DNA of 35,700 bases from Heliobacteriaceae bacterium (GTDB lineage: Bacteria; Cyanobacteriota; Vampirovibrionia; Gastranaerophilales; Gastranaerophilaceae): the NCBI GenBank assembly GCA_031265495.1, contig JAISCP010000151.1, forward strand, positions 1 through 35,700. Reading direction: 5' to 3'. This document shows, piece by piece, positions 1-35,700 of this stretch. Every line of letters begins with the position of its first letter. The first letter of the stretch is position 1. A program made the translations under genes and the position numbers. The notes beneath the pieces are model-generated. The model had not been told where the DNA came from, ran no database searches, and saw only the letters and a list, made by a program, of their open reading frames with translations.

Positions 1-227
1 AAGGGAGAGGGTAATAATAAAGAGATGCTAAAACACCGGAGGTCAATCCGGTCGTTCAGGATGACAGGATGGTTGTTCGGCAACGGATGGTCTTTTTGCT
101 CTTTCCTATTCACTTAATCACTGTTATCAGGATGACGGAAATTGAATTTTAATGTCGACACTGCCTAGTTTCCGGTCTCTAACCCCTAGTCTCTAATAGA
201 GGGCTTTATGGAAATTTGTCATTTTGT
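1..227. repeat. Intergenic repeat mosaic downstream of the hydrogenase gene
   Basis: No gene seen. The stretch holds pieces of dispersed repeats found elsewhere in the window: a hairpin ACCGGA/TCCGGT at 35-52 followed by GTTCAGGATGAC (same arrangement, inverted, near 26124-26165), a GGATGGTTGTTCGGCAAC block that recurs at about 14945-14962, two tandem octamers CTATTCAC TTAATCAC at 106-121, and a GTCGACACTGCCT block near 153 that recurs near 15122. Confidence 0.7.
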
Positions 228-1676
228 CTAAATATGTTCGCTGTTTTCAACGTATTGGGCAAGCTGTTTGGAAGAATTTTTGTATACACAGACAGTTGCG
301 TTTCCGCCCAGACACCCGCCCGGACAAACCATAACTTCCACTAAATTCCCCATGTCGCACATGCCTGTTTTTGCATATTTTTTTAATGCTTTTATAGCAT
401 CTTTGTCCAAGCCGTTTATGACTAATGCCTGATTGGGAATGTCTTCCGGTACAAGAGTCTGGACTGCTTTTGCAACTCCGCCGGTGTTGGCAAACCCTCT
501 GCCCTGCGCAGAAGCTTTGTGTCGGAACTCGGAACCTTTCAGCTTGGAGAAGTCGGTTTCCGCAGCAATAAACCAGGCATTTAATTCCTCATAATTGACT
601 ACGTAATCCGTATTTGGATTGTCGTAAACCTCACGTCTTTTTGCAACGCACGGGCTTAAAAATACCGTAACCGCATCGGGATGTTCTTTTTTGACAATTT
701 CAGCCGTATAGTAAAGCGGGGTTTTTGTGTGTGACACAAAGGGCTTTATTTCGGGTAAATGCTTTTCTATGAATTCATTGTAGCCTGCGCAGCATGAAGT
801 CGTCATAAACTCCGCGCCTTCTTCAAGCCGTTCTTCAAATTCAACGGCTTCATTTCTGATTGTTACATCAGCGCCCTGCGCGACTTCATAAACCTCGTCA
901 AAACCGAGCTTTTGAATTGCTTCTTTCAGCTGCACGGGCGAACAGCCGAACTGTCCCATGATTGCGGGCGCGGCCATAGCAATAACTTTTTTGCTGTCAT
1001 CTTTTATATGTTTCAGTACATCTATTATCTGGCTTTTTTCGTGAACCGCCCCGAACGGACATGCTTCGGTACATCTTCCGCAGAATATACATTTTGAAAA
1101 ATCTATTTTAACCTCGCCGGATTCATCTTTGCCTATTGCGCCCACAGGGCAGGATTTTTCACACGGAACGATAATTTTTGTGATTGCCTGATAAGGACAG
1201 GCCGGAACGCACATTCCGCAATTTTTGCATTTTGCGGGGTCTATGGAAGATTTTCCGTTGATAATTGTAATAGCGCCGAATTTGCAGGTGCTTTCACACG
1301 GGCGCGCCACACAGCCCTGGCAGAGGTCCGTTACGTAAATCCGCGCGGGAACACAGCTCTGGCATGCGGTTTGAAGGATTGTTAAAGGTTCTTTTTCAGG
1401 AGTTTTTCTTTCGGATGCTTCTTTTGCAAGTCCGGCAATACGTGCGCTTTCGGCTGTTTTTTCAATCGAAAACCCGAGTCCGGCAATAGTCCGGTCTCTT
1501 AAAATGGCACGCTCTTTGTAAATACAGCATCTAAAAGGTACTTCCGAACCTTTAGGACGCATGTCAAAAGGAATTAAGCGCGCACTTTCAGGAAAGTCGT
1601 CACTATAAAATGCTTTTATAAGTCTTACCAGTATTTCCCGCTTTAGTTGTGATGTTTGTTTTGCCATAATATTCAT
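228..1676 (-). CDS. Monomeric [FeFe] hydrogenase, group B type
   Basis: Catalyses reversible proton reduction to H2, most likely a ferredoxin-linked electron sink of fermentation in the cytoplasm. The 482-residue protein carries ferredoxin-like cysteine runs at about residues 119-131, 150-160 (CKNCGMCVPAC) and 196-206 (CIFCGRCTEAC), then the three H-cluster signatures: TSCCAGY at 293-299, SPCVAKRR at 341-348 and EVMVCPGGCLGG at 447-458. The first signature reads TSCCAG rather than the TSCCPG of group A enzymes, and length and N-terminal architecture match the group B1/B3 family as I know it. There is no signal peptide. The gene stands alone; no hydEFG maturation genes or partner subunits are in the window. 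The start chosen has no strong Shine-Dalgarno site; an ATG three codons later (1667) is the alternative. A TATAAT at 1713-1718 on this strand could be its -10 box. Confidence 0.93.
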   Translation of the reverse strand: MNIMAKQTSQLKREILVRLIKAFYSDDFPESARLIPFDMRPKGSEVPFRCCIYKERAILRDRTIAGLGFSIEKTAESARIAGLAKEASERKTPEKEPLTILQTACQSCVPARIYVTDLCQGCVARPCESTCKFGAITIINGKSSIDPAKCKNCGMCVPACPYQAITKIIVPCEKSCPVGAIGKDESGEVKIDFSKCIFCGRCTEACPFGAVHEKSQIIDVLKHIKDDSKKVIAMAAPAIMGQFGCSPVQLKEAIQKLGFDEVYEVAQGADVTIRNEAVEFEERLEEGAEFMTTSCCAGYNEFIEKHLPEIKPFVSHTKTPLYYTAEIVKKEHPDAVTVFLSPCVAKRREVYDNPNTDYVVNYEELNAWFIAAETDFSKLKGSEFRHKASAQGRGFANTGGVAKAVQTLVPEDIPNQALVINGLDKDAIKALKKYAKTGMCDMGNLVEVMVCPGGCLGGNATVCVYKNSSKQLAQYVENSEHI

Positions 1677-1749
1677 TTTAACATAAAATTAGCCAATAGT
1701 GATTATAGAAGGGATGTAAACTTTCACCACCATGCGCCATGCCGAAACT

Positions 1750-1797
1750 ACCATCCCGTAGCGGTTATGATGTGAGCTTGTCATGTGGCGGGATGGT
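1750..1797. repeat. Inverted repeat between hydrogenase and downstream gene
   Basis: ACCATCCCG at 1750-1758 and its exact complement CGGGATGGT at 1789-1797 form a 9-bp stem. It lies in the divergent intergenic region 1677-2123, too far from either start to be an obvious operator, and resembles other dispersed palindromes in this genome. Confidence 0.5.
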
Positions 1798-1817
1798 TAT
1801 GGTGTGCTTTTACTAAT

Positions 1818-1934
1818 CCTATTCACTATTTACTAATTTCAATAAAACCCTCATCCGGGGCACCCATAACACTGTGCTCTACCCGAGGTTTAACCCTTAA
1901 ACCATTCAACCTTTCAACTATTCAACCAATTTAG
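1818..1934. repeat. Composite repeat: octamer arrays plus hairpins (inverted copy)
   Basis: Read on the minus strand this has the recurring order seen at 18129, 21580 and 35394: TTGAA-type octamers (1903-1930), a CGGGTAGA hairpin, then the GGATGAGGGTTTTATTG tail (1841-1857 on the plus strand as its complement), then CTATTCAC-type units (1819-1835). It fills most of the hydrogenase/2124 intergenic region. Confidence 0.7.
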
Positions 1935-1957
1935 TCATACCTCCTAATCACCAATAG

Positions 1958-2004
1958 TTGTAACGAATTGTGACGAATTGTAACGATTTTATCCGCATTA
2001 TAAT
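1958..2004 (+). promoter_or_regulatory. Triple 10-bp direct repeat overlapping a likely promoter
   Basis: Three tandem units, TTGTAACGAA, TTGTGACGAA and TTGTAACGAT, occupy 1958-1987 with a period of one helical turn. A TATAAT follows at 1999-2004, so the last unit covers the -35 position. The start codon of the next gene is at 2124, giving a leader of about 110 bases. The arrangement suggests a regulator bound on one face of the DNA; which regulator cannot be told. Confidence 0.5.
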
Positions 2005-2123
2005 GAATTACAATACAGATATGGTCTGCAATAAAGTCTTATACGGTACTAATTATGTTCTGAAATATCGGCTTTTGTTTTGTTTTTATATATTTAAGAG
2101 TACATATAAGAAAGAGAGTACAA

Positions 2124-3086
2124 ATGAGCATTGGCGGCTCCGGCGTGAGCAGTGGAATTACATACGGCTATGTAACTGACAGGCATCAGATTCGAGCCGG
2201 ACATACTTATTTAAAGGCTGCGCCGCCTGCTTCGCGGAGCAGTATTCCGCCGCCGCCGCCTAAGGTGGAGCAGCAATGCCGACAGCCTGCTGCTCCTCAG
2301 ACAGATCCGTTTGCGCAAACGTTGGGACTTTTGGCTTTGCTGAACGGCTTGGCTCCGATGCTGCAATCGCAGCCTCCTGCGCCGCCGCCGCCGATTGTGG
2401 TGGAAGAAGAACCGAAACCGCCGGAAAGAGAACCGGCATTAAACACTATAACACCAATTGAAGTTAAATTGGAAGTGCCTAAACCAAGCTTGCCTAAACC
2501 GCCTCTGGTTAAGATACCAAGCGCAATGATTGTGGATGAAATAACGGATGGGTCTTCCCCTGCTGACACAACTATAACCTTTGATTGGGAAAAATCAGTA
2601 CCAATCCCACCCCCGGCAGGTGAAACCGGAAATTGGTATAGAGGTGTTTTACATAATGATTTGCTCAAAGCTTACGGTCCAAACCTAACTTCATCTGAAA
2701 AAGCAAATGTTTATGACGAATTATCTAAAGCAAATGCATACAAGGAAGGCAATACAACCGTCATTCCTAACTATGCCAAAGGAGAAACATCTCAGCAACA
2801 TACAATAAAATTACCTGTTATTGAGGGTTTGCCTACGCCTGACCCTAAACTAATAACCCCGCAAGATTACAAAACAGAAACCGGAAAAGGTGGCGGTAAC
2901 AAGAACGCTGAATACGAACGTGACATAACAAATACTCCAATAAAAACTACTAAATTCATAGCAACATACACTGATATAAACGGAAGAGTGTTCACTAATA
3001 GCTTTGATAATGAAATTGATGCCGAAAAGTATATACAACAACTAGATGACAAAGTATATATTAAAAAAAGAATAAAAGAGGAGTAA
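2124..3086 (+). CDS. Proline-rich protein of unknown function
   Basis: A 320-residue protein I do not recognise. Residues about 33-110 are dominated by Pro, Ala and Glu, including runs PPPPP near 43 and PPAPPPP near 84, so this part is probably extended and unstructured. The C-terminal half (about 170-320) is more ordinary, with an alternating polar/hydrophobic stretch near 275-305. No signal peptide or membrane segment is seen. A GAGAG site precedes the ATG by six bases. It converges on the gene ending at 3110 with only 23 bases between stops. The proline-rich part could be a spacer that spans the envelope or binds partners, but nothing in the sequence fixes a function. Confidence 0.75.
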   Translation: MSIGGSGVSSGITYGYVTDRHQIRAGHTYLKAAPPASRSSIPPPPPKVEQQCRQPAAPQTDPFAQTLGLLALLNGLAPMLQSQPPAPPPPIVVEEEPKPPEREPALNTITPIEVKLEVPKPSLPKPPLVKIPSAMIVDEITDGSSPADTTITFDWEKSVPIPPPAGETGNWYRGVLHNDLLKAYGPNLTSSEKANVYDELSKANAYKEGNTTVIPNYAKGETSQQHTIKLPVIEGLPTPDPKLITPQDYKTETGKGGGNKNAEYERDITNTPIKTTKFIATYTDINGRVFTNSFDNEIDAEKYIQQLDDKVYIKKRIKEE

Positions 3087-3109
3087 AAGTCGGAAATATC
3101 GTAGATTTA

Positions 3110-3730
3110 TTAAAGTTTTACTATTTTAAAAGCATTTTTATATTCGTCTAACTTGCTTAGAAAATTAACATTAAAAGCAATTTCTTCTGATTCCAAAATT
3201 TTAACTGCACGGGGAGTAAGCACCACTACGGCAACAGGAGTATCATTCTTCATAATTAGTTTTTTTATAATACCTTTCCCCGAGTCTTTAAAATCATCAG
3301 TGTTCATATCATAGGTAAGGTAAACTTTATTGAAATTTCTTGTACTGTCATTCAAATTACTAAACCGTCTCAAGCTAAATTTACCCAGCAAAGCAGAATC
3401 TTTCTCTATTTTTGTATCCATGAAGCCCACTTGTTTATATTTTTCAGGATTTTCAAAAAAGTCATCCTCGTAGTCTTCAAGAGTAATACATTTTAATAAT
3501 GCTTTGTCCGGCGCTTCCGGCTGCTTGTATTCCTGTGCGGCAGGCACAGATGTCTGGGCTTTCACCGGCTGTGCATAAGCTATTGTCAACAGACTTGCCA
3601 GCAGCGCTGCCGGAACTGTTACATATTGGCTTGCAACCCGATGATGACAACTTTCTTTCTTGTCGCCTCCTTCAAAGCTTATACGAGAGTTCACTTTGGG
3701 TGTTACTGATGTTACCGGTGCGATTGGCAT
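3110..3730 (-). CDS. Unknown protein with one N-terminal membrane segment
   Basis: A 206-residue protein of unknown function. The N-terminus reads MPIAPVTSVTPKVNSRISFEGG, with the small ISFEGG block that recalls the FTG block near the start of the protein encoded at 28031-29644. A hydrophobic segment at about residues 36-56 ends in YAQPVKAQ, which could be either an anchor or an internally placed signal sequence. The rest (about 75-206) is soluble-looking, mixed alpha/beta, with no catalytic motif I recognise. The start is supported by a strong GAGGAGA site seven bases upstream. It is a single-gene unit convergent with the proline-rich protein gene; the two may or may not be related in function. 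Confidence 0.75.
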   Translation of the reverse strand: MPIAPVTSVTPKVNSRISFEGGDKKESCHHRVASQYVTVPAALLASLLTIAYAQPVKAQTSVPAAQEYKQPEAPDKALLKCITLEDYEDDFFENPEKYKQVGFMDTKIEKDSALLGKFSLRRFSNLNDSTRNFNKVYLTYDMNTDDFKDSGKGIIKKLIMKNDTPVAVVVLTPRAVKILESEEIAFNVNFLSKLDEYKNAFKIVKL

Positions 3731-3832
3731 TGGTTAATCTCCTCTTTTTTTCTATTAAACCACCTAAATATTTTTTTTGTTATTATTTTAAACATATTTT
3801 ACAAATCTTGAAATATATTGGCAATATCCTGT

Positions 3833-4165
3833 ATACTTGATTTAGCGGAAAGATTTTTAATAAGGATGTGCCGAAATTGAAAGTTCCTCTCCATACGGGA
3901 GAGGAAGAATTTCTTAATGAACACGCAGTGTGAATTTAGAAATTCAGGTGAGGGGGCGCAGAACCGAATAAATCTTGGGTAGAACACATGTCATGTGTGC
4001 AGCCTGCCCCCTCACTCCAAACACTAAACTCAACCTGCGGTTTCGCTAAGTGTTTGTGCTCTCTCCCGCAGGGAGAGAGCTAGCAAGGTAATAAATCAAC
4101 AAAAGTTTCCACTCTTGAACAATGAAAGTGTTTATTTTATGCAGCCGAAAAATATCGCGGTTATT
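3833..4165. repeat. Decayed copy of the 4422-5085 segment
   Basis: This stretch repeats, in order, parts of the downstream segment: the end of the 77-codon gene (GATTTAGCGGAAAG, 3839-3852, as at 4426-4439), the end of the 41-codon gene (AATAAGGATGTGCCGA), the ~200-bp multi-hairpin element, and a 30-base copy of the 3' end of uppP (GAAAAATATCGCGGTTAT at 4147-4164, as at 5067-5084). Internal deletions removed most coding sequence. It appears to be the worn remnant of a tandem duplication. Confidence 0.65.
3885..4080 (+). repeat. Multi-hairpin element R, copy 1
   Basis: About 196 bp containing nested inverted repeats: CCTCTCC/GGGAGAGG at the left end, GAATTTC/GAAATTC, an outer pair TGAGGGGGC/GCCCCCTCA, an inner ACACATG/CATGTGT hairpin, CAAACACT/AGTGTTTG, and GCTCTCTCCC/GGGAGAGAGC at the right end. 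Copies lie at 4617-4825 and 8201-8386 in the same orientation. No open reading frame is plausible inside it. Confidence 0.75.
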
Positions 4166-4181
4166 TCATAAAAATGTATAA

Positions 4182-4217
4182 TTGCATATATAGCTAATAT
4201 GTTGTATAATATATCTA
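4182..4217 (+). promoter_or_regulatory. Promoter of the 77-codon gene, leaderless
   Basis: TTGCAT at 4182-4187 and TATAAT at 4205-4210 are 17 bp apart, a near-ideal sigma70-type promoter. The ATG begins at 4218, seven bases after the -10 box, so transcription should start at or one base before the initiation codon. There is no Shine-Dalgarno site. Confidence 0.7.
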
Positions 4218-4451
4218 ATGGAAAAATATTTGGCAAATAGAATTAAAAGTTTAATTGCATTGCGAACCAGTTTAATAGCAGTGGTTATTGTTACGGTAAG
4301 CGGTACGTTAGGAGTGCTGTTTACAAATATAATCCCGGTGGTTAAGTGGATTTTATTTATTGTGGGTGCGCACTTTGGCATATTATTCTTAAAAAATGCA
4401 ATCAACACTGATAAAGAGATAGAGGATTTAGCGGAAAGGTTTTTAAAATGA
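4218..4451 (+). CDS. Small membrane protein, two transmembrane segments
   Basis: A 77-residue protein, not recognised. Two hydrophobic segments at about residues 14-36 (LIALRTSLIAVVIVTVSG region) and 40-60 form a helical hairpin; the C-terminus (INTDKEIEDLAERFLK) is charged and probably cytoplasmic. Expression is probably leaderless. The stop overlaps the ATG of a second small membrane gene in an ATGA, so the two are likely translated together and may form a small complex. Toxin-like or phage-like roles are possible for such pairs but nothing specific supports them. Confidence 0.65.
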   Translation: MEKYLANRIKSLIALRTSLIAVVIVTVSGTLGVLFTNIIPVVKWILFIVGAHFGILFLKNAINTDKEIEDLAERFLK

Positions 4452-4573
4452 TAACAGGAAACATTATATCGGATATTATATTTATTGTAGGAATTGTAAC
4501 TATAACTGTGGCGGTAACCCGGTTTTCTATTGAATTAGATAAAAATATTAATAAGGATGTGCCGAATAAATAG
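4448..4573 (+). CDS. 41-residue membrane protein coupled to the gene before it
   Basis: A short gene starting at an ATGA overlap with the 77-codon gene and ending TAG at 4571-4573. The product has one strong membrane segment (about residues 5-25, IIFIVGIVTITVAVT) and a charged tail ending KDVPNK. A remnant of the same tail is present in the decayed duplicate near 3859-3874, showing that this sequence was part of the duplicated unit. Function unknown; single-span peptides of this size often act as partners or regulators of membrane proteins, here perhaps the two-span protein upstream. Confidence 0.5.
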   Translation: MITGNIISDIIFIVGIVTITVAVTRFSIELDKNINKDVPNK

Positions 4574-4616
4574 GCATTGTAACTTACTATTTATTCGGCA
4601 ATCCGAAATTGAAAGT

Positions 4617-4825
4617 TCCTCTCCATACGGGAGAGGATGAATTTTTTAATGAACACGCAGTGTGAATTTAGAAATTCAGGTGAGGGGGCGCAAAACAGAA
4701 TAAATCTTGGGTAGAGTACATTGCCATGAGCGCCGTCAAACTACAAGCCTGCCCCCTCACTCCAAACACTAAACTCAACCTGCGGTTTCGCTAAGTGTTT
4801 GTGCTCTCTCCCTGCGGGAGAGAGC
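4617..4825 (+). repeat. Multi-hairpin element R, copy 2
   Basis: Second copy of the ~200-bp element, with the same left hairpin (CCTCTCC/GGGAGAGG), the TGAGGGGGC/GCCCCCTCA pair, CAAACACT/AGTGTTTG, and the right hairpin GCTCTCTCCC/GGGAGAGAGC. The loop of the right hairpin is TGC here and GCA in copy 1. The inner variable region differs from copy 1 and contains a CCGTCAAACTAC block also found near 8150. Confidence 0.75.
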
Positions 4826-4868
4826 TAGCAAGGTAATAAATCAACAAAAGTTTCCACTCTCGAATAAT

Positions 4869-5039
4869 GAGAGTGTTTATTTTACATTACTCTGTCATTG
4901 CGAGCGTAGCACTGTGCCGAATAAAACGATTAAGTATCGTTTTGTGAGAGGAAAATCCAGTCAAAACCGTTGAATTTACTGGATTGCCGCGTCGGGCTGA
5001 CGCGCTGCAATGACGAAACAATGTAAAATGAACACTGCC
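4869..5039 (-). mobile_element. 171-bp MITE-like element, copy 1
   Basis: Non-coding element with ends GAGAGTGTT and AACACTGCC, imperfect terminal inverted repeats of about 30 bases (outer part AGTGTTYATTTTACATT), and internal palindromic REP-like sequence (GTCATTGCGAG ... GCAATGAC). It is flanked by a perfect 8-bp direct repeat CGAATAAT (4861-4868 and 5040-5047). A copy of the same length, about 97% identical by my alignment, lies inverted at 10767-10937. It carries no transposase, so movement would need one in trans. Confidence 0.85.
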
Positions 5040-5051
5040 CGAATAATAGCC

Positions 5052-5879
5052 TTATTTTATGCAGTCGAAAAATATCGCGGTTATAATCCCAACGATTATG
5101 CAGTAATACCCGAACACGGCAAGCGAAAATTTTGACACAAACTTTATAAAATACTTTATACACAAATAACCCGTTATGCCGGACACAACAGTTCCCGCAA
5201 TTATTGCCTTCCAATTGTAGCTAAGCGCTTCATGCAGGTTAATATTTATAACAGGATACAGCATAGACGCACCCAGAATAATCGGAATACTTAACAGAAA
5301 AGAGTATTTTGCAGCGTCAACACGGCTTATTCCCCTGAACAAACCCGCCGCAATCGTCCACCCTGAACGCGAAAGGCCGGGGAGAACCGCAAGCCCCTGC
5401 GCCAGTGCAATCCATATCGAAGCACGGAAATTTAAAGGCTTAGAAACCTGATTGGCTGATATTTTTTCGCTGACCAGCAGCACAATACCGGTTATAATCA
5501 GCAAAAGCCCGGTAACCGCCGGAGCAAATACTAATTTTTCGGCAATCCCCTGTAACGGAAGCGCTAAAATAACCGTAATTACCGTGCCTATTACTATATA
5601 AAGTCCGGTTTTTGCATCAGGGTCTTTAAAGTCTCTTTTGCAAAACGCTTTTATTATGGTAAAAATGTCTTTGCGGAAGAATATTAACACAGCGATTAAT
5701 GTTCCGAAGTGAAGCATAATGTCCAAAAACACTTCTTCATTTGACTGCTGCGCAATTTCAATACCTTTGATTACTTTATAGAAATTTGAGGTAAAAACCA
5801 GATGCGCAGAGCTTGAAATAGGCAAAAATTCGCTCAACCCCTGCACTATTCCCATTAATACCGCCTGAAAGAAGTTCAT
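5052..5879 (-). CDS. uppP: Undecaprenyl-diphosphatase (UppP/BacA family)
   Basis: Membrane enzyme that removes a phosphate from undecaprenyl diphosphate, recycling the lipid carrier for peptidoglycan and LPS sugars; it also confers bacitracin tolerance in known members. The 275-residue length is typical. Signature motifs are GLSEFLPISSSAHL at about 15-28 and PGLSRSGWTIAAG at about 167-179, the two active-site regions of the family, within seven to eight membrane helices. Last gene of the kdsD-kdsC-queD-uppP operon, its ATG overlapping the queD stop by one base (TAATG). The last 30 bases are duplicated at 4134-4165, and a MITE sits just beyond the stop. Confidence 0.97.
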   Translation of the reverse strand: MNFFQAVLMGIVQGLSEFLPISSSAHLVFTSNFYKVIKGIEIAQQSNEEVFLDIMLHFGTLIAVLIFFRKDIFTIIKAFCKRDFKDPDAKTGLYIVIGTVITVILALPLQGIAEKLVFAPAVTGLLLIITGIVLLVSEKISANQVSKPLNFRASIWIALAQGLAVLPGLSRSGWTIAAGLFRGISRVDAAKYSFLLSIPIILGASMLYPVININLHEALSYNWKAIIAGTVVSGITGYLCIKYFIKFVSKFSLAVFGYYCIIVGIITAIFFDCIK

Positions 5880-6244
5880 TAAATATCATCCTCGTAATAC
5901 GATGCGCATGACGTAGGGGTTTCCCACACCGTAACTCTGCTGAGCTGTACAATTTTCTCCTTTAATCTTGTATAAATAAAGTACGCAATCATTTCACTGC
6001 TCGGACTTTCGCCCTTAAACTCCGGCAGCTCGTTTATATCGTTGTGGTCAAGATAATCCAAAACAATATTCAGTTCTTTTTTCAGAACTTTGAAATCTAT
6101 CAGAATATTACTGCCGTCCAATTCCGAACCTTGAACGTATGCCTCAACCATCCAGTTGTGCCCGTGCGGGTTTTCGCAGACTCCGTTGTAGTTCAGCAGG
6201 TGATGCGCTGCGGAAAAAAATCCTTGCTTTTTAATTTCGTACAT
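5879..6244 (-). CDS. queD: 6-carboxytetrahydropterin synthase
   Basis: Converts 7,8-dihydroneopterin triphosphate to 6-carboxytetrahydropterin on the way to queuosine in tRNA. The 121-residue protein has the family residues: zinc histidines in SAAHH (His14) and HGH (His27, His29), the catalytic Cys23 in CENPHGH, and a late glutamate in VWETPTS. Its length equals that of E. coli QueD. The start at 6244 is preceded by an AAAGGAT site located in the last codons of kdsC, three bases away. No queC, queE or queF is present here, so the rest of the pathway is elsewhere. Alternative reading as a pterin synthase of the PTPS family is possible but QueD fits best. Confidence 0.93.
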   Translation of the reverse strand: MYEIKKQGFFSAAHHLLNYNGVCENPHGHNWMVEAYVQGSELDGSNILIDFKVLKKELNIVLDYLDHNDINELPEFKGESPSSEMIAYFIYTRLKEKIVQLSRVTVWETPTSCASYYEDDI

Positions 6245-6247
6245 TTT

Positions 6248-6739
6248 TTATATATCCTTTTTATTTTCCGAAATGCGGCCGGTATCCAGTATCATATCAC
6301 AAAATTCTCTGACAGCGCCTTTGCCGCCGTCTTTGGATGAAACAAAACGGGCAGCTTTTTTAACTTCTTCCACTGCATCGGCAGGGCATGCAGGCAGTCC
6401 TACTTTCTCAAGCACGCAAATATCAGGCAGGTCGTCTCCCATGTACGCAATTTCTTCATAAGAAAGATTGTATTTTTTAGTAAGCTCGTCCAACGCATCA
6501 AGTTTACTTTTCTGCCCCTGATAGAGTTCCGTAATATTTAATATTTTTGCGCGGTGCGCTACGGTTCCGTTGCTTCTGGCAGTGATTATCGCGGTAATAT
6601 AACCGGCATTGTTTAAATTAATAATCCCCTGACCGTCTTTAGCGTTGTAGGTTTTGTATTCAACGCCGTTCTCGTCAAACGTGAGGCTTCCGTCAGTCAT
6701 AACTCCGTCAATATCAAATGCAGCCAGTTTAATTTTCAT
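6248..6739 (-). CDS. kdsC: 3-deoxy-D-manno-octulosonate 8-phosphate phosphatase
   Basis: HAD-family phosphatase that dephosphorylates KDO-8-phosphate to KDO, an inner-core sugar of LPS. The 163 residues include the nucleophile motif FDIDGVMTDG (Asp9, Asp11), a Thr-Ala-Arg motif at about 53-55, a lysine near 78, and GDDLPD at 101-106. It has no cap domain, as expected for the C0 subclass of KdsC. Its ATG overlaps the stop of kdsD by four bases (ATGA), and together they encode two steps of KDO synthesis, evidence for an outer membrane with LPS. Confidence 0.96.
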   Translation of the reverse strand: MKIKLAAFDIDGVMTDGSLTFDENGVEYKTYNAKDGQGIINLNNAGYITAIITARSNGTVAHRAKILNITELYQGQKSKLDALDELTKKYNLSYEEIAYMGDDLPDICVLEKVGLPACPADAVEEVKKAARFVSSKDGGKGAVREFCDMILDTGRISENKKDI

Positions 6740-7713
6740 GCAACCCCCGCTTTTAACAGGTCGTGAATATGGATTACCCCGACAGGTCTGCCGGTGTCGT
6801 CAGCGACAGCCAATGCGGTGATAGAATATTTTTCCATTAAATTAAGAGCGCTTGCGCAGTAATCCTGCGGGGAAATTCTTTTAGGGTCTGCCGTCATAAC
6901 TTCTTTTACACATAAAGATGAAATATCCTTATACTTGATTAAAGTTCTTCTTATGTCGCCATCGGTCATAACTCCGGTTAACCTGTAATTTTCATCAACA
7001 ACCATTACCATCCCGAGTTTGTACTGCGTAATTACTCCGATAACTTCGCTGAATGCCGTATTTTCGCCCGTGATAGGAAGCTTAGCCCCTGTGAGCATAA
7101 GGTCTTGAACTTTATATAAAAACCCTTTCCCAAGAGCGCCGGACGGGTGAAAGATTAAAAAATCTTCTTCGGAAAACCCTCTTTTTTCAAGCAGACAGAC
7201 GGCAATAGCATCGCCCATGGCAAGTGTTGCGGTTGTGCTTGCGGTCGGAGCTTTGTTCAGCGGACATGCTTCTTTTTCTACGGAAATATCAATGGTGACA
7301 TCGCTTGCTTTTGAAAGTGTTGAATCGGTATTTCCGGTCATTCCAATCATTTTTATTCCAAACCTTTTTATTAAAGGCAGAAGGTTTAACAATTCCTGAG
7401 TTTCGCCGCTGTTTGAAATGGCGATAACTACATCATCGCGGGTCATTGCTCCCGAGTCTCCGTGAGTGCTTTCCGCAGGGTGCAGAAAGTATGACGGGGT
7501 TCCGGTGGAAGACAGCGTAGCGGCAATTTTTTTGCCGATTATACCGGACTTACCCATGCCGGTTACGACAACACGGCCCTTACAGCTGTACAACAGGTCA
7601 ATTGCCCGCGTGAATTCATCGCTTATAATATTCTTTAGTCTAAGAATTGAATTTGCCTCTATGTCCAGAACTTCTTTTGCAAGTTCAGTAATACTTTTTA
7701 GTTTAGTCATCAT
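6736..7713 (-). CDS. kdsD: Arabinose-5-phosphate isomerase (KdsD/KpsF)
   Basis: Isomerises ribulose-5-phosphate to arabinose-5-phosphate, the first committed precursor of KDO. An N-terminal SIS domain (about residues 35-170) contains CKGRVVVTGMGKSGIIGKK and the STGTPSYFLHPAEA-like block with a conserved histidine; two CBS domains follow (about 200-320). Length (325 residues from this start) matches the family. The open frame extends to a TTG at 7737, but a -10-like TATAAT lies at 7729-7734 inside that extension and a GGGAAG site sits at 7717-7722, so translation should begin at one of the two ATGs at 7713 or 7710. First gene of a four-gene operon. Confidence 0.96.
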   Translation of the reverse strand: MMTKLKSITELAKEVLDIEANSILRLKNIISDEFTRAIDLLYSCKGRVVVTGMGKSGIIGKKIAATLSSTGTPSYFLHPAESTHGDSGAMTRDDVVIAISNSGETQELLNLLPLIKRFGIKMIGMTGNTDSTLSKASDVTIDISVEKEACPLNKAPTASTTATLAMGDAIAVCLLEKRGFSEEDFLIFHPSGALGKGFLYKVQDLMLTGAKLPITGENTAFSEVIGVITQYKLGMVMVVDENYRLTGVMTDGDIRRTLIKYKDISSLCVKEVMTADPKRISPQDYCASALNLMEKYSITALAVADDTGRPVGVIHIHDLLKAGVA

Positions 7714-7734
7714 AGTCTTCCCAAAAATATTATA
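7714..7734 (-). promoter_or_regulatory. -10 box and Shine-Dalgarno of the kdsD operon
   Basis: On the minus strand TATAAT (7734-7729) is followed by GGGAAG (7722-7717) and tandem ATG codons at 7713 and 7710. Transcription from this -10 would start near 7722, giving a very short leader that just includes the ribosome site. Confidence 0.55.
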
Positions 7735-7804
7735 CAATAAATATCATTTAAAAGTATTAAAATTATACAAAAAGTTAAAAAAAAAAATTAAAATGACGAG
7801 GTTT

Positions 7805-8086
7805 ATGCTAAAGGATAACAAGATGGTACAAAATTCCGTTTTAAAGTTCAGAAGTCCGCAGAATGCGCTTGATAAGTTCAAGCGTTATATTAACAGGTAT
7901 AACTGCCCTGAGGTTACGCTGGATTTGTCCTGTCTCAATATAATTGACGCTGCAAAAGTTATGGTACTGTCGTCCACATATCATTACCAGAAGTATCCGA
8001 AAGGCAAGTTAAAATGCCATGTGCCGTCAATTGACGTTAAAAACTTTGTATCAAATTTTTCCGTTAAGAATTTGGAATTGATTTAG
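7805..8086 (+). CDS. Small protein, possibly STAS-like, unknown
   Basis: About 93 residues, divergent from kdsD. The segment PEVTLDLSCLNIIDAAKVMVL followed by a strand-helix pattern ending NFSVKNLELI resembles the beta-alpha layout of STAS/anti-sigma-antagonist domains (LDLS..xIDxxG), but the usual serine/threonine and glycine are replaced, so this is only a weak structural guess. The start is uncertain: ATGs at 7793, 7805 and 7823 are in frame; GAGG lies four bases before 7805 and AAGGAT before 7823. No membrane segment. It stands alone before a repeat-filled region. Confidence 0.6.
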   Translation: MLKDNKMVQNSVLKFRSPQNALDKFKRYINRYNCPEVTLDLSCLNIIDAAKVMVLSSTYHYQKYPKGKLKCHVPSIDVKNFVSNFSVKNLELI

Positions 8087-8090
8087 CTTT

Positions 8091-8200
8091 TTAGTTGAAA
8101 GGTTGAATAAATCTCGGGTAGAACCCAGTGTTTTGGGTGCCACTCTGACCCGTCAAACTACGGAATAGCTCGCCTTGTTTGTCGTGCAGGCTCAGCCTGT
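8091..8200 (+). repeat. Octamer/hairpin composite repeat
   Basis: Starts right after the stop of the preceding gene with AGTTGAAAGGTTGAA, then TCGGGTAGA and the hairpin ACCCA-GTGTTT-TGGGT (8120-8137), then a GCAGGCTCAGCCTG palindrome at 8186-8199. The same order is seen at 18129 and 35394. Part of a 715-base gene-free stretch (8087-8801). Confidence 0.65.
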
Positions 8201-8386
8201 TCCTCTCCATACGGGAGAGGATGAATTTCTTAATGAACACAGGGAATTTAGAAATTCAGGTGAGGGGGCGCAAAACAGAATAAATCTAGAATACATGTCA
8301 TGGATACAGCCTGCCCCCTCACTCCAAACACTAGGCTCAACCTGCGGTTTCGCTAAGTGTTTGTTCTCTCTCCCGCAGGGAGAGAG
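8201..8386 (+). repeat. Multi-hairpin element R, copy 3
   Basis: Third copy of the element at 3885 and 4617, same orientation, same five stem pairs, but missing the ACACGCAGTG micro-hairpin and with a shortened inner region. Its right end runs into the left end of a truncated MITE copy (GAGAGTGTTCATTTT at 8382-8396). Confidence 0.75.
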
Positions 8387-8425
8387 TGTTCATTTTCTAT
8401 TGCTTTGTCATTGCTGTACATGTCA
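8382..8425 (+). mobile_element. Truncated left end of the 171-bp MITE family
   Basis: GAGAGTGTTCATTTT, then TTGTCATTGC, matches the first ~35 bases of the element at 4869/10767 and then stops at TGTACATGTCAAG, the end of a different inverted repeat also found at 26066 and 26387. It looks like a MITE end cut by a later event. Confidence 0.55.
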
Positions 8426-8496
8426 AGTAATTAGTTACATGATTTTAAGAAAATTTGCCACATCATTCCACCCTCGTCACGTCATCCTGAACTTGT

Positions 8497-8567
8497 CTTG
8501 GATTACCGGCCGTTCGGAAAAGCGTGGTTTTCCTCACTATGGGCGTTTCACGCCCGCCGGAATCCGC
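8497..8567 (+). mobile_element. ~70-bp three-stem hairpin element X, copy 1
   Basis: Begins CTTGGATTACCGGC and ends GCCGGAATCCGC, which pair as an outer stem. Inside are GGAAAA/TTTTCC (8516-8533 region) and GGGCG-TTTCA-CGCCC (8541-8555). The second copy at 26881-26950 keeps the same architecture, loop TTTCA and linker TCAC while the stem bases differ in compensating pairs. It follows GTCATCCTGAACTTGT, the left half of another palindromic repeat. Confidence 0.7.
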
Positions 8568-8606
8568 AATCGTTTCGTTCGGCAGAGTCTCAAGGGGAGG
8601 GTAATT

Positions 8607-8696
8607 CAACCCTTAAACCTTTCAACTATTCAACCAATTTAGCTATCCCTCCAGCCCTCTACCTCTTAATTCCCTATTCACTCTTAATAAATCTTA
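8607..8696 (+). repeat. Octamer arrays (TTCAACNN and CTATTCAC types)
   Basis: ATTCAACCC, TTAAACCT, TTCAACTA and TTCAACCA are tandem octamer units, followed by TTTAGCTATCCCTCCAGCC and CTATTCAC units. The same order recurs inverted or direct at 1930, 21530 and 27127. Confidence 0.65.
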
Positions 8697-8704
8697 CAAA
8701 ACAC

Positions 8705-8740
8705 TTTACATTTTTGGTGTTTGGCAATATAATATAAGCA
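8705..8740 (+). promoter_or_regulatory. Promoter of rimP-nusA
   Basis: TTTACA at 8705-8710 and TATAAT at 8728-8733 with a 17-bp spacer form a strong sigma70-type promoter; transcription should begin near 8740. A perfect 7-bp inverted repeat GGCAATA (8723-8729) / TATTGCC (8746-8752) straddles the -10 box and start site and could serve as an operator or a hairpin. Confidence 0.75.
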
Positions 8741-8756
8741 GGCAGTATTGCCGTAG

Positions 8757-8786
8757 AAAAAAGAACAGGAGAACCTGTTCTTTTTT
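8757..8786 (+). terminator. Terminator-like hairpin in the rimP-nusA leader
   Basis: AAAAAAGAACAGG (8757-8769), a four-base AGAA loop, and CCTGTTCTTTTTT (8774-8786) make a perfect 13-bp stem ending in six U residues in the RNA. It lies between the promoter at 8705-8733 and the rimP ATG at 8802, so transcripts must pass it to reach the genes. It may attenuate the operon; because the stem is symmetric it could also end transcription from the other side. Confidence 0.75.
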
Positions 8787-8801
8787 AATTAAGGAACGCT
8801 T

Positions 8802-9284
8802 ATGAAACAGGACCTGAACAGGCACGAAATTACAGAGAAAATTACGCCGGTAATCGAAAACACGGCAGTTCGTTTCGGCTTAATCCCGATTGAAATCGAG
8901 TTTGTTAAAGAAAATCACCGCTGGTTTTTACGGATTTTCCTGTACTCAAAAGAACGGGATATTACTCTTGATGACTGCGAAAACGTTACAAGAAGTCTCG
9001 GAGATTTTCTTGATGAATTAATTCCGGTAAAATACCATTTAGAAGTGTCTTCACCCGGACTGGAGCGCAGGTTTAAGTCGGAAAAGGAGTTCGTAATCTT
9101 CAAAGGCAGACGTATCAGCCTGAAACTCAAAGAACCGCTGAAAGACGAAACAGAAAAAATTTTTAAAGGTGAAATTCTGGATTACGACACAAATGAAGGG
9201 TTAACTTTCTTCCGGTTTGACGACGGACGGGAACTGTTAATCCCCAAAGACAATATACATAATGCAAGATTATATATTGATTGA
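8802..9284 (+). CDS. rimP: Ribosome maturation factor RimP
   Basis: Cytoplasmic factor for maturation of the 30S subunit, binding free 30S. The 160-residue protein has both RimP parts: the N-terminal alpha/beta domain with the conserved block KYHLEVSSPGLERRF at about 78-92 (the VSSPGLxRxL family signature) and a C-terminal SH3-like barrel (about 95-160). A GGAA precedes the ATG. It is cotranscribed with nusA, the standard bacterial pairing, behind a promoter and terminator-like hairpin. Confidence 0.96.
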   Translation: MKQDLNRHEITEKITPVIENTAVRFGLIPIEIEFVKENHRWFLRIFLYSKERDITLDDCENVTRSLGDFLDELIPVKYHLEVSSPGLERRFKSEKEFVIFKGRRISLKLKEPLKDETEKIFKGEILDYDTNEGLTFFRFDDGRELLIPKDNIHNARLYID

Positions 9285-9407
9285 CAGCATAAAAAACAAA
9301 ACAGTTGCCAAAACTGTTAAAAGCCGATATTTAGATAATTGAAATAGCTTTACAATAATCTAAAAAAGGCGCATAAGCACTAACATTAACTTGAAGGAGA
9401 CAAAAAA
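9285..9407 (+). promoter_or_regulatory. Structured nusA leader between rimP and nusA
   Basis: Contains a hairpin AACAGTT-GCCAA-AACTGTT (about 9300-9318), then AAAAGCCG, an A/T-rich stretch with a possible -10 box TACAAT, then AAAGGCG and ACTAACATTAACTTGAA with the GAAGGAGA ribosome site. The same ordered blocks are found twice upstream of the gene at 20431, suggesting a shared leader element. Confidence 0.5.
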
Positions 9408-10688
9408 ATGATTAAAATCGGAACAGCGCTTTTTGAAGCTTGCGAAGAACTGGAAAGAGAAAGAGGAATATCAAAAGAAGTTTTGATTGACTCGTTATGC
9501 GACGCAATGGTTGCCGCTTACAAAAGGCACATGCATCTTGGCAGAGAAGTGGAAAATATTGACGCCATTTTGGACGAGCAAACCGGAGAAATAGGTGTTT
9601 TTATGACAAAACTCGTTGTCAAAAAGATTGAACAGGACTCCGAAGAAGAATTAACGCAGGAACAGCTTGAAAGCAGACAGATTACCCTGAAAGACGCTAA
9701 GGAAATCGCGGAAGATGTTGAGGTTGGCGACGAGATTAAAATTGAGGTTACACCGGAACAGTTCGGACGGATTGCTGCGCAGTCAGCAAAACAGGTTATA
9801 ACGCAAAGAATACGCGAAGCGGAAAGAAACCTCGTTTTACAGGAATTTATTGATAAAAAGGGTACCTTAACAACCGGGATTATCCAGCGCGTGGAAAACC
9901 GCAACGTTATAGTAAATATAGGCAAAACCGATGCGATTATGCCGCAAAGAGAACAAATACCCGGAGAAATTTACAAACCCGGCAACAGAATTCGTGTTTT
10001 TGTGCTTAATGTTAAAGAAACCACAAGATTGCCGCAGGTAATAGTTTCGCACGGGCATGCAGAAATTGTCAGAGAATTATTTGAACTTGAAGTTCCCGAG
10101 ATTGAGGACGGAATTGTTGAAATTAAGTCGATTTCACGTGAAGCCGGTTTCAGAACAAAAATTGCAGTCTGGTCAAACGATCCGGAAGTGGATTCGGTAG
10201 GCGCCTGCATAGGGCCGCGCGGAAGCAGAATTCAGACTATTGTCAGCGAGCTTAAAAACGAAAAAATTGATATTGTGAGATATTCGGAAGATCCGGTTGA
10301 ATACATTGTTAATGCGCTTTCGCCGGCAAGGGTTGTATCAGTGGATATTCTTGCGGATGACGAGTATTCCAAAGAGGCTATGGTGGTGGTTCCTGATGAC
10401 CAGCTCAGCCTTGCAATAGGACGCGAAGGTCAAAACGTAAGACTTGCACACAAACTCATCGGCTGGAAAATTGATATTAAAAGTGTTTCTCAGATGGAGA
10501 AAGTCGAAGCTGCAAATATTCAGCAAAATTACGCAGAAGATGAAATTGTTGACGGCGAAGATTTAATTCAGGAGTCTGAAACAGAAGAAATCAGTGGAGA
10601 AATTGCGGAAGAAATGAGTCAGCTTGATGAAGAAGATATTACAGTTGATTCAGTTGAAGAAGCCGCAGAAGAAATTGCAGAGGAATAA
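9408..10688 (+). CDS. nusA: Transcription termination/antitermination factor NusA
   Basis: RNA-polymerase-binding factor that controls pausing, termination and antitermination. The 426 residues hold the N-terminal polymerase-binding domain (about 1-130), an S1 domain (about 135-200, GTLTTGIIQRVENRNVIVNI region), and two KH domains (about 205-350, with GACIGPRGSRIQ and AIGREGQNVRLA as their GXXG segments). A very acidic tail (about 365-426, mostly Glu, Ala and Ile) replaces the E. coli C-terminal repeats. A strong GAAGGAGA lies before the start. The usual downstream partners ylxR and infB are absent: the gene is followed by a hairpin, a MITE and an opposing gene. Confidence 0.97.
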   Translation: MIKIGTALFEACEELERERGISKEVLIDSLCDAMVAAYKRHMHLGREVENIDAILDEQTGEIGVFMTKLVVKKIEQDSEEELTQEQLESRQITLKDAKEIAEDVEVGDEIKIEVTPEQFGRIAAQSAKQVITQRIREAERNLVLQEFIDKKGTLTTGIIQRVENRNVIVNIGKTDAIMPQREQIPGEIYKPGNRIRVFVLNVKETTRLPQVIVSHGHAEIVRELFELEVPEIEDGIVEIKSISREAGFRTKIAVWSNDPEVDSVGACIGPRGSRIQTIVSELKNEKIDIVRYSEDPVEYIVNALSPARVVSVDILADDEYSKEAMVVVPDDQLSLAIGREGQNVRLAHKLIGWKIDIKSVSQMEKVEAANIQQNYAEDEIVDGEDLIQESETEEISGEIAEEMSQLDEEDITVDSVEEAAEEIAEE

Positions 10689-10710
10689 AAAAAACAAATA
10701 GGGGTTTTTC

Positions 10711-10752
10711 AAGAGGATGTTAACGCATCCTCGCCCTTTATATTCTTATTAT
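10711..10752. terminator. Hairpin after nusA, also a dispersed repeat
   Basis: GAGGATG (10713-10719) and CATCCTC (10726-10732) form a 7-bp stem with a TTAACG loop, followed by the T-rich CCCTTTATATTCTTATTATT. It is placed to end the rimP-nusA transcript. The 42-base block recurs inverted at 14648-14689 with one mismatch, so it is also a repeat. Confidence 0.5.
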
Positions 10753-10766
10753 TACCTATAATTTCA

Positions 10767-10937
10767 GGCAGTGTTCATTTTACATTGTTTCGTCATTGCA
10801 GCGCGTCAGCCCGACGCGGCAATCCTGTAAATTCAACGTTTTTGACTGGATTTTCCTCTCACAAAACGATACTTAATCGTTTTATTCGGCACAGTGCTAC
10901 GCTCGCAATGACAGAGCAATGCAAAATGAACACTCTC
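10767..10937 (+). mobile_element. 171-bp MITE-like element, copy 2
   Basis: Inverted copy of the element at 4869-5039. Its ends on this strand are GGCAGTGTTCATTTT and AAAATGAACACTCTC. The flanks are a perfect 8-bp direct repeat TAATTTCA (10759-10766 and 10938-10945). By eye about five bases differ from copy 1, including two differences that weaken neither terminal repeat. No coding capacity. Confidence 0.88.
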
Positions 10938-10964
10938 TAATTTCAAGGGGATAATTACGATATT

Positions 10965-11789
10965 TTATTCTTCAATTTTTGATAAAGAACTTAGTTCTTT
11001 CCGAACCTCGTCGGCTTTGCGGCGGAGCCTGTTGTATACCTGTGAATTTATTTCTCCGCCAATGAGTATCAATATAGAAGTATAATAAAACCACGCCATA
11101 AACACCGCAAACGCGCCAATTGTACCGTAAACCAGATTATAAGTGTGCAGGTTGTTCACATAGAGCGAAAACCCCCACGAGCCCGCCAGCCAGAATGTAC
11201 AGAAAAACCACGCGCCCGGAATGGCGCTTTTTCTTTTGAAATGCTCTTTTCCCTTTAAGTCCGGCAGAATATAGTAACACAAAAACGCCATTAAGAATAA
11301 TGCCGCAAACGCAACGGGCCAGCGCAGCGTAAGCATGGTTATCGCAGCGTTTTCGGACATATGGAAATAGTCCTCCATCAAGTTAACAATAATTTTTCCG
11401 AATATAATCAGGTTTATGCTTAAAAATAGCACCAGCGTGTTTACGCAAAGCATTAAAAACGCCAGCACACGCGTGTAAACAAAGTTTCTTGTTTCGTCAA
11501 CCTTATAAGCGCGGTTCAGGCCCTTCAGCACAACAGCCATCGCATTTGTCGACAGCACAAGCGTTACCGCAAACCCGATGACAGCCAAAAGACCGCCCTT
11601 GTCAAATATCATAACTTCTGATAACACGGTTAAAATTAAATCCATTGCCTGCACAGGCATGAAAACCGACAGGAATTTCAAGACAGGCGCCATAAGAGCT
11701 TTGTCGCCCATCCAGCCGAACATCGACATTAAAAACAGCATAAACGGAAAACTCCCGATAACCATCATGAACCCCATTTCCGCCGCCAT
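10965..11789 (-). CDS. YihY/BrkB-family inner membrane protein
   Basis: Polytopic membrane protein of the YihY/virulence factor BrkB family, whose biochemical role is still unsettled. At least 274 residues with about six membrane helices; conserved features include NAMAVVLKGLNRAYKV at about 84-99, the late WFYYTSILILIGGEINS block, and a charged C-terminal tail. The first ATG (11789) cuts into the family's conserved start: the frame stays open upstream to 11888 and there encodes KLIRSVIQDDFYG directly before MAAEMGF. No ATG, GTG or TTG exists there, but a GGAGG lies within the end of nrnA and a CTG at 11864 is suitably placed. Cotranscribed with nrnA. Confidence 0.88.
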   Translation of the reverse strand: MAAEMGFMMVIGSFPFMLFLMSMFGWMGDKALMAPVLKFLSVFMPVQAMDLILTVLSEVMIFDKGGLLAVIGFAVTLVLSTNAMAVVLKGLNRAYKVDETRNFVYTRVLAFLMLCVNTLVLFLSINLIIFGKIIVNLMEDYFHMSENAAITMLTLRWPVAFAALFLMAFLCYYILPDLKGKEHFKRKSAIPGAWFFCTFWLAGSWGFSLYVNNLHTYNLVYGTIGAFAVFMAWFYYTSILILIGGEINSQVYNRLRRKADEVRKELSSLSKIEE

Positions 11790-11856
11790 GCCGTAAAAAT
11801 CATCCTGAATGACAGACCTTATCAGCTTCCTAATACCTGTTATAAAATTTTTTTTC

Positions 11857-12810
11857 TTACTCAGAACGAATTTCCTCCAAAACTTTTTTTACAGCCTCAT
11901 CCGGAGCTGCTTTTATCATACACCCTGCGGCAAATTTATGCCCGCCGCCGCCAAAAACCGCACATATCTTGGAAACATCCGCCTGCTTGCTGCGCATAGA
12001 AACCTTTGATATTCCCGATTTCATTTCTTTCACCACAAAAGCTGTCTGTGTAGTTACAATTGCGCGCAGTTTTTCGGTCAAGCCTTCCATAGCTTCTTCG
12101 CCGGCATTGAATTTTTCCATATCTTTTTGATAAACAACCGTATAAGCTATTTTATCATTATCCGAAAACTTTGCCCTGCTTATGCAATGCGCCTGAAAAA
12201 GTACAATTGTTTTTGTATCCGACTCGTAAACTTTTTTATAAACATCAGACGGGCTTACGCCGAGCTCAACGAGTTTTGCCGCATGAATAAGCGTGGAAGG
12301 CTTTGTATTTTCAAACCTGAATGAGCCGGTATCAGTTAAAATTCCGTTATAAAGATTTAATGCCGCATTGTAGTCAAGTTCCCAGCCGAGCGCCTGCGCC
12401 GTGTCCAGAATAACTTCCGAAGTTGAACTGGCGGCAGGATTAATTATATTGATGTCCGCGTAAGAACAATTTGTTGCGTGATGGTCAAAGTTTATTGTCT
12501 TAAACGCTTTATCAAACAGTATTTTGCCGCTGCAAATTCTCTCAATCGCCGCAACGTCAACCGTAATAACCACATCATACTCTCTTGATTTATCAAAATC
12601 TTCCAAAGACTTAACCCTGTCTATGAAGGGCAAAAACTCATAAACAGCCGGAATTTTAGACACAGCCATTAAATCGCATTTCTTCTTAAAATTCTTTTCA
12701 ATAAGCGAATACAGCCCGCACATTGAACCAAGAGTATCTCCGTCAGGATTTACATGGGAAATTATCAGTATATTACCGGACGATTTTATGATATTATTCA
12801 AATTATCCAT
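11857..12810 (-). CDS. nrnA: DHH/DHHA1 phosphoesterase, NrnA type
   Basis: Bifunctional oligoribonuclease/pAp phosphatase: removes 5' nucleotides from very short RNAs (including pApA) and dephosphorylates 3'-phosphoadenosine-5'-phosphate. The 317 residues carry motif SHVNPDGDTLGS (His19, Asp23, Asp25), Asp85 in VITVDVA, the DHH triad at 109-111, TDTGSF near 160-165, and the DHHA1 RNA-binding loop FGGGGHKFAAG at about 286-296. All metal ligands are present. A -10 box TACAAT ends six bases before the ATG, so the mRNA is probably leaderless. In the context of CdaA and PgpH it is the natural candidate to clear pApA from c-di-AMP turnover. Confidence 0.93.
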   Translation of the reverse strand: MDNLNNIIKSSGNILIISHVNPDGDTLGSMCGLYSLIEKNFKKKCDLMAVSKIPAVYEFLPFIDRVKSLEDFDKSREYDVVITVDVAAIERICSGKILFDKAFKTINFDHHATNCSYADINIINPAASSTSEVILDTAQALGWELDYNAALNLYNGILTDTGSFRFENTKPSTLIHAAKLVELGVSPSDVYKKVYESDTKTIVLFQAHCISRAKFSDNDKIAYTVVYQKDMEKFNAGEEAMEGLTEKLRAIVTTQTAFVVKEMKSGISKVSMRSKQADVSKICAVFGGGGHKFAAGCMIKAAPDEAVKKVLEEIRSE

Positions 12811-12822
12811 ATTGTTATTGTA
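12811..12822 (-). promoter_or_regulatory. Leaderless-type -10 box of nrnA
   Basis: On the minus strand TGCTACAAT (extended -10; the TACAAT occupies 12822-12817) is followed by six bases and the ATG at 12810. No Shine-Dalgarno site lies between. Confidence 0.6.
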
Positions 12823-12843
12823 GCATAAAAAAGTGAGTCTTGA

Positions 12844-13179
12844 ATGGCAAAGTCGTTTAATAAAAAATCAATATATACCGATTTTGTTGAAGCGTCCGAA
12901 TTAATAGCGGATTTGCTGGAGAAAAAAGAAATTAAAAAGGCTGTTACACGCAGCAATCTTTACAAATTCTGGGAAAAAACCGCCGGCGCAAAGTTCAGCG
13001 GAAAATCCCGCCCGTATTCCATGACCGGAAGCGTTATGATAATTGCCTGTGCAAATACTGTTGTTGCGCAGGAATTAGTACTGCAAAAATCCCGGCTGCT
13101 GGAAAAATTACAGCCGTACCTCAAGTCACTGAAAATGAATGTTACGGATTTAAAATTTGACGCGAAGAAGTGGTCATAG
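12844..13179 (+). CDS. dciA: DciA-family (DUF721) helicase-loading protein
   Basis: Small DNA-replication factor that assists loading of the replicative helicase DnaB in bacteria lacking DnaC or DnaI. The 111 residues show the DUF721/KH-like core: LYKFWEKTAGAKFSGKSRP (the W..v.G..ia.hs.p signature, about 39-57), a strand MIIACANTVVAQELVLQK matching the L.v.v.s..wa.eL pattern, and a short C-terminal amphipathic stretch. It is divergent from nrnA with only 33 bp between starts and its last 38 bases overlap the end of the opposing protease-like gene. A weak GTGAG site precedes the ATG. Confidence 0.87.
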   Translation: MAKSFNKKSIYTDFVEASELIADLLEKKEIKKAVTRSNLYKFWEKTAGAKFSGKSRPYSMTGSVMIIACANTVVAQELVLQKSRLLEKLQPYLKSLKMNVTDLKFDAKKWS

Positions 13180-14038
13180 CTCTTTTTGCAATACTTCTGT
13201 CGGTAATTTTGTCCTTAACTTTTACGCCCAGATAAACTCCGAGTGAACTTAACGCTGCCAGGCCCAAATAAGTTGCAAAACCCAGAGCATTTGTTTTAGC
13301 AGCTTTTTTAGCCAATTCCGGACTTAAAGCTTTTCTTGCAAAACTGTTTCCTCTTAATGTTGCAAGACCTTCTTCCGCAAGAACAGGCAAAAATGCCGCA
13401 AAAGTTAATTTGCCTGCGTTCTCTTTAATAAATTTGGTCACTTTGCCGGTTACGGATTTAGGTTCTTCTGATTTTTTAGTTTTAAATAACGCAATCAGCG
13501 AAACAGGAGCTGCAAGCAGCATAAAAGGTCTGCTTTTTTGCAAAATTTTTCCGGCGGTACTCAGGTTATGATTGAAGGCATGACCGAGTTCATGAAATCC
13601 TGCAAGGGATAATTTATCAGGCAAAATTACCTTTTTAGCGCCAAAAGTATAGCAAGCATTCTTACCGTCGTTGAACATACCGCCTAAAACTTCCCCGCAT
13701 ATTTTTTTTATATCTTCCGGCAGTTTTCTCAAAATCGGCTTGCTGTTAATCTCTTTTGTCATAATTTTTGCAATTTCATCAGCGTTCTGCTCAGTTGCTT
13801 TAATGATACTAACGCCCTTTTTATCCAGTCCTGAAGTTTGCAGGGTATTTTCAATAGCTTTATTAACCGTCTTAAATTCATCCTGACTCAAGCTGCTGCT
13901 AATACCGGCCATGTGATTCAGTATTTTTGGAGCGCCAATCTTGTGCGGAATTAACACAAGGCTGTTTACCGTACTTCCTGCTATAACACCGCCGATTATT
14001 GCGCCGACAGATGGTTTTTCAGTATTCACTACCGTCAT
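13142..14038 (-). CDS. Putative membrane-bound zinc metalloprotease, family unknown
   Basis: A 298-residue protein I cannot assign to a named family. FHELGHAFNH at 148-157 fits the general zinc-peptidase signature (HExxH, His149, Glu150, His153). A later AEEGLATLRG (Glu222, Glu223) could supply the third metal ligand as in gluzincins. Hydrophobic segments lie at about 11-30 (glycine-rich, VGAIIGGVIAG), 170-186, 209-222 and 241-257, so the motif would sit near the membrane. Residues 45-130 look like a helical soluble domain. It overlaps the 3' end of dciA by 38 bases, tail to tail. No strong ribosome site. Role inferred only from motif and topology: envelope proteolysis or a host-cell-facing function. 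Confidence 0.7.
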   Translation of the reverse strand: MTVVNTEKPSVGAIIGGVIAGSTVNSLVLIPHKIGAPKILNHMAGISSSLSQDEFKTVNKAIENTLQTSGLDKKGVSIIKATEQNADEIAKIMTKEINSKPILRKLPEDIKKICGEVLGGMFNDGKNACYTFGAKKVILPDKLSLAGFHELGHAFNHNLSTAGKILQKSRPFMLLAAPVSLIALFKTKKSEEPKSVTGKVTKFIKENAGKLTFAAFLPVLAEEGLATLRGNSFARKALSPELAKKAAKTNALGFATYLGLAALSSLGVYLGVKVKDKITDRSIAKRAMTTSSRQILNP

Positions 14039-14192
14039 TCTGCTTTCTTTTCATACACTACTTAATTTAATAAAACAATAACGGAAAAAAATTGCTGGTA
14101 ATTGAAAATGCCATATCTCGTATTATACTGCTCTATAAGGCATTATGTCCGGCTTACAGGTGTTTTAAAGTTATTTTTACAATTATTTACAA

Positions 14193-14237
14193 TTGCATTT
14201 TTTCAGAATTAATGCTAAAATAATATAAGTGAGGTGC
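14193..14237 (+). promoter_or_regulatory. Promoter and ribosome site of the small exported protein gene
   Basis: TTGCAT (14193-14198), a 17-bp spacer, and an extended -10 TGCTAAAAT (TAAAAT at 14216-14221), followed by GTGAGGTG (14230-14237) and the ATG at 14241. The leader would be about 13 bases. Confidence 0.6.
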
Positions 14238-14240
14238 TAT

Positions 14241-14522
14241 ATGAAAAAAATTATATTATTAGTTACAGTAATGCTAAGTCTTCCGGCAATGGCTGATACA
14301 ATAAATTTCAGCGGAGCACAAAATTCTGCGTCTAAATCTTACCCGCAACTGCCCCGCAGCTCGGACGAAGTTCAGCCGGCTAAAGAAGCGCGTGAAATTA
14401 AAACTAATCCTCAGGCCAAAAAGCAGCCGCCGATGACTTACGGCAATTTCCCGCAAAATTACGACAGCGCAAACTCAATGATGCTCATGCAGCAGTACGG
14501 TATAATGCCCGGAGCATTTTAA
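14241..14522 (+). CDS. Small exported protein of unknown function
   Basis: A 93-residue protein with a clear signal peptide: MKKIILLVTVMLSLPAMA with likely cleavage after AMA (residue 18). The mature part is polar, rich in Pro, Gln, Ser and Asn, contains the NFSGAQNS block just after the cleavage site and ends with a methionine-rich segment (SANSMMLMQQYGIMPGAF). No lipobox cysteine and no recognised domain. The start is fixed by a GTGAGGTG site four bases upstream; an in-frame GTG at 14229 would spoil the signal peptide. It stands alone downstream of an intergenic region with its own promoter. Confidence 0.7.
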   Translation: MKKIILLVTVMLSLPAMADTINFSGAQNSASKSYPQLPRSSDEVQPAKEAREIKTNPQAKKQPPMTYGNFPQNYDSANSMMLMQQYGIMPGAF

Positions 14523-14527
14523 TTTAG

Positions 14528-14660
14528 GGAATAGAGGACGTAAATATTAAAACAACCGTACGTGAAGGAGCTATTCCGAAAATTTCAGCATTAAAACACC
14601 ATGAAGGTGAAGTATTATCCCCCTTGAAATTTAAAAAAAAATCGGTTATAATAAGAATAT
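14528..14660 (+). pseudogene. Possible remnant of a coding sequence
   Basis: An open stretch of about 43 codons without a start codon reads like protein (IEDVNIKTTVREGAIPKISA, then LKHHEGEVLSPLKFKKKS) and ends at a TAA at 14658-14660. The codon usage looks like that of neighbouring genes, but there is no ATG, GTG or TTG start in frame. It could be the tail of a deleted gene. I do not recognise the fragment. Confidence 0.3.
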
Positions 14661-14748
14661 AAAGGGCGAGGATGCGCTAACATCCTCTTAAAAAAGCCCT
14701 TAAGTGATTTGAGTGCTAGTATTATCAGTAAAATGATTACTAGCGCTC
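14648..14748. repeat. Two hairpins after the small exported protein gene
   Basis: The first (14648-14689) is an inverted copy of the post-nusA block with stem GAGGATG/CATCCTC (14668-14674, 14681-14687), differing at one base in the loop. The second has GAGTGCTAGTA (14711-14721) and TACTAGCGCTC (14738-14748), an 11-bp stem with one G-U pair followed by TTTC, which may act as a terminator. Confidence 0.55.
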
Positions 14749-14835
14749 TTTCAGGTATACTGAAATTCACTTGCTCTCACCTCCTGCCACCCTGATAGCA
14801 GTGAATAGGATTGTCACAGCCCACCATAACCATCA

Positions 14836-15090
14836 CGTCATCCTGAATTTATTTCAGGATCTGGCCAACGTAAAAAATATTCAACTTCCGTAAGCTTTAC
14901 TTCCCCGTACAGAAGTCAGATCCTGAAACAAGTTCAGGATGACAGGATGGTTGTTCGGCAACTGATGGTCTTTTTGCTTTTATTGATAACGTCATTGCGA
15001 GGAGCTTGCGCGGCAAGCGACGAAGCAATCCAGTCAAAAATGTTGAATTTACCGGATTGCCGCGTTGGGCTGACGCGCTGCAATGACGCG
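14836..15090. repeat. Palindromic REP-like repeats (two families)
   Basis: GTCATCCTGAAT with TTTCAGGATCTG opens the first unit and its inverted partner CAGATCCTGAAAC ... AGGATGACAGG closes it at about 14945. The second unit (14990-15088) begins GTCATTGCGAGGAGC and ends CTGCAATGACG. No gene is apparent in 14523-15279 other than the remnant noted; a short ORF at 15223-15279 is discussed among rejected items. Confidence 0.7.
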
Positions 15091-15279
15091 GCGGGAGAAG
15101 GTATCTCCGGATTAAATGAATGTCGACACTGCCTGGAAAGTTTCTTTAAATGTAATCCGAATTTAAAATATCTGATTACATGGAACTTGTACCTGTAAAA
15201 GCGCCAAAAGGGGTGTTGTATCATGGCCGATGGTTTTGCTGCTGTTTTTGGCCCCAAGAATTTAAAAATTTTAGGATAA

Positions 15280-16266
15280 TTACTTAGCCGGCAGGTACGC
15301 CTGCGGGTATGTGTAATCTTCTCTGAATCCTAAATGGCGGTACATTTTCAACGCCTGAAAATTGTTTGTTTCTGTTGTTGTGTTAATCTCGGTTATCGGT
15401 CTTTCGCCGGAATCCACCTGTTCAAGGATTTTTTCTACGGAATTTTTCAGCAAATATTTTGACAAACCTTTGCCCTGATGTTGTTTTCTGATTGCAACAA
15501 TAGGAATGTTTGCAATAGTTCCGCCGGTAAGGTTCATAAAACAAAAACCTGCGGGCAGTCCGTTATACAGCAGAACGCTTGTGGCTTCCGGCAGAAATTC
15601 CGCGTAAATGTTATTGACAATTTTATCAATAACATCCTGTGTACCCCGCAAAGTCTTAAATCTCGGGTCAAACAGGATATCCGCACTGGTTTTGAAAGCT
15701 TCATGCACCACTTCAACTGCATCTTTGGCGTAAGCTTCATCCCATGTAACTATTTTATAACAATCTTCCGGTTCAGCCGGAGCGTTCAGCCTGAAAATAT
15801 CTCCGGAAGCGGAGCCTTGCATCATGAACCGCAGAACCGCAATGCCCAAAAACTTGAACCCGAATTGCGGAATTTCACTCACAAACTCTTTTTGCGCTCC
15901 AAGCATCGGGTAGCATACAACCCTATTTTTGCGCTCATCCTTTGTAAGCTTGAGGAAAACCCCGATAAGTATTTTAGTACGTTCGGCAGTATTTTCCATT
16001 TTATACGAGTGAATAATATTCAGCTCCACCGCTTCGGAAACAATGGTTGTGTAAACCAGAAACGCCGCCGGTTTAGTGTTTTCATACAGCACAATACAGT
16101 TGATAAATTCCTGTTTTACCGCATCAGTGAAGCCTTCAAAATTAAGCGGTTCAAGCTCAAACTGATATTCGTTAACGGCACGGCACTTGAAGTCTTCGTA
16201 AATTTCCGCAAAGCCTTCAAAATCTTTTTCGGTCAGTAATCTTACATCAAAATCTTTTTCAGTCAA
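15280..16266 (-). CDS. GNAT-family N-acetyltransferase with two GNAT-like halves
   Basis: A 328-residue acetyltransferase. The C-terminal half (about 170-328) is a normal GNAT domain: VAIRKQHQGKGLSKYLLK at about 256-273 is the acetyl-CoA pyrophosphate-binding motif (Q/RxxGxG/A) and NFQALKMYRHLGF near 305 is the conserved motif B region. The N-terminal half looks like a second, degenerate GNAT fold without that glycine motif. The start is a TTG at 16266 overlapping the end of ribBA by eight bases, with GGAG seven to eight bases upstream. Translation is therefore coupled to riboflavin genes; the substrate is unknown. Confidence 0.82.
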   Translation of the reverse strand: MTEKDFDVRLLTEKDFEGFAEIYEDFKCRAVNEYQFELEPLNFEGFTDAVKQEFINCIVLYENTKPAAFLVYTTIVSEAVELNIIHSYKMENTAERTKILIGVFLKLTKDERKNRVVCYPMLGAQKEFVSEIPQFGFKFLGIAVLRFMMQGSASGDIFRLNAPAEPEDCYKIVTWDEAYAKDAVEVVHEAFKTSADILFDPRFKTLRGTQDVIDKIVNNIYAEFLPEATSVLLYNGLPAGFCFMNLTGGTIANIPIVAIRKQHQGKGLSKYLLKNSVEKILEQVDSGERPITEINTTTETNNFQALKMYRHLGFREDYTYPQAYLPAK

Positions 16267-17476
16267 ATAAATGCTCCATCCGTTCTTTTTTAGTTGTCAT
16301 GTAACGTTCATTATATTCGTTAATCTGCGGTTCTGTTTTTATTATATCATGGATTGTCAAGCCGTAGCCGTTCAACGCAATAATTTTTTTCGGGTTATTT
16401 GTAATAAGGTTGAAGTTGTCAAACCCTATATCAAGAATAATTTGGGCGCCGACCCCGTAATCTCTTAAATCCGGCTTAAAACCGAGTGAAATATTTGCGT
16501 CAACGGTATCCTGCCCGCAAAGCTGAAGCTCGTAAGCTTTAATCTTATTTACCAGTCCGATACCGCGCCCTTCGTGTCCTTTCATATAAATAAGCGCGCC
16601 TTTGCCGTAGTCGTTAATCATTCTCAGCGCGTTGTGAAGCTGGTAATTGCAGTCGCATCTCAGACTGTGGAAAATATCTCCTGTCAGGCATTCGCTGTGA
16701 ACGCGGATTAGCGGAATTTTACCGCTGCCGTCGTCTTTTACCAGCGCAACATGTTCTTCGCCGTTAAGGTTGTTCCGGTAGCCGTATAAATTGAATTCTC
16801 CGAATTGCGTTGGCAAAAGCACCTCAGCTTCACGGGTTACAAACTTATCAGATTTAATGCGGTATTTGATTAAATCCGAAACAGTGATAAATTTTATATT
16901 ATGTTTTTGTGCAAAAACTTTAAGTTCATCCCGCCGCGCCATAGAACCGTCTTTGCCCAGAATTTCGCACATAACCCCTGCCGGTGTATGTCCGGCAAGT
17001 TTTGCCAAATCAACACATGCTTCGGTATGTCCCGTTCTTTGCAGAACTCCGCCGGGCTTTGCGGTACACGGGAAAATATGACCCGGCCGGCGCAAATCCG
17101 AAGGCTCTGCATCAGGCGCGGCTGCGATTTCAATTGTTTTTGCGCGGTCAAAAGCTGAAATTCCGGTTGTTACCCCGAACTTTTCCGCTCCGTCAATACT
17201 GACGGTAAAAGCGGTTTTCATGCTGTCCGTGTTCCGGTCGACCATTTGCGGCAGGTCAAGTCTTTCGGCGATTTCCGGTGAAATTGCAAGACAAATAAGC
17301 CCGCAGCATTCTTTTGCCATGAAATTTATATATTCCGGCGTAACGGCTTGTGCTGAAAGCAGTAAATCGCCTTCATTTTCGCGGTCTTCATCATCGGCGA
17401 CAATGACAGGCATGCCGGATTTAAAATCTTCAAGCGCGCTTTCAATTGTATCAAATATCATTGTGTTATTAATCAT
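16259..17476 (-). CDS. ribBA: Bifunctional riboflavin enzyme RibBA
   Basis: Supplies both precursors of riboflavin: the N-terminal domain (about 1-205) makes 3,4-dihydroxy-2-butanone 4-phosphate from ribulose-5-phosphate, with the acidic loop ADDEDRENEGD at 27-37; the C-terminal domain (about 210-400) is GTP cyclohydrolase II, with zinc cysteines in HSECLTGDIFHSLRCDC (C-x10-C-x-C) and GHEGRGIGL. Length 405 residues, as in other RibBA proteins, and both halves look intact. The ATG overlaps the stop of ribE by four bases; a second in-frame ATG lies five codons later. Confidence 0.97.
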   Translation of the reverse strand: MINNTMIFDTIESALEDFKSGMPVIVADDEDRENEGDLLLSAQAVTPEYINFMAKECCGLICLAISPEIAERLDLPQMVDRNTDSMKTAFTVSIDGAEKFGVTTGISAFDRAKTIEIAAAPDAEPSDLRRPGHIFPCTAKPGGVLQRTGHTEACVDLAKLAGHTPAGVMCEILGKDGSMARRDELKVFAQKHNIKFITVSDLIKYRIKSDKFVTREAEVLLPTQFGEFNLYGYRNNLNGEEHVALVKDDGSGKIPLIRVHSECLTGDIFHSLRCDCNYQLHNALRMINDYGKGALIYMKGHEGRGIGLVNKIKAYELQLCGQDTVDANISLGFKPDLRDYGVGAQIILDIGFDNFNLITNNPKKIIALNGYGLTIHDIIKTEPQINEYNERYMTTKKERMEHLFD

Positions 17477-18099
17477 AAAAATCCGTTTTCCGCAAGCAGC
17501 CGGAGGTCAATACTGCCGTTAATTTTATTATTATCCGCGCAAAGAAATTTTTCAACATACTTTCCTATAAGGTCGGTTTCTATGTTTACAATCCCGTTGG
17601 TTTTCAAGTCTTTTAAATTAGTATTTTCGTACGTATGTGGGATAATCGCCGCCGTGAAAATATTCCTGTCCGCCGCAGCAACGGTGAGGCTGATTCCGTT
17701 TACGGTAATTGAACCTTTGTAAACAATAAGTTTTGAAAATTCCTGAGGGACTTCAAAGTTCAATTCATAAAAATCTCCTGTTTTGGTTTTGCCCGTAAAA
17801 ACTCCGGTACAGTCAATATGCCCGGTTACCAGATGTCCGCCCAGACGTGTTGAAAGTGTCAGCGCGCGTTCAAGGTTAACGCGGTGCGCCGCGCCCAAAT
17901 TTGTAACCCGTAAAGTTTCGGGGCTGACATTTGCGGTGAATGAGTTTGTACTTATTGCGGCAACGGTTTGGCAGCAGCCGTTAACAGCAATGCTGTCGCC
18001 GGTTTTTGTTCCGTCGAGAACCGTACGGCATTCAACCTCAATTGTATTATCCGTAAACCTTTTGATAAAACCTGTTTCTTCAACAATACCTGTGAACAT
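17473..18099 (-). CDS. ribE: Riboflavin synthase, alpha chain
   Basis: Dismutates two 6,7-dimethyl-8-ribityllumazine molecules to riboflavin. The 208 residues form two similar lumazine-binding barrels (about 1-95 and 96-190); MFTGIVEETG is the canonical start and GHLVTGHIDCTG the start of the second half. First gene of ribE-ribBA-acetyltransferase; ribD and ribH are not in the window. No FMN riboswitch is seen: a TATAAT ends six bases before the ATG, leaving no room for a leader, so the mRNA is probably leaderless. Confidence 0.96.
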   Translation of the reverse strand: MFTGIVEETGFIKRFTDNTIEVECRTVLDGTKTGDSIAVNGCCQTVAAISTNSFTANVSPETLRVTNLGAAHRVNLERALTLSTRLGGHLVTGHIDCTGVFTGKTKTGDFYELNFEVPQEFSKLIVYKGSITVNGISLTVAAADRNIFTAAIIPHTYENTNLKDLKTNGIVNIETDLIGKYVEKFLCADNNKINGSIDLRLLAENGFL

Positions 18100-18111
18100 G
18101 GCTTTATTATA
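18100..18111 (-). promoter_or_regulatory. Leaderless-type -10 box of ribE
   Basis: On the minus strand TATAAT (18111-18106) is followed by AAAGCC and then the ATG at 18099. There is no Shine-Dalgarno site. The -35 region is not well conserved. Confidence 0.65.
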
Positions 18112-18128
18112 TCATGAATAGATGATAA

Positions 18129-18330
18129 AATTAGTTGAAAGGTTGAATAGTTGAACGGTTGAATAAATTTTGGGTAGAACCTGATGTAATGGGTGCAGGC
18201 TCAGCCTGCCCTTCTCCCTCTGGGAGAAGGTGCCCGCGGATGAGGGTTTTATTGATTTAAGTAAATAGGTGACTATGATTGGTTTTTAACAGCCCTATTC
18301 ACTATTTCCTATTTGCTATTTACTAATAAC
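18129..18330 (+). repeat. Composite repeat with octamer and heptamer arrays
   Basis: Order: GTTGAAAG GTTGAATA GTTGAACG GTTGAATA (period 8, 18134-18165), TTGGGTAGA with a weak hairpin, GCAGGCTCAGCCTGC palindrome, CCTTCTCCC/GGGAGAAGG hairpin (about 18209-18231), GGATGAGGGTTTTATTG, and further on CTATTCA CTATTTC CTATTTG CTATTTA CTAATAA (period 7, about 18295-18329). It occupies the whole ribE-nanE divergent region except the two promoters. Confidence 0.7.
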
Positions 18331-18354
18331 CGTGTAACTAATTTTTTTTTGCGT

Positions 18355-18366
18355 TATAATGAATTT
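18355..18366 (+). promoter_or_regulatory. Leaderless-type -10 box of nanE
   Basis: TATAAT at 18355-18360 is six bases from the ATG at 18367 and nothing resembling a ribosome site lies between or upstream (a run of T precedes it). The -35 region is weak (GTGTAA at 18332-18337). Confidence 0.6.
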
Positions 18367-19053
18367 ATGCTTAATCGTTTGAGAAATAAGGTAGTGGTTT
18401 CAGTTCAGGCAATGCCTGTGGAGCCTTTGTATACTGAAAATTGTATGATTGCCATGATGAAATCCGTAGTTAAAGGCGGTGCGGGCGGACTTCGCGTTGC
18501 CGGCGCAAGAGACGTAAAGAATGCTAAGGCGCTTTTTGATATTCCGGTAATGGGGCTGATTAAACCTAATATTATACCTGCGAACTGGCACGAAATCGTT
18601 TATATTACTCCTACGGTGAAAGATGTTCTTGAGCTGGTGAATGCCGGTGCGGATATTATTGCGTTTGACGGAACTTCCAGAGACAGGGAAGGCTGTACTT
18701 TAGAGGAAATTATCAAGTACGTTAAAATAAACAAACGGATTTCTATGGCTGATGTTTCTACTGTGGAAGAAGGCTTGAACTGTGCAAATCTCGGGGCGAA
18801 TATACTCTCAACTACTTTGTCCGGGTATACACAGTATTCTCCGTTGAAGTCCGAAGGTCCTGATTTTGAGCTTTTAGAAGAGCTGGTTAAGCGGACGGAT
18901 GTTCCGGTTGTTCTTGAAGGCAGAATTTGGGAGCCGGAAGAAGTTGACAGAGCATTTGAACTCGGCGCGCACTGCGTGGTTATAGGTTCGGCAATAACAC
19001 GTCCGCAGCTGATTACAAAACGGTTTATAAACAGGGCAGCCCGGCAAACGTAA
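18367..19053 (+). CDS. nanE: N-acetylmannosamine-6-phosphate 2-epimerase
   Basis: Cytoplasmic TIM-barrel enzyme that converts ManNAc-6-phosphate to GlcNAc-6-phosphate in sialic acid/ManNAc use. The 228 residues begin MLNRLRNKVVVSVQAMPVEP, the family start, and contain GGAGGLRVAGARD, the DGTSRDR segment, SMADVSTVEEG and the C-terminal GAHCVVIGSAITRP phosphate site. A longer frame to 18313 exists but would read through the -10 box, so the ATG at 18367 is chosen. Fifteen bases separate it from nanK. No sialate lyase (nanA) is in the window, so free ManNAc or a distant lyase would feed it. Confidence 0.94.
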   Translation: MLNRLRNKVVVSVQAMPVEPLYTENCMIAMMKSVVKGGAGGLRVAGARDVKNAKALFDIPVMGLIKPNIIPANWHEIVYITPTVKDVLELVNAGADIIAFDGTSRDREGCTLEEIIKYVKINKRISMADVSTVEEGLNCANLGANILSTTLSGYTQYSPLKSEGPDFELLEELVKRTDVPVVLEGRIWEPEEVDRAFELGAHCVVIGSAITRPQLITKRFINRAARQT

Positions 19054-19067
19054 CAGAGGGAATTTAC

Positions 19068-19958
19068 TTGAGTAATATGAAAAAAGCGCTGGCAATAGAT
19101 GCAGGCGGAACAAAAATTTATAACACAATCGTGAATGACAAAGGCGAAATCGTAGCCGGAGTTGAAAAACATAATACGCCGAAAACTTTTGAAGGGATTT
19201 TAGAGGTATTTAGAAAGATTATTGCAGCGCACGAAGACGAAGTTGATATAATTGCGTTTGCAACGGCAGGCGCGGTGAACAACGAAAATACCGGTATTGT
19301 CAGTTCTACCGGAAACCTTCCTGCGGAGTATCCGCTGCTGGATTTCCGGTCTTTGAGTACAAAAAAAGTTTTTGTGGAAAATGATGCGAATGCGGCGGCG
19401 TGGGCAGAGCATGTTATCGGAGTTTCCAAAAGAATGCCGCATTCCGTAATGCTTACCCTGGGCACGGGCGTCGGAGGCGGAATTATTGTTGACAATAAGC
19501 TGCTGAAAGGCAAGAGCGGCGCTGCCGGCGAAATGCATTTTAAGATTTATCCGGACAAACGCCGGCGTTGTACCTGCGGAGCTTTTGACTGTTTTGAAGC
19601 TTATGCGTCCGGAACGGGGATGAGGCTTACCGCCGAAGAAATCTCCGGCAGGTCTGATATTACTACCTATGATGTTATTGAAGGAATGAGAAAAGGCAAT
19701 GATTTAATGACAAAAATTTTCCAAAAATGGCAGAATGATTTGCTTGCAGGGCTTGCGGGGCTTGCAAATATATTTGACCCGTGCGCTTTGGTCTTGTCAG
19801 GCTCAATGGCTGAGTTTGCGGACTTGGAGTATTTGGAAAAAGAGGTTAACAGTCAAATAGTAACCTCTCCGACAAAGGTTCTGCGCGCAAACGCCGGAAA
19901 CTATGCAGGCATGATTGGCGCGGCCCTGCTGGGGCTGTCAAGAAGGTTGAATGGTTGA
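19068..19958 (+). CDS. nanK: ROK-family N-acetylmannosamine kinase-like protein
   Basis: ATP-dependent sugar kinase, most likely making ManNAc-6-phosphate for NanE. Features: phosphate-binding loop AIDAGGTK at about 9-16, catalytic region ENDANAAAWAEH (Asp in NDANAAA), LGTGVGGGIIVDNKLLKG, and the ROK cysteine cluster CTCGAFDCFE at about 168-177 (zinc site). Length 296 residues is usual. TTG at 19068 is preferred because GAGGG sits seven bases before it; the ATG at 19077 would be 16 bases away. The last codons (RRLNG-stop) lie within a TTGAA-type repeat array. Specificity is inferred from the adjacent nanE; other ROK sugars cannot be excluded. Confidence 0.88.
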   Translation: MSNMKKALAIDAGGTKIYNTIVNDKGEIVAGVEKHNTPKTFEGILEVFRKIIAAHEDEVDIIAFATAGAVNNENTGIVSSTGNLPAEYPLLDFRSLSTKKVFVENDANAAAWAEHVIGVSKRMPHSVMLTLGTGVGGGIIVDNKLLKGKSGAAGEMHFKIYPDKRRRCTCGAFDCFEAYASGTGMRLTAEEISGRSDITTYDVIEGMRKGNDLMTKIFQKWQNDLLAGLAGLANIFDPCALVLSGSMAEFADLEYLEKEVNSQIVTSPTKVLRANAGNYAGMIGAALLGLSRRLNG

Positions 19959-20050
19959 AAAGTTGAACGGTTGAAGGGTTTACATCGGAAACCTTTATTG
20001 ATACCGTCATTGCGAGGAGCGCGAAGCAATCCAGTCAAAGATAGTTGAAA
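19945..20050 (+). repeat. TTGAA-type array and REP-like fragment at the nanK 3' end
   Basis: AGGTTGAAT GGTTGAAA AGTTGAAC GGTTGAAG is a near-octameric array that includes the nanK stop codon. It is followed by GTCATTGCGAGGAGC and GCAATCCAGTCAAAG, half of the palindromic REP-like family. Confidence 0.65.
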
Positions 20051-20430
20051 GGTTTAAAAACCGTTAAGCGCGTTCAACAAAACAAGCAAAGCAGACAGGT
20101 AACAACTTACAAAAGCCGGTAAGGGTAAAATGCAAAAATTAAAGGTAAAAACATAAAAAGGCGAAGTACACTAACATTAACTTGAAAGGGTATAAAAAAA
20201 CTTGAAAGGGCATAAAAAGCAAAAGAGACAGGTAAAACAGTTGAAAAGTTGAAGGGTTGAAAGGTTTAAAAACCGTTAAGCGCGTTCAACAAAAAAAGCA
20301 AAACAGACAGGTAAAACTGTCAAAAGCCGGCAATGGGTAAAGCTGATAAATAATGAAGTAATTTCAGACAAAGGCGCCAAAAGGTAAAACCAACTTGAAA
20401 GGGCATAAAAAGACTTGAAAGGGTATAAAA
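20051..20430 (+). promoter_or_regulatory. Duplicated nusA-like leader upstream of the 72-codon gene
   Basis: Two successive copies (about 20051-20218 and 20270-20430) share AAAAACCGTTAAGCGCGTTCAA, a GACAGGTAA segment (hairpin GACAG/CTGTC in the second), AAAAGCCGG, a spacer, AAAGGCG, and tandem ACTTGAAAGGG-TATAAAAA units. The nusA leader (9290-9407) has the same order. The last unit provides the ribosome site for the gene at 20431. A 472-base gene-free stretch otherwise. Confidence 0.55.
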
Positions 20431-20649
20431 ATGGGGAAATCGAAAAAAAGAATAATCCATTCGGGTAAAAACGACCAATTTATACGCCTTAGCCGCGAAG
20501 AAGCGGTTAAGACCGTTGTGGAATTCCTTAAAGCCGGTAATAAAGAAGTGTACGGCTTGATTACGCTTTTCGGGCTTACGGCTGAAGAAGTTCTTGAGGC
20601 AGGCGCGGATTATGAGACTGTGGCAGGTATCAGGAGTATATTTAAGTGA
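20431..20649 (+). CDS. 72-residue protein of unknown function
   Basis: A small soluble, mostly helical protein, not recognised. The N-terminus is basic (MGKSKKRIIHSGKN) and the rest is predicted amphipathic helices with acidic patches (TAEEVLEAGADYETVAGIRS). The layout basic start plus two helices could suit a nucleic-acid-binding or adaptor role, but no motif supports this. The start is fixed by the repeated ACTTGAAAGGG site 13 bases upstream, and the stop overlaps the GTG start of the prenyltransferase (GTGA), so the two are translationally coupled. The elaborate duplicated leader upstream suggests that this pair is regulated at translation. Confidence 0.65.
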   Translation: MGKSKKRIIHSGKNDQFIRLSREEAVKTVVEFLKAGNKEVYGLITLFGLTAEEVLEAGADYETVAGIRSIFK

Positions 20650-21524
20650 GAATTTTATTTTGGCTCAGATGTGCAAGAGTTTATTCACTGCCTGTAACCG
20701 TAATGTCATGGGCAGCGGCGTTTGTGTGGGGCTTGAAATCCGGCGGGAATGCTTTTGCGGGTATTCTGGCTTTGTTCGGAATATCTTCGGCTCACCTTGC
20801 CGCAAACTTACTTGATGATTATATGGATTATAAAATTCTTTCTAAAGATGAAAAGTATATGCTGTCCGCGCAAACTTGCAAGTGTGAGTATTTGAAAAAC
20901 GGTTCTGTTCAGCCGCAGATGATGTTGAAAGTTATTGCGCTGTTTTGTGCATTTGCGGCGTTGATTGGGGGAATTTTGACTTTAATATCAGGCCGGGAGG
21001 TTGTGCTTCTTGCGCTTGCGGGCGCTCTGATTGTTTTGGGTTATCAGAAGCTGTCGCTTCGGGGACTGGGAGAGTTCGCGGTATTTATTGCATACGGGCC
21101 GCTGCTTTTTGAGGGAGTTTACTATGTGATGACAGGCGGATTTTCGGTTGATGTGTTCATACTTTCGTTAAGCATGGCGATGATTACGGAAGGGTTAATT
21201 TATACTCACATGCTGCTTGATTACGAAGGTGATTTGGTTCTGCATAAAAAAACTCTTTGCTGCCGTCTTGGCGGGCGTGAAAAAGCGCTCAGACTTTTGT
21301 ATGCTTTCTACGCGTCAGGCTATTTGTTTGCGGCGCTTTTTGCAATAAAAATACAGAATTATTATATTTTTGCGGTTTTTTTAACCCTTCTGCCTGCCGT
21401 AAAGTTATGTTTAGAGATGAAAGCTCCGAATACCAAAGAAAATTTTTACCCGCGTTTTATTCAGGCGCGGAACATTATTACGTATTTTGCCTTGATACTT
21501 GTGCTGGTGTTAGCGGTTAGGTGA
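20646..21524 (+). CDS. UbiA-family prenyltransferase (MenA-like)
   Basis: Integral membrane enzyme that transfers a polyprenyl chain to an acceptor ring. The 292 residues have about eight to nine membrane helices and both aspartate motifs: NLLDDYMD at 54-61 and LDYEGD at 191-196, the latter followed by KKTLCCRLG, which resembles the KxTLAxRLG of MenA (1,4-dihydroxy-2-naphthoate prenyltransferase). The start is GTG overlapping the preceding stop by four bases. No other quinone genes are nearby, so the acceptor (naphthoquinone or another) is unproven. The cysteine pair in the second motif region is unusual. Confidence 0.85.
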   Translation: MRILFWLRCARVYSLPVTVMSWAAAFVWGLKSGGNAFAGILALFGISSAHLAANLLDDYMDYKILSKDEKYMLSAQTCKCEYLKNGSVQPQMMLKVIALFCAFAALIGGILTLISGREVVLLALAGALIVLGYQKLSLRGLGEFAVFIAYGPLLFEGVYYVMTGGFSVDVFILSLSMAMITEGLIYTHMLLDYEGDLVLHKKTLCCRLGGREKALRLLYAFYASGYLFAALFAIKIQNYYIFAVFLTLLPAVKLCLEMKAPNTKENFYPRFIQARNIITYFALILVLVLAVR

Positions 21525-21529
21525 TCAAG

Positions 21530-21945
21530 AGGTATAGATGATTAAGAAGTATAGAGGGCTGGAGGGATAGCTAAAATTGGTTGAATAGTTGAAAGGTTGA
21601 AAGGTTTAATTCCTTCTCTCTCTGGGAGAAGGTGGCGCGTAGCGCCGGATGAGGGTTTTATTGAAATTAGTTAATAGTAAACAGGAAAGAGGGAACAGCA
21701 AAGAATTGTCACAGCCCGCCTTAACCTTCCTGTCATGCTGAAATAAATTCAGGATGACGCGGAAGTTATGGTGTTATTTGTCTGTGCAGATGCTGAAATA
21801 AATTCAGCATGACAAGATGAGGGCGGGACAACGCGACAAGCCGGTAAATTCAACGTTTTTGACTGGATTGCTTCGTCGCTTGCCGTGCAAGCTCCTCGCA
21901 ATGACGTTGATTAAACCTTTCAACCATTCAACCCTTTAACCCTTC
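21530..21945. repeat. Repeat mosaic downstream of the prenyltransferase gene
   Basis: GAGGGCTGGAGGGATAGC and TTGAATAGTTGAAAGG units (about 21557-21608), a CCTTCTC/GGGAGAAGG hairpin with GGCGCGTAGCGCC palindrome and GGATGAGGGTTTTATTG (21609-21662), then GTCATGCTGAAATAAATTC palindromes (21731-21822), a GGATTGCTTCGTCGCTTG palindrome to GCAATGACG (21838-21905), and a TTCAACC octamer array (21918-21945). No gene seen in 21525-21975. Confidence 0.7.
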
Positions 21946-21975
21946 AACTCTCTTTCTTAGTCATCTATTAACTAA

Positions 21976-22611
21976 CTACAATTTATACGGATAATCATCT
22001 TTAAACTCCCAGTTGTCAAGCATAATCAACGTAACACAAACGGTCGCGTTTATTTTACAATTTGCCACTTGGGTCTCTCTGTTGGATTGCGCCGTTTGCC
22101 CATATCCGCAGAATGGGAATTTCTGAAATTGCTGCCCGCAACCCATAACAATTGCTTCTTGCGGGCATAAAAGGAAAACAAATCTGTCTTTTGCATGTTG
22201 ATTTGGTTTCCTGTCCCCGTTTATATCGTAATGTATATCTAAACAAGCACCTTGTGACATTGTAAAATTGCTTCCGTCGTTAAGATAAATAGCAAAAGCA
22301 TCACCAGAAATAGTAACGTCGTTGGCTGTCTTCAAATTGTTAAAATAAGGAAGAATATATTTTCGGGCAAAGACTTCTGTTTCAGCCTTATTTCTAAAAC
22401 CCGGAAATACCCATTCGGCAACTTCGCCGTTGTCAATTTCGGATAATGTTATAGCCTGCGACATTGAGCTGTAAAACTTTTTCAACCGTGCGGACGCTTC
22501 TTTCTTTTTGTAATTCTGAACAAGGCTTGGCATAGTCATTGCCGCAACTATTCCGATAACCCCGAGTGTTATTAACACCTCTGCAAGCGTAAAACCGGTT
22601 CTTCTTTTCAT
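21976..22611 (-). CDS. Type IV pilin-like / pseudopilin protein
   Basis: Prepilin-type protein exported by a type II secretion/type IV pilus system. After a short basic leader (MKRRTG) the processing site G/FTLAE and the hydrophobic helix FTLAEVLITLGVIGIVAAMTM are intact, with Glu5 of the mature chain present. The 211-residue length and a globular domain with several cysteines (ACLDIH, LLCPQE, MGCGQQ, FCGYG, NCKIN, VCVTL) suggest a disulfide-stabilised minor pilin. The start at 22611 is chosen because GAGGAAG lies about seven bases before it; ATGs further upstream lack this spacing. It is divergent from the XRE regulator gene, which may regulate it, but no pilus genes are next to it. Confidence 0.85.
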   Translation of the reverse strand: MKRRTGFTLAEVLITLGVIGIVAAMTMPSLVQNYKKKEASARLKKFYSSMSQAITLSEIDNGEVAEWVFPGFRNKAETEVFARKYILPYFNNLKTANDVTISGDAFAIYLNDGSNFTMSQGACLDIHYDINGDRKPNQHAKDRFVFLLCPQEAIVMGCGQQFQKFPFCGYGQTAQSNRETQVANCKINATVCVTLIMLDNWEFKDDYPYKL

Positions 22612-22667
22612 GGACATCTTCCTCTTTATGTGATATATACCGCACATTTTGCTTTAACCATATCATA

Positions 22668-22679
22668 TACAATTTAATA
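22668..22679 (+). promoter_or_regulatory. Leaderless-type -10 box of the XRE regulator
   Basis: TACAAT at 22668-22673 precedes the ATG (22680) by six bases with no ribosome site between. The -35 region is not conspicuous. Confidence 0.55.
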
Positions 22680-22910
22680 ATGCAAGAGTTTGAAGATAAT
22701 TCTGAAATCGCAGGCAGGATTGCTGAGAATATAAAAAAACTGAGAAAAGAAAAAGGTTACTCTCAGGTGTATTTAGCTGATTTGATAGTGCGCTCGCGCG
22801 AGCATATCAGCCGGCTTGAAACAGGCAGGGAAACAATAGGTTTATATACATTTATCCGTCTTGCGGAAGTTTTCGGGGTTTCGCTTGATGAGCTTGCGGG
22901 GATTAAATAG
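22680..22910 (+). CDS. XRE-family helix-turn-helix regulator
   Basis: A 76-residue DNA-binding protein consisting essentially of one HTH_3/Cro-type domain: IAENIKKLRKEKGYSQVYLADLIVRSREHISRLETGRETIGLYTFIRLAEVFGVSLDELAG spans about residues 15-74, with the recognition helix near 41-52. There is no sensor domain. It is 30 bases upstream of lysA on the same strand and divergent from the pseudopilin gene, so either may be a target, or it may repress itself. The mRNA is predicted to be leaderless. Confidence 0.88.
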   Translation: MQEFEDNSEIAGRIAENIKKLRKEKGYSQVYLADLIVRSREHISRLETGRETIGLYTFIRLAEVFGVSLDELAGIK

Positions 22911-22940
22911 TTTGTGCTATCATAGTTTCAGGAGGAAAAC

Positions 22941-24275
22941 ATGTACAGCACAAATCAATTCTTGAAACCGGTAACTACAAAAATTAATGACAACGGAAAT
23001 CTTGAGATTGGCGGCTGTGATTTGGTTGAATTAGCTGAAAAATACGGTACTCCGCTTTATGTTGTTGACGAACAGACGCTCAGAAATATCTGCCATGACT
23101 ATAAAAAAGCGTTTTCAGCTTATCCTAAAGTTAATATGATGTATGCTTCCAAAGCGTTATGTACCTGTGCGGTGTCGGCAATCCTAAATCAGGAAGGCTT
23201 CGGATTTGACGTTGTTTCCGGCGGTGAAATTTATACGGTTTACAAATCCGGCGCTGATATGTCGAAAGTTTTGTTCAACGGAAACAATAAATCTTATGAT
23301 GAACTTGAACTTGCACTGGATTTAGGCATCGGCAGGGTTTCGGCCGATAATTTTTTTGAACTTTCCCTGTTAAATGAAATTGCAAAAAGCCGGAACAAAA
23401 CAGTTGATATTTTATTGCGTATTACTCCCGGAATTGAGTGCCATACTCATGAGTATATTCAAACCGGACATTTAGACTCAAAGTTCGGGTTTGATTTAAC
23501 CCAAATTGACGAGGCGGTTGAGTTAATCGTGAATGAGTACACGAATTTGAGGCTTCACGGGCTTCATGCGCATATTGGTTCGCAAATTTTTGAAACTTCG
23601 ATTTATGCGGATGAAATTGAGATTTTAGTGAAAGAACTTGCACGTTTACGGGAAAAATTCGGACTTGAGCCGGATGAAATTAATCTTGGCGGCGGTCCGG
23701 GAGTCAAATACACTGACGCGGACAATCCTCCTTCTGTGTATGAAATTGCGGAGGTGATTATCAGCAGTTTAAACAAAAATATTGACAAGTACGGGATTAA
23801 GCCGCCAACGCTGTACATAGAACCCGGCAGAAGCGTTATCTCGACAGCAGGCGTAACTCTATATACCATCGGAAGTTCAAAGCAGGTTCCGCACGGCAGG
23901 AAATACGCGGCGGTTGACGGCGGCATGTCCGACAATCCCCGCCCGTCCATGTATCAGGCGGAATATTTTGCCCAAGCAGCTAATAAACCTGCAGCAGAGC
24001 CTTTACAAACAGTTACAATCGCGGGAAGGTTCTGCGAGTCGGGAGATATTTTAATTAAAGACGCGGAACTTCCCGAGCTTGAAGAAGGCGATATATTGTG
24101 TGTTTTTAACACGGGCGCTTACAATTATTCTATGGCGTCAAATTATAACCGCGTTGGAAAACCGGCAATGGTACTTGTAAATTCCTCACAATCTGATATG
24201 ATAGTAAAAAGAGAAACTTTAGAGGATTTAGTTTCTCATGATGTTATTCCTGATAAGTTAAAAGGTTCGCGCTGA
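22941..24275 (+). CDS. lysA: Diaminopimelate decarboxylase
   Basis: PLP enzyme that decarboxylates meso-diaminopimelate to lysine. The 444-residue protein has the PLP lysine in YASKALC (Lys71), HIGSQ at 211-215, the glycine loop GGGPG at 250-254, EPGRS at 294-298 and the active-site CESGD at 365-369. An excellent GGAGGA site lies before the start. Its stop overlaps the cdaA start by one base (TGATG), the lysA-cdaA pairing also found in Cyanobacteria. Confidence 0.96.
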   Translation: MYSTNQFLKPVTTKINDNGNLEIGGCDLVELAEKYGTPLYVVDEQTLRNICHDYKKAFSAYPKVNMMYASKALCTCAVSAILNQEGFGFDVVSGGEIYTVYKSGADMSKVLFNGNNKSYDELELALDLGIGRVSADNFFELSLLNEIAKSRNKTVDILLRITPGIECHTHEYIQTGHLDSKFGFDLTQIDEAVELIVNEYTNLRLHGLHAHIGSQIFETSIYADEIEILVKELARLREKFGLEPDEINLGGGPGVKYTDADNPPSVYEIAEVIISSLNKNIDKYGIKPPTLYIEPGRSVISTAGVTLYTIGSSKQVPHGRKYAAVDGGMSDNPRPSMYQAEYFAQAANKPAAEPLQTVTIAGRFCESGDILIKDAELPELEEGDILCVFNTGAYNYSMASNYNRVGKPAMVLVNSSQSDMIVKRETLEDLVSHDVIPDKLKGSR

Positions 24276-25177
24276 TGGATGTTAATTTCCTTAATCAACT
24301 GAAAATGTCCGATTTATCACTTAATTTTGTAAATCTAGTAGAGATTGCGATTATCGGTGGAATGTTGCTGTTTTTTTATAAAAAGTTTATAAAAAATACC
24401 AACTCGGAAAAATTTGTGAAAGGTGTGTTCATCCTTGTATTTTTGTGGATTTTCAGCGAAATATTAATAAGATTGAATTTGAATATTCTGGGCGTATTCC
24501 TCAAAGCGATAGTAACCCTTGTGTGTTTGAGCTTAATCGTAATATTCCAGCCTGAACTCCGGCGTTTTTTGGGGTTTTTGGGGCAGGTAGACTTTTTTGC
24601 GAAAGCTTTCTCATCCGAGCCTAAAAAGGGCGAAAAAATAGATGTTATTAAGGAAATTATTGAATCCGTTAAGCATCTGTCAAAATCCCATACCGGTGCA
24701 TTGATTGTTTTTCAGGGCGATTTATCGCATACGTACTCTGATGTCGGAACTAAATTGAATGCGGATTTGTCAACAGAGTTGATTTTAACAATTTTCCACC
24801 AAAACACGCCGCTGCATGACGGCGCAGTGATTGTGAGCGGCGCTAAAGTTTTGTCAGCGGGGGTTCTGCTTCCCCTGACCGAAGACCCCAAGCTTAGCTG
24901 GAAATACGGCACCCGCCACCGCGCGGCTATCGGAATGTCTGAAGTAAGCGATGCCGCCTGTCTTGTTATTTCCGAAGAAACAGGCGATGTTTCCATTGCT
25001 ATGGACGGAATTTTGAAAAAATATGAGGACTTGATTACCCTTAAAACAGATTTGGAAAAAATTCTCGGCTGCAAGGCTTGCGAAAATGAAGAAAAAAAAT
25101 CCGTTATCGCTAATCTTGCCGCGATTAATAAAAATGATTTAATTAATGACGACAAAACAGAGTCTAATAAGGTATGA
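24275..25177 (+). CDS. cdaA: Diadenylate cyclase CdaA (c-di-AMP synthase)
   Basis: Membrane-bound enzyme that condenses two ATP into cyclic di-AMP, a signal for osmolyte, potassium and envelope homeostasis. Three membrane segments at about 20-37, 48-66 and 70-92 precede the DAC domain (about 115-255) with the catalytic motifs DGA at 172-174 (LHDGAVIV) and RHR at 204-206 (GTRHRAAIG), and SEE at 223-225. The 300-residue length slightly exceeds the family average owing to an asparagine/lysine-rich tail. No CdaR (YbbR-domain) regulator follows; yitT does. Confidence 0.95.
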   Translation: MDVNFLNQLKMSDLSLNFVNLVEIAIIGGMLLFFYKKFIKNTNSEKFVKGVFILVFLWIFSEILIRLNLNILGVFLKAIVTLVCLSLIVIFQPELRRFLGFLGQVDFFAKAFSSEPKKGEKIDVIKEIIESVKHLSKSHTGALIVFQGDLSHTYSDVGTKLNADLSTELILTIFHQNTPLHDGAVIVSGAKVLSAGVLLPLTEDPKLSWKYGTRHRAAIGMSEVSDAACLVISEETGDVSIAMDGILKKYEDLITLKTDLEKILGCKACENEEKKSVIANLAAINKNDLINDDKTESNKV

Positions 25178-25179
25178 AA

Positions 25180-26043
25180 ATGAAGAAAACATTAAAATTA
25201 ACAAAAAAAGAAAAGTTTTTATTTTTCCTTAATAAAATCTTCTTTTTAACGCTGGGCGCTTTAATTGCGGCGTTTGCGGTTGAATGTTTCCTTTTTCCGA
25301 ATAATGTTATTGACGGCGGAATTATCGGGATTTCCATGATTATCAGCTACCTGTCTAAATGGAACTTAGGCGTTCTTGTTGTACTTTTGAATATGCCGTT
25401 TATATTTCTGGCGTTCAACAAGATAGGGAAAAGATTTGTTCTTCAAACATTCTACGCGCTGGTAATGCTTGCTGTTTTCATCAATTTGTTTGCGCATTAC
25501 ACATTTACCGATGATGTAATTTTGGCGGCTGTGTTCGGGGGGATAGTTCTGGGCATAGGCGTCGGCTTAATTCTGCGTAACGAAGGCTCGCTCGACGGTA
25601 CGGAGATTATGTCGTTAATCCTGTCAAAGAAATTCGGATTTTCAGTGGGCGAAATTATTATGGCGTTTAATCTGTTCATTTATACCGGCGCAGGATTTGT
25701 GTTCGGCTGGAACAAGGCTATGTATTCGATTTTGACTTATTTTATCGCATACAAAGTTATTGATATTGTGCTGGAAGGTTTGAACAGTTCAAAATCAGTA
25801 AATATAATAAGTGACTGCTCAAAAGAAATCGGTCAGTCTCTGCTTGAAAGACTTGAAGTCGGCGTAACTTATACCAAAGGCAAAGGCGCTTACTCGGGCG
25901 CGGATAAAACTATTATTACCTGCGTAATCTCAAGGCTGGAGCTGTCAAAATTAAAAGAAATCGTCAAAGAAATTGACCCGTCCGCTTTCACGACTATTGT
26001 GGAAGTCAATGAGGTTTACGGCGGCAGGATTAAGCGGGGGTAA
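25180..26043 (+). CDS. YitT-family membrane protein with DUF2179
   Basis: Membrane protein of the YitT family, function not established. About five to six helices span residues 20-190 (NNVIDGGIIGISMIISYL; the GGIVLGIGVGLILRNEGSLDGTEI block is a family signature), followed by the cytoplasmic DUF2179 domain (about 205-287). The ATG at 25180 is preferred over 25174 because the AAGG site lies seven bases before it; it follows the cdaA stop by two bases, so the genes are cotranscribed. Confidence 0.9.
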   Translation: MKKTLKLTKKEKFLFFLNKIFFLTLGALIAAFAVECFLFPNNVIDGGIIGISMIISYLSKWNLGVLVVLLNMPFIFLAFNKIGKRFVLQTFYALVMLAVFINLFAHYTFTDDVILAAVFGGIVLGIGVGLILRNEGSLDGTEIMSLILSKKFGFSVGEIIMAFNLFIYTGAGFVFGWNKAMYSILTYFIAYKVIDIVLEGLNSSKSVNIISDCSKEIGQSLLERLEVGVTYTKGKGAYSGADKTIITCVISRLELSKLKEIVKEIDPSAFTTIVEVNEVYGGRIKRG

Positions 26044-26065
26044 ACGGGCATTAATACAGCATTGT

Positions 26066-26387
26066 TGTACATGTTAAGTCATTATTAATTCCTAAATTTG
26101 TTGCGTCATTCTATCCCCGTCCAGTCATCCTGAACGACCGGATTGACCTCCGGTGTTTCAGCATCTGCACATGACAAATAGCACCATAACCGCCGCGTCA
26201 TCCTGAACTTGTTTCAGGATCTGACCAATGACAAATTACTACGAATAAATTTGCCAAAATGAAATTGGGATGAAGGTGTTATTTCACCATGTGCCAGATC
26301 CTGAAACAAGTTCAGGATGACGTGACGGGGTTCAGCATGACGTTTTTATAATTAGTGCCAACACGCCCTAATTACTTGACATGTACA
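26066..26387. repeat. 322-bp stretch bounded by inverted TGTACATGT ends
   Basis: TGTACATGTTAAGTCATTA at the left (26066) and the complement of TGTACATGTCAAGTAATTAG at the right (ending 26387) bracket a set of palindromic repeats (CTGAACGACCGGATTGACC near 26134, GTCATCCTGAACTTGTTTCAG near 26198, and its inverted partner near 26291). The same end sequence occurs at 8416-8435. No gene is visible between 26044 and 26440. Confidence 0.5.
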
Positions 26388-26400
26388 CGGGTGAACAGGT

Positions 26401-26447
26401 TTGACTATTATGGTTAAATAATGTATAATAGAGCAAACGATGGAGAG
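26401..26447 (+). promoter_or_regulatory. Promoter and ribosome site of the 115-residue protein gene
   Basis: TTGACT (26401-26406), a 17-bp spacer and TATAAT (26424-26429) form a very good promoter; GGAGAG (26442-26447) is four bases from the ATG at 26452. It begins just beyond the end of the repeat-bounded stretch. Confidence 0.75.
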
Positions 26448-26451
26448 AAAA

Positions 26452-26799
26452 ATGGCTAAAAATATTGATACAGTGCCCATAGAAGTAAGTATTCTGACTG
26501 CTGACCATGATATAAAAGGAGTGGTACATGTGTCTAAGTACACAAATACTAACCGTGAATTGACCGACCTTTTGAATGACCGTGAAAGAAGGTTTTTGGC
26601 GGTGACTAACGCTGAAATTTACCCGAAAAACTCCAATCAGCCGCCAAGAAGGTATAATTTTTTAGAAATTCACATGGATTATGTTCTTATGGTTCATCCG
26701 TGCACTCAGGCTGTGTTTAAGGAGTCGGGCAAAACGCAGGATGACGTTGCGCGGTTTAGAGATTTGAGGCTGAAGCTTAATCAAACAAAACCGTTTTAA
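26452..26799 (+). CDS. 115-residue protein of unknown function
   Basis: A soluble protein, not recognised, with a beta-rich pattern (VPIEVSILTADHDIKGVVHV, RFLAVTNAEIYP, NFLEIHMDYVLMVHPC) and a C-terminal basic helix. The layout, short strands with loops, resembles a small barrel or SH3-like fold, but this is only an impression. The start at 26452 is supported by GGAGAG; an ATG at 26440 four codons earlier lies only a few bases after the predicted transcription start. It stands alone with its own strong promoter between repeat-rich stretches, which suggests a housekeeping rather than mobile role. Confidence 0.7.
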   Translation: MAKNIDTVPIEVSILTADHDIKGVVHVSKYTNTNRELTDLLNDRERRFLAVTNAEIYPKNSNQPPRRYNFLEIHMDYVLMVHPCTQAVFKESGKTQDDVARFRDLRLKLNQTKPF

Positions 26800-27305
26800 C
26801 AGCGTTGCCGTCAGCAGCATTCAGCGGCATTAAATATAAAAACATCACACTGAGCGACCGTCACGTCATCCTGAACTTGTCTTGGATTATCGGCGTTGGC
26901 CGGACGTTACTCCGGCCTCACCTGGGGCTTTCAGCCCCGCCGAAATCCGCTGTTTCAGGATCTGGTCAATAACAAAAATATTCAACTTCTGTAAAATTTT
27001 CTTTCCCGTAGATACTGAAATTTGAGAGGATAGTGTGGCTTGCCATGTGCAGATCCTGAAACAAGTTCAGGATGACAGGATGGTTAAGGTGGGCTGTGAC
27101 AATCCTTTGCTGTTCCCTGTTTCCTATTAACTAATTTAGCTATACCTCCGGCCCTCTATACATCTAATTCCCTATTCACCTAATCACTTAGTCACCTATT
27201 CACTTAATAAACAATAAAACCCTCATCCGGCACTACGCGCCGCCTTCTCCCAGAGGGAGAAGGAATTCAACCATTCAACCTTTCAACTGTTCAACCCTTC
27301 AACCA
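26800..27305. repeat. Repeat mosaic containing element X copy 2 and octamer arrays
   Basis: No gene seen. From left to right: GTCATCCTGAACTTGT interrupted by element X (26881-26950) and resuming at TGTTTCAGGATCTGG; the inverted partner CAGATCCTGAAAC near 27052; TTTAGCTATACCTCCGGCC near 27136; octamers CTATTCAC, CTAATCAC, TTAGTCAC, CTATTCAC (27172-27203); the CAATAAAACCCTCATCCGG tail; GGCG/CGCC and CTTCTCCC/GGGAGAAG hairpins; and TTCAACNN octamers (27266-27305) running into the next gene's stop codon. Confidence 0.75.
26881..26950 (+). mobile_element. ~70-bp three-stem hairpin element X, copy 2
   Basis: Begins CTTGGATTATCGGCG and ends CGCCGAAATCCGC. Inner stems are GGCCGGA/TCCGGCC and GGGGC-TTTCA-GCCCC. 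It interrupts the palindromic repeat GTCATCCTGAACTTGTTTCAG between ACTTGT and TTTCAG, and TGT is repeated on both sides, as for an insertion with a 3-bp duplication. Confidence 0.72.
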
Positions 27306-28034
27306 TTAAACTGTTATATTATTTTCCGCTTTATACTTTTCAACAAGATTTTGGGATTTTACTATGGCAGAAGGGGTTTCGGTGTCATAAGTATTTTTTG
27401 TTTTTGCGTCAACTTCGGCAGGTTTATCATTCCGGTTCATCCAGTCTTTTACTTTGTCCGCTAAAGGAGTTGCTACAAGAGGTACTAATACACGTTTACC
27501 GATTATTGTTGAAGCTACAAGCGTCACCACTGAATCAAATACACCCAGAAGGTCTCTTCGAACGTCGTCAAAACCCTCATGGAATGCTTCTCCGGTTAAT
27601 TTTTTTGTTGTAGTCTCTTTTATTGCGGCTTTATAAGTTTTAGCTGCATCTCTTGAGAGATATTTTCCGAATAATTTATTGAGCATCCGTTTTTGAACAA
27701 CTGCATTTGATATTGTCAGCGCGGTTAATATCTGAAAAATAATCATAAGGGCGCCGTTTGTCAAATCCAGCGCAGCAACGAATTTCCGTTTGTCTTCGGG
27801 GATTTCTTTATTGTTCAAACTTTGTTTTACATACATAACGCAGCCCAAGCCGTCTTTAAGCACTATGGAGGCTAATCCCACTTTCATAACTGTATTTCCG
27901 AGATTTTTTTCGTACGGCGCCGCCATGTTCTGTTTCTGAAATCCGCCGCATAATTTGTTTTTTACAAACGGGCGTTCGCTAACCCATTTTACCGGTTTAA
28001 TAACAGCATCAGTTATTGCGTTTATCCGGCTCAT
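27306..28034 (-). CDS. Membrane protein of unknown function (module gene 3)
   Basis: A 242-residue protein, not assigned to a named family. Hydrophobic segments at about residues 47-69 (TVMKVGLASIVLKDGLGCVMYV region), 89-109 and 161-190 suggest three spans; the stretch KEIPEDKRKFVAALDLTNGALM between the first two looks conserved-type. The C-terminal 40 residues are polar. The start at 28034 is preferred because GAGGTG sits five to six bases before it; it overlaps the stop of the preceding gene by four bases (ATGA), so the two proteins are translationally coupled. Its last two codons and stop are read from an octamer repeat array. Confidence 0.7.
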   Translation of the reverse strand: MSRINAITDAVIKPVKWVSERPFVKNKLCGGFQKQNMAAPYEKNLGNTVMKVGLASIVLKDGLGCVMYVKQSLNNKEIPEDKRKFVAALDLTNGALMIIFQILTALTISNAVVQKRMLNKLFGKYLSRDAAKTYKAAIKETTTKKLTGEAFHEGFDDVRRDLLGVFDSVVTLVASTIIGKRVLVPLVATPLADKVKDWMNRNDKPAEVDAKTKNTYDTETPSAIVKSQNLVEKYKAENNITV

Positions 28035-29644
28035 GATTTCACCTCGCAATTCTCAGCTGTTTTATCAACGAATTTTTTTGTTTCTTTAGAGTGTTTTTGG
28101 TTAGAAAGATGAGGGAAGAAAATATCCATAAATTTTGGATAAGTCCAGTTAAGCAGTATGCAGGTGAACGGTAATATTGCCAGCGAAACTACCAGTCCCG
28201 TAACTTGTTTCAGACATTTAATATTACTTTCAATTTTTCCTGTATATTTTTTAAGTACCTTCTCTGCAAACGAATAATCATCAAGTGCGCTGAAATCAAC
28301 TTTTTTAAATTCATCAGACACGATTTCTTGCAAACGCGTTAATAATTTCTTCCGGTCAGGAATTATTTCGTCTGTATTAAATTTTTCAGCAATTTCCTTT
28401 AATTCTGTAGTAAGCTCTTCAGTAAGCGGAGTTTTTATGTTAATCTCGGGATTTGTAAAGTATTTATGTATAGCTTCATTGTTGAATTTGGTTACAAAAT
28501 CATCAATCCTTTCCTGAATTTTGCTGACGGGCAGCCCGCTTTTTTTCATGTCATCCTGTATTTCTCTTAATTTTTTTAAATTTGTACTTAACTCTTCATA
28601 CTCATTTGCCGTTTTTTCTTGCAGAAGTTTTGCCAAATTAGTATCGTCTTTAGCATCAATGGATATATATTCCTTAACTCTGCTGACTTTGTCGCATACT
28701 TCTTTGTATGCTACTTTAGGGTCATTCAATACTATGCAGCGGACGTAGATTTCATCAAGCACTTTAGCCATTTCTTTTTTTGTTTTATCGCGTTTAATTG
28801 AGTCGATTTTTTGTTTCAGGAATTTTGTAAGACCCTTTATGTCATCTTCTTTAACATCCGAAGCGTTTATATTGTTAACTTTTGTATCTATTTCTGCTAT
28901 AATGCCCTTGCAGAAATCTTCATTCTTTCTGTAGAACTGGGCTCTTTCTAAACGCTTCTCTGATTTATAGTCTAACATCTCAAGGTTATGCTTTGTTCCC
29001 CTGATTAAATCATCCATAGTTTCATTGACAACTTCGTGATACAAGGTTCCTATTGATTCCTTGTTTTTTCCGCGCATGTTATATTCAATCTTGTTGCGGG
29101 CTTCAATATCATCTAAGATTATCTGTTCTTGTTTTTTGTAGAGATTTTCGGCCATTGGCTTGATTTTGGAGTCGGATAGCTTGGGGTGGTTTTTTTTCAA
29201 TTGCTTTGCAAGATACTTTTTATCTTGAAAGCTGTTTCTGTTATAGTTAACACCCATATCACCGGTATTAGCGGCATTGTCAATTATTTTGTTGAAAGGT
29301 ATTGTAATACCTACCTGTGTAATTATGGCCAGAACGGCAGACACCGGCTGGCGCCATGCTGTATAAGTTCTGGTTTCCTCGTCTGTTTTGGAAAAAGGGT
29401 TCCACTTAATAAATATTGGCGCGACCAGAGCTGTTCCTACCGCATTGATAATAATATTTTGCGCTTCTCCCATATTGTTTTTGATTTTTTTCATAACCCT
29501 GAAAGAAGCGGGCAGAAACGGATAAATATCATCTTTGTTAACCCTGTGATATGGAATAGTACCGGTAAAAGCGGTATTATTGGCGGTAGGTTTATTTTGT
29601 ACCGCCAAATTTTTTGAAAAAATCTGAATTTTTTCCGTTTTCAT
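28031..29644 (-). CDS. Large helical membrane protein of unknown function (module gene 2)
   Basis: A 537-residue protein, not recognised. After a polar N-terminus containing NNTAFTGTIPY (residues 22-32), two membrane segments lie at about 62-80 and 99-118. Residues about 125-475 are charged, lysine- and glutamate-rich, mostly helical with coiled-coil-like spacing. A third membrane segment is at about 483-500 and a lysine-rich tail follows. The topology, a long helical domain tethered at both ends to the membrane, suits a spacer, scaffold or mechanical linker in the envelope. An AGG-containing site precedes the start; two bases separate it from the glycosyltransferase gene upstream. Confidence 0.72.
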   Translation of the reverse strand: MKTEKIQIFSKNLAVQNKPTANNTAFTGTIPYHRVNKDDIYPFLPASFRVMKKIKNNMGEAQNIIINAVGTALVAPIFIKWNPFSKTDEETRTYTAWRQPVSAVLAIITQVGITIPFNKIIDNAANTGDMGVNYNRNSFQDKKYLAKQLKKNHPKLSDSKIKPMAENLYKKQEQIILDDIEARNKIEYNMRGKNKESIGTLYHEVVNETMDDLIRGTKHNLEMLDYKSEKRLERAQFYRKNEDFCKGIIAEIDTKVNNINASDVKEDDIKGLTKFLKQKIDSIKRDKTKKEMAKVLDEIYVRCIVLNDPKVAYKEVCDKVSRVKEYISIDAKDDTNLAKLLQEKTANEYEELSTNLKKLREIQDDMKKSGLPVSKIQERIDDFVTKFNNEAIHKYFTNPEINIKTPLTEELTTELKEIAEKFNTDEIIPDRKKLLTRLQEIVSDEFKKVDFSALDDYSFAEKVLKKYTGKIESNIKCLKQVTGLVVSLAILPFTCILLNWTYPKFMDIFFPHLSNQKHSKETKKFVDKTAENCEVKS

Positions 29645-29646
29645 TA

Positions 29647-31329
29647 TTACCTGCCAAACACTTCTATATATAAAGAGTCATGAACATGAAAAATATTGCT
29701 AGTTTTGGGCGTTTTGTGAAGTTTTGTAAAGCGGATTAAAGACCATTCGCCTTTGCTCTCAAAACGCGTCAATGACAAGCTTTTAGACAGTTCATACACT
29801 GATTGGTTTTTGATATAAGAAAATACTAAATATAAAAAAGGAGTCTTTTTATATACAGCTTCATTTTCCGCGATATTGACAGGACAGAACGATACGCTGT
29901 TCAAAGTCAGGACAGCGACATTCCGGCCTTCTTTCAGGTTTTCCGTAATGTTTTTGTTAATTTTTTCGGCAAAGAACTCATTTTCATTTGCAAGAAATAT
30001 CGGTTTATAAATATCTTTTCCGTTTTTGTAAATACCTTCCGTACTCGGAGCCAGATAGTCCGCAAAATTATTTTTATTAACGGAAACAACATTGTAGTTT
30101 GAAAAATCAAAGTATTTTTCAAATCTTTCTTTGGGATAGTATTCAAGCAAAATAATATCGCCTTTATTTAAACCGGCATTTTTAATAAGTTCTGCGGCAA
30201 TTTTGTGGCCTTCGGCTCTGCGGATTTTAAAGGCCGCAACAGGGCTTTTTACCATATAAATAATACACAGAGCGCAGTAAATTCCGACCAGAGCATTACG
30301 CAGAGTTTTATTGTTAAAACTTGTAATTCCCGAACAAGTCAGGAATATTAAAACAGGATAAATTTCAATTGAATATTTTGTCAGAAAGACGAGTTTTCCG
30401 GCCATTGCTGCGGCTGTCAGCACGGATAAAACTGCGGCTGTGACGCCGAATAACCAGCGTAAATCGCGGTTTTGCAATGACCTAAACAGAAAAATCAATG
30501 CTATAACTGACGGAATTACCGCAAACATAATAAACCCCAAAGACGGATTATAGAAGAATTTCGATGGCGAACTGACCAGATTTGTAAGCGCCGGTGAAAA
30601 ATAATCCGTAACGAGAAACCCTATTTTTGCAGGGGAAAAATTATTCCACCACTGTGAAAATGACTGCGCAGTCAATATTTTAGCCGTAAGCGGCAGGAGT
30701 GAAAGCGCTCCGGCAGCTGTTACAGCCCAAGCGCATAAAATATATTTTCTTGACTGCTTAAAAAGCATGACGCTTAATGCAAGAAGATTAAAGAATACAA
30801 AAACAAATCCGATTGTGTGCGTGAACATAATCATAAAATTAGCGCCTATACACAGCGCAAGATTTTTTTTGGAAGGTGTTTTAATTGTCCGCATGGTGTA
30901 CAAAAGCGACAGTGAAGACAATAAAAACAGAAGCGAATAAAAACGGACTTCCTGCGAGTAGTAAATAAGAAATGAGCTTATTGCCGCAAATCCCGCGCAA
31001 AACAGTCCTGTCTGCCGGTCTTTTTCGCTTCCGGCAAAATACATGCCGATTATTCCTCCAACGCCGGCAAGTACCGATGTAAGACGCAAAAGCAAATCGC
31101 TTTGACCAAACAGCGCCATAAAAAATTTCAGATAAAGATAGTAAAAAGGCATGTGGCATTGTGTTTTTACAGCCGCTATAAATCCCTTGCCAAACGGAAC
31201 TGCCGCTATCATCCAGCTTACATATTCGTCATTCCAAAGCCCGTCAGGCTTGTCAACAAAAAGCAGACGCAGCATTAATCCCGAAAGTACGATGAGACAT
31301 ACTCCTAATCGTTTACACATTTCAACCAT
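29647..31329 (-). CDS. GT39/PMT-like membrane glycosyltransferase (module gene 1)
   Basis: A 560-residue GT-C-type transferase, using a lipid-linked sugar on the outer face of the membrane. The N-terminal luminal loop motif LWNDEYVSW (Asp34, Glu35) is the catalytic acid pair of PMT/ArnT-like enzymes; at least ten membrane helices follow to about residue 390, then a soluble periplasmic-type C-terminal domain (about 400-560). The acceptor (protein, LPS or polymer) is unknown. The upstream GGAA favours the ATG at 31329; a second ATG is at 31320. It shares a short promoter region with the divergent GT2 gene, whose product could supply its lipid-linked sugar. Confidence 0.82.
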   Translation of the reverse strand: MVEMCKRLGVCLIVLSGLMLRLLFVDKPDGLWNDEYVSWMIAAVPFGKGFIAAVKTQCHMPFYYLYLKFFMALFGQSDLLLRLTSVLAGVGGIIGMYFAGSEKDRQTGLFCAGFAAISSFLIYYSQEVRFYSLLFLLSSLSLLYTMRTIKTPSKKNLALCIGANFMIMFTHTIGFVFVFFNLLALSVMLFKQSRKYILCAWAVTAAGALSLLPLTAKILTAQSFSQWWNNFSPAKIGFLVTDYFSPALTNLVSSPSKFFYNPSLGFIMFAVIPSVIALIFLFRSLQNRDLRWLFGVTAAVLSVLTAAAMAGKLVFLTKYSIEIYPVLIFLTCSGITSFNNKTLRNALVGIYCALCIIYMVKSPVAAFKIRRAEGHKIAAELIKNAGLNKGDIILLEYYPKERFEKYFDFSNYNVVSVNKNNFADYLAPSTEGIYKNGKDIYKPIFLANENEFFAEKINKNITENLKEGRNVAVLTLNSVSFCPVNIAENEAVYKKTPFLYLVFSYIKNQSVYELSKSLSLTRFESKGEWSLIRFTKLHKTPKTSNIFHVHDSLYIEVFGR

Positions 31330-31340
31330 TTAGCAATTCC

Positions 31341-31372
31341 ATTTTTATAGTATAATTATACATAAAAAAAAA
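31341..31372. promoter_or_regulatory. Shared divergent promoter region
   Basis: The stretch TATAGTATAATTATACATAA holds -10 boxes on both strands: TATAAT at 31349-31354 (plus), and its overlapping complement TATAAT on the minus strand. It lies between the GT39-like gene (minus) and the GT2 gene (plus), 55 bases apart. Confidence 0.5.
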
Positions 31373-31384
31373 GAGAATGCAAAT

Positions 31385-32329
31385 ATGAAATTAATAATAC
31401 AAATTCCCTGTTATAATGAAGAGAAGTTTTTGCCGGTAACTCTGGAGCAGCTGCCTAAATCCGCTGCGGGTATTGACGAGATTGAAATTCTGGTCATTGA
31501 TGACGGTTCAACGGACGCTACGGCTGAGACGGCACGGAAGAACGGAGTAAAACATATTGTTTCTCTGCCTGAAAACAGCGGGCTTGCAAAGGCGTTTATT
31601 GCCGGTATTAACGCCGCTCTTGAACTCGGCGCTGATATTATAGTGAATACTGACGCGGATAACCAGTATAATGCGGCGGATATTGAAAAATTGATTGCGC
31701 CTGTTTTAAAAAACGAAGCGGACATTGTAATCGGAACAAGACCTGTTTCCCAAATAAGCCATTTTTCATTAATGAAGAAAATTCTGCAAAAACTCGGCTC
31801 CCGTGTAATGTGCTGGGTTTCTTCAGCTCATGTTGAAGACGCAGCCAGCGGTTTTCGCGCCTTCTCCAGAAACGCGGCGATGCAGATGAATATTTTTGAC
31901 AACTACACCTACACGCTTGAGACCATAATTCAGGCAAAGGCAAAAGGATTGCGGCTGGTTTGCGTTCCGGCGGGAGTGAATGAGGATTTGAGAAAGTCCA
32001 GACTGGTTAAGAGCATGTTTGATTACATAAAACGCTCCGTTTTCACAATGCTGCGAATGTTTGTAATTTACAGGCCGTTCAGATTTTTTGCAATAATTTC
32101 CGGTCTTTGCCTGCTCGCCGGAACCGCAGTAGGAGCAAGATTTTTGTGCTATTATTACACAGGCGGCGGCAGCGGGCATGTACAGTCATTAATTCTTGCC
32201 TCAGTACTGCTGATTTCAGGAGTTCAAACAGCGTTCATAGCCGTGCTGGCAGAACTCCTGTCCATAAACCGGAAGCTTTTGGAAGATATTCAGCGCCGGT
32301 TAAAAATTGAAAGGATAGGAAATGGATAA
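31385..32329 (+). CDS. GT2 glycosyltransferase, DPM1-like with C-terminal membrane helices
   Basis: A processive or polyprenyl-phosphate sugar transferase. The 314 residues have the GT-A fold (about 1-225) with IQIPCYNEE, VIDDGSTDAT and the metal-binding NTDADNQY; two membrane helices follow (about 235-255 and 265-290). This arrangement fits polyprenyl-phosphate glycosyltransferases, which load the sugar donor used by GT39-like enzymes such as the one divergently encoded. It overlaps the start of pgpH by eight bases, so it belongs to the same operon. The sugar is unknown. Confidence 0.88.
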   Translation: MKLIIQIPCYNEEKFLPVTLEQLPKSAAGIDEIEILVIDDGSTDATAETARKNGVKHIVSLPENSGLAKAFIAGINAALELGADIIVNTDADNQYNAADIEKLIAPVLKNEADIVIGTRPVSQISHFSLMKKILQKLGSRVMCWVSSAHVEDAASGFRAFSRNAAMQMNIFDNYTYTLETIIQAKAKGLRLVCVPAGVNEDLRKSRLVKSMFDYIKRSVFTMLRMFVIYRPFRFFAIISGLCLLAGTAVGARFLCYYYTGGGSGHVQSLILASVLLISGVQTAFIAVLAELLSINRKLLEDIQRRLKIERIGNG

Positions 32330-34496
32330 TTTCAAAAACTTTATTATCTCGTCTAAAGTCAGAAGAACAGCGGCATTTTTTGCCTTTATCGCTGTTATGA
32401 CCGTTATAGTTTCGTCCCAGAATTTCTTTTTCCAGAGCATAGTTGAAAACGGAATAAGCAAACGTGATATTGTTGCGATGAAAACAATAAGCGTGGTTGA
32501 CGTTAAACGCACGGAACAGCACCGTAAAGAAGCGGCGCAGCGGGTTGAAGCTACGCTTGTTCCGGCGGAAGATGATTTTATCAAAACAAATTTGCGCACT
32601 CTGCAAAGCTCAATCGTGCAAATCAGGAAGAAAAACGTTAGTGATAAAGTAAAAGAAGAAGAACTGGGCATTCTTTTTGACCTGTCAAGCTCGTATCAAA
32701 AGACTTTTATAATTGATTTTTTGCTAAAAACTGATGAGGGCAGTCTCCGCGAGGCTTTTGAAAAATCGGATTTAACGCTGAACGCTGTTCTCAGCAACGG
32801 AATTACCGAAAAAGATTACGAGAAAGAGAACATAGATAAACTTATTGTTGCAAATATGGTATCAAATGTTTCCAAACGTCAGGTTTCTACAATTAGGGCG
32901 CTTTTGGAACAGGTTATTGTACCGAACCTTGTTGTTGATGATTTTGCGACCGAGATTGCACGGAAAAATGCACAAAATTCCGTAAAGCCTTATGAAGTGG
33001 TGTTTCAAAAAGGAGACAAAATACTGTTTGAAGGCGAGCCTGTTACGCGGCTTAAGCTTGACGCGCTGCGTCAGGCAGGCTACAACGTTTATGAACTGAA
33101 TGTATCCGGTTTACTGGCTATTGCGTCATTAATTACAATTGCTTCTTTGCTATTCCTTTTCTATATGAAATTTTTTGAAAAAAAATATTTTGAACCGAAT
33201 TACTTAATGATATGCGCAGCGCTTTCAATGGCAGTGGCATTTATAGCGGTTCTTCTGCCGACGGGGTTTTCACCCTATGTGCTTCCGTTTCCGGCGTATA
33301 TAATGATTATTGCAATATTTACAAACCCCCGTGTTGCTTTAGCCGGAGCGGTCCTGCTTCTGCTTGTTATGTCGCTGGTCTTCCAGTATGACGTCCCGTT
33401 TACGGTAACGTTTATGCTGTTAAGTTACGCGGCGGCGGCGGCAGTTTCGCAGATAAGGTTTTCAAGGCGGTTTGACCTTATTAAAACAGGATTTTATATA
33501 GCTGCCGGAGGTTTTCTGATTGTTTTGAGCATATTCCTGATTGAAAAATTTCTTATTGATATAAGCGGATTTTTGCTTTTTAAAAACGGCATTTTTGTTT
33601 TTGTAAACGGTATTTTAAGTTCAATAATCGTACTGGGTATTCTGCCTTTGCTGGAGAGTGTTTTTAAGATTATAACGCCTTACGGGCTGGCGGAACTTGC
33701 CGACCATAACCAGCCGCTGTTAAAGCGTTTGCAGTTTGAAGCTCCCGGAACGTATCACCACAGCCTTATGGTGTCAAATCTTGCGGAAATCGCTGCGGAA
33801 GCCGTCGGCGCTGACCCTATTCTGGCGCGTGTCGGTGCGTTCTACCATGATATAGGCAAATTGAAACGCCCGTTGTTTTTTGTGGAAAACCAGTCATATT
33901 TCGGGATTGAAAATCCCCACCAAAAATTAAATCCGAGAGTAAGCAAAATGGTTATTACCGCCCACCCGAAAGACGGAGCAGAGATTGCAAAAGAATACGG
34001 TATTCCCTCTGTTATAGTTAACTTAATTCTCCAGCATCATGGCGAAAGTCTGGCAAGTTATTTCTACAATCAGGCTGTTCAGGAGGAAGGCGCGGATAAT
34101 GTTAAGGAAGAGCAGTTCCGCTACACCGGGCCTAAGCCCGGCACTAAGGAAGCGGCAATACTAATGATTGCCGATGCTGTTGAATCCGCTGTCCGGGCTA
34201 TGAAAAGTCCCACTCCCGAAGAAATTGAAAATATGATTGATAAAATTATTGTGGAAAGACTGAATGATGCGCAGCTTGCCGACAGTCCGCTGACGCTTAA
34301 AGATTTAAAAACGATTGCAGCGGCTTTTTCCCGGATACTGCGCGGCATGCAGCATAACAGAATTAAATATCAGGAGAGCCTTGATGAGGAAATTAAAAAA
34401 GCTAAAATAAATCTTCCCGCAAAAATCTTTGATGAAGATTTGGAAAATAAAATCAAACAGCTTGAGGGCAAAAAGGATGATGCCGGTGAAGCTTAA
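32322..34496 (+). CDS. pgpH: c-di-AMP phosphodiesterase PgpH (7TM-HD protein)
   Basis: Membrane enzyme that hydrolyses c-di-AMP to pApA. The 724 residues have one N-terminal helix (about 15-35), an extracytoplasmic 7TMR-HDED-like domain (about 45-265), about seven membrane helices (265-450) and a cytoplasmic HD domain (about 470-690) with TYHHSLMVSNLAEIA near 476-490 and the HD pair in AFYHDIGKLKRP near 505-516. A ribosome site GGATAGGAA precedes the ATG, inside the GT2 gene. It precedes ybeY and dgkA, an order seen in many bacteria. It would balance the CdaA encoded at 24275. Confidence 0.94.
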   Translation: MDNFKNFIISSKVRRTAAFFAFIAVMTVIVSSQNFFFQSIVENGISKRDIVAMKTISVVDVKRTEQHRKEAAQRVEATLVPAEDDFIKTNLRTLQSSIVQIRKKNVSDKVKEEELGILFDLSSSYQKTFIIDFLLKTDEGSLREAFEKSDLTLNAVLSNGITEKDYEKENIDKLIVANMVSNVSKRQVSTIRALLEQVIVPNLVVDDFATEIARKNAQNSVKPYEVVFQKGDKILFEGEPVTRLKLDALRQAGYNVYELNVSGLLAIASLITIASLLFLFYMKFFEKKYFEPNYLMICAALSMAVAFIAVLLPTGFSPYVLPFPAYIMIIAIFTNPRVALAGAVLLLLVMSLVFQYDVPFTVTFMLLSYAAAAAVSQIRFSRRFDLIKTGFYIAAGGFLIVLSIFLIEKFLIDISGFLLFKNGIFVFVNGILSSIIVLGILPLLESVFKIITPYGLAELADHNQPLLKRLQFEAPGTYHHSLMVSNLAEIAAEAVGADPILARVGAFYHDIGKLKRPLFFVENQSYFGIENPHQKLNPRVSKMVITAHPKDGAEIAKEYGIPSVIVNLILQHHGESLASYFYNQAVQEEGADNVKEEQFRYTGPKPGTKEAAILMIADAVESAVRAMKSPTPEEIENMIDKIIVERLNDAQLADSPLTLKDLKTIAAAFSRILRGMQHNRIKYQESLDEEIKKAKINLPAKIFDEDLENKIKQLEGKKDDAGEA

Positions 34497-35019
34497 TATT
34501 TTCAGCGAAAATATTTATAACGGTTGGGATATAGACGAGCGGAAATACTTAAATATTGCAAAAAAACTCCTGAAATATTACCTTTCAAACGTCCGTGAAA
34601 AATCCTGTCTTGCCCTGTATTTTTCGGAACAGAAATTGCCTGTTGGTGCAAAAGAACGGGTGAACACGTTATCTTTTGATATTCTCTACTGCGGCAGTGA
34701 TAAGACGCATGAAATTAACCGCGAATACAGACAAAAGGATTATCCGGCGGATATTATAACTTTTGCGATTTTTGCGGATTCAGAGGATAAATTTGTTTTC
34801 GACGGGGAGATTAATCTCGGAGAAATAATTATAGCGCTTGATAAAGTTGAAAATGAAGCCCTTAAAAAAAACACAAACCCCGACAGTGAACTGGTTTTCC
34901 TGCTTGCTCACGGGATTTTACACCTGCTGGGATTTGACCACCAAACCGAAGCGGAGTATAATTTTATTGTAGAGCTTCAGAACGAGGCTGTAAAAAATTT
35001 AGGGGAATTATATGAGTAA
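34480..35019 (+). CDS. ybeY: Endoribonuclease YbeY
   Basis: Zinc-dependent single-strand RNase required for 16S rRNA 3' end maturation and ribosome quality control. The signature HGILHLLGFDH (HxxxHxxGxxH) is present in the C-terminal third, followed by acidic residues. About 179 residues, somewhat longer than the usual 155-160 because of an N-terminal part; it overlaps the end of pgpH. Start choice is uncertain among ATGs at 34477 and 34480 and a GTG at 34486; AAGGA lies just before them. Cotranscribed with pgpH and dgkA. Confidence 0.93.
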   Translation: MPVKLNIFSENIYNGWDIDERKYLNIAKKLLKYYLSNVREKSCLALYFSEQKLPVGAKERVNTLSFDILYCGSDKTHEINREYRQKDYPADIITFAIFADSEDKFVFDGEINLGEIIIALDKVENEALKKNTNPDSELVFLLAHGILHLLGFDHQTEAEYNFIVELQNEAVKNLGELYE

Positions 35020-35389
35020 ATTTAAATGTCAGGGATTTGGCAGCACTTTCAAAAATGCCAGAAAAGGAATGCGGCTTGCGTTGAAAGCCGAAGATTGCAT
35101 AAAAGTACACTTTTTTGCTGCGCTGCTGGCGATTGTTTTGGGCATAGCGCTGAATTTCAGCGCTATAAAACTTTGCGTGCTTTTGTTAACAATAGGGCTT
35201 GTTATTATTACGGAAATGTTGAATTCCGCAATAGAATTCTCTCTGGACGCGGTTTTCAAAAACAAGTATTCCCAAATGGTCGGAATGGCAAAGGATATTT
35301 CCGCCGGCGCAGTACTGGTTGCCACACTGATTGCCGTGTCAATCGGGATTATCATGTTTGTTCCGGCGCTGATATGCCTGTTTAGATAG
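35012..35389 (+). CDS. dgkA: Diacylglycerol/undecaprenol kinase DgkA
   Basis: Small membrane kinase that phosphorylates diacylglycerol or undecaprenol, recycling lipid intermediates. The 125 residues have three membrane helices (about 34-50, 54-72 and 97-120) and the family motifs ARKGMRLALKAEDCIKVH near 15-32, EMLNSAIEFSLDAV near 68-81 and KDISAGAVLVA near 93-103. The ATG has AGGGGA upstream and overlaps the ybeY stop by eight bases. In bacteria with this operon order it is usually undecaprenol kinase, which would complement UppP in carrier recycling; the substrate is not fixed by sequence. Confidence 0.95.
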   Translation: MSKFKCQGFGSTFKNARKGMRLALKAEDCIKVHFFAALLAIVLGIALNFSAIKLCVLLLTIGLVIITEMLNSAIEFSLDAVFKNKYSQMVGMAKDISAGAVLVATLIAVSIGIIMFVPALICLFR

Positions 35390-35393
35390 TTTT

Positions 35394-35513
35394 TAGTTGA
35401 AGGGTTGAAAGGTTGAATAAATCCCGGGTAGAGCCCGGTGTTTCGGGTGCCACGCTATGCCTGCTCTTCTGGGAGAAGGCGGCGCGTAGCGCCGGATGAG
35501 GGTTTTATTGAAA
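35394..35513 (+). repeat. Composite repeat: octamer array, hairpins and tail
   Basis: TTTAGTTGAAGGGTTGAAAGG octamers, CCCGGGTAGA with hairpin GCCCG-GTGTTT-CGGGT, CTTCTGGGAGAAG, GGCGCGTAGCGCC and GGATGAGGGTTTTATTG in the same order as at 18129. It starts five bases after the dgkA stop. Confidence 0.7.
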
Positions 35514-35581
35514 GCCAATAGCAAAATCAAACTATAACCTCCCTGTCATGCTGAACTTGTTTCAGCATCTGCCTTCTGTAC

Positions 35582-35700
35582 GAGAGTGTTAACTTTGCAT
35601 TGCTCTGTCATTGCGAGCGCAGCGAAGCAATCCAGTCAAAAACGTTGAATTTACTGGATTGCTTCGTCCTCATTTCATTCGTCCTCGCAATGACGAAGCA
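35582..35700 (+). mobile_element. Left part of a MITE-family element, cut by the window edge
   Basis: GAGAGTGTTAACTTTGCATTG is the left terminal repeat of the 171-bp family, followed by TCTGTCATTGCGAGCG and CAATCCAGTCAAAAACGTTG. It then diverges (GGATTGCTTCGTCCTC) but keeps GCAATGACGAAGCA, the inner part of the right terminal repeat, as the window ends. The right end is not in the window. Confidence 0.7.

Follow-up and report, generated by a model that had tools for sequence, protein, structure and literature searches.

CGTC-tagged REPs consist of a CGTC or TGTC tag, an 8-9 bp stem starting with AT, a 4-5 nt loop and a short tail; they often occur in inverted pairs and apparently, as judged in the survey of 2013, have no transposase dedicated to them (Di Nocera et al. 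2013, PMC3733652). GTAG REPs and REPINs, associated with RAYT (TnpA_REP), are small non-autonomous tagged palindromes with an irregular stem (PMC8266576, PMC2817692). Further, the insertion sequences IS1397, ISKpn1, IS621 and ISPpu9 target REPs (PMC1525189, PMC8450116).

The DNA analysed here (the window; 35,700 nt) is one complete contig from a draft genome of 2.05 Mb, whose assembly is about 95% complete. It carries a non-coding three-stem repeat of roughly 70-85 bases, the unit of which runs from a 5′ YGTC tag to a 3′ AATCCGC. The repeat is probably a non-coding, non-autonomous mobile palindrome, moved in trans, that enters the loops of pre-existing hairpin repeats without target-site duplication. 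This reading is favored because the insert is precise, empty sites exist, host and core occur in several independent combinations, the ends are conserved together with a bulged A, the stems covary, and the element has expanded separately from one genome to another; the insertion itself is well supported. The repeat represents an apparently undescribed family of nested mobile palindromes of the REP/MITE kind, and a limited search of the open-access literature on repeats of this bacterial group returned nothing relevant.

Structure of the element

A covariance model, trained on sequences that include both window copies, identifies exactly two copies in the window, one at 92.3 bits (E = 1e-23) and one at 69.8 bits (E = 3e-17); the match ranked third has E = 0.68. 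The unit is 73-74 nt long in these copies and longer in some subfamilies, and their folds compared with shuffled sequence have z-scores of -4.65 and -3.18. As initially annotated, both copies fold into one outline of an outer stem, two arms, a TTTCA loop and a TCAC linker; the outer stem has a single bulged A. In particular, the core stem begins with GGATT, extends over 10-11 bp with the bulged A, and closes a two-arm junction. The near-invariant parts are the ends (YGTCTTGGATTA and AATCCGC) and the one bulged A, and the YGTC tag is found at the 5′ end of the core in 57 of 61 copies from the source genome and 43 of 58 copies from other genomes. The arms are free to vary in sequence and length, and the inner arms of more distant copies have no single consensus fold in common. 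The coordinates of all features are listed in Table 1.

Table 1. Positions of element copies, their stems, and filled and empty host palindromes in the window (^, insertion point).
Feature	Position	Strand	Basis
Element copy 1, subfamily C (usual host H3)	8494..8567	+	Covariance-model match, 92.3 bits
H1 left half GTCATCCTGAACT at copy 1	8481..8493	+	
H3 right half AATCGTTTCGTTCGGCAGAGTCT at copy 1, recombinant junction	8568..8590	+	
Element copy 2, subfamily A, exact insert TGTCTTGGATTA...AATCCGC	26878..26950	+	Filled/empty comparison; covariance-model match, 69.8 bits
Copy 2 outer stem, 5′ strand GGATT-A(bulge)-TCGGC, partner 26939-26948	26884..26894	+	Fold; cross-genome covariation
Copy 2 stem 2 GGCCGGA/TCCGGCC, inverted versus other type A copies	26898..26917	+	Fold; copy comparison
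Copy 2 stem 3 GGGGC-TTTCA-GCCCC	26924..26938	+	Fold; covariation
Copy 2 outer stem, 3′ strand, and 3′ end GCCGAAATCCGC	26939..26950	+	Fold; copy comparison; covariation
H1 left arm GTCATCCTGAACT at copy 2	26865..26877	+	Comparison with empty sites; REP definition (PMC3733652)
H1 right arm TGTTTCAGGATCTG at copy 2	26951..26964	+	Sequence; comparison with empty sites
Empty H1, GAATT^TATTTCAGG	14837..14862	+	Alignment
Empty H1, inverted-pair partner of 14837	14918..14943	-	
Empty H1, TGC/GCA variant with TAT loop	21788..21813	-	
Empty H1, GAACT^TGTTTCAGG	26197..26222	+	Alignment
Empty H1, partner of 26197	26296..26321	-	
Empty H1, partner of filled site 26865	27051..27076	-	
Empty H1, TGC/GCA stem variant	35545..35570	+	
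Empty H3, AAAACGATACTT^AATCGTTTT	4923..4943	-	
Empty H3, AAAACGATACTT^AATCGTTTT	10863..10883	+	

A third level of nesting is observed in about six copies, where an inserted AAGCGGAGCTTTTGGCTTG...CGCCGC interrupts the element's outer stem and separates GGATTAT from CGGC; the source-genome copies with this insert are L017, L022, L152, L153, L155 and L165.

Host palindromes

The source genome contains at least 64 distinguishable copies, tabulated by distinct contexts, and all 64 are located centrally in one of three palindromes, apart from a copy at a contig edge and copies whose host arms carry point changes. The first palindrome, H1, has the sequence GTCA(TCC/TGC/CCC)TGAA(C/T)T^T...; of the H1 sites in the DNA that was compared, 34 are empty and 52 are filled, and a genome search finds 300 empty H1 sites in the source genome. 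H2 is GTCATTCCGGGCT^TGACCCGGAATC and H3 is AAAACGATACTT^AATCGTTTT, of which empty copies exist, two of them in the window. H1 and H2 classify as CGTC-tagged REPs, with the arrangements YGTC-ATCCTGAA-CTTGT-TTCAGGAT-CTG and CGTC-ATTCCGGG-CTTGA-CCCGGAAT-CTA, respectively. Copy 2 had been described as set in the centre of another palindromic repeat, and the comparison of filled with empty H1 sites confirms it. Copy 1 is nested as well, in a recombinant host that has the left half of the CCTGAACTT palindrome (H1) and the right half of the unrelated AATCGTTTCG palindrome (H3).

H1 palindromes form inverted pairs whose members are separated by at most about 210 bases (14837-14943, 26197-26321, 26865-27076 and 21745-21813), a layout resembling BIMEs and REPINs. 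The intergenic DNA of the window is a mosaic of repeat families, including long direct repeats with 95-96% identity (3871-4139/4603-4884) and long inverted repeats with 97% identity (4869-5043/10763-10937). Many palindromic repeats have a short array beside them, with a period of 8 bases (TTCAACCx / GGTTGAAx); in the window, such arrays are located at 1889-1944, 8605-8660, 18124-18178, 19936-19990 and 27266-27337.

The exact insert and its targets

The empty H3 site reads GATACTT^AATCG and the filled site reads GATACTT(TGTCTTGG...AATCCGC)AATCG, with both flanks matching (junction read by eye). Because the H3 junctions have no letters in common, the boundaries of the insert are fixed unambiguously. 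The same insert accounts for the filled sites in H1 (GAACT^TGTTTC, GAATT^TATTTC and GAACT^TGATTC) and in H2 (GGGCT^TGACCC). Overall, filled and empty sites differ by the insert TGTCTTGGATTA...AATCCGC, and a target-site duplication is absent. The duplication of TGT on both sides of copy 2, proposed in the initial annotation, is ruled out by the right flanks TGA, TAT and AAT together with the unique H3 junction: the left TGT is nearly fixed in the source genome, the letters on the right depend on the host (TGT, TGA, TAT or AAT), and TGT borders copy 2 on both sides because the element's own 5′ end meets a host that also has TGT. The tetranucleotides of the left flank are not fixed, and include AACT, AATT, GGCT and ACTT within one genome.

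The insert rule was also predictive in another genome. In G016, it predicted the empty site CTACGTGCGTAGCA (CTACG^TGCGTAGCA), for which there are 18 exact matches, 0 in the control and 8 filled sites. The eight listed copies of G016 are mostly within a palindrome other than H1, H2 and H3; moreover, this genome has 259 empty H1 sites, yet none of its copies was seen in H1, and target choice therefore differs among subfamilies. The element is missing from the congener G001, where 15 empty H1 sites are present. Copies in G030 and G346 occupy the same kind of host but have the opposite orientation. That insertions fall at the same host position holds for the source genome, where one fixed central position is used, but there are at least three hosts, and some copies in relatives have no obvious palindrome. 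Hairpin-loop targeting is thus common in the family but not obligatory. About half of the relatives' flanks are not palindromic, although the ends of the element are still exact, and comparison of orthologous loci gave no empty site with the host palindrome in place, the G001 orthologue of the window locus having no H1 at all; both observations count against a mobile palindrome.

Under the proposed mechanism, each hairpin loop would receive a single insertion, with an orientation fixed within each genome, in H1, H2, H3 or, in relatives, other palindromes. A putative trans-acting enzyme would recognize the terminal motif and the hairpin, most likely with the element as folded single-stranded DNA, and might attack the loop of the target hairpin.

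Distribution among genomes

Pattern searches of the source genome return 36 copies of the intact pattern TTGGATTAYCGGC..CCGRAATCCGC (reversed control, 0), 48 copies of a looser pattern (reversed control, 0), and 65 matches to the left end GTCTTGGATTAT (reversed control, 1). Across the phylum, 32 of 386 genomes have a match, all from the same family except two that lack the paired stem, and a few of the matches within the family are also chance-like. About 30 genomes of the family have intact copies, and each tends to have its own homogeneous subfamily; for example, the outer-stem types are TGCAC/GTGCA in G016, TTGGC/GCCAA in G003 and TTCGG/CCGAA in G130. The element is also present in records named 'Candidatus Melainabacteria' and in a 'Heliobacteriaceae' bin of the same genus. 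Matches in genome contigs of Acidobacteria, Akkermansia and a planctomycete were rejected as chance, their 5′ flank having no YGTC tag, and viral contigs have a single match with no right end after it. Contigs often end in or near the element or its host (C36, C39, C43, C44, C99, C117, C136, C139 and others); because the assembly breaks at these repeats, the copy numbers are probably underestimated.

Core subtypes and dispersal with the host

The combinations of core and host bear on whether the core moved by itself. Subtypes A, B and E are each found with more than one stem and loop variant of H1, with the host loop letters TGT, TGA or TAT kept on the right, and L020 and L026 have an identical core in different hosts (TCC/TAT versus CCC/TGA). 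These combinations argue against composite dispersal, in which a few core insertions were followed by the spread of host palindrome and core as one unit, through whatever copies CGTC-tagged REPs or through recombination or gene conversion. The host sequence in common that borders the insertion point is just 5-6 nt, which is too short for ordinary gene conversion. On the other side, recombinants aside, subtype D is confined to H2 and subtype C to H3, so that part of the spread may be composite. Similarity also reaches past the core on both sides in G016 and G003, and recombinant hosts are found (H1/H3, TGC/TCC and L160). Altogether, we consider composite dispersal unlikely.

At L160 (G000:C11:9500-10050), two elements are fused head to head: one consists of an H2 left half and a TTCGG-type core, and the other is an inverted core that comes with an H1 left half. 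The fusion points to either recombination or template switching by way of the hairpin. Recombination through the core is also seen at window copy 1, with its H1 and H3 halves.

Covariation of the stems

Within the source genome, all three helices have pairs that are altered on both sides (11 such pairs), 98.3% of the cells are paired, and the covariation score is 0.359 versus 0.128. Across genomes, the inner letters of the outer stem form nine fully complementary types, and 112 of 145 cells pair when all outer-stem types are included, whereas shuffled stems average 80.7 and reach 96 at most. The compensatory changes noted initially are borne out by these tests both within the genome (0 of 500 shuffles as good) and between genomes (0 of 2000); neither set of shuffles allows for the relatedness of the copies. 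Copies 1 and 2 are not members of one subfamily, and copy 2 has its stem 2 in the reverse orientation to that of the remaining type A copies (GGACGTTACTCC versus GGAGTAACGTCC); as a result, part of the pairwise 'covariation' between these two copies is inversion. The paired changes had been taken to indicate selection on structure. They fit such selection, but a mobile element recognized as a hairpin would show the same, and by themselves they carry no implication of RNA function.

The element could instead be a selected RNA structure, such as a terminator, an mRNA stabilizer or a small RNA, with the insertion into palindromes incidental. The strong covariation and the mostly intergenic location of the source-genome copies (23 checked) are consistent with this explanation, but Rfam has no match at the gathering threshold and not even a weak one at E <= 1, copy numbers vary from 0 to about 65 per genome among relatives, the arms vary freely in sequence and length, with one of them inverted, and no gene neighbourhood common to the copies came to notice. 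A selected RNA is accordingly very improbable. Still more remote is the proposal that the empty sites are precise deletions from an ancestral composite by slippage between flanking TGT copies: TGT does stand on either side of the core in H1, and a hairpin would bring the ends together, but the H3 junctions have no repeat (TGTC...CGC, then AAT) and yet empty copies exist, and empty H1 sites outnumber filled ones by about 300 to 50 in the source genome and are also present in relatives whose element count is 0 or 1.

Search for a mobilising enzyme

The Y1_Tnp model (PF01797) has no match in the source genome, with its assembly about 95% complete, or in G016, and is positive in control genomes. 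Within the family, Y1 transposases have a patchy distribution, and the Y1 loci examined in relatives do not carry the element; a Y1 mobiliser of the RAYT/IS200 kind was rejected. The Transposase_20 model of IS110 is absent from eight of nine copy-bearing genomes, the source genome included, and present only in G013, and IS110 was likewise rejected. The Y2_Tnp (IS91-type) model returned no match, but its control was also silent. Among 40 left-end regions from seven genomes, in which the first 170 bases were judged by eye, there is no longer, gene-bearing copy; these regions contain elements of 60-135 nt, nested or truncated copies, and partial left ends. The two members of an inverted pair in G030 are separated by 4.5 kb; the genes between them are flagellar and regulatory ones, and the pair is not a transposon. 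A hammerhead or other known ribozyme was dismissed, with conservation at the ends and not at the junction, and Rfam silent. Integron attC sites have ends of the form GTTRRRY/RYYYAAC, which the ends of the element do not fit.

It is conceivable, though somewhat doubtful, that the mobile palindrome belongs to a new, gene-less class of hairpins that move as folded single-stranded DNA into hairpin loops, with no target duplication and through an enzyme that has no relation to Y1 or IS110 transposases. If true, CGTC-tagged repeats, to which no mechanism of movement is assigned, would gain one. These repeats are widespread, and the related tagged palindrome described here has exact ends, exact empty sites and a hairpin-loop target rule from which sites in another genome were predicted. 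With these features, the movement of such repeats can be tested, and the genomes with different copy numbers provide a set in which to seek the mobilising enzyme.

Comparison with known systems

The element resembles GTAG REPs and REPINs in its 5′ tetranucleotide tag, its stem irregularity and its genome-specific amplification, but its core tag is YGTC and not GTAG, and Y1 was not detected in the most copy-rich genome. In particular, the bulged base and the 5′ tag recall recognition by TnpA_REP, whereas its guide rule does not account for the variation of the left flanks; unlike in RAYT systems, the flank dinucleotides (CT, TT, TC, AC and CG) fit no single guide rule, and unlike in IS200/IS605-like elements, the left flank is not a fixed target tetranucleotide. 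Site-specific entry into palindromic repeats is shared with the REP-targeting insertion sequences, which are full transposons with a gene, whereas the element is gene-less and the IS110 Transposase_20 is absent here. Like MITEs, the element is short, non-coding and multi-copy, with inverted ends; unlike them, it has no target-site duplication, its ends are asymmetric (YGTCTT / GC) and its arms covary. The element and its hosts also resemble CGTC-tagged REPs. H1 and H2 share with them the CGTC or TGTC tag, an 8-bp stem starting with AT, a 5-nt loop and frequent inverted pairs, and the nested core has the YGTC tag in common. The core differs in being about twice as long, in having three helices, a GC tail and a stem whose first bases are not AT, and in being an exact, defined insert within the loop of other REPs.
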